Positions 1 to 64,000 of a stretch of DNA of 64,000 bases are shown here, one piece after another. Below the pieces are notes generated by a model. It saw only the letters and a list, made by a program, of their open reading frames with translations. It ran no database searches and had not been told where the DNA came from. Source of the DNA: Gonapodya prolifera JEL478 (Eukaryota; Monoblepharomycota; Monoblepharidomycetes; Monoblepharidales; Gonapodyaceae). The translations under genes were made by a program, and so were the position numbers. The stretch spans positions 189,160 through 253,159 of the forward strand of contig KQ965756.1 of NCBI GenBank assembly GCA_001574975.1, in the 5' to 3' direction. Position 1 is the first letter of the stretch. The number at the start of each line of letters is the position of its first letter.

Positions 1-3000
1 GGTCCGGCTCCGCCTTTGGTACGATCGTGCCAGCCTGGACAAGCTTGCGGTACAGGTCGGTGAGAACCTTGGGCAGGTCTTCGAAGGTGTTCGGAACGTA
101 TGCTCCAGCGGCTTTGAGGGCGGCGTTCTTGGCGGCAGCTGTCTCGAGGTCCGAGTTGGCGAAAGAACCGGCGTGACCGAATTGCACCTGTTGTAGGAAT
201 TACGGAACCTTTGACATCTGGATCATACTGCGACAGATCCCAACGTTGACTCTTACCTCCGTCTTGAACATGCTACCGCAAGTACCGATACACCATGCAA
301 CGACGGGTTTGGTGATCTTCTTTTCCTTGATAGCCTTGGCGACATCGTACTCCTCAACACCACCAACTTCACCGAGGAGCAAAAGAATTTGCACACTCGG
401 GTCCTTCTCGTATCGAACAAGGTGATCGATAAAGGTTGATCCGGGGTAACGGTCTCCTCCAATAGCGACACCCTCCGCAACACCGTTGGTGGTTCGCGAG
501 ATAATGTTGTTGAGCTCGTTGGACATACCGCCGGATTTGGAGACGTAGGCGACAGAGCCAGGTCGGTAGAGGAGGGAAGAGACGATATTGTCCATCATAC
601 CACCAGTGTTTCCAATCTTGAAGCACCCAGGCTTGATACCACCTGTAAATAGCGAGACATGAGTTTTCAAAGCAACCCTGAGAAGCTGATGCTCAACGTA
701 CCGACGGTAGCGGGTCCGATGATAAGGACCCCTTTCTGCTTCGCCTGCCACAGAAGTTGACGCGCCCTCTTCTCGGGGACACCCTCAGCGATAATGGCGA
801 TGTTCTTGATCTGAGGTACTTTCATAATGTCACGAGTGGATTCGTAGACGGAACGAAAGGAAGCAAAGTTGACGACGCTGTCGACATCAGGGTACCGCGA
901 GATGGCCTCTTCGAGAGAGGTAAACACGGGGAGAAGGGTTTCCTTCGTACCCCAATAGAACTTCTGAACGTGCGAGCCACCGAAGGGGTACACCATTGCG
1001 GCAACCGACGGGACCTCTCTGTTAAAAACCAAAAGATTATCAGATCTAGTTTACCGAAGAAAACCCTTCTGTATTCCTTACCGCTTGCACATATAATCGA
1101 AATCGAGCATTCCCTGAACTGCCTTGGGCTGCATTCCATAGACGAACGACCTCGTGGCGTTAGTGAACGTCGGCTTTCCGGTGCTCGCGGGCGGGTCTGC
1201 CTTCTTGAGCGGGGTCATTCCGACAGGGAACTTCACGATGGGGTCCTCCCCAGGCAAGCCAGGGGTTGGCTGGCGGGGCACAGGGGGTGCTTCCTGCCCT
1301 AACGCGTCAACGGATCGTGCACGTCCGGCGGTGAGGTCCAGCTCGTCAAAGAGACCCATCTCGCGAGCCTTCTTCTCTCCCAAGAGAGCGAGCGGCACAA
1401 TACCCGAAACGTGCATCTCCGGGCCGTAGACCTGGACGGGAACACCGAGGTTGTCTCCACAGTTGCGCATCATGCGAAGACCCTCCTGGTAGTTTGGGCC
1501 GGCACGACGGACAAAGATTTTCACGCCATGGTCTTGCAATTTCAGTTTGTAGTCGTTCAGAGCGCGGATGATTCCTTTGAAGGTGGAGGCAACATTGGTG
1601 AAGTTGGCGATACCACCTCCGATGAGGAGAACCTGTTATGGTTGGTAAGCCTTTGATTTCGTCGAGACAGTCTCTGCGCGTGCTTACCTTTCCTTCCGGG
1701 TGCGGTTTGCCGCGGGTCATCAAGTCCAAAATTGTCTTGGCATACTCGTAGGTTTGAGCTTCAGATGGGGCTCTGGTTGAGGACGGAAAAGCATTCATAA
1801 ACAGTTCGCGGTGTTGCTTGATCCCACCAAAAAAATACTCACCCCGAGTACTCTCCGTAGTTGGCGAGCTCATCGGCAAATCCAGCGTTGGCAATGGCAT
1901 CCGAGTAAACCACACTCGCACCTCCTCCAGCAACCATGGTCCAAACTCTTCCCCTGGCATTGAGCACCGTCAACTTCAAACTAGCTCCAGTCTTAGCGTC
2001 AAGATCGGCAATGTACTGCTCCTCCTTGGTGAGCTCTCGGCCAAACGGCGCGGGGAAGCCCAGTTTGGGCCCTCCGAGCAGGGCGGGACCAGCAGCGGAT
2101 CGCGGGTACAATGCAAGTAGGGCGGCGGACCACCGTTTGCCAGCCTCGAAATCGGCGGTTTGGTCGATCTTGGCGGCCAAGTCAAGGAAAGAGACTTGTG
2201 GGGCAGCACCCGCGGAGGGAAGAGAGACGACGAGCGGGTTGATTTCGAGGTATGTGAATTGGAGGTCCGAGTAGACAGCGTAGAGGCGAGTGAGGAAATC
2301 GACGAGGGCGGGGTGCTTTTCAGTGGGAACGTCTGGACATCAAAAGAACAGTGTTATGAGACTTCACCGATTCTCCGCAGAAAAAAAAGCAGTCTCTCAC
2401 AAACCTTTGAGGAGGACAGACTTGATCGTTTCCGCTGAAGCAAACTCCTGGTCCACCTTCACGAGAATCCGTTGCGCCTTAGCGTCCACATCGCCAACAT
2501 CGACACCTCCCTCGTGCGTGAAGAGAATCTCATCTCCGTCGCGAACGCTTTGAACACAAACGTAGTACTCGTCGCTTCCGGGGTGGGGAACGAACGGCTC
2601 GACGATGAAAGTGTGCAGTGTACCCGATACTTTGCCGACCTGAATTGGTCGTTACATTATGAGTGTCAATCCCCACTATAGGAGGGTCGCGCACTCACGT
2701 TGACTTTCCTTCCGGCTCTCTCAGCGACCCACTTCTTTGCATCGGCCCAGTCGAGGTTGATACCAAGGAGGCCGGCTTTCCCACGTCGTTTGATGAGCTG
2801 GTCGGGTTTCGCGACCCACTTGCTGCCAGCCTAAAGTTGAGAGTTCGAGCGAAAGAGTTCAGATCACGTCACGTGACGGGAACTAAGTAACACCAGCACA
2901 ACTGCGAACAGTCCCCTTTATATATCCCCGATTTCTTTTTACTAATCTCCCCCACAAAATTCAATTCAAATGGAAGACAAGGTCGACAATTTTGCCGAAG

Positions 3001-3441
3001 TTACTGCTGCTTTCTCCGAGACTCTCCAACTCACCTCACTCAAGAAAGGATAATCCCTCTCAGCCTGTTGCAGAACGCCCTCCACGTGTCTCGCGAACTG
3101 AGCCTCCTGCTCTGCGGTAGGTGTGACACCAGGCTCAGTACCCAGGATCGCTGCATCGAATTCGAGACGGGCCAGACGTGGTGCGGCAAGGTATGGGAGC
3201 GCGCTCGCCTCGGCGGCACCATTGGTGTGAGTTCCGTTGGTGGAGGATTGGGGAAGAGGGTTATCGGCAGGGGCAGCGAGTTTTGGAAGCCAGTGGGAGA
3301 GGAGGATCTGGTGGGAGACGAGACGAGACACAGGTGAAGCACAGATGTTCGGATCCGTTCATTGCCTTTACGCCGCGTGCAAACGACGTGAATTCGATGT
3401 CTCACCTTCCCGTCGTACTCGTGGATTGCTTTCGCAGACAT
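1..3441 (-). CDS. ACLY: ATP-citrate synthase (fused single-chain), C-terminus cut by window edge
   Basis: Cytosolic ATP-citrate synthase makes acetyl-CoA and oxaloacetate from citrate, CoA and ATP for lipid synthesis and acetylation. The start ATG (3441-3439) opens [12 protein letters not shown], the family N-terminus. Ten exons follow (3406-3441, 3035-3307, 2699-2830, 2405-2639, 1843-2332, 1688-1772, 1082-1632, 702-1018, 257-642, 1-187), all phase-consistent, giving 897 residues in the window. Visible landmarks are [16 protein letters not shown] and [14 protein letters not shown] (ATP-grasp half), [15 protein letters not shown], a Pro-rich linker, then the CoA-ligase half with [10 protein letters not shown] and [16 protein letters not shown]. 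The phospho-histidine lies in FGHAGSFAN (about His840). By comparison with about 1100 residues for the family, the final citrate-synthase-like part lies outside the window. Both halves being in one polypeptide differs from the two-subunit ascomycete enzyme. Confidence 0.96.
2831..3034 (-). other. Long second intron of the ATP-citrate synthase gene
   Basis: At 204 nt this intron is about three times the length of the others in the gene. It contains a near-palindromic CACGTGAC site and a TATA-like AT-rich tract (about 2918-2926). It could hold an internal regulatory element; that is inference. Confidence 0.6.
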
Positions 3442-4103
3442 TGGTGGCGGGATTTCAAGGGGAGCTGGGGTAAACAAGTGCGTACGTGGACGGTATGCGG
3501 ATGTTAGCTCGGGCAACACGAACCCGATCGCTCGCTGTTTCAGTCGGGCTCCTCTATCCTTGTCACCGCGATTCCGACGATGGCGGCGTGTTCCAGGTAA
3601 CGCCAACAAGAAGGTAAAACACTCACGGACGAGGGTACTCACGTTGTGGAGAATGCGGGAACGGGAAGGGGTGAATGGAATCCGAGTTTGGGAAGTTGAA
3701 GGAGACGCGACGGTTCCGATGGGTTCGAACAAAAGGAGACCCCACAGATAGACGCCGCGGTGTTCCGGCCTGGGACAAGTTTCTGGTATGTACGGCTAAA
3801 TTGTGCCGTGCCACATAGCTTCGCCCACACATGTTCCGAACGAGTTGGGGAAGCTTCTCGTCTGTCTTCTTCCGAAATTATTATTTGATTTAAATAAAGG
3901 ACCGTCGGCGAAAGGCATTCGCATCCTGACACGACAGATGATGATGGCAACAAAGTATGAACAACAATTTTGTCATTCGGATACGAAATCGGATATGAAA
4001 TCCCACCGAGTGACTTAGTCGATTAAGAAAAGAAAAGACAATAAATTGGACACATATAACATTGTGACTACTAATTATTCCGCCAGAAAGTCCGTGTACA
4101 TCA
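3442..4103. other. Intergenic, promoter side of ATP-citrate synthase
   Basis: The region lies between the ATP-citrate synthase start and the stop of the NSL1-like gene. Short open frames here show no family resemblance. An AT-rich patch near 3870-3900 and 4020-4080 is compatible with a 3' flank of the downstream gene. No RNA gene was recognised. Confidence 0.5.
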
Positions 4104-5444
4104 TCACTTCATGCTCTTCAGTCCCCTCAAAATCTGCTTCCTCGCCGTCCTCGGTGTCACCGGCACATTCGTTTGATCTTGGAAGACGAACTTTGCCGGT
4201 GTAATAGGCGTGGCCACTTGGGGAGCAAAAGAGGTGGTTTCTGTGTCCAGTCCATTCTCCTTGATGATCTGCTCGGCTTTGGCGAGGCGTGACAGAAGGG
4301 TCTCCATTGTCTTTTGTCGAGTTTCGATGAAACACGCACGCGATGTAATGGGAAAACGGCGACGAACATCAAATTGTTACTTGAATGCTGAAGCCCGTTA
4401 AGCGCGTTTGATGACCCAGACTCACCTCACTCAAGTCCCCTTGCACCGCCTCGTCCGCCTCTCTCAGTTCTTCTTCCAGCTCCTCCAAATCCACTGTCTG
4501 GCCCTCTTCCAGTTCCATGTCACTCCCCACCTCGCCCGCTTCCAGATCCGGGAACACCATTCCCGTCGCTCTGCACCACGTTTCCCGAGTGATAGCGTCT
4601 GCCGTCAGCTGGGCGGCCATGGTGGGATACGTGGCTCGTTTCTCTTGGACGCGGAGGTGGAGCTCCTTGTGGCGTTCAATGGCGGTGCCGAGGCGATGTT
4701 TTAATGGGTGGGAGATGGGTTCGTAAACTAGGTCAAGAAGGGGGTTCAAGGTGTGGTGTTGGTGGGGATTCCCATTCAACGTCCCGGGTCGGTCATCACA
4801 GAACGACCACGAAGTCGCGTACCTTGTCCGTCATTGACAGCCTGCTCATAAGGCTGGCCATTTACTTGGATATTGTCCTTTACGAGCTCGAATATCCGCT
4901 CGATCCACTTGTCGTCCGACGTTTAGGCCCGATTTCATTCGTTGAGAAGAGCATTCATGACCATTCGCCGAGTACGGTCCCAAAAAAATGAGTATACGTT
5001 TAGATTTCAATCGACCAGGACCCATCATCGCCTCTGTTCTCGCCAAATCTCGGGTTCAAGCTGGCCAGTTCGGGTTGCTTTTATGCCGACTCTTCAACGC
5101 CCCCCGCTGACCATCCTTACACAGCTGCCTCTCCTCGCTGACAAAATTTTATTTGCAAAACGCCAACTCACCTCATGGACTGCCCTGCCAACCACCTCCT
5201 CGTCCGCACCAAGCTCGTCCACGACCTCTCTCACAACCTCGTCCGCGTCTCTCTTCAGGTTGCCCTTAACAATAGCCACGTCCTCTAGGAAATCCACGTC
5301 GATGGGCCGCAGGGGTTCTGATTGTGGCTCGATCGCACGTCCAACGCGTGCTGGTGCGAGGGAGCGGCGGGGGAGATGGAGCGGGGCGATTGGGGTGGAT
5401 TGAGGGAAGTTGGAGCGCTGAATGTTGAGAGTCGATGCGGCCAT
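4104..5444 (-). CDS. NSL1/Mis14-like kinetochore protein
   Basis: Four exons (5172-5444, 4823-4907, 4426-4727, 4104-4310) give about 288 residues. After a basic Pro-rich N-terminus comes IDVDFLEDVAIVKGNLKRDA, then KDNIQVNGQ, then YEPISHPLKHRLGTAIERH followed by a coiled-coil-like stretch and RATYPTMAAQL. This order (N-terminal helix, VNG motif, then a helix ending in an R-x-x-YP motif) matches Mis14/NSL1, a subunit of the MIS12 complex that links inner and outer kinetochore. A strongly acidic segment (EEGQTVDLEELEEELREADE) follows, then a C-terminal tail with TPITPAKFVF and TPRTARKQIL that could be a Cdk-regulated binding motif. The last intron boundary is the least certain. The family call is by motif order only. 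Confidence 0.6.
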
Positions 5445-5685
5445 GGTGAATCGGAGTGAATCGAGATTTCAAGTGGGAGTTGTGTCGAGTTGTTCAGTGT
5501 GCTTTGGTCGGCGCATGGTCCACCTGCAACCTCTTCAAAACAAGTACATCTCTTCTCTTTTCTACTCTCTCTCTCACATCTCGGCACTCTTTCACTCAAA
5601 TTTTAATGGGCACCGATGCATTCAAGTCACTGTTGAGATTCAACTCAGCCAATGACACATGACAAATGTAGTGCAAACAAACTCA

Positions 5686-7734
5686 CTACACCAACAAATT
5701 TGCCGTTCTCGAGAAAACACTCAGCCTTTTCACCGCCCCTGCCGTCCCCGAATAAGCGACTTGGTTGTACAGATCGGCCACATCAGCTTTTGGAGTAGTC
5801 GACCAGAGAAGTGACACGACGCCGGCAACGTGGGGAGCAGCTGGTGCGGGAACTGGGATCAGTATGTAAAAGGCTATGGAATCGCGGTTTGGTGTGGTCT
5901 CACCGAATGATGTCCCACGAAGACTGTCCACGCTGCCGTTTGCGAATATCGACGTAATATCGGATCCTGGAGCATAGATGTTCTACCCGAGAGCATAACA
6001 TTTTGGAGTCAAAGACCTCCATGTGCTGTCTTGCGACTCTCAACTCACCGTACAAGGTCCATAATTGGAGTAGTTTGTCGCAATGTCGCTCCTGTCCATT
6101 GCGCCAACGGCGATTGATCCAATGGCCGAAGCAGGTGACGTCTGGCACGCGTCGTCTGCGTCATTGCCAGCGGCGGCCTGCAACACAGCAATTGAAGGTA
6201 CTTCAGCATATGTGGTCGAGCCTCCCCATGACAATCACGGGAGCGACGCCTCGGTCTGCACTCACCACGACTGCAATCCCCACACTAAAAAGCACGTTCA
6301 CTACGCTGTTCAGTATGCTGCTTGTCGGTCCCCCAACGCTCATGGTGACCACGGTGTTTGGCGCCGCCATTTGGGTCACGTTGTTGTATGTCTGGTTAAA
6401 CACAAAGGCCAACGCACGAATGACTGTCGACGTGCGTCCTTCGCCGTTTTTGTCGAGACACTTGACGGACACCAGTGAGGCGTTCTTGGCGACCCCGTAG
6501 GAGGAGCCTAATAGAGAAAGTGACTTACAAGATGTTTGAAAGCGGAGCAACAGAGCATCGTAGCCGTACCCGCAATAATGGCCGCAACGAACGTTCCGTG
6601 ACCTGAGTCGTCATCTGTAGCATTGTTGATGACGTTCGCGCCCCAGACGGCCCTCCCCCCGAACTCAGAGAGACTGACGTTGATGCCGCTACGAGGGCCG
6701 GAAAGATGAACGGGACATGGTGACAAAGTCGCAACATCCGCAAGCGTCACTTACCTGTCCAAGACGTAGACCGTGACACCCTTGCCGGCCGAAGCGGGAT
6801 AGCGATACAAATTGTCAAGGGGCAGGGAACGTTGGTCAATCCGATCCAAGCCCTGTGTGGAATCGGAAAAGCAATGCTTTGTCCAGCTGGAGTCATCGCG
6901 TGCAAGATAAATTTGACTCACCCAGCTAGGAGGATTCGTTTGTGTCGCAGTTGGCACCGCGGTCGAGGTCGTCGATGTGACCGGGGTGGACGACACCACA
7001 CTTGACGTCGCCTCCGGATGAGTCCTCGGTTCAGTGGGCACCGTAATAATTCCCGTTGGTTTGAGAGTAAATGCCATCGTGGGCGGTCCCCCTGCCAGCA
7101 TTGTTGACGTAACCACAGTGGTGGTCGCAAGGATTGTGAACGTCGTTGTGGGCTTTACCGTCGAGTTTGCATCTTGCCGCCGTCCGATATTGCGCTTCCC
7201 AACCCGAGGGAACAGGAGGTCCGCGAAATGGGCGTTTTCGGGGACCCGACTTCCCGTGGTAGGGCGTTGCCCACCCCAATCATACGGATCACAGACTTTG
7301 ATCGACTGGTCGAGCTCGACGGCTTCGATTCCCGGGTGAACTGCAACCCTCTCCGCCGTTTCACGGTTTGCCAGAAACATGAACCCCTCCACGTGGGACC
7401 CCGTGACGGATCGAGAAAGGAGCTTGCGGGGAGTAGCCCCGGGCGCCACCACAGTAAAGCGCTCGAAGTCTTCGAGTGCGAGAGGAGCAAAGTCTCGGCG
7501 GACGATGGTGTGGGCCTGGTGGGTGTTGGTTGATTTGAAAAGTGCGATGTATCGTGCTGGGGTTTCGCTTGGTGCATTGCCGAAGTCATAGTCGAGAAGA
7601 GAAGAAACAGACTGCGTGCTTCCACTGGCGAGATGAGCAGCGGTGATGACAAGAACGAGGACGAATATGGCTGATTTGGATGATGACGTGTGCCGTGGGG
7701 CACGACTCAAGCTGCGACCGATCGAGGACTTCAT
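5686..7734 (-). CDS. Secreted subtilisin-like serine protease (S8, proteinase K type)
   Basis: Six phase-consistent exons (6755-7734, 6570-6688, 6266-6507, 6049-6177, 5904-5982, 5686-5840) give 567 residues. The ATG at 7734 is preferred because a hydrophobic segment (SAIFVLVLVITAAHLASG) follows as a signal peptide or signal anchor. An I9-type propeptide follows (YIALFKSTNT...). The catalytic domain shows Asp in YVLDSGINVSLSEFGGRAVW, His in DDDSGHGTFVAAI, the oxyanion region VVAAGND and Ser in GTSFAAPHVAG, so the triad is complete once introns are removed. A Ser/Thr-rich insertion of about 120 residues (TTTFTILATTTVVTSTM...) lies between propeptide and catalytic domain, which is unusual and could be O-glycosylated. 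The enzyme is expected to be extracellular or vacuolar. Confidence 0.92.
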
Positions 7735-8050
7735 GGTTTGAGGGGCTTGATAGTGATGGAGTAGAGTCAATGGCAGACCATTGTGTGGGGGAGAAGTGAA
7801 GTGTGGTAGAGCAGGAGAGGAGAACAGTCGATGTCAGATAATGGCCAAGCGACAAAATTTCGGACAGACCAAAGAAGAGTCTCTTTCATCATCGTTATCC
7901 TTCTATCCACGCCAAAATAATAGAGATTTATCTTTTCAACCATCGCGACTATGCACGACTACCTTTTAGCATTATTCGCTTTCACTTTCACTTCGAGGCA
8001 GGTCGGTCGGTCGGAAGCAAAAGATCCGAACCCCACACCAGCTTGAATCG
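7735..8050. promoter_or_regulatory. Divergent promoter region between protease and SMP-30-like gene
   Basis: This 316 bp separates two head-to-head starts. It holds AT-rich stretches near 7890-7935 and a small GGTCGGTCGGTCGG repeat near 8001-8014, close to the plus-strand start. No specific operator could be assigned. Confidence 0.4.
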
Positions 8051-9418
8051 ATGGTCAAGCCCTTGAAGACGACGGTTGTCGCTAGCGGCCTGAATTTTGG
8101 AGAAGCTCCTCGATGGCGCGAAGAGGACCAGGCGCTGTATTTCTCGGACTTCTATTCGTGGGCCATCAAGAAGGTGTGCTCTTCCACGTTAACTTGAACT
8201 TCGACGCACCCTGCATTGACCATTAATCCACGCCGCCGAATTCGAAAGTTCGACCATCGTACTTCGACGGTCTCCGTGGTCGTTCAACTGCCGCACGGTT
8301 CGCGTCCGTCGGGACTGGGATGGCTCCCAGATGGACGATTGCTGTTTGTCGATATGGTAGAAAGGCGAGCATCAATAAGGCAGAATGCCGCGCGAGGGCG
8401 CCAGCATAAGCTTTACACGTGGCTGCTTATGTGTACAGAAAACTAATGCGGTGAGAAACCGATGGAACTATTTCCCTTCACGCCGACCTCTCGTCTATAG
8501 CAACATGGCATTGCAACGACATGGTGGTAGACGGTTCAGGCAGGGTGAGCTTTCATAAACTTTGGAAAGTTTCGACATTCTATTCAACATGTTATGGCTG
8601 TTTCAAGGCGTATGTCGGAAACTTTGGCTTTGATTTGCCCACTTACACTAGTCAAGCTGCCGCTCGTCGTCGATTAAAGAATCTTGCGGGATCTCTGGGA
8701 GCGTCCGATAATCGACCTGATCCGGTCAAGCGTGAGTTTGCAAGCGTCAAAAGTCTGGATCCCCGCACGTTTTAACGAATTGAGCGCAAGTTGTGGACCG
8801 TAAGCCTGCAAGGATTGCTCTCGTGCACCCCGACGGTCGCGTTGAAGCTGCAGCCGATGGTGTAGAGTGAGTTGAGGTGGACCATCTTGGAATTCCCAAG
8901 TCTCAACTACTGTTTTTAGCTTTCCAAACGGTACCGTGATCACTCCGGATGGCCGCACCCTCATTGTTGCCGAAACTCTTGGTCGCAAGCTTACCTCTTA
9001 TGGTGTGGATCCAGCCACGGGTAGACTATCGGACAGGCGAACGTGGGCCAACTGTGAATACCCTCCTGACGGGATCTGCCTAGATGAGGGAGGGGGAGGT
9101 GAGCATAAGTTCGAAATTCGGTGGACATTAGTTGATGTTGAGGTTGGCCGGTTCCCAGTGTGGGCAGCAAACCCAACCTCCAACATTCTTCACCGTTTTC
9201 GCACCACACCGAACTCTGTTGACGGCAACAAGTACGGGGAGATCACGCACAGTGTAGAAACCTCTCAGCCTTCGTTCGCTGCAGCGCTGGGTGGACCGGA
9301 CAGAAGGACACTTTACGTACTGACGGCACCTGATTCGAATGACGCATTGAGGGAGCGCAAGGCGGAGGGAAGGATTGAAGTGGTGCATGTACCAGAGAGG
9401 GGTGTCGGGTGGCCGTGA
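8051..9418 (+). CDS. SMP-30/gluconolactonase-like protein, apparent in-frame stop
   Basis: The fold is a six-bladed beta-propeller of the SMP-30/gluconolactonase (LRE) family, usually a metal-dependent lactonase. Visible are GEAPRW (metal-ligand Glu), RPSGLGWLPDGRLLFVDM, LHADLSSIATWHCNDMVVDG, AYVGNFGFDL, FPNGTVITPDGRTLIVAET (ligand Asn region), PPDGICLDE (ligand Asp) and the typical C-terminal GRIEVVHVPERGVGWP. At least five introns are needed. Between FVDMVERR and TDGTISLHADLS I could not find a canonical splice path: the family frame reads R-K-L-M-R, then TGA (8452-8454), then ETDGT. Either this is a recent pseudogene, a sequence error, or an unrecognised non-canonical intron (a GC donor at about 8365 is possible). 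The rest of the gene is well kept. Confidence 0.8.
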
Positions 9419-9635
9419 GCTGGTCTTTTACTTCGAAAGCCACCCACGTTGTTGCAATATGGCTGATAAATTTCGCGTGCTCACGAACACTGTGATAAAT
9501 CCGAAAACTCTACTTACTGTAGCTAACGTCTGTGTTGGAGGACTCACTTGTGACCGCAGCCGGGTCCAAATGCGGTAGACACGCCATTCAACGAGCTGCG
9601 CATCAACCACACACTCCTCTCCTCCTTCCGCCGCC

Positions 9636-11643
9636 ATGGCCCACTATCCCCACTCGCTCTCCGCCGCGGACCTGCACTCCATCTCAGACTCCAACCCAGA
9701 CCAAGTGTTCCACAATCCACGATCGAACCACGGAAAGTCGGACCTGTCCCGCCGACGGAAATCCAGAGATTTGGATGCGCTACAGCTCAGCACCAACGTC
9801 TCGGACCCAGTGGGGGTCGCGGGATCGGGGGATGGCGATGCGAAGACAACACCACGGCCATTCTCCGTGAACCAAGCTCTCGTTTCGCTCCTTTTGGAGA
9901 CGCCGTCGCCTTACAATACGGTGTCGGGCGCAGGAGATGGAGTGGGGCTCAGTAAGGAGCTGCTGGCTCAGGAGGAGTACGCGGTCTTCTGTGAGTCAAG
10001 TTGGTTGGTCGATTCTGCGATTTGTGGTCTCAACCAGCCCGGTGCTGAACTCGCGTGGATGCAGTGGAACACCTTCTTTCCACCCCTTTGTCTTCCCTCC
10101 CCTCCGAACCCATGAACCTCGCTGCCCGCCACGCTCAAATTTCGGCCCAACTCGCCGACCTTACGCACGAACATTTCCCCGCCATTCTCTCCGCCCACGA
10201 TTCCGTCATCTCCGTCAGCAGCGGATTGGACCACATGGAGCGTTTTTTGGACGAGTTCCCCGCTGCGCTAGACGGCGTGTCGTCCTCCATCTCCGATTTC
10301 CTCTCACAAGCTACGGCGATCGCGGCGCGGCGCGATCGTGTGGCACTCGTTCTGGACCACTTGCCCACCCTTACGGATTTGCTTGAAGCACCTCAGCTGC
10401 TCCAAACGCTGGCGCGGAACGGTCACTACGACGAGGCCCTCGACCTGCAGCAACATATTGAGCGGATTCGTATGAGGGCGCCAGACTCGACGGTGGTGAA
10501 AGTGGTGGCAGAAGAGGTGAGTGCAGACGTTTTGACGTGATGGTACTTCTTCAAATTGACCCAACTGTCCACTGGCGCTTGGGGGACGGGTAATGAAAGG
10601 TCTCGTCCCTCTCTCGCAGCACTCTTCTGCACCTCCTCGCTCAACTACGCCAACCCACCCCTCTTGCAACCTCCATACGCCTGGTGGGACACCTCCGCCG
10701 GGCAGCGATCCTTCCGGACCACGCGCTGCGCGTGTCGTGGCTCGCAAGTCGCTGGGGAAGATTTGTGGAGCGGGTGAACACAGAGGCTGGAGGGACGCTT
10801 GCGCGGCATCCGACGGATGAAGCAGCAGCCGCAGAGTTTGTGCGGAAGTACGTGGATATTGCACGGGAGGAGATCCTGGACGCCATAGCGCAGTATCGTG
10901 CAATCTTTCCGGAGACGTCGACCAATGCCCCGATTGGGGGAGCTCAGCCCGCCACGATTTCTTCCATTCTTCCAACCTTTGTGTTGATTTTCACGTCTCA
11001 TCACCGCTCTCATCTCCTCCACTATCTTCCACGGATATCCGACCTAGCACAACTTGCCTCTCTCCATGCCCATGCGTCCTATCTGGGCCTTTCACTCGCC
11101 CGCCTCGGTGCTGACGTCAGGACTCCAACCGGCTCGGTGTGGGAGAATCGTGTCGGGGAAGTGGTGGAACATCACTTCCGAGAAGGCGCGAGGAGCATCA
11201 GTGAGGCGCTCGAGAAAGCCGGACCGGATGGACTCATGCCTCGCCCTGGTGGCGGTGATGGACTGCCCCTCCCCATTGCGCTTCTTAACCTCTGTCTCTC
11301 CATCTATAACCAGCTCCGCCACATTGCATTCGTGGCGCTCGTGCCGCGACTTGCACTGGCGCTGACAGCGGCGGTTGCGGAGGTCGCGTGGGCGTTGCTG
11401 CAGTGTGGGGAAAAGCTGCACATGGGCGATAGTCCGCACGAAGTAGGCGCGCGGGATGCCTACAGGGCGACTGCGAAGGAGTTGGCGGGAGTCGTCATAC
11501 CGAAAGTTGTGGAGGGGTTCGAGAAGGGTGTTTTTGGAAGCGTGGCCGCAGGAAAGGGTGTGGCGGGTGTGGTTGACACAAAAGCTGTCATGATCGTTCT
11601 GGATAAAGCGATTACGGTGCATGTTAGCGAGGGGAGAAGTTGA
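9636..11643 (+). CDS. COG8: Conserved oligomeric Golgi complex subunit 8
   Basis: Three exons (9636-9990, 10065-10516, 10600-11643) join in phase to 616 residues, close to the usual COG8 size. The N-terminal region after a basic Ser-rich tail reads YAVFLEHLLSTPLSSLPSEP, then LTHEHFPAILSAHDSV, RDRVALVLDHLPTLTDLLE and ARNGHYDEALDLQQHIER, which is the COG8 N-terminal pattern. The third exon begins VSSLSRSTLLHLLAQLRQP and continues as helical repeats. COG8 bridges the two lobes of the COG tether that steers retrograde vesicles to the Golgi; it acts on the cytosolic face. The acceptor at 10599 was chosen because it is the only one keeping the family frame. Confidence 0.92.
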
Positions 11644-11838
11644 TGGCCTGTCGTTGTAACACAATATGTAATACCAGGTTCTCGAGCTCCACCGTGTATT
11701 TCACATGAGTATTGATGCAAGCTTTGCGGGAGGGAAAGCTGTTTGAGGGAAGGCTTTATGTGATCTCGCTTCGCCGATCTCCAGCTCACGTTTGCGAGGT
11801 GCGCTCCAGGATCCCAAGGGCCTTGCTTGCGATCACCA

Positions 11839-13083
11839 ATGGAACGTCGAGCATCCGCCCCCCCCGTTCTCGAGTCTCGCTTGGAGCGGCGAGTGTCGTT
11901 CAAAGTGGTCAGCCCCACTGGGACGGTGGAGATTTTGAGATCTGTCAAACTCGATGAAGACGAAGAAGACAATGAAGACGACGATGGCTCGCTCACTCGA
12001 ACAGCGGACGCTGACAACACACTGGAGGATGTTCCCGTGGATTCTCTTCTCAACGAATTAGCTCAAGTCGATCAAGAAATGAACAAAGAGCTTGCTGAAA
12101 AACGGAGTGTTGTCTTCGAGCAGGTTGTGCCGACCATATGTACATCAGGACAATGCTCGAGATTTCAGAATCTTCCATTGGAGCTAGCGCTGCAAGTCGA
12201 CAGCCCTTTCTTGCTCGCCAAAACGACTGGAGACATTGCACCGGACTTCACGTTGACGTCCACCAAGGGGGTACAATTCTCTCTACATGAAACACTGGAA
12301 CGGGCACCGTTTGTCATGGTGAACTTCTGGCGTGGGAATTGGTGTCCCTTTTGCGAGAGTGAGTAACTGCGTATGAAAGTTTGACTTTTCTGGGAGATTA
12401 TTTACTTTACCTACTCACAGTTCAAATACGAGCATCAAACAAGGCCTATAAAGGCATCAAGAGAAAAGGATGTGCAATTGTCTTTGTCTCACCTCAGAAT
12501 ATGGAAAAGACGAATGAGTTGGTCCAGCGAATGGAACCCACGTCACTGGTGTTCCTTACGGACCCCAAACTTCAAGCTTGCAAATCATACGGGCTGGACT
12601 ACCGAGTTAGTTCCCGCTCTCTCTCCTTTATTTTTGAGATGGCTCATTCTAATGCCACATCAAGCTTCCTGACGTAATCCGAAACGATATCTACGCAGAT
12701 CGAATGAACATCAAATGGAAAGACTATTATGACGAAGGTACGAGCATTCTTGCGTCGCTCCTGGAGTCTTATGCGTGAAATTCTCGCCAAACTCGGCAGA
12801 GGACACGCACATTCCACTGGCGGCTACTTACGTGATCGCACCGGAGCGCGATCCCGTGACGTCCGAAGTCCGAGGTCGTATAATTCACACATACGTCGGC
12901 ACAGATTTTACCAAGCGGGAGTCTCTCGAAGAGGCGGCGATTTCCATGCTTCGATATACAGCGGTGGCTTCTTCCGAACCACATCGCAAGAGTTTTTTGA
13001 AGAAGGCGTTGGCAGAGCGGTCCGCGAATAAATCTCGAGGTAGAAAGACTATTCAACCAGTTGTAAAATGCAAATTCCAGTAA
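11839..13083 (+). CDS. AhpC/TSA (redoxin)-like protein, first of a tandem pair
   Basis: Four exons (11839-12358, 12421-12605, 12665-12737, 12800-13083) give 353 residues. An N-terminal region of about 130 residues, partly acidic (DEDEEDNEDDDG), precedes a thioredoxin-fold domain: GDIAPDFTLTSTKGVQFSLH, then VMVNFWRGNWCPFCE with an intact CPFC pair, then AIVFVSPQN, LVFLTDPKLQACKSYGLDYR and the late strand AATYVIAPERDP followed by GRIIHTYVGTDFTKRES. The RGxWCPxC motif is typical of peroxiredoxin-like AhpC/TSA proteins, which reduce peroxides through the first Cys. A basic C-terminal tail follows. A diverged paralog lies directly downstream. The peroxidase role is inferred from the family and has not been shown for this N-terminal architecture. 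Confidence 0.85.
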
Positions 13084-13634
13084 TTGAAACAAATGCTACG
13101 GCTAGAACGAGATAGAAACTTGCGGGTTGCACACTGGAGGGTGCGTTCCCCGACCAAACCTCCAGAGCCCCACCTTTGATACACAACCCGTGGGTTGCAA
13201 ACCCTTGTAAGACATGTTAATAGCAAATTTGAATAATAAAGTAATTGAGCTTCGATTCACTCACCGGATCGGGCTGGGCGGCCCAGGGTGGCATTATTAA
13301 AGCCAGTTCGTTCACGTAAAGGTCGAAGTGACCTGATGCAGTTCAGATGAAATGAAGTTAAGGAACAAATGAAAAAATGGATGAACGAAGAAAAACGTAC
13401 TGTTTCTATTGGGACACTGGAAGAAAGGAAGAGGGGGGAGGAGGGGAGGTTGCATGAGAATAATTCTGAAGTCTCAGTCTAAAGCCATTCAAAGAATATC
13501 AACACTCGTTTTTCGAGACCGCATATCCGTACTCCAGTAATTTGTGGCTTGCATTGGGATTCGGCAGGCAGCCTACAATACCGTCTGTGCTGTGAGCAAG
13601 GCAACCAGCAGGCTCAACTTCCCAGGCTTCTGAC
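13084..13634. other. Intergenic between the two AhpC/TSA-like paralogs
   Basis: About 550 bp with no open frame of note and no RNA gene recognised. Purine-rich GAAGAGGGGGGAGGAGGGGAGG lies at about 13427-13449. Confidence 0.5.
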
Positions 13635-15287
13635 ATGGATTCGAAAGCTGGGGAAACAGCAGTGATTCCTCAATTCCGCCCAGGACTCTCCTCTGCGTCG
13701 CCATCGAGCTCTCGATCAGAATCGATCGACGGTTCGCTCAATGCGGGTAACCCAGCACCTGCATTCCAAGGCGACAGACGACGAAGAAGTTCAGGCAACA
13801 CAAGCCTACAGTCTGGCAAGACCTACGACGTTCCTCCCATGCCCGGTCGAAGGGTAACTCTCCTGGAGGAATCTGAGAGTGACAAAAAGCCATTTGCTCA
13901 ACAAGTCCGGAAGCACAAAGCATCGAGTGCTGTGTCATCCCGAAGCTCTCGCCAGTCCAGTGTGGATTCAGCTCCAGGAGGGCTGATGAGCGGCGGCGGC
14001 TTGAACCCCAACATCGACCTTATAAAACTCGCAAGCCGAAACGCTTCCTACTCTGCGAACGACGCGAGCAAAAATGGAGTTTTGGGAAGCGGTGATGAAG
14101 CCTCGCTCTCCAGTATTCAGAAGAGTGCCTCCTTCCTTACTCCTCGCCCAATGAAGCTCCAGTCCAAGACCGGTGCCACCGTCGATGTTGAGGTGTCGTC
14201 CGTCCTGTCCGGAATGAACGACAGTCCCTGGAAACTGAGCGACATCTCTCTCTCTCAAAACGCCTCTCGCATTTCGATGGCGCAGAACAACTCTCGGCTG
14301 TTTGAGGCCCACGTTTCGTCGACACTGACCCCAGACGCGCCCGTCACCAACAAGTCGCGCATTCTGGACGACAGCCCAATGTCTTCGAGATCGTCGCTCT
14401 CGGGAGGCTTCCAAGCAAGGGTGAACGGCGACATTGCCCCAAACTTTGAGGCCACCAACACCAAAGGAATGAGATTCGCGCTCAACGAAGCGCTATCTCG
14501 GAGAGATTTTGTCGTGCTGAATTTCTGGAGCAAAGGATGGTGTCTGTTTGATAATCAAACAGGTGGGAGACTGTGGTATCCCGTTCGAGGTCACTTGTGG
14601 ATGACGTGCCATTAAATCGCGCCAGTCAAACCATCGTCGCTGTCAAAAGTCTACGGCAAGTTTCCAGCAAAGTGTGAGGTGGTGTTCATCTCTCCGGACA
14701 ATGCCGAACAGACTGCCAGAATTGAAGGCAAGAAGGAAACCAGCCTTGTGTTTCTTCCAGACCCGTCAATGAAACTGTCACGTCTTTACGGCGCGGCCAA
14801 GGAGGTGGGTTGACTGCACTAAAGCCCAAATCGATGGTTCTCAAAGTATTATACATTTCCGGTTTACCAGGATGAAGAGCAAGCCGTAGGTGAGGAAGAC
14901 GTTTATTTGCATACAAGGTCATTTCCCACGCCAACCTACCCCATTCCGCATCATCCAGGCCCCGGGGAACCCATCGCCGGCACATTCATCATCGCCGCCG
15001 AGAAGGACCCGGACACCAAGGGCACGCGCGGGCGGATCATCCACGTGTACATGGGCGTGGACAGTTTCACCAAGAGCGAGACCTTGAAACTGGCCGCGTT
15101 GGCGATCGTGCGACACATGACGGAGATGAGCCAGCGGCGGGACCGGGAAAGTAGCGCAAAACCGAACGGGAAGCAGAAGCAGCGCCGCCATACCATCACG
15201 GCGGGCGCGGGTGCGGAGGAAGAGACCGCGAAGCGCGCAGTCGAGTCGAGGAGGAAGAAGTCCGTCGCTGGGTGCAAGCAGCAGTAG
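13635..15287 (+). CDS. AhpC/TSA-like paralog with second active-site Cys replaced
   Basis: Four exons (13635-14562, 14626-14804, a 19-nt exon 14871-14889, and 14959-15287) join in phase to 484 residues. A Ser-rich, probably disordered N-terminal region of about 260 residues precedes GDIAPNFEATNTKGMRFALNE, LNFWSKGWCLFDNQT, CEVVFISPDN, LVFLPDPSMKLSRLYGAAKE and GTFIIAAEKDPDTKGTRGRI. The domain order and the GRIIHxYxGxDSFTK block match the upstream gene, so this is a tandem duplicate. The active-site CPFC has become CLFD: the first Cys is kept and the second is Asp. A basic Lys/Arg-rich tail ends the protein. It may be a one-Cys enzyme or a redox-dead regulator; the sequence cannot decide. Confidence 0.83.
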
Positions 15288-15391
15288 AAATGATAGGGAA
15301 TGGGAAGATGTTCTGTATAAGTGCGTTGAAATGTGCACCGGTCCGTTCCCGAAGTTCTGAGCATGGCTTATAGTCTATGTGTAGGGGTACA

Positions 15392-16558
15392 TCATTCTTT
15401 CACACCCTTTGCTCCAATGAATGTGAACTAAAAAAATAATGAAGGGGAGATTAGCATTGATTGTAAAACGCTCGGCAACCATTGACCCATTTACCTTACG
15501 CGTCACCCCGTCGTCCTTCCCCGTTCTCTCAAACGTCAACACGTCCCTCGTCTCGACGTGCACAAACCCAGCCCCCTCGAGATGGCCGCGCAGGTCGTCT
15601 TTGGAGAATCCCCACAGGTGCTCTACTTCGGACCGACCGGATGGCGGGTGGAATTCGATGGAGTCGGACGTTTTTTCGTACTAGGAGTCGGGGGAGAGGA
15701 AGGTGGAGATAAGCACAACCTCCCCCCGCACACCCTCCTAGCGATGAGTATTCCACTCAGTGGGAAATTCACCTCCGGCGGACAGCCTCGGACAGCGCCT
15801 TGCGGTGCTTAGGCCTCGGTGTCCTCCCTACACGTGGACGGCTCGACTCCACTTCACTCGGCTTCGCCTCGTTCGTTCCGTCTCGCCCCCCCCTTCCCCC
15901 CCTCCCCAGGCACTCACGTCGACGATGAGGAATACACCACCCGGCTTGAGCAATCGCCAGATATGTTTTGCCATGGCATTGAGGTCTCTGATATGGTGCC
16001 ATGTGATGTGGGACACCACAAAGTCAAAGTCCTGTGTCGGGAGCACGTCGGCAAAGGGCGTTGCCGCCACGCTCTGTCGCAACGACGAGTCGTCTTCGAT
16101 CATGCAATACACGGCGTACATGCCGCGCGGGGGCGACTCAAGCGTGAGGGGCGAGCCCGGCGACACGAGTCCGTTGTCCTCCGCGAGGGCGGCCGCTTTG
16201 GCGTTGAAGGCAGTGATCATGCCCTCGCTCGCATCGACGCCCAGAATGAAGGCGACGGGCGGATTAGTGGATTTCAGGACGCGTTGCGAGACCAGCCCCG
16301 TTCCGCAGCCGAGTTCCATCCCGATCAGGGGCTGCTGGGATGTTTTGGGAAGATATGACTTGGATTCGGGCGGCGCAAGGTCGATTCATTTGTGGTTACG
16401 TTGGAGTGTAGGGGGAGAGTCGGTCGGAAAGAGGGGACACGCACCACGAGAGTTTTCGCCGCTTCGTCGGCCCATGGAAGTAGGTATGGCTTTGATGCGT
16501 CATAGCTTGCAGCCTCTGCGTCGAATCGCGTCGTCCTCTTGTCCGCCTGGGCACTCAT
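15392..16558 (-). CDS. SAM-dependent class I methyltransferase
   Basis: Four exons (16445-16558, 15918-16334, 15495-15680, 15392-15427), all in phase, give 250 residues. MSAQADKRTTRFDAEAASYD opens the protein; motif I is MELGCGTGLVS, the post-I acidic residue is in LGVDASEGMI, motif II is FDFVVSHITWHHI and motif III is LLKPGGVFLIVD. The short last exon gives FTFIGAKGVKE, a common ending in fungal members. The substrate is not predictable. Its 3' end lies 104 bp from the convergent stop of the AhpC-like gene, and its start faces the GST gene 376 bp away, which could mean a shared promoter. Confidence 0.85.
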
Positions 16559-16934
16559 CGTTTGTGTGTCAAATGCTTCCGGTCACGACCCGGGCCACAC
16601 TGAGTGACCGCACTTTTGTGGTGGCGCACCTCGCCACGGTTGCCCTTCCGCGAGTGTAGGGTGAGAAGAACAGTAAGGTCTCAGTGCCGATAATATCATC
16701 CCGACCACGTTCATCCAATAGCACTTGTCGCAATTGCTGCGTTGGGGAATGCATACGGCAACGATCCACCTATTTGTCGAATGACTTCGAGAATTGGTTC
16801 GCCCCAGGGACTTTACAGGGTGCGGATAGATGTGCCTTGCTGTGGACTGCGGGTGGGCGGATGATTTGTACAAATTCCGCTTTTATCAAATTAGTCTGCA
16901 TCAGCACGACACAGTCGCAGCGTTTTTCCAACTG
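16559..16934. promoter_or_regulatory. Divergent promoter region, methyltransferase and GST
   Basis: This 376 bp between two head-to-head starts presumably carries both promoters. No conserved box was recognised. Confidence 0.35.
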
Positions 16935-17924
16935 ATGTCGTACACGCTTTACTGGGCGACGTCATCCGGTGCGTGCGGTGTTGTCGCTCAGCGCCGAAGC
17001 AACCGAAAGCCGCACCAGCTCCGTCTGTATCCACAGGCGCATTCGTCGTAGAAGCCGTTCTCGAACTTGCAGGGGTGCCTTTCGATAAGGTCTTGGTGGA
17101 CCTGGACAACGACGAAGTGCGTATTTTCAATCCACTGCTCAAAGCATTCCCTGTTGAGTCTCATCCGGCCCGCTATCGTCCGCTTTGCTCCAACCATCCA
17201 AACCAACCAGCACACAAAAGATGAATTTAAGGGGATCAACCCCATGAAACAGGTTCCTGCTTTAAAGGTAAGCTCTGCGATATCGATGATTGCCGTAGTG
17301 TGGGTGAGCTCACGTTGATTGATATCTCCACAGTTACCTGATGGCACCATCGTGAGTATGGAGATGCAAACTCAAAACCACGACTACATCCGGCCTTGAA
17401 TGCCCCGTTCTTCATCAGATGACAGAATCAGCCGCAATCTGCTTGTACCTTGCCGAAACCCACCCCGAGTCGAAACTCTTTCCCCTCTCTGGCGTCGCCC
17501 GTGCCAAAGCGACTCGCGTTCTGTTTTACCTTGCCTCCAATGTGTATGAAACGGTGTGTAACGAAGCACTTCCACAACACGTGCTGCTGCCTGCCATGTC
17601 ACTCCAACACCATCACACCAGATCCTCCGCTTGAGTTACCCAGGCCGCTACACTGCGTCATCCGACGCCTCTGACGTGAAAGCTGTACAAACAGGTGCAG
17701 CGGCACGACTTGTGGATTTGATGTCGGTGACGGAAGGGTTTGTCGTGGGACCGTATTTGCTTGGGAAGGAGCTTTCTTTTCTTGATATTTACCTGTTTAT
17801 GCTTCTGGGGTGGTACCCCAAACCGGAAGAAACGCTCGCAAAGTTCCCAAAGCAGAAGGTTTTGTTCGAGACGGTGGGCAAAATACCGCTCATTGTAAAG
17901 TTGAAAGAAACCTACAAGATGTAA
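16935..17924 (+). CDS. Glutathione S-transferase
   Basis: Six exons (16935-16968, 17037-17116, 17211-17267, 17334-17351, 17419-17553, 17622-17924) give 208 residues, normal for a cytosolic GST. The N-terminal thioredoxin-like half shows MSYTLYWATSSGAFVVEAVL, then NPMKQVPALKLPDGTIMTES, with the cis-Pro (VPAL) and the glutathione-binding Glu-Ser pair. The helical C-terminal half contains YLLGKELSFLDIYLFMLL, matching the N-capping/hydrophobic-staple region of GSTs. Exon 4 is only 18 nt. GSTs conjugate glutathione to electrophiles; class and substrate are not clear. Confidence 0.9.
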
Positions 17925-18025
17925 CACTTTGATAGCAGTATTATATTTGAAACTCTGTTTTTGCTAATATTCCAAGAGAGACAAACACCAAAGGTTTTGA
18001 AGGAAGGCACATTATGATGAAGACC

Positions 18026-19531
18026 TTATGACGGCACCAAAACAACTTTGCCCGCAACGTGGCCCTCCTCCACCAATGTATGCGCTCTCGGCGCCTCCGA
18101 AAACGGGAGCGACTCCTGAATATGCACAGTCAACTAAACGACGTCAACCAACGCCTGTAAGCACCGCGTCTGGGCACATCACACAAACCAAGCCTTCCCA
18201 CAACCCACCTTTCCTTCATCCACCCACTTTGTAACCATTGGCCACCCCTTGGGATCGACCTCCCACACCATCTGCCACTTTCTCGCGCCCGCGATCGCTT
18301 TCTGCCCCATGAACCACGCGAACGCAAACAGGTCCGTGACACCGATCCGCCGCGCGCCGCCCTCGGCAACGGGGAACGCGCACGTCACCCACCGACTTGA
18401 TGGTTTGAGGAGTCGGTGCGACCAGAGCAGGTAGAGGTCGTCACGGCCGACGGTGTCGTAGATGAGGTCGAATGACTGGGTCGGAGGGTGGGGGGAATCG
18501 TGGCTCCGTGAGTACGGGGGATGGTGCCGTGCGACCAAGACGACCCACCTCTTTCCACTCGGGCCACTTGGTCGTACCCACGGCCTCCACCACCTTCCCG
18601 CCCTTCTCATCCGTGGCATCGTACACGATCACCTCGTCGCAGCCCATATCTTTCACCCAGGGTGCGTTCTTTGCGCTGCACACGCCCACGACGAGGGACG
18701 CGCCGAGACATGTCTTGGCCATTTGAGTCGCGAGGTGGCCTACGGTGCCGCTGGCGCCGATGACGAGGACTCGGGGGCCTGCAGAAAACAGCGAGTGGGG
18801 TGAGTGACGTGGTGCAACGAGGGAGAGCGTTTGGTTTGTCTGTATCTTGACCTTGTTCGAAGGGTCCTTCGGGAACTTTCAGCCCACCGTACGTGACCCA
18901 GCCCTGTGATAACAAAAATCAGACCCGCGCATAAATTTCCCACATGTGGCCAGTCTCTCGTACGTACCGAATATGCCGTCAGAGCACCCATGGGAATCCC
19001 CGCCGCTACGGCGTCCGACAACGAGTCCGGCTTCTTCGCGACGTAATCCTTGGCCACGTCGACTACCATGTACTCGGCGTACGCGCCGCCGTGGGCCTGC
19101 AGTTGTCCGTAGACTGTGTCGCCGAGGGAATAGCCTTGCACGCCCGTGCCCACGGCAACGACCGTGCCGCAATAGTCTTTTCCGAGGATTTGGGGTGCGA
19201 CAAGACCGGGCATCACTTGTTTGCGGACCTGAGAGAGGAAACACGGTCGTGAGTGGGGTTTGGCACCGTTTCGCGTGACATGGTGCGCAAGAACGAATGC
19301 ATACTTTAGTATCGGCCTGATTGACGCCAGCTTCATAGCGAGGAGAGAGAGACATGTTGCACGGAAGTTCAAGCGACCACATTGATCAACTGTGCGCTCA
19401 CCAGCCGCGACTTTCACGAGCAGATCATTGTCCTTGATGGTGGGGACCGCCGTTTCGCCCACAGAGAGCGCCGACGGGGGACCCCCACCCTTGCCCGTCA
19501 GAACTGCGCGCTGCACCTTTGGAATCCCCAT
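18026..19531 (-). CDS. Zinc-independent MDR oxidoreductase (quinone-reductase type)
   Basis: The ATG at 19531 opens MGIPKVQRAVLTG. The N-terminal GroES-like fold shows LLVKVAAG, NQADTKVR, LGKDYCGTVVAVGTGVQGYSLGD and YGQLQAHGGAYAEYM; the nucleotide fold shows VLVIGASGTVGHLATQMAK and DLIYDTVGRDDLYLLW; the C-terminus reads LVEEGHVAGKVVLVPS. The catalytic-zinc Cys/His set of alcohol dehydrogenases is absent, as in quinone-oxidoreductase and enoyl-reductase branches of the medium-chain dehydrogenase superfamily. NAD(P)H-dependent reduction of a quinone or enone is likely; the substrate is unknown. Several short introns split the gene, and those at about 18140-18240 and 18780-18960 are less certain. 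Confidence 0.82.
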
Positions 19532-20237
19532 CAATCCGGCGTGTTTGTAATGGTTTGGCCTAGTAGCCTGCGGTTTTAATACTGTTGCGCGAGGAGGCCG
19601 CAGCGGCCATGGCTCACCTCAACTTCGGCAAATCAACGACTCAGGCTTGCGCATGCACAAAGCGACATTTGCCGAACTCGGGCGAATACCGTGCCACGTC
19701 ACCAAGAGACTTGGGAAATAAGATGTGCACTTAATTTCCTACGAACTTTCTTTTTAGCTTTCGTGCCAATGATCCTTCGGAAGCCAGAGAAGGGAATGCA
19801 TTATATGTTGTGCCTTTTCAGGGCAGGCTACAATTTTGGTGCACCGCATAATATGAATTGTGGTAGTTGATGGTATGAGTTGGCCTGCAGTCCTCATCCA
19901 CAGATTCGATTCTCGCCCGAAGCTCGTCCGCATCTTCACTGTTTTAGATTCAAGCCACTACCGTACATTCCATCTCCCCTTGACTGGGCCTTTTACGCGG
20001 GAAGAACGTTGTTCAGAGCGGTCTCGCGAATTGTCCACACAGGTTGTTGCAACTTTAAACAAGCCCCGCGCCAGCGACACTGAGCTGATTTTGCTCGATA
20101 ATAAGCGTACCCTCACCGAAAGTACGCTGGCCTTCGCCACGAGGTGCGCTATTCTGCATTCAACAGTTCCTCACAACGCCCTCGTGATTACCATATTTTC
20201 AATTCAATCAGGCGAAATCGGGGTAGCTTCCCAAAGA
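19532..20237. promoter_or_regulatory. Divergent promoter region, MDR gene and AMP deaminase
   Basis: This 706-bp gap holds an open frame continuous with the AMP deaminase start (19860-20237), but its residues resemble no known AMP deaminase N-terminus, so I treat it as untranslated or regulatory sequence. No RNA gene was recognised. Confidence 0.4.
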
Positions 20238-23200
20238 ATGTCAGCGCAGGGTACGAATGGAGCTCTTGGGACGCTCGCGGCGCTTGCCGGTGAGCATGGA
20301 CACAGTATCTCGGCGTCGTCTCTGCATTTCGACCGCTACGAGAACTTGTCTTACGCGGAGAGACTGAGCACTGCAAGGGGTATTGCCCCAGTGACGCATG
20401 AGAGTGTGTCGTCTTGGAACTTCAAGTACACCGGTAAGTCCTCCCACAAATACTGATCGAAACAACAAGTCAGACTGACGGTGCTCCAACAGAGGACGCT
20501 CTCCATGCGGAACTCTCGTCAATATTCTCGAACTTGCGCAGCTTTATTCAAACGAGGCAACGTTACATGACCATCTCAAACCAGATTTCTACCCCGTCGG
20601 ACGCAGCTCCTCAGGACAAAGATGATTGGACCATCTACCCCGGCCCACCGGGCCCAAGCTACGAAATGGTGGAGAGAGATGGAAACCTTGTATATGAAAA
20701 GATATACCCTCCACCAAAGCAGGAAGAGTTTAAGTTTGAAGACGTTGCGATTCCCGGTAAGGACGAGGCTGTAAGTGCAAAGCTTCTTTCTCCACTGTTC
20801 GGGACGGTGCACATCTAATCGCCGCGAATACTGCTGTGATTGGTCTTCCATTCCTACTTTAGTTCGGATTCCGCCTCCCCGAATCTGGCGTTTATGTCAT
20901 ACATTCCGCGGCAACACCTGATGTGCCTTTGTACCCTGTGCCAACCATGCGCGACTTCTACGCCGACCTCGAACAGTTGGTTTCTGTTGCGGCGGACGGT
21001 CCCATGAAGTCTTTCGCATTCCGCCGGTTGCGCTTCTTGGAGGCCAAGTTCCAGATGTATACACTCTTGAACGGTGGGTCGAATGTGATTTTCTCTTATA
21101 TCTGTGATCAGTGGTTTTACAATTCCTGTACTCTCGCCAGATTACCAAGAGTTGTCGGACTCCAAGAGGGTACCTCACAGAGGTCAGAAATCTGCAAAGT
21201 TCGTTGCACCTGTGCCTTGAATGTTTATCCCGCCGTTACTTTTATCGTAGACTTTTACAATGTCCGCAAAGTTGATACCCATGTTCATCACTCATCTTGC
21301 ATGAACCAGAAGCACCTTTTGCGATTTATAAAAGCGAAAATGCGGAAATCGCCAAACGTGAGTCTCCTATTTTCATTGACCAAGAATCCATCGTTTTAAA
21401 TATTTCTTGTCTCGCTCTTTTACAGGAGACCGTCATCTTCCGTGATGGTCGTCATATGAGCCTCGCCGAAGTCTTTGCCTCGCTAAATCTAACGTCTTAC
21501 GATTTGTCCATCGATACACTCGACATGCACGCGCACAAGGACTCGTTTCACAGGTTTGACAAGGTTCGTGGTTCTTGTCATTTGGTTCCCGTATTTGAAT
21601 CAGAAATTCTGATGTTCCGGCCGATCAGTTCAACCTCAAATACAATCCCATTGGGGAATCCCGGCTCCGCGAAATCTTTCTGAAAACGGATAACTACATC
21701 AAGGGCCGTTATTTGGCGGAGCTTACGAAAGGTGAGATGACACTCTGACGATTTTCATTGTGTCATCGCGATGAACATCATCCCGGTCGATAGAGGTCTT
21801 TGACGATCTTGAAGCGAGCAAATATCAGAATGCAGAGTATAGAATCTCAATTTACGGGAGGAGCATGTCTGAATGGGACAAACTTGCTGTGAGGAAGTGC
21901 TTCGTGATACTTCGTACCACCACCCAACTCATTTTCTTGGAAACCAAATTTTTGATAGCAATGGGTGTGCGACAACAAGCTCTTTTCAAGTAACGTACGG
22001 TGGCTTATCCAAGTTCCTCGACTTTACGACGTCTACAAAGCAAACAAAACAGTGAACAACTTTTCGGACATGATCAAAAGTAGGCGTTCACTAATGTTTT
22101 CGCATGCTATTTTGGCCTCTAATATTGGTGCATTGTGCAGACATCTTTCAGCCACTGTATGAAGTAACCCTCGATCCATCCTCCCACCCCCACCTCCACA
22201 TCTTCCTCCAGCGAGTTATTGGCTTTGATTCGGTTGACGATGAGTCCAAAGTCGAGAAGCGTGCCTATCGGCGCTACCCTCCGCCGGTAGATTGGGACGT
22301 TCCTCAGAACCCACCATACAGCTATTGGCTGTTCTACCTCTTTGCGAACCTGTGCAGTCTCAATGCGTACAGAAAGGGCAAGAACATGAGTGAGATCACA
22401 CCGTTTATGCTCAACGTGTGAACTTTGCTTGATTTATTGGCGTTTTAGACACTTTCGTGTTCCGTCCGCATGCCGGCGAGGCGGGTGACACCGAACACTT
22501 GGGTGCTGCCTTTCTCACCGCGTCCGGTATCAACCACGGTATCCTTTTGCGAAAAGTGCCCGCGCTGCAGTACTTGTACTACCTCGAACAGATTGGTATC
22601 GCGATGTCACCTCTTTCCAACAACGCGCTCTTTCTTGGTGAGGACGAATCATTTGATTGCGGCTACGTTTTTGGCCAAAATCTATTTTTAAATCTCTTTC
22701 AGATTACGAGCGCAATCCTTTCCCGAAGTTCTTCCAGCGCGGTCTCAATGTGTCGCTCTCCACTGATGACCCGCTCCAATTTCACTTCACTAAAGAACCA
22801 TTGATCGAAGAGTATAGTGTCGCTGCTCAAATTTGGAAGCTATCGGGCGTCGGTGAGTATCGACTTAGCCATTATTCTACCAAGATTCTTTTTGATCGCA
22901 AACTCAAAACCAGACATGTGCGAAATTGCCCGCAATTCTGTGCTACAATCAGGCTGGGAGGCTCAAATTAAGCGGCATTGGCTGGGCGACAATTATGATA
23001 TTCCGGGACCGAGTTCAAACGGTGAGCGAATTCTCTTGTATTTAAGTGACCATCGAAGCCAATATTGCGACTCCTAGACATCACGAGAACAAACATCCCA
23101 AACATTCGAGCCGTTTATCGATGGGAGACATTGATGGAAGAACGTAACCTAATTTTTGGAGGTTGGTGCAACTTGGTGACTGCTTCAACACCCACTGTCA

Positions 23201-24215
23201 ATGATATCCAAAACTAGTTGGCTCACCGGAGCTTCCACTGTCTGTTACATCTCCTCAAACGGGTGCTTCCATCACAATCGAACATTTTCCGTCTCCCGCG
23301 CTGCTTCCCCTCCCTGACAGCACGTTGGGGCCGACCAACCACACGAGATTGACGTCGGGGGGTATTAACGACGGGTCTTCATTGGTTACGACACAACACA
23401 TTGCCACGAGCCTCACAAATGAAGAGTTTGACGCTGATGAGATGGAGGACAGCCGACATGACACATTCCGCGAGCGGATTGTTGGCGCTCAAGCCAGAGA
23501 ACCATCAACTTTCGCAAGAACACCGATCAGCCGCCGCTCTACCTCTCCTGGTATCGGAGCTATTTTCAGCCATGTTACTCTTCCGTCGACTATGTCATTC
23601 TCGCCAAGAGAAAACTCTATTGTAGGCGACATAAGACTTGTAAGCTCCGCAGCTCCAGATCCTCTTGTTAGTATTGCCTCTCGCAGAACGTCAAGGCCAG
23701 AGAGCCCTGCCTCTGTAGATTCAGATCGCTCCAGCTCTCCTCAGCCCCGTCAACCACCCCCTTCGGTGATGATCCCGGATTCTTTGGGCAGGCTTGATAC
23801 ATACTATCATGTTGGAACACCTACCAGTCTGATAACGATGCCATCAATTCCCGTCAAAGGACCCACATATCAACAAGTCACAACACTTCCGGGGATAGCT
23901 GAAAGAGGAAGCCCGCCAACTGGTGCCCGAACTCTTGAGGGAGTTTCATCTGGGGACTTGCCACTTCCTAAAGGAGGAGACGCATTGATCAACACCCCTA
24001 ATAGTCCTTCCAAATCTTCTCGGAAGAGCTCCCTTCTTTATACCGCTAGCATTCTAACAACTGGTGCAGTGGAGGCTCGGATGAGAAGGCAGAGTGAAAC
24101 ACAGGAAAAGGTCCGTAGGACGTCGTCAGGCGGAACGAGTGCGTTGATGCAGAGCTCTGGGGAGAGCTCTAGGCGTGCAGAGGAGACTCATGTCGAGCAA
24201 GTGGAAAGCAGCTGA
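20238..24215 (+). CDS. AMP deaminase with long Ser/Pro-rich C-terminal tail
   Basis: AMP deaminase converts AMP to IMP and ammonia in the cytosol and sets adenylate balance. The chosen ATG at 20238 starts [20 protein letters not shown]. Family blocks appear in order across about 14 short introns: [20 protein letters not shown] (metal-binding HxH), [133 protein letters not shown] and [13 protein letters not shown]. The catalytic core ends near [13 protein letters not shown] tail of about 300 residues rich in Ser, Pro and Thr follows, encoded mostly by the last exon, and is probably a disordered regulatory region. Confidence 0.95.
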
Positions 24216-24673
24216 TGTAATTTCAAAGCCACGTTAGTGATTAAGACAACGTAGATAAGAAGAGTGCTGAACAAACTAAACAAACCGATTGAGATATGCA
24301 TGTGTTTGAAACAGAGCACCCTCATTTGCCTTCTTCTACCGATTGATTCGTCACCGAAACTGGAAAACAAAAGGAAGAAGGTCGATAGTTCATAGTAATG
24401 TAGCAAAGTACTATCTGGAGAGTCACATAATAGAGGCAGTTCATAGACCAACATTGCACTATGTAACGTGAGAGTTACCCATATGAGAAAAGTCAGAGAC
24501 TTGCCATTGACGTCGCCTGGTCTCACCTCCGTCGTCAATCTATTTGAGGGATCAGGGTTCCCAAAATAGTACGGCATTGCCACGTTCCCGTTCGATGCGA
24601 AAACAATGCATCTGTCGCAAGAAAATGCGGATCCCGTTCCGATTCCCTCCATTTTTCTATACACAATGTTCAT
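24188..24673 (-). CDS. Small membrane-protein ORF, unrecognised
   Basis: A 161-codon frame starts with ATG at 24673 and has two strongly hydrophobic segments (TFLIWVTLTLHSAMLVYEL and GLFSLFSTLLIYVVLITNVA), compatible with membrane helices. It ends 28 nt inside the 3' end of the oppositely oriented AMP deaminase gene and lies 74 bp from the stop of RFT1. I do not recognise a family. It may be a real tail-anchored-type gene, an exon of something larger, or chance. Confidence 0.3.
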   Translation of the reverse strand: MNIVYRKMEGIGTGSAFSCDRCIVFASNGNVAMPYYFGNPDPSNRLTTEVRPGDVNGKSLTFLIWVTLTLHSAMLVYELPLLCDSPDSTLLHYYELSTFFLLFSSFGDESIGRRRQMRVLCFKHMHISIGLFSLFSTLLIYVVLITNVALKLHQLLSTCST

Positions 24674-24746
24674 TCTAGTAAGCGCAATGGTAAACTAGCA
24701 ATTAATGTATAGAAGCCACTTTTCACAAACGAACGCAACTTCTCGC

Positions 24747-26709
24747 TTAGTCGACTTTTTGCGCTTTGACTTTACGTAGTACTCCTGCAACTTCACTGAG
24801 AAAACTTTTCTCGAATAGCCCAGTGACGATTGTCGCTAATGTTCCTACCAGTGCCCCAAGGGCAACATGGTAACCCCTCATTCGCCATTGCTCCAGAGAG
24901 TTTCCCAGCACATGAGTCTCCGACCACCAACCAACAGCCGCTGCGAGAGACCATACTCCCCACACAGCTATGTGATATGGGAAGAGAACTCGATGAGAGA
25001 GTCGGGATTTTGCTGCGATGCGCCATTCTGTGACTTCCTTCCCATCCCCTGCCTGGTCGCGTAAGAAATACTCCCGGGCATACCAAACACCATAGGCAAG
25101 CCTCAGACCCGAGTTGAGCATCCCAGCGAGCACAACACCACGAGCACCAAGTCCCGCGTCCACTGCTAGGAGTTTGGCTGTTCCAGCGAACATGACCCAA
25201 AACGCAACTAGGAAAATGGTATATCGGCGAATGCTCGAAGGTTGGGCAGTGGACTGGAGGAAGGCTTCCGATGTACCGTTGAGTGCGAGTAGTGGGAGGA
25301 GGCAACAGTAGAGTGAAAGCACTGGGGCCGCAAGAAGCCACTTAGGTCCTGCAAGTGTAGTGATAAGAGTAGAAGTGTACCAGGGTACGAGAAAAACAAA
25401 GGGCAGGGCGAGCAGAGTGTGAAGGTGAACAACGGTTGAGAGAATGGGTGATACAAGTTTCAAAGATTCGAGACGTGGAGTAGCATGGGTCCCAAGTGAC
25501 GCTGAGAACAGAGAGCGTAGCGAGTCTTCGAGTGGGAGATACAGAGTTCGAACAATCAGTGAACCTTCAGGACGGATTATTGAATAAGTTGTAGATTCGG
25601 CATTCATTGGAACGCAACACTCACCATAGTTCAATGCAATAGCATAAACGCCTTGTTCGGATGTGGAGACAAGTCTTGTGAGAAGGATTCGATCACCCTC
25701 GTTCAGGAGTAGTTTCACCAGAGATTGGATCGCAGATGCGGCAGTGATTCGGATGGTAGACGCCAAGAAAAAGTATGAGTTGCTGCAAAATCAGATGAGG
25801 ATTTGGCACAAAGCAGCGATCACAAAGCAAACAAGCTCACGAGCCATCAACAAATTTAGCTGGCAGGAACACCCAGAGTCCTCTTGAGCCCAGCCATTTA
25901 TCCTCCACGCTTGCTCGACCTTCACCTATGCGCCTCATTGCAGCTCTGCGTTTGGACCTCCAATAGCTCAGGTATCCACCAAAAAGAAACGCCCCGTACA
26001 CAAGCTGTCCCAATGCGAAAGCCGCAACCGCGCTACCAGGCTCCACCACTCCGTCTTCCATCCACCACGCTACGGCAAATACGGCACCGACTGTGACGGT
26101 CTTGCCCAGCACGGCAGCGCCTTCGATTTTGGCTCTGATGGAAAATTCAAGTCGCGATGCCGAAGCAACATAGAATGGCTCCGACGCAAGTTCCACCGTG
26201 ACTGCCATTGCGTACAATAGACAGGCTATTGTATAAGATGGAGGTGCGGCCTCTGGAGGGTTCGAGATGTAGTATGTTGTGGCGAGTAATGTCAAAACCA
26301 TTCCCAAAGGAATCGGAATGAATGCGAGGTTTAGTAGTTGGCGTTGTTCTCGAGTGTAGCGAGAGAGCGCGGGAAGGGAAGATACATAGTCGCTGCTGGG
26401 GGATTTACCATCCGGGGAAGAATCGGAGCTCTCCCTTCCAACTCCTCGGAGTGCCACCATTCGTACGCCTTCTCTCGCCAAGAAGCATACCGTCGCAAGT
26501 AATAGGTCAAGCTGTACGGAAACAATTCCCAAAACATCCGGTCCTGTGAGTCTTAGCAGCACTTGGTTAAGTGCGAAGGTGAGGGAACGAGACAAGAGCT
26601 GCAAAAGAACGAGATACACTGAGCCAGAAAGAGTCCGTGACAGAATGGATTCGTCCGACAGAGAATTTGAGGAAGCGCCGCGATCCGCCGATCGCGGACC
26701 TGGTGCCAT
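24747..26709 (-). CDS. RFT1: RFT1-like lipid-oligosaccharide translocation protein
   Basis: Three exons (25841-26709, 25625-25782, 24747-25564) join in phase to 614 residues with about a dozen hydrophobic helices. Signature stretches are YLVLLQLLSRSLTFALNQVL near the N-terminus, GVRMVALRG, VELASEPFYVASASRLEFS, QSLVKLLLNEGDRILLTRLV, GVYAIALNYGSLIVRTLYLPLEDSLR and LPLLALNGTSEAFLQSTAQPS. RFT1 is an ER membrane protein of the MOP/MATE-like superfamily required for N-glycosylation, linked to handling of dolichol-linked Man5GlcNAc2; whether it is itself the flippase is debated. Its ATG lies only 58 bp past the stop of the upstream GSTK-like gene on the same strand. Confidence 0.92.
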
Positions 26710-26767
26710 CGATTTGCCAGTGTGTCATAATTTTTGAGACTCAGTTTCACGATGTAATACAAGTTTG

Positions 26768-27826
26768 TCACAGCTTCAATTGCGAGACTTCGGGGTGAAA
26801 TCCGACCCATGGCTTGTTCAGGTAGTCTAAAACATGTCGAGGGGACGAAAGTAGTTCGTTTGATATGTACAACCGCTGGTACATCCCCGAATCCTCACCT
26901 GAGATATGATGCCATCTGTCTGATCCAAAAACGCAGTCGAATTCGGAAGGGATCCCCGAATCTTTAATCTGATGACGATTTCAGAATGCGAAACCAGATA
27001 CAGAAACGAAAGGTTGCTTCATTAACACACCACTTGAATCCATGGGACACCAAACGCGCCAAGATCATAGGCCTCCTTCGTTCTTTCCTCGAGATATCGT
27101 TTGTTTTCTTCCTTTCCGAATTCTTCCAACACCTTCGTGAGTCCCTGCGTTCCCAAAACGGAGTCCAAACTTTGAAAGAAAGCATCACTGTTCGGGTCTT
27201 TGTCCTCAATCCAGTAGGCACGAAAGAGAGCTACTGTGGCTGGGTGCAGTGAAGAGGGATAAAGTCTGTTGGTCGCCGCAAGTACACGTTGGCATTTGAT
27301 GGTCGAAACTGCCAAATATAGGATAAGCATTTTGCTGGACATTGTTACGCCACAGTTCCGACCATAATTACCAGGAAACTTCGTCGGGAATCCTTTTGGC
27401 GGAACGGCTGTGCCTTGAATTCGACCTTGCCTAACAATGTCGCGTCCATTGTACGATCCTTTCTCTTTAATGTGGCTCATTTATCAGTTGTTCTGGCGTT
27501 TAATTTGCTCTCACGCAGCTACATACTCGGAATGGAAGGAGGAGGTGTATTTCTCGCATCTCTTTCACGTGAAACGTAATGAATCACCGACTCGAATGTA
27601 AACCGGTCCGACTCACCTGAAGATCCCCACCACAATGACCGGAATGAGCTCCAAATCGAAGTTCCAAACAGGCTGGTATCGATTAAGGATTTCGAACGCC
27701 AGGTAGGAGTACGGGGAGGTCACATCTGTTCGGGAAGATGCAGGATGGGTGGAGGAGTGTATTTGGATGACGGAGCCGGCAGAGGGACAACCGACCATAA
27801 AAGAATCTGATGAGAGGCTTTCCCAT
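26768..27826 (-). CDS. Kappa-class GST / DsbA-like isomerase family protein
   Basis: The ATG at 27826 starts MGKPLIRFFYDVTSPYSYLAFE after a first exon of 31 nt (27796-27826) and exon 2 (27617-27725). The SPYSYLAFE block, RLYPSSLHPATVALFRAYW, VLEEFGKEENKRYLEERTKE and GAFGVPW match GST-kappa and 2-hydroxychromene-2-carboxylate isomerase proteins, which have a thioredoxin fold with an inserted helical domain and often sit in mitochondria or peroxisomes. Later exons give SEFDCVFGSDRWHHIS and YLNKPWVGFHPEVSQLKL. No obvious peroxisomal SKL tail is present (ends QLKL). Introns 2 and 4 are placed by phase and could shift slightly. Confidence 0.82.
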
Positions 27827-28187
27827 GGTTGCTTTTGCTCAGTGGAATTGCGGTAAAGTTGGACTCAATTTATCCATCCATCCGCCGATCGGACGGAACG
27901 GTCCCTCAAGCCAAGTCACGCTCATTTGTGGTGAAGTGTCAGAAAATCTACTGGCGGCGTGAAACATGAAATGGATTATATTCGTTTCTTCGCGAAAGAC
28001 AGGAAGGTAAAAATAAAACAGTAATTGAAGACCAAATCCTTGCTTGGATCGAAAAGACACTTGTACCCTATTTTCACCTCCTCGTCACCAGCTCCTCTCC
28101 ATTCCTCTCCGTGCCATCACTTTCTTTCCCAAGTTGACTGTTTTCACTCCTGGCAAACGGACCTTCGACTTCCCTCTCCGCACTCGA
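27827..28187. other. Intergenic, promoter side of the GSTK-like gene
   Basis: 361 bp between the GSTK-like start and the stop of the LLPH-like gene. AT-rich near 27960-28020. No gene or RNA recognised. Confidence 0.45.
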
Positions 28188-28892
28188 CTAAGTTGGTTGC
28201 GAGACAGGTACAATGATGGGTTCTGCCGGCGAAGACGGGCAAGTGAAGCTCCAGAGTCTGAAATCATCAATATTAAGGTGCGTGGGTGCAAATTCCAACC
28301 CGGATACAACATCCGAACCTTGTTCCATCTTCACATCAGACGTGCCCTCTTCGATTTTCACTCCTTCTTGAGCGTTTGTGGCTTCGTCCTCCAGATCAAT
28401 AACATCCTCTTCTTCCAAATCAATCTCTCGCAAACCACCAATGTCCTTCACGTCTTCACTCCGACCACGTCTTCCTTCCTCACGACGACGAGCTCTTTCC
28501 ACTCTGTCGCCAATTTTAGATATTAATTCCGGGCGAGAACCGGTCTTCATGAAGTCAAGGAAGTTAAAAGGGCGAGGACGACCATCCTCGTACGTCAGAG
28601 GGATGGTGGAAGTGTCTGAACTAGAAGAAGCTGGATTGGCCATTCGCTTTGCAACGCGGGCGGCTCGAGCACTCTCGACGGGGCCAAAGACCGCATCTCG
28701 CTTGATAGCGCGGAACTTTCGCTTGGACTTTGAGCGCACTGGAAGTTCATTTGTGAAAAGAGAAACGAGGATTCGAAAAGACCAAACTCACATCCTTTCT
28801 GAACACAGGTGAGTCGTTCCAAAGCAAACCAGAGACGATGAGAGACAATTCTTGGGGGGATTCTTCACTCGCTTTGCAGTGCTCACCGCCAT
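28188..28892 (-). CDS. LLPH/YBL028C-type nucleolar protein
   Basis: Three exons (28887-28892, 28792-28798, 28188-28738) join to 187 residues starting MAKGLRSKSKRKFRAIKRD. This N-terminus is the hallmark of the small basic nucleolar family that includes human LLPH and yeast YBL028C (DUF2423), associated with ribosome biogenesis. The first two coding exons are only 6 and 7 nt, and only this splicing gives the MAK-x-LRSK start. The rest holds FGPVESARAARVAKRM, a basic stretch RVERARRREEGRRGR and an acidic Glu/Asp patch LEEEDVIDLEDE. The C-terminus SSPAEPIIVPVSQPT is not conserved as far as I know. Confidence 0.85.
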
Positions 28893-29064
28893 CGTTGATG
28901 CACAAAGTTTCTTTTGTTCAGCATTCGACCAAAGCCCAATGAATAATGTGTGATGTTACAAATACATTTGGAGGTTACAAACCCCGCCTCTATGCAGCGA
29001 AGCGGGATCCAATACCTATGTGATAACTACAAGTCGGTCATTTTCAAGCTAACCGCAGATTCCC

Positions 29065-30573
29065 CTATGTTTGGGTGTCATTTTGACTCGGAGCATTTAG
29101 ATGTCGTCCGAGTGCATCCTCTGGAAAAACTCCTGTACCTCCCACAGTAAGATCCGTACCCCACAGCCAGCCGTCCCCGTAGCGGTGTTGAACAAGAACG
29201 AGATGGCCTGGAACGAGGCGCAGATCACCATCGTACTCAACCTAGGTGCAAATAAGTGGATAAGCTCATAAAACCAATGAGACCAGCCCCCCCAAAAAAC
29301 GAATCTACCTCGTATTCGTTGTCTACCACCCAAATTTCCCTCAGTTTACCCCGTTGAAGGCTCGAGCCAGTTGTTTTCACTGACGCAACACTCGGAGAGC
29401 CTTTTGTCGAACCTCGACTGAACGTTCGTGGCATTGGAGGTCCCCGAACGTCGACAATAGCAAAAGGGTCGATTCTTATCGATTCTAGAGCACTTCGGTT
29501 GCTCCCCAAAGATCTGGCAAAGCTTCTCAGTGCATTGGACATGTTGAGGGGTGGCGATGCAGGCGAGTTGGTTTGGGGAGAAGTATTCGGTGTCCTAGTA
29601 GTATTTGCGGTGACCGTTCTCCTTGGAACGATAGTTGCTGCCACCAAGGGTCGGTCCGAAGCTGTTGAAGGCCTACTCGAGCCTGAGCTTCCCGACACTG
29701 AGCTCGCTGCAGAAGAGCCATTTCCAGACGGTACATTCAACAAGTTCGGGTTGCTGCTATGCGTGGAGCTTGGAGGCAACGACCTCGAGCCACTGGACGG
29801 ATGCAGTTCCACATCGCGCTCATTCGCATCGCTGTTGCGCTTTCGCCGCCCCTTTTGTATGAACATCCCAGCCAAGAAAATCGTGACTGTGACGACTGCG
29901 ACGGCTGCTCCCACAATGACGCCCACGACTACGGTGTCCATTCCAGATCCTCCATTCCCATTCTGAGTGGTGACCTGACTACCAGGCCCGGCCGATTGAA
30001 CCGTCCCATTATATGACGCAGAGTCCGTAGCAAATCGTAAAGTATTGTCGATCGAAGTGGTTGTTGGTAGTGTCGAATTGGAGTTTGCATCGGGAGCATC
30101 CCGAGGTAACCGTCGGTGTCTGTCCGCTGGATAAGGCACCTCCTCCGTATAAAATAATTGACTGGGTGCTTCCATCGAAGCCTGGTTTCGAGTGGGGGTC
30201 ATAGATTTTTCAACGTTTTAGTTGAAGCTCGAGGAAACACTCACCACACAATGGTCCCAAAACATCCCATGGATGGCATCATAGCCTGCACCGCACCTCG
30301 ATGTGGTAAAACACCACTGTTTTGGCACCAAGAGGCGGCCGATGATGGCAATTTTCGAGAAGTCAGCCTCATTGTGAATGCACGGAACAACCACCAATGG
30401 CCACTCACGCTTCCATCAATGTCGAGCTCCGTACGTTTCTCCATGCAAGTCGTGTGACATGTGCAGCCGCCACGAGTTTTCACCTTTTGCCCCACTGGTG
30501 AGTTCAAGGGCGATTGCGACCACACTCCGTCCGGCCGCCGTCCCGCTGGAACTGGGTATGTTTTCCGCCGCAT
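29065..30573 (-). CDS. Single-pass membrane protein with Cys-rich ectodomain and SH3 domain
   Basis: Four exons (30409-30573, 30245-30316, 29309-30181, 29065-29241), all phase 0, give 428 residues from an ATG at 30573. The N-terminal part has a Cys pattern CTCHTTC ... WCFTTSRC ... FWDHC, loosely like kringle or FN2 motifs, then a Ser/Thr/Asn-rich stretch, one transmembrane helix (TVVVGVIVGAAVAVVTVTIF), a basic stop (KGRRKR), about 190 Ser-rich residues and a C-terminal SH3 domain: EYDGDLRLVPGHLVLVQHRY, then GWLWGTDLTVGGTGVFPEDAL. The SH3 side should face the cytosol. No signal peptide is seen, so an upstream exon may be missing. It could act as a surface sensor or polarity scaffold; that is inference. 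Confidence 0.75.
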
Positions 30574-30875
30574 TTGAGATCCTGAGGATCTTGGAGTTAC
30601 TTGTGACTCGCCGATTCCAGTGGTCGTGGTGGAGTGAAGCAGGGGCAATTGTGTTCGCCAAAAGACACAGTCAGTGCCACAATTTTCACTTTTTGTGAAT
30701 CACGTTTCTGTACACAATGATGGCCTGAACGTTGTTTTGTACGGTATATTGTGTATTTCTTGGCTCAAACATATGGGTGCTTTGAAAAGGAGGGAAAATA
30801 AAATGTCCCTCCCGGCCAACATGTTCAATTTGGATCACGGTCCTCAATTGTGTGAGTCCAACAACGTCCACTGCT

Positions 30876-31365
30876 TCATGCATTACCGGTCATTCCAATG
30901 ACCAGTTTGCCGACCTTTTGCACGCCGGTATTCCACGCTTCTTTCGCGTCGGTCACACTGGGAGGTCGCACAGAAACCGAGAGTTCATTCGGGGTGAGGG
31001 AGTCGGGAAGGATGGAGCGAGCAACTTCACTCAGGGAGAAATCAGGAACGGTTGGGGTGGGGCGGAGGGCATTCTGGCGGATATTGATGGTGGGTTGGAA
31101 GGGAATGTGCCATGAATGGGGCATGCATCAGTTCAACGTCTCACCGGATCTCGGACAGCAAGGGGGGCGATTTCCTCCACGGTTCGCCGACATTCCCGGA
31201 GAGCCGTTTGCAGCAGTTGAGCATCTGATTCAAACTTGGACTGCAGAAGATAGTATGCCGTGGAGCCCAGCAGCACACCTCCTGTATTGCGCGTCAGAAT
31301 TTTCCAAACGTTGCCCAAGGCTCGGCAGAAACAGCACCTGTTGTGGACAGAAGGAACTGCGACAT
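30876..31365 (-). CDS. MIC12-like MICOS subunit
   Basis: Three exons (31338-31365, 31145-31281, 30876-31073) join in phase to 120 residues starting MSQFLLSTTGGVLLGSTAYY. A short N-terminal tail with one Gly-containing hydrophobic helix, then a charged helical stretch (ECRRTVEEIAPLAV), then a C-terminal block DAKEAWNTGVQKVGKLVIGM resembles MIC12/AIM5, a small inner-membrane subunit of the MICOS complex at mitochondrial crista junctions. The family is short and poorly conserved, so the call rests on layout, size and the KxxWNxGV block. Confidence 0.55.
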
Positions 31366-31799
31366 CGTACGTCCAGCGAAGTGTCAGAATGATCGGCAGA
31401 ATTTAGTTGAAAAGTTTAACCACTCGCAATACTTTGGGATTCATGCTCGAGGGAGCTCAGTTACTGGATTTGAAAAGAAGAAAGAACGAGTCGATCAACT
31501 AGAAAAAGGGCTGACTCGTCGATGAAGGAACTGTCTTCGCTTTATCCCGAACTCTATGTGATATTTTATTGCATTCATTCAATTTTATTTGTTGCCGACT
31601 GGTGTTTATTGAAGTAATTGGCAACTGTCATAGTGTATGTGTAATATCCCTTGCGATCAGTTGTCTCACATCGGGCCGACGTGAAGACCGGTCCCCAAAC
31701 TGGCGCCAAGTCACGTTCTGTACCTTGGTCAACGTCCAGCCGCGTAGCTCATCACGAAGAAATCCTCAACCCTGTTTACTTGAGTCCTCTTGAGTCGGA
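31366..31799. promoter_or_regulatory. Divergent promoter region, MIC12-like gene and amidohydrolase
   Basis: 434 bp between two head-to-head starts, AT-rich near 31540-31640. Nothing specific recognised. Confidence 0.4.
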
Positions 31800-33485
31800 A
31801 TGGATCACCAAACACACCCCGAACTCATCCTAAAAAATGGTCGGTTTAAAACAATGTCACCCCGTCATCCTGTGGATGTAGATGCTGTCGCGATCACAAA
31901 TGGCCGCATCGTAGCGATTGGATCGACGTCTTGGATCGGCGCACTGGGTGGTCCTCAGACGCAAATTGTTGATTTGGGTGGACGAAGAGTTATCCCAGGT
32001 CTCGTCGACACTCACAATCATGGCGTGAAAGGATGTCTGGCGACCCTGTTCGCCTGCAAATTCCCATTCTCGGTCACACCAAAGGACCTTGAAGATGCAT
32101 TAAATGACTTCATGGATCGCAACCCGCAGGTTCAATTTGTCATGGGTGGACGATACGGCAGTGATTTTCTTTCAAAGTACGCGCACGAACTTGTGCCCAC
32201 GCCCCGAGAATGGCTTGACGCTCGTTCTCGAGGGCGCGCGGTGTACTTGAGAGAGTACTCGGGCCATGATGGCTGGACCAACTCCAAGGCCCTCGAGCAC
32301 TTTGGCATTACAAAGGATTCGCCGGACCCGAAGGGGGGGAAGATTGTGCGGGACCCCCAAACGGGTGAGCCCTCGGGACCAATGGTGGAGGAAGCTGACG
32401 TGAAAGCACGTGCTGCCTGGCCTGATTGGACGCCGGAGCAGTACCGAACGGCGGTGCTTGAATTGGTTAAGATTGCCAACGGATTTGGAATCACCGGGAG
32501 CACTGATGCGGATGCCAATGAGGGTATCCTGCGAGCGTTCAAGGAAGCTGACGACCAGAAAAAGCTGTCCCTTTGGATCGCAGCTGCTCAGACCACACCT
32601 TATGGACATCGAGAGGAGCCCTTGGACTATTCTCACTTCGAACGTTGGCGGGACACTTTTGCATCCGCACACGTTGACACCCGCTTCATCAAAATTTACC
32701 TGGATGGTGTCCCCCTCAACGACTCTCGCACAGCCTTCATGGTGGAGCCGTACACCCCCGACCCTCACGGTCGGTTCCCACATGATCACCGAGGCTCCGC
32801 CCACGTGCCTCCTCCCGTCCTGGCTCGCGATCTTGTCGAGCTCGATTGTCGTGGCTTCACTGTCAAAACTCACTGCTGTGGCGACGGCTCGGTGCGTGCT
32901 TGGCTCGACGCCATCCAAGCGGCGAGGCAAGCCAACGGCGACTCTGGACTGCGCCACGAGGTTGCTCACACGTCCATCGTGACAAAGGAAGACGTGCCCA
33001 GGTTCCGCGAGCTCAATGCAGTTGCCGAGCTTTCGCCTTACCTCTGGAGCGGGGAAGGGTGCGTGGGTGACACGCGCAAGTGCGTGGACGCAGAACGGAT
33101 CGCGAGGTGGTACCCCACCCGAGAGCTTTTAGAAGCTGGTGCAACCATAACTGCTGGCTCGGACTGGCCTGCCGCGGTGGCCTCTATGAACCCGTGGCTC
33201 GGATTGGCGAGTCTCGTGACGCGCCGTGATCCGACCTCTCCGACAGTCCCAGCAATTGCACCCGACCAGGCGATTTCAATGGAGCAGGCGCTTGAGATCT
33301 TTACCGTACAGGGCGCGAGAGCTCTTCGGCGGGATGGACTGACGGGAAGCATCGAGGAAGGGAAGTCGGCCGACCTTGTCGTCCTCGACAGGGACATTTT
33401 CAAGGTCCCGCCAGATGATGTGGCATTTACGCAGGTGGAGATGACATTTTTCGAGGGTAAACTTGTATTTGAGAGGAAGGTCTGA
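31800..33485 (+). CDS. Amidohydrolase 3 (YtcJ-like) family protein, intronless
   Basis: One uninterrupted frame of 561 codons. Family blocks are PELILKNGRFKTMSPRHP, GGRRVIPGLVDTHNHG (metal-binding HxH of the TIM-barrel), EYSGHDGWTNSKALEHFGI, GFTVKTHCCGDGSVRAWLDA (ligand His), EVAHTSIVTKEDVPRF, TAGSDWPAAVASMNPW (ligand Asp) and SIEEGKSADLVVLDRDIF. These are hallmarks of the YtcJ/Amidohydro_3 family, metal-dependent hydrolases of amide or C-N bonds with varied substrates. Every well-resolved multi-domain neighbour has several introns; this gene has none, which may indicate acquisition from bacteria or by retroposition. No signal peptide is seen, so it is probably cytosolic. Confidence 0.93.
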   Translation: MDHQTHPELILKNGRFKTMSPRHPVDVDAVAITNGRIVAIGSTSWIGALGGPQTQIVDLGGRRVIPGLVDTHNHGVKGCLATLFACKFPFSVTPKDLEDALNDFMDRNPQVQFVMGGRYGSDFLSKYAHELVPTPREWLDARSRGRAVYLREYSGHDGWTNSKALEHFGITKDSPDPKGGKIVRDPQTGEPSGPMVEEADVKARAAWPDWTPEQYRTAVLELVKIANGFGITGSTDADANEGILRAFKEADDQKKLSLWIAAAQTTPYGHREEPLDYSHFERWRDTFASAHVDTRFIKIYLDGVPLNDSRTAFMVEPYTPDPHGRFPHDHRGSAHVPPPVLARDLVELDCRGFTVKTHCCGDGSVRAWLDAIQAARQANGDSGLRHEVAHTSIVTKEDVPRFRELNAVAELSPYLWSGEGCVGDTRKCVDAERIARWYPTRELLEAGATITAGSDWPAAVASMNPWLGLASLVTRRDPTSPTVPAIAPDQAISMEQALEIFTVQGARALRRDGLTGSIEEGKSADLVVLDRDIFKVPPDDVAFTQVEMTFFEGKLVFERKV

Positions 33486-33570
33486 GTAAATTACATTTCG
33501 TGCGCTTGCCTGGTCACACAGCTCCCACATTGCTTGTTTGGCCTCGCTTGTGGGGTTTCTCGTACAACCA

Positions 33571-34570
33571 ATGGCAACCAAGCCCTCCAACGATACCGCT
33601 CCACCACCTCCGACCACGATCGGCATTCCACCGGACCCAAAGGCGCCCATCGCCCCACAAACAGCAGGAGGGTCGAGTTCGACATACGGGACCATCCCAC
33701 TTCCCGAGAAGCAGGAGATCTCCAGCGGATCGAGGTGGGGGAATCTATCCTTGGCTAATTGGTCCATATGATGTGAAGTTGACCTTTCGCCGGGGTTATC
33801 GGTGTTTGGTTGTTCTCCAAAACGCGCCACTTGAAACCACGATCTACCACGCTGGAAGATGGGCTAACTGTAAATATCCCTTTACAACTCCATTCCTGTA
33901 CCTTGCTTTTCACATTTGCCTCAAATCATAACAGTCGCTGTTCTATTCACGTTTGCGGGGTGAGTTGACAGATGTTATTTTGAGTGCTTTCGTTCACCTT
34001 ACAAACGCCGTCACAACATCAGCTTCTGTGGTTTTGCTGTTGGATACTTCGGAAAGAAACTTGGTCAAGGTACAATCAACGAGATTCCGTGGAGTGACCA
34101 AACTGATGGATTCATGTATTACATAATAGCCACGCTGTTCTTCATTGGCGGTCTGATCCTCTTCCTCTCTGTGAGTCCAAGCTGCTGACATGCTTGACAA
34201 TACCCACCAAACGTAACTCTCTGTCACCGTTCCTCTTATAGTACTTGCGTGAGATTCTTGCCGTAGCAGGGGATCGTTTCGGGCGAGCTCAACCGACCAC
34301 TCCCTCATAGGCTACATCGGCTTCATCGAAATTCATTGGGATGTGATCTCGGAATCATTTAAGCAACGGCTTGATATCAATGGTGATGGTGTACTCGACT
34401 TCAAGGATATGCAGGCTGGCTACGCGGAATTTCTCAAATGGATTGCAAGTACCGGTTTCCCCGTTACTGCTGCGTTCACGGGTGGAATTGTTCTGGGCTT
34501 GTGAGTTTCTCTAATTACTTTCATTGTGGTTGAGCTTAAACTGACTTTTGGCATGAGTTATTATGGCTAG
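33571..34570 (+). CDS. FUN14-domain protein with EF-hand-like loop
   Basis: The C-terminal two thirds are clear: exon ending 33794 (GPYDVKLTFRR), 33935-33959, 34023-34170, a 7-nt exon 34242-34248, 34311-34500 and 34558-34570. They join to VAVLFTFAGFCGFAVGYFGK KLGQG, then YIIATLFFIGGLILFLSYLR YIGFIEIHWD, the loop DINGDGVLDFKD, and TGGIVLGFYYG at the stop. This is the FUN14 fold: hydrophobic helices of a mitochondrial outer-membrane family that includes mitophagy receptors. The loop has EF-hand spacing (D-x-N-x-D-G) between helices 2 and 3, so calcium binding is possible. The N-terminal exon from ATG 33571 is Pro-rich and in a different frame; the intron joining it (about 33685-33720) is uncertain. 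Confidence 0.75.
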
Positions 34571-34793
34571 ACATTCTTCAAGACTGTGTAGTTTCCTTGA
34601 ACGAAAGGAGAACTCTAGTTTGACATTGTTGAGGAGGAGGGTAGTGCAGTACAAATGGTGATTCCAACGAAGTAAAGTTATGGTCTAATATCTCGGTGCC
34701 AATTGTATTTGAGTAAATATAATGCAATGCGCGGAACTTCGTGAGAACTAAAATTGGAGAGTACTATTTGGCCTTCCAGGTGACTATGTCGCT

Positions 34794-35770
34794 ATGAGTG
34801 TTGGTTACAACTGGCCTGACGAATGTTCCCCTGAAATAAAGAGCAAGGTCAAGACATTCTTTGAGGAAATACAGCCAGACCTCGATCAGCGCCCATACCC
34901 GTTCACATACCTTTCCACCATGCTTCACGGTAGCACGCAAGACGAGATATTCACAATATTCAATGGAAGAACACGCAACGGCAAAAGTGTTCTCGCGGAT
35001 CTGATGAAAGAGACCTTGGGCGATTATTGCGTCATGGTCGACTCGAAAATGGCGACTGCAGATCGACCGATGTCGGGTGCACCCAGCCAGATCTACTGGA
35101 ACTGATCGGAAAGCGCGCCGTGTTCATAAGCGAACCGCAGAAATCTGGCCCAAATCAAGCGGAGCTCAACCTGAATGGAGCATTCATCAAACTCTTTACG
35201 GGAAATGATACACTAGCTGCAAGAGCGCTGCATTTAAACGACATCACTCACTTCAAGTCTCAGTCAAAAATGACCATTATGTGTAACTCGATCCCCGACA
35301 TAGACTCAGACGACGATGCGCTATAGGCAAGATGTCGGATCATTGATTTTCCTGTCACCTCACGGACATACCGAGACTCCCAAACGAGCGCCAAATCAAC
35401 ACGAAGCTAAAGGACGAGCTTCCTACTTGGCGTTTGACGCTTATGAAAGCTCTTATCTGTTGCTTCAATGAAAGCTATCTCAAGAATGGTATGAAGCCGA
35501 CCAAAGCGGTGTTGGCGCGCAACAATCAAGTTCGCGAAGAGTCTGACCCATGGTCCAGGTTTTGGACAGAGCTCGTTGAAGAATCTCAAGTGGAGAACTT
35601 GTACTTCAGCACAATCAGAAAAGCATACAACACTTGGGCGCTCCTGCACGGCATCAAAAATCAACTTTCGCACAAAGACATCCGCCCAAAATTGGTGAAG
35701 ACGCAGGTCCAGATTGGAAAGGTTAGAGAAAAAAAACAAGCAGAACAAGCAGGATGGAGTGGTTGGCTAT
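34794..35770 (+). mobile_element. Fossil of a D5-type helicase-primase, helicase part (virus-like)
   Basis: Intronless fragment resembling the superfamily 3 helicase half of D5-like primase-helicases of nucleocytoplasmic large DNA viruses and related elements. Recognisable parts are a P-loop region (NGRTRNGKSV), a Walker-B-like region (AVFISEPQK), a sensor-type segment (KMTIMCNSIPDID) and a post-helicase helical tail. It is broken, with at least one or two interruptions and a missing N-terminal part. No capsid, polymerase or terminal repeats were seen nearby. Age is uncertain; protein similarity is still easy to read, so it is not extremely old. Confidence 0.7.
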
Positions 35771-36004
35771 AGGTTGGTCAGACCGACAGAAACAGTCACA
35801 TCACTTGCGGCGAGCCTGACTGGGACCATCGCCGACAATCTGATGTGGGTTTTGGACTCCACGCATCAGAGAGACAGAGAGTTAACCGTTAACACACAAT
35901 TCGCGCGGTTGACAGACATAGTGAGGTTTAGGTCCTGTGTGGAAATATTTCTGAAACGATATTGGCAAACGCTCTAGGACTTAGGGTTAGCACCTCAAAA
36001 CATT

Positions 36005-36244
36005 TTGAAGATGATAAAGTACAAGGATTTGCCACATATACTTCGCAGAGCGCAGGCGCTCTGCGGGACTCAATGGGAAGGAGTGTTTCACGAACGTCTG
36101 GATCAAGATCAAGATCTCCTCGGGTTTGAAAATGGCACTTACGATTTCAGGGAGAGGAGGTTCAGGGATGGACGCCCAGATGATTACATCAGTTTGACTG
36201 TTGGATATGATTGGAGCAAGACCCCTGATCATGAGGTGTGGTAG
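36005..36244 (+). mobile_element. Fossil of a D5-type helicase-primase, D5_N part (second copy)
   Basis: This fragment resembles the D5_N domain that precedes the helicase in the same virus-like family (ends YISLTVGYDW). It lies downstream of the helicase fragment, the reverse of the usual order. Its last residues correspond to the first residues of the upstream fragment (SVGYNW), so the two pieces come from two diverged copies. Truncated on both sides. Confidence 0.6.
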
Positions 36245-38330
36245 AACAGTACAAACCACGTCGTAAAGGCCCTATGGCTATATAGGTTTAGGCACTTAGG
36301 ATACATTTGTATTACTTCTGGGCTTAGGTCCAGACGATTACATCTCTGGGACACAAGCTGCCCCCAAAGTGGTCCCCGCTCGTACTGGACCACTACATTT
36401 GGTGCCCGTTGCTGCTACGGACCGCCTCCTTGCTCCGTGCCTGCGCAGTCGCAACTCGGCGATTTTTCGGGTTCCGGGCGACGCCACATTTTTCGATGAC
36501 GAGGGAACGGGTTTTCCTCGTCGCTCGAAAGTCGCATACTATCTTGGGCCTTCTCCGCCTGCCTTCTCCTCCTCAGGCAGGGTCGCGTCCCTCCTCGGGC
36601 CGTTACCCGTGTCCGCACCCCGGCCTCAGCGACTTTTCGAAAACACCACGCAGACCACGCAAATAGGCCTCGGAACGTCACGAATACTCTGCACAAGTGT
36701 TGTCGACACCGCTTGCGTGCCTGGTCATTTTCGGAAGCAAATCCCTCTCGCCTGTCTCTAACACTTCCGACCCGGCCAACACCATCTGAGAGTCACGGCC
36801 GATCGCTCCCTCGATTTGACTCTCGCTTGTTTACCCTCGCTCGCCAAAGTTTTCCGGATCCCTCCCTGGGCCCGTGTCCCTCCCCTAAGGAGCACCTTAT
36901 CTGCGACACACTCGCCAACGAGATTCACGCCCCCGACGCATTCCCCTGCATATTTTATGCGTTGAATGACGGGCGCCTCATCTCCAACCGCACGTACAGC
37001 ACCGGGCTCGGGATCTTACTTGGGGTACACGCCACCCCCGAGATCGTCTTCCCCGTCATCACCACTTCGTTGGCATTGAACACCGGGGACAAGTGGATCT
37101 TGTCTCACACGCACTACTCATTGATCGCGCGCATCCGCGGTCAGCCGTTACAAGCTACGGAGTACGGAGTCGAGCGCGAGCAAGAAAGGGCTCTTACCGT
37201 CAGCCGCATTTACACTGCCGACCACGTCCACCTCGGGGGCATTTTCCACCGTCACACACGCACCGTTGTCAGACAAATTGAAGCCCTGCAGCGGGAATCA
37301 CGGCAAGACCTTTTTTTTACCCTCTCGGCACTACCGCTACCTCCATCCATCTACAACTTCACTGCCATCATTGCCGAATCCCTCCTCCCAGGCTCTCTGC
37401 TGGATTTCCTCTCATAGGACCCCCGGACACATCGTTCGCCACCGGAGTTCGCGCAATCGCAGGACGGAAGGAAGCTGTGGTCAACCTGCTAGCCACCATT
37501 CGATCGCCAATCCGTCCGCCGGCAGCAACAATCGTGGAACTCCCGATGCGTCCTAGCTCCCGCGAACTTACAATCGACCTAATCGTTGGAGGAAACGTTG
37601 CGATTTACGTCTGGAAGGAATTGAGGTGCTCCAGACCGGTCCTCTCCCCATCAAGGAGCCGAATCTCTGTCCGACCGACCATACTTGGTGACTGCATGTG
37701 GAAAGTTAATACCGGTCGCGAAACGAAGAGAGGCATCTGATGGATTCAGGTGGCACTCTCCAGCTCCAGAAGTTGAAACGCTGCGCTGACGAAACTCTGT
37801 GTGGACATGATCCTGAGCACATGCTTTATAATATGACTGCATGTCATAAAAATATACCTGCATTGACTAGGGCAATGCGCGATTTGCCACGTTCTTCGTA
37901 GTGGACTCTCGGTTCATGTAACTCTCCTGGGCCTTCAAGAGGTGGTGCTTTGGTCACCCACCCCATCTCGCTCTCCTCTGTTCCCCTGTTGGCCAATCTA
38001 GCCATCGTTGGGCCTTTACAAACACATCGGAATCTCGATTATTCCCACCGCGTCCTTTCTTTCAAAAGAATTTGAAGGGGTGAAATGGTGCCGTGAACAA
38101 CGACGTCATTTGCCGGGATATCGGACGCCCTGCGCAGTGCACCTTTGCGCTTTTGACACTTTCACACATCCTCTGGTCGCTTTTATTGCCCTGACCGTAG
38201 TCCATATCCACCAACAATTCTATTTAGTGGCACTTATGCCTGAAAGGGACGACAGGCCCACGCAGACGTTGTCCTTCTGCATGAAGGCGCCGCTGCCTCA
38301 GACACCATCCATCATCAGAGTGCATGTCTG
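36245..38330. other. Gene-poor stretch with one unrecognised open frame
   Basis: A frame of about 234 codons (36713-37417, plus strand) has no ATG near its start and resembles nothing I know. The segment 36360-37500 is GC-rich and CpG-rich, unlike the virus-like fragments before it and the island after it. No RNA gene or terminal repeat was recognised. Confidence 0.35.
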
Positions 38331-40740
38331 ATGGGTAGGAACTGTATTGTGGCCTTTATATTATTTCCAACCATGCAAACACGCTGCGCTTACTGTCGGC
38401 CACGGCCCATGATTCAGCTAGTACAAAGAGAGGGAGGAAGAAAATGGCAGTGGACGCACTCAGTCAATCCGTCCCAGGCATTGCCAATGTGCCCGCTCCC
38501 ACTGCCACATCAAGCTTCCCCACTGCAGCAACGGCACTCCCAATTGCTGCACGGCCCCCAAACACTGCAGCCTGATTGGCTCAGTATTGTGCTATTGTTG
38601 TGCAACCCGCGCCAGGACAATGGCACCTCCGCCGGCGCCAAATCAACCCCCGCACTTGCACCTGTGCCTGCACCTGCTCCACTACTGCATGCACTGATCT
38701 TTGCCCCAATCATCCCAGGACCATTGCAACTATACCTAGAACAGGTCACCAGCGTGCAGCAATGGCCGCTGCCCAGTTTCCCATAGGACATGACCTCTTT
38801 CAGTGCACCCCGCAGGACACTCCCCAGGGTCACCATTAGCACCCTACATGCAACCAATGTGCTTCTGCAAGCTTGACAATGATGAACTCATTGCGGCATG
38901 GATAGCGTATGCAGACCAGTTGCATACCACCAACAGGGAGCCCTCAAACACAACTGCAATACATGCACTCCAAGCCCTTGGCAAGTCTGGAGGTAGTGGA
39001 CAGACCACTGCTGCAGCAGAAGACCTGCTGATGCATCCAAGCATGACTTTGAATGACTTTAATGCTTCCTTTGCATTGAGCGCTGGCAACCTGCTGCAGG
39101 GACAGGATGCATGCTGGTCCCACACACTCAGGTTGTCCATGGATATTACAAGATTGTGAACAAGCACTAGAAGGTCCCTAACAAACTCCAAATGGTGGAC
39201 AAAGGAGTTAACCAACAGCTTGCAACTGATGCAAACAGGAGTATCATTGATATGCTCTTTGAGCAACTGTACAGGAATGGGGCAAGTGTGGACAGCTGCC
39301 TCCACAACCAACTCCTTACCCTTAAGGTGTGGTGTGCACCACTAGATGAAGTCTAGCAGGCAATCTACAAGCACCAGTTGTGCCAACTCAAGGAAGGAAA
39401 CTGGGGCTACTCAGACCCCACAGTTGGATTGCTTAACCCCCAGAGAGCTCCAGCGCCCAGCTCTACACTGCAGCAAGTAGCTGGCACAGTGGTGGCTGGC
39501 ACCTATGCACAGGGTGGACAGAAGCAGGGGACCTGCACTTTGGAACCAGATGAATGCAGGCTGACTAACGCAAATGCAAAACAGTGGCTACAGGCTGCAG
39601 GACACTTGCACCCCATACCAATGAATTGCACCACCAGGACCTATGGGAGCAAACCTGGTTTTGCTGATACTCCAAACAGCCCCACCACCACCACCACCAT
39701 TCTGTGTTTATATATACCCACACCAGCAAAATAACCCAGAAGAGCACACGGGAGTGCTTCTAATTGCTTCCAATTCAACAAGGAGGAGACTGTCACTACA
39801 AAGATACCTGAGATTTGAGAGGAACTAGCTGGGTCCCTGAACACGATCCACCCCCTCCAGTTCAAGATCTTTAGTTCAAAATGGTGTGCCTGGTTAGTAT
39901 CATGTGCTAGCATGTTGTGTTCAGTGACAAAGGAGTGAAAGCTGGGAAGAGTGAATAGGGACTGTTGGAAGCCCAAACCTGTGGCTTCTACATAACCAGT
40001 GTGCAGGACTGGATAGGCTGATGGAGGTTGCAGCAGACGTTAAGCTGCCAGGCAGCTGAGGATTGCCTGTGGAGTAGCTGGCTATATGACCACCTTACCT
40101 GACCAATGTCTGCCCAAAGACCTTGAAGTGGGGCAACCACCCACCTAAAGGCACTGCTGCCGGGCTTCAACATGCTCTACACAGATGGGATTGACAGGAA
40201 TCTGCAGCCTGATGGGGGAAACACGTCCCCGCATAAGGTTGTTCAGCCTGTGATAATACCCTTGCTAGTCTGGGGAACTGCCAGGAGATGTGTCCAGGCT
40301 GTGGAGTGCACTCACAGGCACTGCAAGTGGCAAAGGCAATTATGCTCTCTTCTTTTCTTTCCTTTTCTCTGATTTTTGCAGGCATACAGTCACCCATTTC
40401 ACCCCTTCTTTCCCCTTTCCGCCCAGCAATGTTCGGCGGAGTGTTGCCATAGCCTCAGGTGACATCCATTGACATGGTATATATAGTGTGAGGTGTTAAG
40501 TGCTGTGCCACTACTGTGGTCATGTATTTAGATGAGTGCACCTGCAGGGCGTGCCCCAAGTTTGGCGTCANGTTCCTGCAGGTGAGTTCTGTGTGCGCTA
40601 CAACATATTATGTATGTTTGATCATATATATACACGTTCCTGCAGTTTACAGGCTTGTGCAGCTCACCTAGGTTGTGTAGCATCCTCGGTCCTACGACCT
40701 GTTGAAGCATTGTGGGCGACAGAATGAACTTGGGCCTGCA
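38331..40740. other. CpG-depleted, TG/CA-rich island
   Basis: Base composition changes abruptly: in about 310 bp from 38821 I count about three CpG, against roughly 19 expected for its GC content, and the next 600 bp are similar, while flanking DNA is CpG-rich. TG and CA steps are frequent. No intact gene was recognised; several frames of 60-150 codons run through but look non-conserved. It fits an inserted repeat that was heavily C-methylated and deaminated, or foreign DNA. Confidence 0.6.
40571..40571. other. Ambiguous base (N)
   Basis: A single N lies within a CCTGCAGG-rich sequence where GTTCCTGCAG recurs about 64 bp later. Confidence 0.99.
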
Positions 40741-41268
40741 TTTACAAGTGTGCATTGTACAGAGGATGACAAGCACTTCCTGGTATCCTTTGCTCAGGAA
40801 GGGTGTTCCCTCTCCATCATTGTCATGGATCAAATCCCCATAGTGGATGGAATCCTTCCATCTAACCTCGCCCCGTCAGACAGCTTGACAGACGTGGGAG
40901 CCCCGTGGTTTAAAGCATCATTCATTGACCGTCTTGGTTACCACGTGAGCACAGAATGCATCCAGACACTCCGCAGAGTTGTGGGGAGTTGCCCCAAGGA
41001 GCAAGGTCGTGAGTTGAGTGCGTGATCCATTGCTAGGCTTTCACATTATTTGACACCACACGTAACCTGTGCGAGATGCCACGATGACGGTCCTGTGAAG
41101 GTAGCAGATGACAGAATGGGGAACACTGAGGGGCAGAATAGGTAACAAAACAACTTTTATTATTGAGCCCCAAGAATAGGAAGTATACTAACTCTTGTTT
41201 CAACAACTCCACCAAAACAAACCGCCCTCGCCTCTCCTCATCTCCCTTTTGCGCCTCATCCTCACGCC
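40741..41268. other. No convincing gene
   Basis: A plus-strand frame of about 100 codons ends at 41025 without recognisable similarity. The rest shows nothing I can support. Confidence 0.4.
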
Positions 41269-42099
41269 TCACGCCGGCGACGACGGAAGGTATGTTTTCC
41301 CCGTCTTGATGTTGTACCTGTACAATGCGAACCTCCCTTGTGACTTCCTTTGCGGCGCGCGTCTGCACGTGCATCCGTCGTCGCTGAAGCCTGCGGGGCA
41401 GTTGTTGCAGCAGGATTTGGTGAAGATGGTGCAGCAGCTAGGGGAAAGAGGGAAGATGCATTTGTGCGCCGGTGAGTACGAAGAAATGCAATGCGGGGAA
41501 ATGTGTGATCTGCAGCTCACCAGCCCTTGCCTAGAGGGATTTGATGCCATCGACCGAGAAACGAAAAGCAGTTGGTGGTTGCCATTATTGGGCGACATGG
41601 NNNNNNNNNNNNNNNNNNNNNNNNNNGTCAGCCACATAACCTCACACCATCCCTCCCCACCATATTCGCCATGGGAAGCACCCACNNNNGACTTTGAGGT
41701 CCAGCCAGCAGCTAACCCCATCACTGCGCCAGCCCGCGGGGCAGCGCTCGATGCATGCTGGGAGAGGGTTCGGCGGGAAGACCGAGGCACAGATTGAGGA
41801 GGGTTAGTCCGGAACCAATTTACATCCACGAGCCACTCCGAACCCCACACCCCGGACCCCCGCTTCCCGCACGAGAAAAAAATTATATTCTACTCACATC
41901 CCCCCACCCTATCAAACGGTATTCCCCCCGGCGTCCCACACGTGTACGACACGCACTCCTCAGCATTAACCTTGACCTCGAAGCCCTTGACGCACCCGGG
42001 TTCGGGAGCCACTTGGGCAAGGGATGGGGTTGGCGCGAGAAGGGAGAGGAGCGAGAGGAGCGAGAGGAGGACGATGGCCGAGATTGGTCGGACGAGCAT
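41269..42099 (-). CDS. Cysteine-rich secreted protein, interrupted by assembly gaps
   Basis: The ATG at 42099 is followed by a clear signal peptide (AIVLLSLLSLLSLLAPTPSLA) and then CVKGFEVKVNAEECVSYTCG, with a probable intron donor near 41891. Further left on the same strand an open segment reads CCTIFTKSCCNNCPAGFSDDGCTCRR and ends at 41269; the CPxGFxDDGCTCRR pattern looks like a genuine extracellular Cys-rich module. Two N runs (41601-41626, 41686-41689) lie between the two parts, so the middle exons cannot be read and their union into one gene is inference. A short secreted, disulfide-rich protein is likely. The N-terminal codons contain a small GAGCGAGAG repeat on the plus strand. Confidence 0.5.
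41601..41626. other. Assembly gap (N run)
   Basis: A run of 26 N, with a second run of four N at 41686-41689, marks unresolved sequence. Confidence 0.99.
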
Positions 42100-42678
42100 T
42101 AACGTTGGAAGTGGAGGGATTTCGGATTGAACGAATTGGGGGTAAGAGGAGTCTTAAAGGGTTTAAATGGGGTGATTGACTACTTGCGCTAAGAAAGGGA
42201 CGCTACTTGGATTGTTTGAAGCATTCCAGAAGTGTGGGCACAGTCCCCGGAAAAGGACACAACGATTTGGGGCAAGAGTTTGACTGCAACCAAAACCCCG
42301 AAATCATGACTGCGAGTCCCCTCGCAGGTGTACGCCATGTCGCAATCCCCTTTGCTGCCACGAACGCGAATGATGCCGCACTCGCAGCCGGAGATGTTCG
42401 GACCCGTGACCGAATCCCTTTCAACTCGTGACGCTCTTCACCTGCGCCAATGCTGCCGGGCCTTCCATCGTGCATATCGGGCAACTTTCGAAATCCGTGG
42501 GTTCTTTCCCGTGGCGATCGTGGTGATAGAACATGATCCCCCGGAATTGCTCCAGCTACGAAGGAAGATGAAGGACCTTTGCCCCGTCAACAACCGAACT
42601 AAGGCAATGGCTATTGACTACGCAAGGTTCGCTACGGGGTGCAATTCGTTGAGCAAAATAGACCTGTACATGACAACA
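42100..42678. other. Intergenic
   Basis: A plus-strand frame around 42400-42750 has a Leu-rich stretch a little like an F-box (STRDALHLRQCCRAFHRAYR) but overlaps the opposite Sel1 reading and has no clear start. No gene is called. Confidence 0.35.
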
Positions 42679-43640
42679 TCAGGAAGATACAGCAGCACTG
42701 TCGATGATGGTTTGTCCAAGTCGCAACAATGCCTGCCGCGCCTCCCATGACCCCGCCAACTGATACATCTTGACCGCTTTATCCAAGTCAAGCGGCAAAC
42801 CACCCAGACCGAGTTCGTACATGCGCCAAGTCCAACCAGTGCAACAACATCTCCTTCATTGAAAGCCTCCTCATACAGCCGACTGGCGTTCTCCACATCA
42901 AGTGGTAGACCTCCTTGGCCATTCTCGTACATTCCAGCAAGTAACGTCTTTGCCATGCACCGGAGGTCCTTTTTGTAGTACTCGACCGCTTTCTCCTCAT
43001 CCTTTGCCCTCCGTCCCCATCCGCGCTCAAGCAGAATTCCAAGAGCCCACACTTGCTCAGCATCCCCTGATAATGCGAAAAGCTCTTCTGCCTTTCCCCT
43101 ATCATGATCACACCCACCAAGATCGCGCAAGTGGAAGAAGTACCCGAAATTGAATTCTGCATAATTATTTCCTTGCTTTGCTGCCGCAGTAAAGAGTTCC
43201 TTTGCTTCTTGCAAGTCCCGTGATACCCTTGTCCATGGACATACATCCACCAGAGTTTGTTCTGCGCCAGATCGTCACCCTGGTCCGCGCACCACCTCAC
43301 CGCTTCCACCTCGTCGGCCTCCACGCTTTGCCCATTCTTGTAGCAAACACCGGGGGTTGCACTGCGCAAATAAGTAACCCTGGTCTCCAGCCTTCCTGTA
43401 CCACTTCACCGCCTCTACTTCGTCCTTCTCCACTCTTTGCTCATACTCATAACAAATACCGAGGTTGCACTGTGCGCGTGCGAGACACTGATCCGCGGCC
43501 TTCGTGTACCACGTGACCGCCTGCACTTCGTCCTTCTCCACTCCTCGCCCATTGTTGTAGCAAAAGCCGATGTTGCGCTGCGCGTGATTGACTTGAGGTG
43601 ATAAGTTTGTTGATCACAGCTCTCTTCATAGTTTTCGACT
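42679..43640 (-). pseudogene. Sel1-repeat (SLR) coding sequence with frame breaks
   Basis: At least six Sel1-like repeats can be read on the minus strand: NGRGVEKDEVQAVTWYTKAA, CYEYEQRVEKDEVEAVKWYR, YKNGQSVEADEVEAVRWCAD, LQEAKELFTAAAKQGNNYAE, RRAKDEEKAVEYYKK and LPLDLDKAVKMYQLAG, ending at TGA 42679-42681. The repeat frame changes near 43340 (a run of five C), near 43225 (AAGGG) and near 42822, without splice signals, and again near 43605. Either the gene is decaying or the sequence has indel errors; two breaks are at homopolymers and assembly gaps lie within 2 kb. Sel1 repeats are helical protein-binding modules. The upstream kinase-like sequence on the same strand is probably part of the same gene. 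Confidence 0.7.
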
Positions 43641-43664
43641 GTCTCAAAAGCTCATCGTAGGCGT

Positions 43665-44374
43665 TTAGGGAGGTCCACAGCTGTAGATTCCGTCAAAATG
43701 TAAATCAAGTTGACTCAATAAGATTGCACAGCTCTCTACCTCGAGGATAATGAGGGAAAATGCAAAGACATCGTCCTTCTGGGTGGCCCCTTCTCCACGT
43801 ATCCGTTCAGGAGACATGTAGCGAGGGGTTCCTGCACGTTTCCCAGTGATTTCATCAAGAAGATCGTTTGGCCTGATGGGTGAGTACCCATCCAAGGCGG
43901 GAACATTATTTTGTGTGAGGATTTTGCAAACTCCAATCTCCAATAACTCCTCGTCCGTTGCTATCTACGAGAAGATTTGGGGGCGTGAGATCGGCGTGAC
44001 CAATTCCCCGTTCGTGGAGGTACTGGATACCCGAGCAAAATCCAGAAGCTACAACAAAGACTGAGAGACCTGTCTGTGGTAATAATGCGGATAATGGCAC
44101 AAACTTCAAAACTTCTTGGCGGCGTGCTTGTTTGTTCGAAAAACGTTCTTGTCTCCAGATAGTGGGTTGCGTCTCCATCCTCGAGGATGGGACACACAAA
44201 AACCAGTCCGTCTGCTGTTTTGATAAATGGCCGTCTCGAACGCATGTTAGCTGCTGGTGGGACGGTCATTCGTTTGATACTATCCCGGTTGGTATTCCGA
44301 AAATTTCGGCCGACCGGGCATATGATTTGGTTCCGTCTCAAGCTCAACCTGATACACCACTCAAGGCCAAGCAT
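43665..44374 (-). pseudogene. Protein-kinase-like domain upstream of the Sel1 repeats
   Basis: Kinase landmarks can be read in order across short introns or breaks: a hinge-like VFVCPILEDGDATHYLE, the catalytic loop HERGIGHADLTPPNLLV (Asp and Asn present), then EIGVCKIL where DFG is expected, the activation-segment end GTPRYMSPERIRGE and DDVFAFSLIILEV. The DFG Asp is Glu here, and the N-lobe (Gly-rich loop and VAIK Lys) was not found before the neighbouring gene begins at 44397. Kinase plus Sel1 proteins are common in large expanded families of early-diverging fungi. With the frame problems in the following repeats, this copy is probably inactive. Confidence 0.6.
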
Positions 44375-44396
44375 TCATTGAAACACCATTACCGTG

Positions 44397-45845
<1,449 letters not shown>

Positions 45846-46018
45846 TGAGAAGCTGCAATCCGTGGATTACATGAGGAATGCTGGAGTTTCATATCTTCGA
45901 GACTCGGAGATTTCACCAACCCTCCAGATGTATTCTGAATTGTATGTATCACTCAGGCTAAGCTCAGAGAAGCTCCGAAAAAGTCACACCAAAAATAGAA
46001 GTAATTGCTTGGCTGAAC
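45846..46018. other. Intergenic
   Basis: Short stretch between the dehydrogenase stop and the NmrA-like promoter block. Nothing recognised. Confidence 0.4.
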
Positions 46019-46113
46019 GAATTTAAACGGTCTTCACCTGTGCTCTCACCCCCCTCGAAATTTAAACATGTATCGAATTTAAACGGGTTCAACGTCTAAA
46101 AGATTACATCCGA
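46019..46113 (+). promoter_or_regulatory. Upstream block shared by the two NmrA-like genes (copy 1)
   Basis: AATTTAAAC occurs three times (46019-46030, 46058-46067, 46075-46087), the last as GAATTTAAACGGG, followed by TAAAAGATTACATCCGA (46097-46113). Very similar strings lie before the second paralog. A TATA-like GATAAATAG follows at about 46122-46131, some 80 bp before the ATG. Confidence 0.6.
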
Positions 46114-46206
46114 CCTTGGAGAGATAAATAGCGGCGACGGAGATGATGCCCATCACTCTTCCAATCTTCCAACCTTCGCACAACACTCCAAACACAAATT
46201 ATCCCC

Positions 46207-47407
46207 ATGGCAGCATCCAACCACGTTTCCAAAGTTGCAATGGTCGGCGTGAGTAGCGCCATGATTGATAATTGATGAAGAATCGTCTGAACCATCTGTC
46301 CATTCGATGAAAAGAACGGCGGTAACTCGGGCATCTACATCGCCCAGGCCCTCATGGCTACCAAGAACTTCACCGTTTCCGCGTTGACTCGCCCAAATAG
46401 CACCAACAGTCTACCGGAAGGAGTCATTGCGAAACCCGTGGACTACAATGTGTTCTCGACACTTGTGGAGGCTCTTCGGGGACAGGACGTTCTTGTGATC
46501 TCGTTGAACGCTATGGCACCGCCAGACACACAAGAGAAGCTTGTTCGGGCGGCGGGAGAGGCTGGTGTGAAGTGGATCTTGCCCAACGCGTGGGGAGTTG
46601 ATGGAACATACGAACCCATTGGGCGCGATATGCCCATGATGGCAGGTGAGCCCGCAATATCCCGTTCCTTTGCCTTTGCCACCTTTTTACCCAATCCGAT
46701 ATTCTAATTCAGCGCAAACAAAAATCTGGGGTCTGATCTCCGAAATTGGCAAAAGCTCCTTCATCGCCGTTTCCACCGGGTTTTGGTACGAGTGGTCCCT
46801 CGCCATTCACGACGCCTTCGGATTTGACTTTGCCAACAAACGAGTGACGCTATACGACGACGGCAACTCCAAAATTCCCATTTCCACGTGGCCCCACGTG
46901 GGACGCGCGGTGGCAAGTCTCCTCAGCCTACCCGTCAGCGAGCCCGCCAAAGGACCCAGCCTCGAAAAGTACCGGAACTCCCAAGTATTCGTCAATTCTT
47001 TCCATGCCAGCCAGAACGACATGTTCGAGTCGGTGCTTCGCGTCACGGGAACGAAACGCGAAGATTGGACAATCACAACCGAGCCCAGCGCCGAGCGGTT
47101 CAGCACCAGCAAGGCGCTCCTTGGCAGCGGAGACCGGAGGGCGTTTGGGCGGATGCTGTACTCTCGCCTGATGTACGCCGATGGCTCAGGTGACTTTTTG
47201 AGGTACAGCACGAGTATCAATCACGATTTGGGGTTGCCGAAGGAGGACATGGATGAAGCGACCAGACGGGCAATTAAGCGCTCGCAGGAGGTGGACGCAT
47301 GGAGCCGTGAGTGAAGTTCTCGTGATGTTTTCTTGACGCCTTTGCTCATCGTCTGTGCTCTTCTTCTACTTACAGGTGGCACTGGAACTGAGAAGATAGA
47401 TAGATAG
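46207..47407 (+). CDS. NmrA-like/isoflavone-reductase-type NAD(P)-binding protein 1
   Basis: Four exons (46207-46248, 46315-46645, 46713-47306, about 47376-47407). MAASNHVSKVAMVG leads into the Rossmann turn NGGNSGIYIAQALMATKNF, then VSALTRPNS (the Arg often contacts NADP), VEALRGQDVLVISL, AGEAGVKWILPNAW and STGFWYEWSLA. The layout is that of NmrA-like atypical short-chain dehydrogenases, which either act as reductases (isoflavone and pinoresinol type) or as redox-sensing regulators. The catalytic Lys pattern is not certain. It is about 80% similar by eye to the paralog at 51.4 kb, with the same intron positions, so they are tandem duplicates separated by about 4 kb of repeat DNA. Confidence 0.88.
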
Positions 47408-50400
47408 AATTGCAGATTGAACTTGGGCGTAATAATCACTTTTGTCACCCTTGCATTATTTGCGACAATGAATATACATCGTGCAATCGTTTAACACACC
47501 GGACTCTCAGGCATCCACAAACCAGAGGACCAGTCTGGCAAAATGGGCACTCAATGTCGTGGAAAAAATTGCCTCAAATGGGTCACAACGATAGCGGCAG
47601 CAGCATAAAGGGATTGGGCCAAAGGCGTCAACATATGGTGTGAGGTGTCAATCAAAGACATTGGAAAGGTTGCCGAATAGTGCTCGTCGCCTTGCTGTCA
47701 TATTTGCAAGCAGCATACTTTTGACGAGGTTGCACGTGTCGAGAATTGTGCCAATGCCAAAAGAAGCCTAGTCGCTACGTCAGCAAACGATGCCGACGTC
47801 AGGCTCCTACAAGAGGAGCGGGCAATAGCTCTTGAAGTTTTCTTACTCAGAACTGCTTGAGTCTGGCACAACGGCGGAGTGATACAGCGGAATGTGTTTT
47901 GAAGACCACGTAGCTCGGGATTTTCGACATGTCGAGTCTTTCACAGAAAAAAGATAACAGCAAACGTCACCCTCAGGCACCCGACGGGAATGTGGTGGCC
48001 GGTTTGGAGGAGACGAGAAGAATTGTGGAGTTTACAACGCTTACTATGCAAAGCTGATAGTCAGACGATAATGATTTTGAAGACTTTAAAGAACCCTCCT
48101 CCAAGCGGAGAGTATCGCCCGAAATATTGTCGAAACAAGGTAAACGAGTTGAGTGTGCTGGATAAAACGAGAGGTCGTGTGTTGTACCAGCTGGGTACGG
48201 CAGACGCCTCACCACCATCTTCTATTCACTTACACACTGACGATGCTGCGTTTCCACAACGAGAACTGTGGAAGGCATACACACGTCCAAAAACGGGCTC
48301 GATGGAATCAATGTGATGCGAGGCGTCATTTTGGGTGTCGACTCTTGGGCAACACAGCCAATGTCAACAATTCACGTTGCTCCTGAAAACCAAACCTGCT
48401 ACCAAGGGGACCTGGAGGAGGGTGAGAAACGTAGCTGTCCACTATGAGCATGGCGTGACTCAAATGCTTTACGCCTGGTAATGGTTGGCGTACTTCCTCA
48501 GTTACAATGATTCGAGTGTTGCGCAGAAAAGAAATATTTACGTCGCCAAAAAGCCCCTTCCTCGAGAGAGGAACAGGCTCCGGGACGTCCAAATCTTGGA
48601 GGCAACGACACTGTGCATCGCGCCAAGCCGGTTGGTGTGAATTGTTCCTGTAAACAGAAACCACACTGGAGTAGATAACGTTGCTATATGCCGACTGACA
48701 GTGACGGGCATAGAGTACATTCAAAGATTCACAACATGGCGCAAGTCTGGAAGAGAAAGAGATGAAGCAAGTGGCATGCGAGAAAGCAAAGCAGGATGGC
48801 AAGAAGATTGTAGTGCGTTGTTAGTGTGGGTTTGCAAGGCCGCCGAATAGAAAAGCACAATTCTACTCTGGCCTGCCCACACAATGTGTGCCATAAATTT
48901 AATACGCAAGCAAGAGGTCCAAACATGGTGGTGAAACCAGCCGAAGAACAATGGACTTTGACGTCACAGCTCTTTTCCACGCTTTTAAGCAACGGTGCAA
49001 AAAAAAACATCAATGCAAGTGTGTTGTAAGGAATGTGGTCTCACATTGTGCTAGGCCCGTACAGTGACCGCTGGTGACCGCTGAGAATGACGTTGACGTT
49101 CCAACCTGAGAAGTGTAGGGGCCTCACAAAAGCCCCAAATGGGGTCAATGAAGTCAACTTAAGGAGAGACTGAGTAACAGTGACGTGCTGGGGCAACGAG
49201 ACGCCGCTGAGGCGCAAGAGTCGGCAGTGACCGAACAGCAAATGTCATAAAGCGACATAGCTCATTCCGTGGTGGGTTCCCGCACTGACTGAGGACGCAC
49301 GCACCGATAGAGAATTGTTTCCGTTAGGTGTGGCGGGGCTGTGGAGCCAGGTGGCTCGAACAAATGGTTTTAGCCTTTCTATCTTCCAGAAAGGCCAACA
49401 GTGTGTAATTGATGAAGGCAAGACCTCGACGTTAGGGTGACGTCGGCATCGCACCACAGTCACGACGCGACAGTGTGAGGACGCAAGCGTCCAAAACACG
49501 GGCTAGTCGAAATAATGGCAAGCGTCAACAAGGGAGCTGCCAAGCTGACTGTCGAAATCAAGCATTAAAGAGCTGACACCATTCATGTTCAAATTGCGAT
49601 GAGCTTTGGTGAACTTGGTAGCGTCCAAAAGGGTGCACTGGCTGCTTCAAAGCGGAAATCCAAGATCAGTGCAAACCCAAAACTGCGAAAGTTACAAACG
49701 TGATGTACTCAAAGAACCCATCCCCTGGGCAAGGAATGGGCGCCGGTACGTCCAAAAGTGGTGGTATAACGTGAACGAGGAATGGAGGGCTCCTCACAGG
49801 CTACGAACCCCCAGGGCGGCTGCCGTGGATGAGTTTTGTCAAACGTCGTTGGTGATCCTCTCTGCCCAGTTGGAACATAATGTGGCGCAAACTCGTGGTA
49901 GATGATTGGCACTTGGCGTAGTTCCACAGTTTCGTGTGTTTGGAGTATTGGCCCGAGTCACGGACGAAGTGGAGATGATGTCAACAAACGCACGTCTCCC
50001 CCGAGAGGGAAGCAAACGACGGACATCCAAAAAGGTGAATAGCGACAGCAATGTGCATGGCGCGAAACAGTGTGGATCGTGCCAGCAGACCTTCATCAGA
50101 TAATGTTGCAATATGTCATCTGACGTGGACGAGCATTCAAAGACAAAAAATCTTGGTAAAAGTCTCACAGGAAGTGCGCACAAGCAAGTGGGGTAGGTGA
50201 AAGAGGATTAGAGTGGGGAAAAGAACGTTGGTGTTGTGGACGGGGTCCTTTGTAAGGCCGCAAAAAGTAGAAGCTCCCTTCGTGACCACATGATGTGCGC
50301 CCAAACATTGGACACGCAAGCAAGAGGTCCCAACTTGATGGGCGTCATGCAGCTCCCGCGGCAGAGGCTGCGAACCACATGTCGAAACACAAAGTTGACG

Positions 50401-51224
50401 TCACTGCTCTACACATGACGTGGAAGGAGGCAACGTGCAAGCTAAAGCGTCCAAACTAGTGCACTGAGCAAAACGTGGTCGCGCATTGTGCCAGGGAAGA
50501 GAGACGCTCCGCTGCAGTGATGGATGGTTACCGTCTTACAAAAAAGATGCCGTTGCTGTGCGTCTGCACTGAAAAGTGTAGGAGGCACGCAAACGTCCAA
50601 AAATGGGATCAAGAAAATCCAAACCGGTGCAACGCTGAGTGGCGGGTGGGTTAGGTGGGCAACGTGAGGCCATCGAGACGGGCGAGTCAGTGGCGACCAA
50701 TCCGCACAGAGTCACAATAGCGACGATGTTCACGATGATGGTGGTGCCGCGGAATCTCCAGTGGAAGAAAAGGGCTCGTAGTGGGAGAGAGTACGGTGAA
50801 AGTGAACATGTCGTTGTGGAGAAGTGCTACATACTGCGGTCGCCAAAGTGGCAGGGCAATAGTGGAGCGATTCTTCGACTAGTGTACTGGTCCAACGCAC
50901 GTTGATATTTCTTAGCGAATAAGATTGAGCCATTATAATATGTGAACCTGAACCCTCTTGATCAACATCAATGATTTTCCCCCCACGCTGACAACTGATT
51001 GCTTACGGGAGTCCAAACCATACCGCAACAACAGGATATTCCCGCAGAAGGATGTCTCCCAACAGTTGCTACGATTTTATTGTCAAACTGCCTCCAGTGA
51101 TCATGTGTGTACAGAAATTTACTTCCAGCTCCGGGGACCACTGACGAAGACTCGAATTTCTATTCTTGGTTCATGTTCTTGCAAGTGATTATTCTGTGAA
51201 CGAGAGGAGAACTGTTGGTTAATC
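47408..51224. repeat. Gene-free degenerate repeat region between the NmrA-like paralogs
   Basis: No frame in 3.8 kb shows protein similarity. Two diverged direct copies of about 550 bp can be aligned by eye: 48480-49000 and 49910-50430, offset about 1.42-1.44 kb. Shared strings are GCAAGCAAGAGGTCC (about 48904 and 50320), GGCCGC followed by AAAAG..A, and TTGACGTCAC (48958 and 50395). The string CGTCCAAAA, or one base off, recurs near 48284, 49486, 49622, 49746, 50026, 50448 and 50595. Confidence 0.65.
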
Positions 51225-51304
51225 CAATTTAAACGGGATTTGCAAACTCCGCCACATCCTAAGGTATGCAACCTCGCAAACGGCGTGTAAAGGATTAGAT
51301 CCGA
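51225..51304 (+). promoter_or_regulatory. Upstream block shared by the two NmrA-like genes (copy 2)
   Basis: CAATTTAAACGGG (51225-51237) and TAAAGGATTAGATCCGA (51288-51304) match GAATTTAAACGGG and TAAAAGATTACATCCGA before paralog 1, at comparable distances from the ATG. Sequence between the two strings differs, which suggests selective conservation. Confidence 0.6.
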
Positions 51305-51381
51305 GCTCGAATTATAAGGCGTCCGGCGGGACAGTGCGATTAACACTCCAGCACTCAGATCGCACCCCGCTGATCACATCC

Positions 51382-52548
51382 ATGGCCGAATCTAACCGAA
51401 TCTCCAACGTTGCCATTGTCGGCGTAAGTGATACACACATCATCCACAACTGCGTCAGATCTCAGTCATCTATCCTACCCACTCAAAAGGCGGGCGGCAA
51501 CGTCGGAAAGAATATTGCCGAGGCTCTCCTAGCCACCAAGAACTTCTCCGTCTCCGCCTTGACTCGCCCCAACAGCCCCAACAGCGTCCCAGACGGAGCC
51601 ATCGCCAAACCCGTTGACTACGACGTGTTCTCGACACTTGTGGACGCTCTTCGCGGACAGGACGTACTCATAATCACACTGAGCGTCGCCGCGCCGCCAG
51701 ACACCCAGGAGAAGCTCATTCGGGCCGCGGGAGAAGCCGGTGTGAAGTGGATCCTGCCCAATGCGTGGGGAGGTTCAAGTGAGGCAATCCATCGAGACAT
51801 GCCCATGTTCCCAGGTGAGCGCACAATCTCCCATTGTTTCGTCATGTTCTCACCAACGCCTTCAACGTCCCACTTTAGTTCAGTCAAAAGCCTGGGCTCT
51901 GATCTCCGAAATCGGCAAAAGCTCCTACATCGCCGTCGGCACCGGGTTCTGGTACGAATGGTCCCTGGCCATCCACGACGCCTTTGGATTCGACTTTGCC
52001 AACAAGAAAGTCATCTTGTACGACGACGGAAACACAAAATTGCCGATTTCCACGTGGCCCCAAGTCGGACGCGCGGTGGCAAGTCTCCTCAGTCTCCCCA
52101 TCAGCGACAAGGCGAAGGGACCTAGCCTCGACATGTACCGCAACTCGCAAGTATTCATCAACTCGTTCTTCGTCAGCCAGAACGACATGTTTGAGTCGGT
52201 GCTCCGCGTCACGGCAACAAAGCGGGAGGATTGGACCGTCACATTCGAGCCCAGCGCCGAGCGGTTCAAGACCAACATGGCCGAGCTCGCCACGGGGAAC
52301 CGGAGGGCGTTCGGGCGGGCACTGTACGCGCGCGCAATGTACCCTGATGGATCGGGCAACTTCCTGAAGAGTCACACGACCATCAACGATGTTTTGGGGT
52401 TGCCTACGGAGGACATTGATGACGCCACCAGGGCGGCGATTAAGCGGTCGCAGGAAGTGGACCCGTGGGGGCGTGAGTTTTGGGTTCTCCTTTTTGGATT
52501 CTTGACGTGTTTTTGATCACTTTTGCTCTGATAGATGCAGGACGTTGA
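51382..52548 (+). CDS. NmrA-like/isoflavone-reductase-type NAD(P)-binding protein 2
   Basis: Exons 51382-51423, 51490-51814, 51879-52472 and a short last exon ending 52548. MAESNRISNVAIVG is followed by AGGNVGKNIAEALLATKNF, VSALTRPNS, VDALRGQDVLIITL, AGEAGVKWILPNAW, GTGFWYEWSLAIHDAFGFDF and RNSQVFINSFFVSQND. Domain, exon phases and intron positions match paralog 1, so function should be similar. Differences cluster around the variable loop after PNAW (GGSSEAIHRDMP against GVDGTYEPIGRDMP) and in the C-terminal helix. The last acceptor is either 52535 or 52540, which changes the final two or three residues. Confidence 0.88.
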
Positions 52549-55500
52549 TCGGCACAGCACAGAATGAGCTAAATTTTAGACAGCCCGAATTCCCAGAATA
52601 GCCGATTTGTTTCATTGAATTCAATACACTTCTCATTCCAGTCTAGTGTCATGCATTGCGGTTGCCGGTTAACGTCCGAGAAGCAAAAAGTGACGAGATG
52701 TCAAAAGGCGGCTCATTTGTGGGGAGCGACAATTCCCAAAAACACTGAAGCTCAAATCGTGTACGAATTGACATCATTCCACGTGCGGCACTCTGCTGCG
52801 ACAGTAGTCTCGAAGACGTCTAAAAGTGGACGAAGGCGGCGCAGGTGTGAACGGGGTTTGCGCCGAGAATATCCACCTCGGCAAACCTTGAGTACCACAT
52901 TCTCGGCGTGACGTCACTGCTCGATACAGTGCCTGGCTGGGGTAGCTTAAAAGGCGTGCGTCTAAAACTGGTGTGTGACAACGAAGTGCAGGCGGGCAAG
53001 GTGGAAATGCGGGTTGGTTGTGTGGTCAGAGCGGATTCTCTGTCGTTCATTAAGGAAGACGGCGCAGTGATAATGTCACACCACGTTGACTGTACTTCGA
53101 GGGTTTACTCGTGTTGATTGCGGCTCAAAATGCTGGAGAAAGAAAGCCTGAATCGTGGATCGTATTGCAAGAGACCGCGGCTTCTGTTAGAACAGCAAGC
53201 CCATATCAACAACTCAGAGGACGCATGACGCCCAAGTTAACATCACCGGTGAGAGTCAAAATGTTTTCAGCACGCTTGGAACGTTTAAAAGTAACCATGA
53301 GTGCCGACAGTCCAAGCAGGGCAGTGGCTCGTGGAGTTCTGCCGTGAATACCGTGTCTCAGTTTGCACCACCGTGAACCAGGCCATCAGTTGGAGAGGGC
53401 CCAACCGCGCAAGTGGCGTCAAAAAATAGAAGAAAATTTCTCACAACAGGATCACGTGGGGGACGTTGACTGTCGACTCTCGACACACTCTACAGAGGTA
53501 AATGATTGACGTCAACATAACGAACCCAGCCTGACGCCAGGGGGATCTGGGAGTGGCGTGAGTTGTATCACAAAAAATAGCGGCTCAAGCGGCCGGCATT
53601 GAAATCGATGACCGTCCCCAGCTTCGGAACATCTGTTGGGCTGTGAATCTGTTTGCGCCATCCTTCACACCAATGGGCCCAGGGGGTGGATATACATACG
53701 CGAGGTGACGTCCAAAAAAGCGTATGCGGCGTTGGCAAATGTCCCGTGGCAGTGTGTGGTCATGCCGTCCTTGTACCTGCTGGACCATATTTCGCAAATG
53801 ATTGATATGACACACCAACGTGAAGCAATCTCTGGCGGAGTCCCTACAGGGGCTGTGTCCAAAACGAATGGATGAGCGCAAGAGGCAGATGGTGCCCAGA
53901 CTGCCGGAGAGGAAATGGATGCACCAGAAGAGGTCAAAAATGATGACGGAGCCAGCGCGGAGCTCTATGAGGAGTGCGAGAGGTGTAAGCAAAACTTTTT
54001 TGCGATAAGTGCGTGTGGTTAGTGTCAAGGTGGGGGTGTGTTGCGCAAAATGCTTGTCACCTGGTGGGACCTCATGTGCAGTTCAATGGGGGCGTGGTCC
54101 CCTCCACGGTGAGTGTAGAGCTAAGAAATCGGATTGCGGCATTGCAAAGCTGGGGCAGATGCTTGCAGCGTCCAGTTACCGGGGGCTACGGATGGCTTGC
54201 CTTCGTCCCTGCAGTCCCAGACGACAACTTGACGTCACCGCGCAAGCTTTTGGACACTCCAGAAGAGTCTTAAGTGAGCTTGGAACGCCTAAAGTAAACA
54301 TGAGCACCGACAGTTCAAGCGGAGCAGAAACGCGTGGAGTACCCGCCACGTCCATTGGAAGGGGAGTCCTGATGATTTTACATGGCGCCGTCGTAAAAAA
54401 GGTTGCCAGTTAAAGACTGCCCAACTGCGCGGCAGTCCATTGTGGAGGAACTGAAAGATCAACACCACGAACCCATCCAGATACCAAAGGGGTGCACGAG
54501 CGGGGCGAGAAAACGTTGCGAAAAGTAACAGTCCAAGTGGCAGGTGGGGCAAAGGTGCAAAAGTCGACCTAAGCTACTAGGCAGCAGCATGTCCTTTTTG
54601 CGTCTTTGTTTTTTGACATCACCCTGCCCGCAAAGAACTCCAGGGGCAGATACATGCTCTCAAATGCTGAGACAAGTCACCCCGTTTGATGACACGGTTT
54701 TGTGACGTTGCGGTTCTGGGTTTGGAGCAAGAAGTGGTTAAGTGGCAGATGGTTTCCGCCACACACCTGACCCGAAAAGGGGTTGCCGTCACCACAGCAA
54801 AATAGCCCTCCGAAAGGGCGGGCTTCCTGCACTGGGAGCGTCCAAAAAGGGCAAAAGCAAATAGCAGCGTGCCGTGGATGAATATCCCGCGGCGTGTGTC
54901 GGTGGTTCAAAGGCTCCGATGGCGCTCTATGCGGTGCGGAGTTGTCTGACACAACCCACGCGGGGTGGCCGTTTCTGGCACGGCAACGGCAGGTAGCGTC
55001 AAAAAAGAGTGCCCACGAGAAAAGGCTGAGGGGGCCCTGACTTGCCCGCGAGTAGGACTGCAGAATTGGAGCTCTCAGTGTCCATGTCGGCCTCTGCCGG
55101 TTTACCCGCGCGAACAGTGACGGCGCCTGCGCGGACTCCAGAGAGGGAGTCGTGCGGGGCGCGTCGAAATTGGGGAGGCTGAGTGTTGGTCTTCTATAAC
55201 AGGCCAACCAATCCACGGATCGCACCCGTAGCGGTTACAAAGGCGTAGCGCTCGTTGACATTACCGATGACGAGCAAAAGTGGTCAAGCAGCAGGTGATG
55301 CAACTGTGTGGTGAGTTGTTTCCGCGACGGAACAGCTGACTTGAAGAAGGAGTTGACGTCACTCCGCCCAAAGAACCCGCGGCAAAGGGGAACTATCCTG
55401 CGCTGGGACCGTCCAAAAAGATGAGAAGCAGTACAGCGCAGCAAGGATGCTCCAAGTGTGATGCGTGCGTGACCAATTCCTCCTGTTGTGAGCAACAGTG

Positions 55501-57095
55501 GTGACTCAACCAACGTTTACCTCTTTGGCACTGTCCCCGTAGCAGCGAGACCAAAAACACAAGCAAATAATCAAAGGCAGATGGTGCCCAGAGCTGCCCG
55601 TGAGAAGGAACACTGAACTGAAAGTATCTGCCTCCACGCAGCATTAGCGAAGCGAATCAAAAACAATGACGGCACCCGAGCAGATTTCTATGAGGAGTGC
55701 CCGGAGGCGTGTCCAAATTTATTTTGGGATGGTTACTTGTGGGCAGTGGGCAGTGGCACGCTGGCGGTGTGGTGTAGAAAAGGTGGGACATCCAACAGCA
55801 AGAGATGGGCGTACAGTCCAAGCGGGGAGTGGTTCCTGGATCCCCTCCGTGGCGAATGCAGCAATCACAAACTTGGATGACGGCATTGCGAGATTGGCCT
55901 GTCTACTTAAAGACAGCTGCGTACTGTGTCCAAAAAGTGGTGTCAAGCTAGCCATTCGTTGAGCGGTGTGGCTCAGTGGGACACAGTTGACGTCAACGCG
56001 CAAGCCTTTGGACACTCAGAAGTGTCTCCAGCGAGCTTGGAGCGCCGAAAATAAACATGAGCGCCCGCATTTTAAGTAAGGGCAGTTGCACATTTGCAGA
56101 CGTCTTGCTACACAAGTGACACCACTGCGAAGCAAGGCCGCCAGACACCGTCAGGATACGTCCCAAATCAGCGTGCGGCGTCCAAAAAATAAAAGCAGAT
56201 CAGCTCACGTTGAGTTCGCATGGTGGGTGTGGACTGTCGACTGTTGACATCATATCATCAACAGCGGCCTCTTGACGTCACCGCACAAGACCAGCCGGGC
56301 ACTAGGCGCAAGCTGGCGTGACAGTTAAACGCCCAAAATAGAGGCAAGAGTCCAATTTGCAGCTGGGGAAAACGCGCGGTAGTCGGCTTAGTTACGGAAC
56401 ACGCGACACGTGATGGACTATGGTACCAACCTGGCGCTACCATGTGCTGGCGCTACCATGTGCTGTGCCAAGTTAGCCTGGGGCAGATCCACACGAGCTA
56501 ACGACCAAAAATGAAAGCAAGAGAAGAGTGGGTGCGTCAAAAAGGGTACACACGAGTGCAAATCGCCCAGCGGTACGGAACAGGAACCAGAAAATTCATT
56601 GACGTCACCATGAAGCACAAGATTGAGTACATGCGAGGTGACGTCCAACAAAAGGGGGAAGAGGCGAGTGGGTATGTCTCACCGGTCGCGATGACACGGT
56701 CTTTAAGACACCCCGCGCGTACAAGCGGCTCCCGGGGGTTAAGAATAGAATGACAAAGCAGCAGGTGAGGCAAGTGTGCGGCACGTCGTTTCCACCACGG
56801 AAGTGGCGACCCAAGAACGGTGTATGTTGACGTCACCGCTGCGGCAAAGAACTGCCCGAATGGAAGGGTTTTCTGCGCTGGAAGCGTCCAAAAAGAGCAA
56901 TAGTAGGGGCAGCAAAGCGTGGGTGTGCCGGAGTGAAAATGTCCCAGGTGATGCGTGTGGGACACCTAGACTGGATGTGCACATCGACATTGACACAAGC
57001 CACGTAGCGGGCTGAAGCCTCAAGCTTGAGAGCAGGCCGGGGGACGTGGGGTGCGTCCAAAAGATAAGCAAGGTCAAGATGCTCAGCGGGCACGT
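52549..57095. repeat. Degenerate repeat array with paired TGACGTCA / CGTCCAAAA boxes
   Basis: No gene is supported in 4.5 kb. TGACGTCA occurs at 52909, 53507, 54230, 55354, 55988, 56273, 56600 and 56828, usually as TTGACGTCAC. A second box, CGTCCAAAAA or a one- to two-base variant, follows at 52959, 54286, 55410, 56043, 56330 and 56885, that is 50-57 nt start to start. A one-base-off pair is at 54784/54839. A longer conserved string, GCTTGGAACG..TAAA...CATGAG....GACAGT.CAAGC, lies at about 53274, 54280 and 56034. Blocks such as GGCAGATGGTGCCCAGA and CTATGAGGAGTGC recur about 1.7 kb apart (53898 and 55580; 53963 and 55689). Confidence 0.75.
56431..56462 (+). repeat. Perfect 16-bp tandem duplication
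   Basis: CTGGCGCTACCATGTG occurs twice in direct succession (56431-56446 and 56447-56462), a recent slippage event within the otherwise diverged array. Confidence 0.9.
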
Positions 57096-58412
57096 TAAGT
57101 GATGGGAGGTTGGAGGTGGGAGGTGGGACGTGTGGGGCAACACAGAACGGAGGGTGGTGTGTGGTTTCACGAGATTCTTGATTTCATCACAACCGACAGC
57201 AAAATGAAGTAAACAACACACATAACCCAATCAAAAAAAAAAAAAATCTGCGACGAGCAGAAACTTTGCAAGTGCGGGCTGTACGACGTGGGATTGGGAC
57301 TGTAGCGATGAAACTTTTTTATTTTTATTTGTGATATTGGAATTGGAGTTATTGAGAGCTGTGGGAGGTGCAGGGAGGGGAGGGCAGAGAAAGGGGGTGG
57401 TTAGATAACGCGCGACACGGAGGACGGCGTGCTGGGCCTGGCGTGGTGGATGAAACTCGAGTCCGGCACATAGCATTGGGAGAGACTGAGTATTGGCGAT
57501 CGGTGGACGCGAGGCTTTGGTGGCGGGGTCGGACGGTGAAGGGGAGGAAGGAGTGCGATGCGTTGGTTGAGTTTGGGCGCGGCGAGATACGAGAGATGGC
57601 GGGTTTGGCGAAGATGGGAGGAACAGCAGATGGAGGGGAGATTTTCTGGAGGATTTGTATATGAGAGTAAGGTGATGATGAGCGGGCGTCGAGGATGGGT
57701 GTTGGTTATGAATCGGCGGATATCGGCGTTGAATGCTGTACGGAGATTTTAATTGTGACAGAGATGTCTAAACTATGATTGGTAGCAATTCCGTGGTGGG
57801 AAGGTTCTCAGGCAGCGACGTCACTGGTGGTCGGTGTGCTTGAATGTCGGAGGGCGGGAGGTTCAACGGTCTGCAAAGGCGACTTATGGCAAGAGGGGCA
57901 ATATACATAGCATAGATTCGCATCCGCCGACTCAGGGACGCAGGAGGGCACGTGACGGGTGAGGATGGCATTGGTTTCCTAAACAGGCAAGTCATACTTT
58001 TGAGCGGGCAAACCCCAAGCAAAGGAAAAAAAAAGGGAAGATGCGGAACGGATGCGGCCGCAGGAGAGTCAGCCTCAGGGCACTTGGATGGACTGCACGT
58101 TGTGAGAGCAGAAGCAGGAAACAGGAAGACAGGAAGAATAGGAGACAGGAGACAGGAATTGGAGACAGCGAGCAGAGAAGAGAGAGAGAGAGAGAGAGAG
58201 AGCGAGAAGGGAGGAGAGCGAGGCTACGCAGACAAGCAGACGGAGAGGCAGAGGAGAGTGAGGACAGACAGGACAGGGACAGACAAAACAGGTGAGCGCG
58301 GGTGCGGGAGTGCGGAATTGATTGGGGGCGTGGCACTGACAGATGCCGGGTGACAGGCAGTCGCACGCAGGCAGACGCAGACACCGGCAACCCCTCCACT
58401 CCCACGCAGACC
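57096..58412. other. Intergenic, no gene supported
   Basis: It starts after the repeat array, contains an A14 run (57233-57246), and ends in a purine-rich leader. GC-rich open frames on both strands between 57.3 and 57.75 kb look compositional; no family was recognised. A TTTTTTATTTTTATTT stretch lies near 57314-57329. Confidence 0.4.
58179..58202 (+). repeat. (AG)n microsatellite in purine-rich leader
   Basis: About twelve AG units lie within a longer purine-rich tract (about 58105-58290) holding repeated GACAGGA strings, just upstream of the large Pro/Ser-rich gene. It may be in the 5' UTR. Confidence 0.9.
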
Positions 58413-61400
58413 ATGCTGACCGCAGAGCAGCCGCGCGTGGGCGGTCGCTCATTCTTCCGCGCGGGCGCACTCACTCGCGCGCTGTCAAACGTGTCCGCGT
58501 CCAACGTGCCTTCGCCCACGCCCACGTCTCCTCCGCTTGCTGCCCCGCCCGCACACGCACCCCAGCAGCCGGCCCAGCCCCCGCCGCAGCAGATGTCTGT
58601 CTCCTACGACGCCCTGTCTGGCCCCGCGTCGGATAACCCCGTGCAGCAGCCGCCGGACTTCGCGCCCCCGCCACGCTGGTACAGCAGGCACAAGTCGTCG
58701 AGCTCGCAGTCAAGCGCACAGACACAGCCCACGCCGCAGCAGACGCAGATGCAGCAATACCACTCGTCACACGCACACGCCCACCCGCCCGGAGCGCATC
58801 CCATCCCCCTCTCGTTATCCATGCCATCGGCATCCCCACTCTCGTCGTCACACCCATCCCAATCCCACCACACCACCCACCACACGCCCGCCCACCACCA
58901 ACCCCCACTCCCACTCCCATCCCAACCCATCCCGCCCCGCATCCCCACCTACTCCTACTCCCACTCCACCTCCTCCTCGCCCTCATCCTCCCCCCGATTC
59001 GCACCCCCCTTACTCCCCCCCACAATCCCGCTGTACGACCCGGCCCAATCCCCCGTACTCAAAGCCGCGTCCGACACCTCAACCGTGCAGCTCCTCCCCG
59101 CGCGGCAGGAGGAACTGGATCGCCTTGTGGGCGGGGCAAAGAGGCTGACGGAGGAAGCGAGACGAGAGGCCTGGAGTGCCGCGAGAGAGAGTAGGGGGTA
59201 TGATGTGGTGGGGGACGTCGTGCATGGCGTTTTTAACCCGAATGGAGGTGCCGTGCCGGTGCCGCACGGTGGGACTGGGCCCAGCACGAGCACGAGCATG
59301 AGCATTGGGTATGTGGGATTGCCACAGAATGGTACAGCGCCAGGGAGCAGACGAGGGTCGTCGGCGCAGGCGCAGGCGCAGGGTGGAATGACGGTGGTGA
59401 CGGGCGTGCCGATCCCGGGTGGAATGGCGAGCACGGTACGTTGTATGTGCGCGCTTTTCAAGACTGTTGGGTGGTTTGCTTACGTTTGCCAATTTCTTTC
59501 ACTTTCTTTAACTTAATTCATTTTTTGTTTTTGTACCTCGTTGTGCCGTCCCCTTCCTCATTCTTCTCTTCTCTATTCTTTTCCTACCACCCGTTTTCGT
59601 CTTCCTCCACGTCCGTTTCGACACTTTTTCTCACCCGATTTCACCTCCACTCTTTTCCACCTCTTCTCTCCATATTCCTCGGTCCTGCTTGAACTCCTGT
59701 CTTTTCTTTTCTTCTCTTCTTTCTTTGCCCAAAAATTGTTTTATTCTGTCTTCAACACCTTTTCTTTCAATTCCTCTCCTCCTCTCGTCTCCGCTCCCCC
59801 GTCCCCCCTTCACCCACGCACTTCTACCCCCCGCCCCCACACAAACAGCCCACCCACCCCTCCCCCTCCCTCCCCAACACATCCTACCTCCCCTTCGACT
59901 CCGACGCCGACGCCGACTCACCCGACGAACCCGCCCGCCCCGCGCCCACGCTTCCTCCACGGTGGAAACGGAATTCCGGGGTGGAGGGCGCCGGGGCGGG
60001 CGTTGGGTGGGGTGGAGCGGTCGCGGGGCAGGGAGCAGGGCAGAGAGTGCCGGTGCAGTTATCCGACGGCCCCTCGTTGGACGACACGTTGCCCAATTTC
60101 GCTTCCATGGCCGATTCGGGTTCCGGTTCAGGCTCGGGTGACGCACACGGACACCCGCCGTCGTTACCACCGCGACGAGGTGTACAGGCCGCTGGGTCGT
60201 TTTCGCAAGCGCCCCAGGTTCCGAGCCCCGGTGCGGGTGCGGCAACAGACGGGAGTGGCAGCGCAAGTGGGCCCGAGCTGCCGCCGAGACGACACCCGGC
60301 GCCCGTGCCGCCAAAGGACGCGTTTGCGAATATGTACGCCCAAGGGCAGGTGCAGCACCAGGCGCAGGGGCAGGGGCAGGGGTATTCTCAGCCGCAGAGT
60401 CATGCCCAACACCACAGCCAACCGCTCGGGCAGCACGAACACCAACCCCACGCGCACACCCAGCACCAGCACCAGGCCCACGCACAACCGCAGCATCAGC
60501 AGTCTCAAGTGCAACCGCAAGCACAAGCACAAGCGCCAGCGCACACACCCAGCGGACGCCCGCCACCACCGCCTGTGAGGGGCGCGTGGGGGGGTCAGGC
60601 TCCACCACAGGCCCCGCAGCAGGTTCCACTGCCGGCGCAAGCGTATGCACCCCCCCAGGTGGCGGCTGCAGCCGCTCCCGCTCCCGCCCCCGCCCCCACC
60701 CCCGCGCCAACCACACCCACAACCCCCACCGCCCCCGCACTCACCCCGGTATCCCGCCCCGCCCGCACGGCCTCCCTCGCCGGCTTGTTCCGCAAAGCGC
60801 CGCGTGGAGGCGCACCCGCACCTGCAGCTGTACCGACCTCGTCGGCGTCCTTGCCGCGCAACCTTGGAGCGTCGGCGTCCTCGTCGCACGAGTCCACATC
60901 CACCTCCTCGTCGTCATCGTCTCCGCCGAGCACGCCACCCCGGGGCCTGCCCCCGCCACCGCAAGATACTTCGCCCGCCGCGCCTCCTCCGCCGCCGAGG
61001 GCCGATTCGAGACGGATTGGGAGGATGGGATCGTTTCGGGGCGTGTTGCCGGGGTCGTCCAACGCACAAGCTCCCGCGCCCGCTCCCGCGCCTGCGCCCC
61101 CCGTCGTGGTTCCCCGCGCACGCACAGACTCCATCCGCTCAGCCGCGCCACTTTCGCCCTCGCCCGACCTCATGGCTCCCACCTCACCGCCGCCTACATC
61201 GCCCCCGCCTTCGTCGCCGACCCCGACCAAGGATAACCCCACACCCAGTAGGAAAGTGGGGCTGGCGGCACGGATTTTGGCGGGGTCTGTGGGAGGGAGT
61301 TCCGCGTCGGCGTCACAGGCTGCCCAGGCGGCAGCTGCACCTTCACCGGTTGAAGCGTACTCGCCACCCCCAACTGCACCCTACCCCTCAGCGACACCAG

Positions 61401-64000
61401 TACAAGCTCAGGCACAACCGTCGGCGTCGCGCCGTGCGGCAGACCTGCTCGCGTCGCACGTCTCGTCCCCTCCTTCCCCCGCGCTGCGCGCCGTCGGGGC
61501 CGCGGGGTCCGAGGCCAGCGTGGGGAGTCGCGGGAGTGGCGGCAGTGGTGGTGGAATGGCGATGGGAGATCCAGACGCGCCAAGCCCGCCGGTCAGGCGG
61601 AAGGGAGGCACGTTGAAAAGGGAACAGGTGAGTTGGGATGTGCGGTTGGATGGTGTTGGTTTTGATCCTCATGTGTATTCCACTTGTGCCTTCCCCCCCT
61701 TCCCCCTGTAACCGCCCACCCCCCAAAACCAAATCCCGCGCCAAACCACAACCCCGTCTGCAGCAACCCCCCACCCCCACCACCGAAGCACCCCGCCTGG
61801 ACCCACTTTCGTTCCCCTCCGCACCCCGCACATGGCAATCTGCCGACTCTCGTGTTATTGGTCAATCGCAGCCCTCATCGCTCGGCCCCTCGGGTCGGCC
61901 GCCGCCCCCAACATCGCCCTCGGGTTCGAGTGCGGCGAAGAGACTGTCGGGTGTTTTCGTCCCCCCTGCGGTGGATATGAATGGGCAGGAACAGCAGGGG
62001 CAGGCGCAGAAGAGGTTGTCGGGTGTGTGGAGCCCGCCCCTTCCCCTTGTTCAGCCACAGGCGCCACAGAGTCCGGCGATGCAGGCGGCGGCGGTGAAGA
62101 GGTTGTCCGGAGTGTTCAATCCGCCGCCGGTGCAGCCCACACAGGCCCCTCCGAGTCCAGTCATGCAGCCCACATCGCCACGGCGCCTGTCGGGAGTGTT
62201 CTCACCACCTGCGGGCCCGGCTCCCATGCAACAGGCAGATCCCAGTCCTGTAACTCAAGCACCCGCCTCGCGGCTCCCTTATGCTACCTATACGCCTCCG
62301 CAAAGTCCCACCCTTCCCCCGGTGACGCTGACCTCGTTGTCTTCACCCGTGTCGTCACCCCACCGCCGCTCGTCCTCATTCGACGACCAGGGCCGTCCTC
62401 CCGCGAGTCCGGTAGGGTCTGTAAGCGGAATGGAGATCACCGCTACAGGAAGTGTGAGGCTCAAAAGGACTGTTTTGGGCGGTAAGACAGAAGCCCCCGT
62501 TGTTAACGGCGTGACACGTTCTGGGAGTGGCAACGTAGCGTCTGCCGGAGGAGGGTCAGGCATAGAGCGGAGGAGGTCCGAATTGGACTTGTCGGGAGGG
62601 CAGAGACGCTTGTCGGGGCAGTTTGCCCCGCAGGCCCCCCCGTCACCCGTCATGGCGTCACGCAGGCTGTCGGGGAACTTCTCCCAAGTCGCCGCTGCGT
62701 CGCCCGTCATGGCCGCCGTTGGGGCCAACGGGATGCTCGCGGATCCATCGTCGCCGCTTCTAAATGCAGTCGGGGCGAGGAGACCATCGGGTCAGATAGG
62801 GCAGGCCCCGCAGTCATCCGCCATGGCGACCAGGAGACTCTCGGGCAACTTTTCGCAAGCTCCACCGTCACCTGTCGTCGCAGCGGTAGGAGGAAGCGGA
62901 CGCCCTGCGCTGGATTCATCCCAAAGGCTTCCTGCCCGGCCTACGGCGTCATCAAATTCGACATCCGGCCGACCACCACCGCCCCCTCTGCCTGAGAATG
63001 TTGGAGGGATTGGAGACGAAGTATCAGATGATGGATGGAGTAATGTTGGTTCCGGTGTATTGGGGCAGCAAGGCAGTGGCCCGGTTGAAGTTCAGGGCGG
63101 ACAGCAGCAGCAGCAGTTCCCTGCGGCTCCCGTTCAGTCGCACAGCTCACAATCGCAGCAGCCGCAAACACAGCCGCAGCCGCAGATGCAACCCCAGATG
63201 CCACCCCAAATGCAGTCCCAGATGCCACCCCAAATGCAGCCTCAACAACAACTCCAACAGCCTTCAATGGTGATCCCGCCAAAGTGGGCACCTGGAACCC
63301 TGGCGCATGCTGGGCGTGTCTCCAGTCAGAACTCCAATTACGCTAGTAGCCCTGTGCCACAGTACCACTCTCATGGATATTTTCCATCCCCGATTCCAAT
63401 GCAACACCAGCAGATGATGCATCAGGCAGCCGCGGCCTACGAATCTGGATACCAGACCCCAGTACCGGGATACTCACCCATGCACCCAGGGCACGGCCAG
63501 TTCGAGGATCCAAGGATTGCTGGATGGCAGAATCGGAGCGGAGCCGGAACACCCGTGTTCGGTGGTGGAGGGGCAAGCTCAGTTTACGGCTATGATTCGG
63601 CGTGGGAGTCGTCTTCACAGCGGCCTCCAAGTCCCACCGGCTCTGACACCGGTTCTCTGTCTGATCCCAACCGCAAGTGGACAAAGTGGGGGCGGTCTAA
63701 GCACCAGTTCGCGAGTATGCCGGGCGAGCTGCATGGAGTCTCCAGCCAGAAGCAATCGTACAGGAGGGTGCAAACTATGCTCGGAATGGTGCCAGGACCG
63801 AGTAACCAGTTCGGCACGGCATCACCAGTACCAAGCCTCCCACACGAACGACCAAACTCCGCCTCAGGGTACAAACCTGCGTCTCCCTCCCCCGTGCCCA
63901 TGTACCAATCGAACGGATCGCTCAACATTGCTGGCAGGGTGCACTCCCGGGCGGAATCGTACTCGGAAGGTATGGGAGGTGGCATGGTACCCAGTGCACA
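58413..64000 (+). CDS. Very large Pro/Ser/Gln-rich protein with RRxSG repeats (C-terminus beyond window)
   Basis: Exons 58413-59435, 59849-61627 and 61764 to the right edge, all phase 0, give 1679 residues and still open. I recognise no catalytic domain. Features in order: a His/Pro/Ser-rich N-terminus; a short charged helix-like block EELDRLVGGAKRLTEEARRE (about residues 230-250); Pro-rich PPLP and PPPR patches that could bind SH3 or WW domains; a Gln/His-rich prion-like stretch (about 60340-60560); many SP/TP sites; eight (R/K)R-x-S-G motifs between 61938 and 62842; a second Gln/Met/Pro repeat (about 63150-63260); and a C-terminal Ser/Tyr-rich region. The first ATG in frame is 58413. Intron 1 (413 nt) is unusually long and pyrimidine-rich. 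A scaffold or signalling adaptor is a guess. Confidence 0.7.
59436..59848 (+). other. Long pyrimidine-rich intron
   Basis: Donor GTACGT at 59436 and acceptor ACAG ending 59848. Apart from the first 70 nt it is almost pure C/T (about 59540-59850), far longer than the 50-75 nt introns elsewhere. Confidence 0.7.
61938..62842 (+). repeat. Eight coding repeats of (K/R)R-x-S-G
   Basis: The motif occurs as KRLSGVFVPP, KRLSGVWSPP, KRLSGVFNPP, RRLSGVFSPP, RRLSGQFAP, RRLSGNFSQ, RRPSGQIGQ and RRLSGNFSQ, each usually followed by a Pro-rich segment with SPVM or SPAM. The reading frame is kept throughout. Confidence 0.85.

Follow-up and report, generated by a model that had tools for sequence, protein, structure and literature searches.

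The 64,000-nucleotide stretch of the Gonapodya prolifera genome analysed here (C26:189160-253159, hereafter the window; the genome comprises 47.56 Mb in 207 contigs) carries two NmrA-like genes in tandem. Each is followed by an array of short DNA boxes, and the genes and arrays lie on the same strand (Table 1). The first box is the palindrome TGACGTCA, the ATF/CREB-type consensus, which is present in multiple copies. The preliminary description placed ten of them at 48959, 50396, 52909, 53507, 54230, 55354, 55988, 56273, 56600 and 56828, and all ten start exactly there. The cluster that they form is real but is not one array: it spans two, referred to as array 1 and array 2, whose borders are approximate. 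With an 11th copy at 11112, the window holds 11 copies of TGACGTCA vs 1.37 in dinucleotide shuffles (sd 1.24; the largest of 100 shuffles had 5). The degenerate word CGYCYAAAA occurs 18 times vs 2.26 expected; the interval of 48.2-57.1 kb holds 14 of these copies, every one on the plus strand.

A second box had been reported at near-fixed offsets downstream of the first, and we recovered each of these offsets (52, 50, 56, 56, 55, 57 and 57, as well as 55 for the mutated first box at 54784). Among the other palindromes, the one at 56600 has a closer partner (offset 42, 1 mismatch), the one at 48959 just a 2-mismatch word at 35 and the one at 53507 just a 4-mismatch word. The second box "or a close variant" is indeed present, but some of the variants are weak: CGTCTAAAA, CGTCCAAAC and CGCCCAAAA carry 1 mismatch each, CGCCGAAAA carries 2 and CGCCTAAAG carries 3. 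Allowing 3 mismatches in total and a spacing of 40-65, we found nine box pairs on the plus strand of the window, 9/9 inside the two arrays, and none on the minus strand. An equal density of pairs in unrelated DNA, which had been named as grounds for dismissing the pattern, is thus not seen within the window, where no pair at this threshold falls outside the arrays.

Table 1. Positions of the NmrA-like genes, the two arrays and their paired units in the window.
Feature	Position	Strand	Remarks
NmrA-like gene copy 1	46205..47361	+	upstream of array 1; DNA 74.7% identical to copy 2
Array 1	48238..50724	+	2 exact TGACGTCA, 8 exact GTCCAAA
Paired unit in array 1	50395..50455	+	offset 52
NmrA-like gene copy 2	51380..52516	+	tandem with copy 1
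Array 2	52817..57100	+	8 exact TGACGTCA, 9 exact GTCCAAA on +
Paired unit	52908..52967	+	offset 50
Family A unit	54229..54296	+	offset 56; second box decayed: CGCCTAAAG
Family B unit	54783..54849	+	first box TGCCGTCA; offset 55
Family B unit	55353..55420	+	offset 56
Family A unit	55987..56053	+	offset 55
Family X unit	56272..56340	+	offset 57
Family C unit, short	56599..56654	+	offset 42
Family B unit	56827..56895	+	offset 57

The NmrA-like gene was considered and rejected as a carrier of the arrays, as among the loci examined it occurs in the window and, beyond it, on contig C56 alone. The stretch common to C26 and C56 consists of the NmrA-like gene and its 3' flank and does not extend as far as array 1's first exact box; it therefore provides no evidence on array 1.

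Tandem structure and relatives of the arrays

Array 2 is an ancient degenerate tandem repeat, satellite-like, with a monomer of roughly 125-145 bp and higher-order repeats, dispersed in intergenic DNA. A degenerate satellite was among the options raised in the preliminary description, and for array 2 it is borne out by the phase of the boxes, the higher-order repeats, the homologous arrays elsewhere and the single orientation. The best period of the box phase is 134 (broad, 124-146), and 0/500 random placements were as strong when paired boxes were removed. Longer-range copies within array 2 are found at offsets of ~0.6 to 2.8 kb. The sequence between the boxes forms families A, B, C, X and E, present at several loci in varying order. 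Tandem Repeats Finder detected no monomer-sized repeat in either array because the copies are too diverged; its only call was a 16-bp unit of 2.2 copies at 56431-56465. Accordingly, what we found are not near-identical homogeneous monomers but arrays of a few kb with segments 58-86% identical.

Segments of array 2 match at least eight other contigs (C134, C25, C48, C55, C51, C95, C101 and C149) at 60-78% identity. A single family A-like unit is also found on C41 and, by eye, another on C168. The genes flanking the arrays are unrelated and no common target is therefore visible: GTP cyclohydrolase II and a cyclophilin-TPR protein neighbor the C134 array, whereas an F-box protein, a short-chain dehydrogenase and a ZIP transporter are found on C25, C48 and C41, respectively. 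Between and within the array regions we obtained 112 HSPs, overlapping and not independent, with a mean identity of 67% (58-86%). None of the 112 is inverted once the orientation of each region is set by its boxes. Similarly, exact GTCCAAAA, the second box, occurs across eleven regions 41 times on the array strand vs twice on the other, and the array strand has a positive GC skew in 13/13 regions and a positive AT skew in 11/13.

Further possibilities were considered and rejected. Repeat-induced point mutation or CpG decay is not apparent, as the observed/expected CpG ratio of the eleven array regions (0.83-0.99) is near that of the window flanks (0.96 and 0.89); in a further array on C62, described below, it is 0.75. 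A nucleosome-type 10-bp AA/TT/TA rhythm was not convincing either, with values in eight array regions (0.99-1.37) close to those of the flanks (1.02 and 1.16). Finally, a coding array is not supported: six-frame comparison of array 2 with the other arrays gave similar weak scores in all frames with none favored, the gaps in the array alignments seen are of mixed lengths, and array 1 had no match in this comparison.

Some of the arrays can be dated relative to segment duplications. In two paralogous segment pairs, C134/C149 and C95/C51, array remains lie at the same place in both members, and these arrays are therefore older than the duplications. The GTP cyclohydrolase stop and the right-hand flank lie ~9.3 kb apart on C134, where a gene intervenes, vs ~2.8 kb on C149, where one exact TGACGTCA and one exact GTCCAAAA are left. 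These pairs bear on another of the options raised earlier, namely that the boxes are the ends, or transposase sites, of a non-autonomous transposon of which the arrays are the remains. Dispersal over many contigs and the palindromic first box would fit such an origin, but remains kept in place in both segment pairs, the absence of a coding frame and the lack of any long inverted repeat bracketing the window arrays (22 imperfect arm pairs of 16-22 nt only) speak against it, and we consider it decidedly improbable.

The status of array 1 is different. It repeats internally (48485-49256 vs 49913-50724, 58%), but with an E threshold of 1e-6 none of the 112 HSPs connects it to array 2 or to any relative of array 2, the best E being 0.017. 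We therefore do not treat the two arrays as a single repeat. A stretch of array 1 at ~49438-49556 resembles C81 (71%). Judging from these alignments, array 1 may be either a relative of array 2 that diverged past alignment or another repeat.

Persistence of the two boxes

Amid this divergence the arrays retain a two-box architecture in common orientation, at a preferred spacing and with words that outlast the sequence around them. In a masked test, the words were masked, the regions aligned and the sequence underneath then checked, with no aligned pair of places counted twice. TGACGTCA was identical at 9/18 aligned places and GTCCAAAA at 11/25, vs 34/651 for random 8-mers; the counts of aligned places are small, and the contrast between boxes and random positions is eight- to tenfold (50% and 44% vs 5%). 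Most loci had been chosen by an exact-pair search, with 11 such pairs in the tested regions, and when boxes from these locus-picking pairs were left out, the words were identical at 5/8 (TGACGTCA) and 8/14 (GTCCAAAA) places.

The spacing was measured from either box. Upstream of exact GTCCAAAA, TGACGTCA (up to 1 mismatch) was found in the bin -60..-41 for 21/41 anchors, and downstream of TGACGTCA, GTCCAAAA was found in the bin +40..+59 for 22/34, the remaining bins holding 0-7. Without the 11 picked pairs the same bins held 10/30 and 12/23, respectively, vs 0-6 in each remaining 20-nt bin between -320 and +319. When 51 monomers were aligned via box 2, strong conservation reappeared in just one further stretch, box 1, ~50 bp upstream. 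All of these comparisons are within one genome. That two words and a fixed distance are kept where other likeness is lost suggests that something still reads them. Retention of the boxes is not general, because C149 kept one copy per word and box 2 has decayed in the single unit of C149 that aligns; by eye, box 1 and the interior of this unit look better kept than the surroundings.

Across the whole genome, TGACGTCA-N33..63-GTCCAAA occurs at 38 sites vs 2 for a reversed-pattern control. The same words at a spacing of 64-94 occur at 10 sites (control 2) and in the opposite order at 11 (control 4). Of the 38 pairs, 16 are in array-2-type arrays or array 1, 6 are in repeats on C35, C62 and C93, and 16 are single. 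The excess of these 16 single pairs outside repeats over the background of 8-10 is small.

The repeats on C62, C35 and C93 extend the observation beyond array 2 and its relatives. The C62 tandem array has nine GTCCAAA in 1.3 kb, with box-2 gaps mostly of 143-155. Two of its first boxes are exact, their partners lying at 48 and 50; a third is mutated (partner at 42), leaving an exact first box in just 2/9 monomers. This array matched the array-2 monomer model with a best E of 8e-5, and with the words masked only a single hit at E 0.021 was left. Similarly, a monomer model built without array 1 found array 1 at E 7e-4, and masking of the words left no match (E up to 1). To judge by these searches, array 1 and the C62 array appear to have little or nothing but the boxes in common with the array-2 monomer model. 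C35 and C93 contain two exact pairs each; in the C35 copies, by eye, the common sequence extends beyond the boxes.

Occurrence of the same pair in repeats without mutual alignment, together with the masked test (50% and 44% vs 5%), makes it very hard to attribute the boxes to luck, whether as a cluster formed by chance or as the parts of an ordinary neutral satellite that happened to diverge most slowly. Neutral tandem duplication does account for the common orientation and the density, and the aligned-place counts are small, but we regard this explanation as highly improbable. These box-bearing repeats may be independent or may have diverged past recognition from one ancestor. A bolder reading, which strikes us as fairly unlikely, is that one two-box DNA code (TGACGTCA - ~50 bp - CGTCCAAAA) was adopted by several otherwise unrelated tandem repeats (the array-2 type, array 1, the C62 type and perhaps the C35 and C93 types). 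The code, and not the monomer sequence, would then make DNA an array, via a dedicated protein pair that would recruit, amplify or mark repeats. This would resemble the pairing of CENP-B with the CENP-B box, except that the site is ATF/CREB-like. Array 1 adds weight to this reading, as it too appears to have only the boxes in common with array 2.

Interpretation of the two-site module

In full monomers the module measures ~65 bp and consists of TTGACGTCACC, ~40 bp belonging to several families, and (A/G)CGTCCAAAA. The explanation that we favor, and hold tentatively, is that these are satellite-like repeats whose monomers contain a constrained and putatively protein-bound two-site module, a CRE/ATF-type palindrome plus CGTCCAAAA. 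The words would persist because sequence-specific proteins bind them. Judging by the motif, a bZIP dimer of ATF/CREB type might occupy the palindrome and an unknown partner might occupy CGTCCAAAA. Protein binding is predicted because the palindrome is of CRE type and the genome encodes bZIP regions (18 of 19 matches lie above the Pfam cut-off, one of these only with its neighbours). An array would then present many two-site targets close together and through them act on nearby chromatin or transcription, and arrays would grow and shrink through unequal exchange. The preliminary description had listed a bZIP-bound cluster as an option; it is compatible with our data and would be our preferred reading of the persistence of the boxes.

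The main rival, which we deem rather unlikely, holds that the boxes are kept for copying or shuffling of the repeat, by box-linked recombination or cut-and-paste, and not for regulation. In line with this, 25% of the 112 HSPs start within 12 bp of box 1 vs 7.7% (sd 2.4) at random points (27% for starts at two other settings), and units of families A, B, C and X are arranged in different order at different loci. HSP ends show no excess near box 1 (4.5%). The conserved block might itself draw alignment ends, though both sides should then be affected, and the arrays have the appearance of old repeats, not of recently amplified ones, as no monomer-sized repeat was called by Tandem Repeats Finder.

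We also considered a role of the units as genes for short structured non-coding RNAs, or as processing units of such RNAs, with the boxes as promoter or structural parts, a variant of which (promoter units of short non-coding RNAs) figured in the preliminary description. The arrays have a single strand orientation, box 1 can pair with box 2 and many single units fold in this way. In addition, the hairpin of family A has a slight edge over shuffled alignments (RNAalifold; 5/100 shuffles as good on the plus strand and 2/100 on the minus strand). On the other hand, family means of z, from 33 units, ran from -0.04 to -1.42 on plus and from -0.42 to -2.03 on minus, with no strand preference, and column shuffles did as well in 7 to 68 of 100 cases for families B and C and for the monomers of C62. 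RNA structure lacks support except in the weak family A hairpin, which does just as well on the opposite strand, and we otherwise saw no conserved secondary structure with compensatory change. There was no match at Rfam gathering level in the window at 45.0-58.5 kb or in the stretches L011, L012, L015, L036, L030, L031 and L013; the best score was for suhB on the minus strand (54789-54859, 21 bits vs a cut-off of 41). Upstream of three U6 genes the box pair is absent, and the three have another upstream block in common. With no Rfam match in the scanned stretches, no consistent structure and a different block at the U6 genes, the RNA option lacks support and is, in our estimate, quite unlikely.

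Known counterparts of the two-site module

A literature search for this motif in repeats returned no paper, though one may exist. The closest precedent, as far as we can judge, would be the satellite DNAs of Meloidogyne chitwoodi and M. fallax. They are reported to contain a conserved Box 1, similar to the CENP-B box, and a Box 2, and their monomers share 32-64% mutual identity and form higher-order repeats (PMC3694981). Otherwise unrelated repeats share a box there, and homology junctions lie at the box, which was attributed to box-linked rearrangement (PMC3694981). The arrays presented here are similar in their divergent tandem monomers, higher-order repeats, two short boxes and a box common to unrelated repeats (PMC3694981). 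In contrast to the Meloidogyne boxes as reported, the box here is a CRE-type palindrome with a partner, CGTCCAAAA, at a preferred distance of ~50 bp, and the arrays are short and lie between ordinary genes. With regard to the junctions described at the Meloidogyne box, HSP starts are enriched at box 1 here and ends are not, and alignment bias may contribute.

Most decayed tandem repeats leave nothing testable. These arrays still show two words and their spacing in sequence that is otherwise down to ~60-70% identity or unrecognizable, and the question of what role a satellite-like array has becomes a binding assay with two short probes. It also lets one ask whether satellite boxes serve regulation or amplification of the repeat itself.

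Human alpha satellite has a short monomer, a CENP-B box that is bound by protein and kept amid divergence, and higher-order repeats; the arrays here, by comparison, are a few kb long, flanked by genes and known from contigs alone. CRE-like sites of fission yeast, including M26 recombination hotspots, are bound by Atf1-Pcr1. The palindrome described here is likewise a CRE-type site, but ATF/CREB binding is known in fission yeast and only predicted here. We know of no fixed-spacing second box and no tandem arrays at the fission yeast sites. Finally, homotypic clusters of transcription-factor sites likewise pack numerous copies of a single site into a few kb; unlike these, the clusters described here are derived from tandem repeats, one-directional and bipartite.

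Paralogous segments and their genes

Three pairs of paralogous segments, on contigs C134/C149, C26/C56 (C26 carrying the window) and C95/C51, are about 65–89% identical at the DNA level and retain gene order where seen, and point to an old segmental or whole-genome duplication, or to a hybrid origin. On C56, the pieces of NmrA-like copy 3 fall in different reading frames, and part of the 3' flank that precedes array 1 is common to this contig and the window. The C134 gene between two arrays resembles a short-chain dehydrogenase, judging from its motif; two single pieces gave no Pfam match, and no counterpart was found in the paralogous C149 stretch compared.

Features inside and outside the window (C, contig; L, locus with its own coordinates)
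Feature	Position	Remark
NmrA-like copy 3	L041:4754-5754 (C56)	fragmented
Short-chain dehydrogenase-like gene	L011:8553 to L012:970 (C134)	flanked by two arrays
Perfect 16-bp tandem repeat, 2.2 copies	window 56431-56465	within array 2
Box-carrying units	L036:2401-3100 (C35)	spacing ~520 bp
Repeated locus with TGACGTCA and GTCCAAA	C63:148195 and 149186	longer spacing
C62-type stretch (C62: tandem array with both boxes)	C81:81538	second example
Degenerate repeat	L013:5900-7900 (C95); L032:7600-7960 (C51)	distinct from the arrays' type

Other repeats

The 16-bp repeat is the sole recent-looking duplication called within array 2. The C35 units share box 2 (the GTCCAAA-containing word) with the arrays, one also has the CRE/ATF-type box 1, and the segment 3' of box 2 seems better conserved. 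The C95/C51 repeat, in which words of the GACCGTCCAAACG type occur together with a stretch of TTTTATAT, immediately precedes a tRNA-like gene in both segments and is present in several copies on C95.

Upstream block of U6 genes

Three U6 snRNA genes (L043, L044 and L045; C71 and C45) are preceded by a conserved GCGGCCGACC block with TTTGCA adjoining; this block is a candidate upstream element for snRNA genes in the lineage. A TATA-like GGTATAAG lies between block and gene in two of the three loci.
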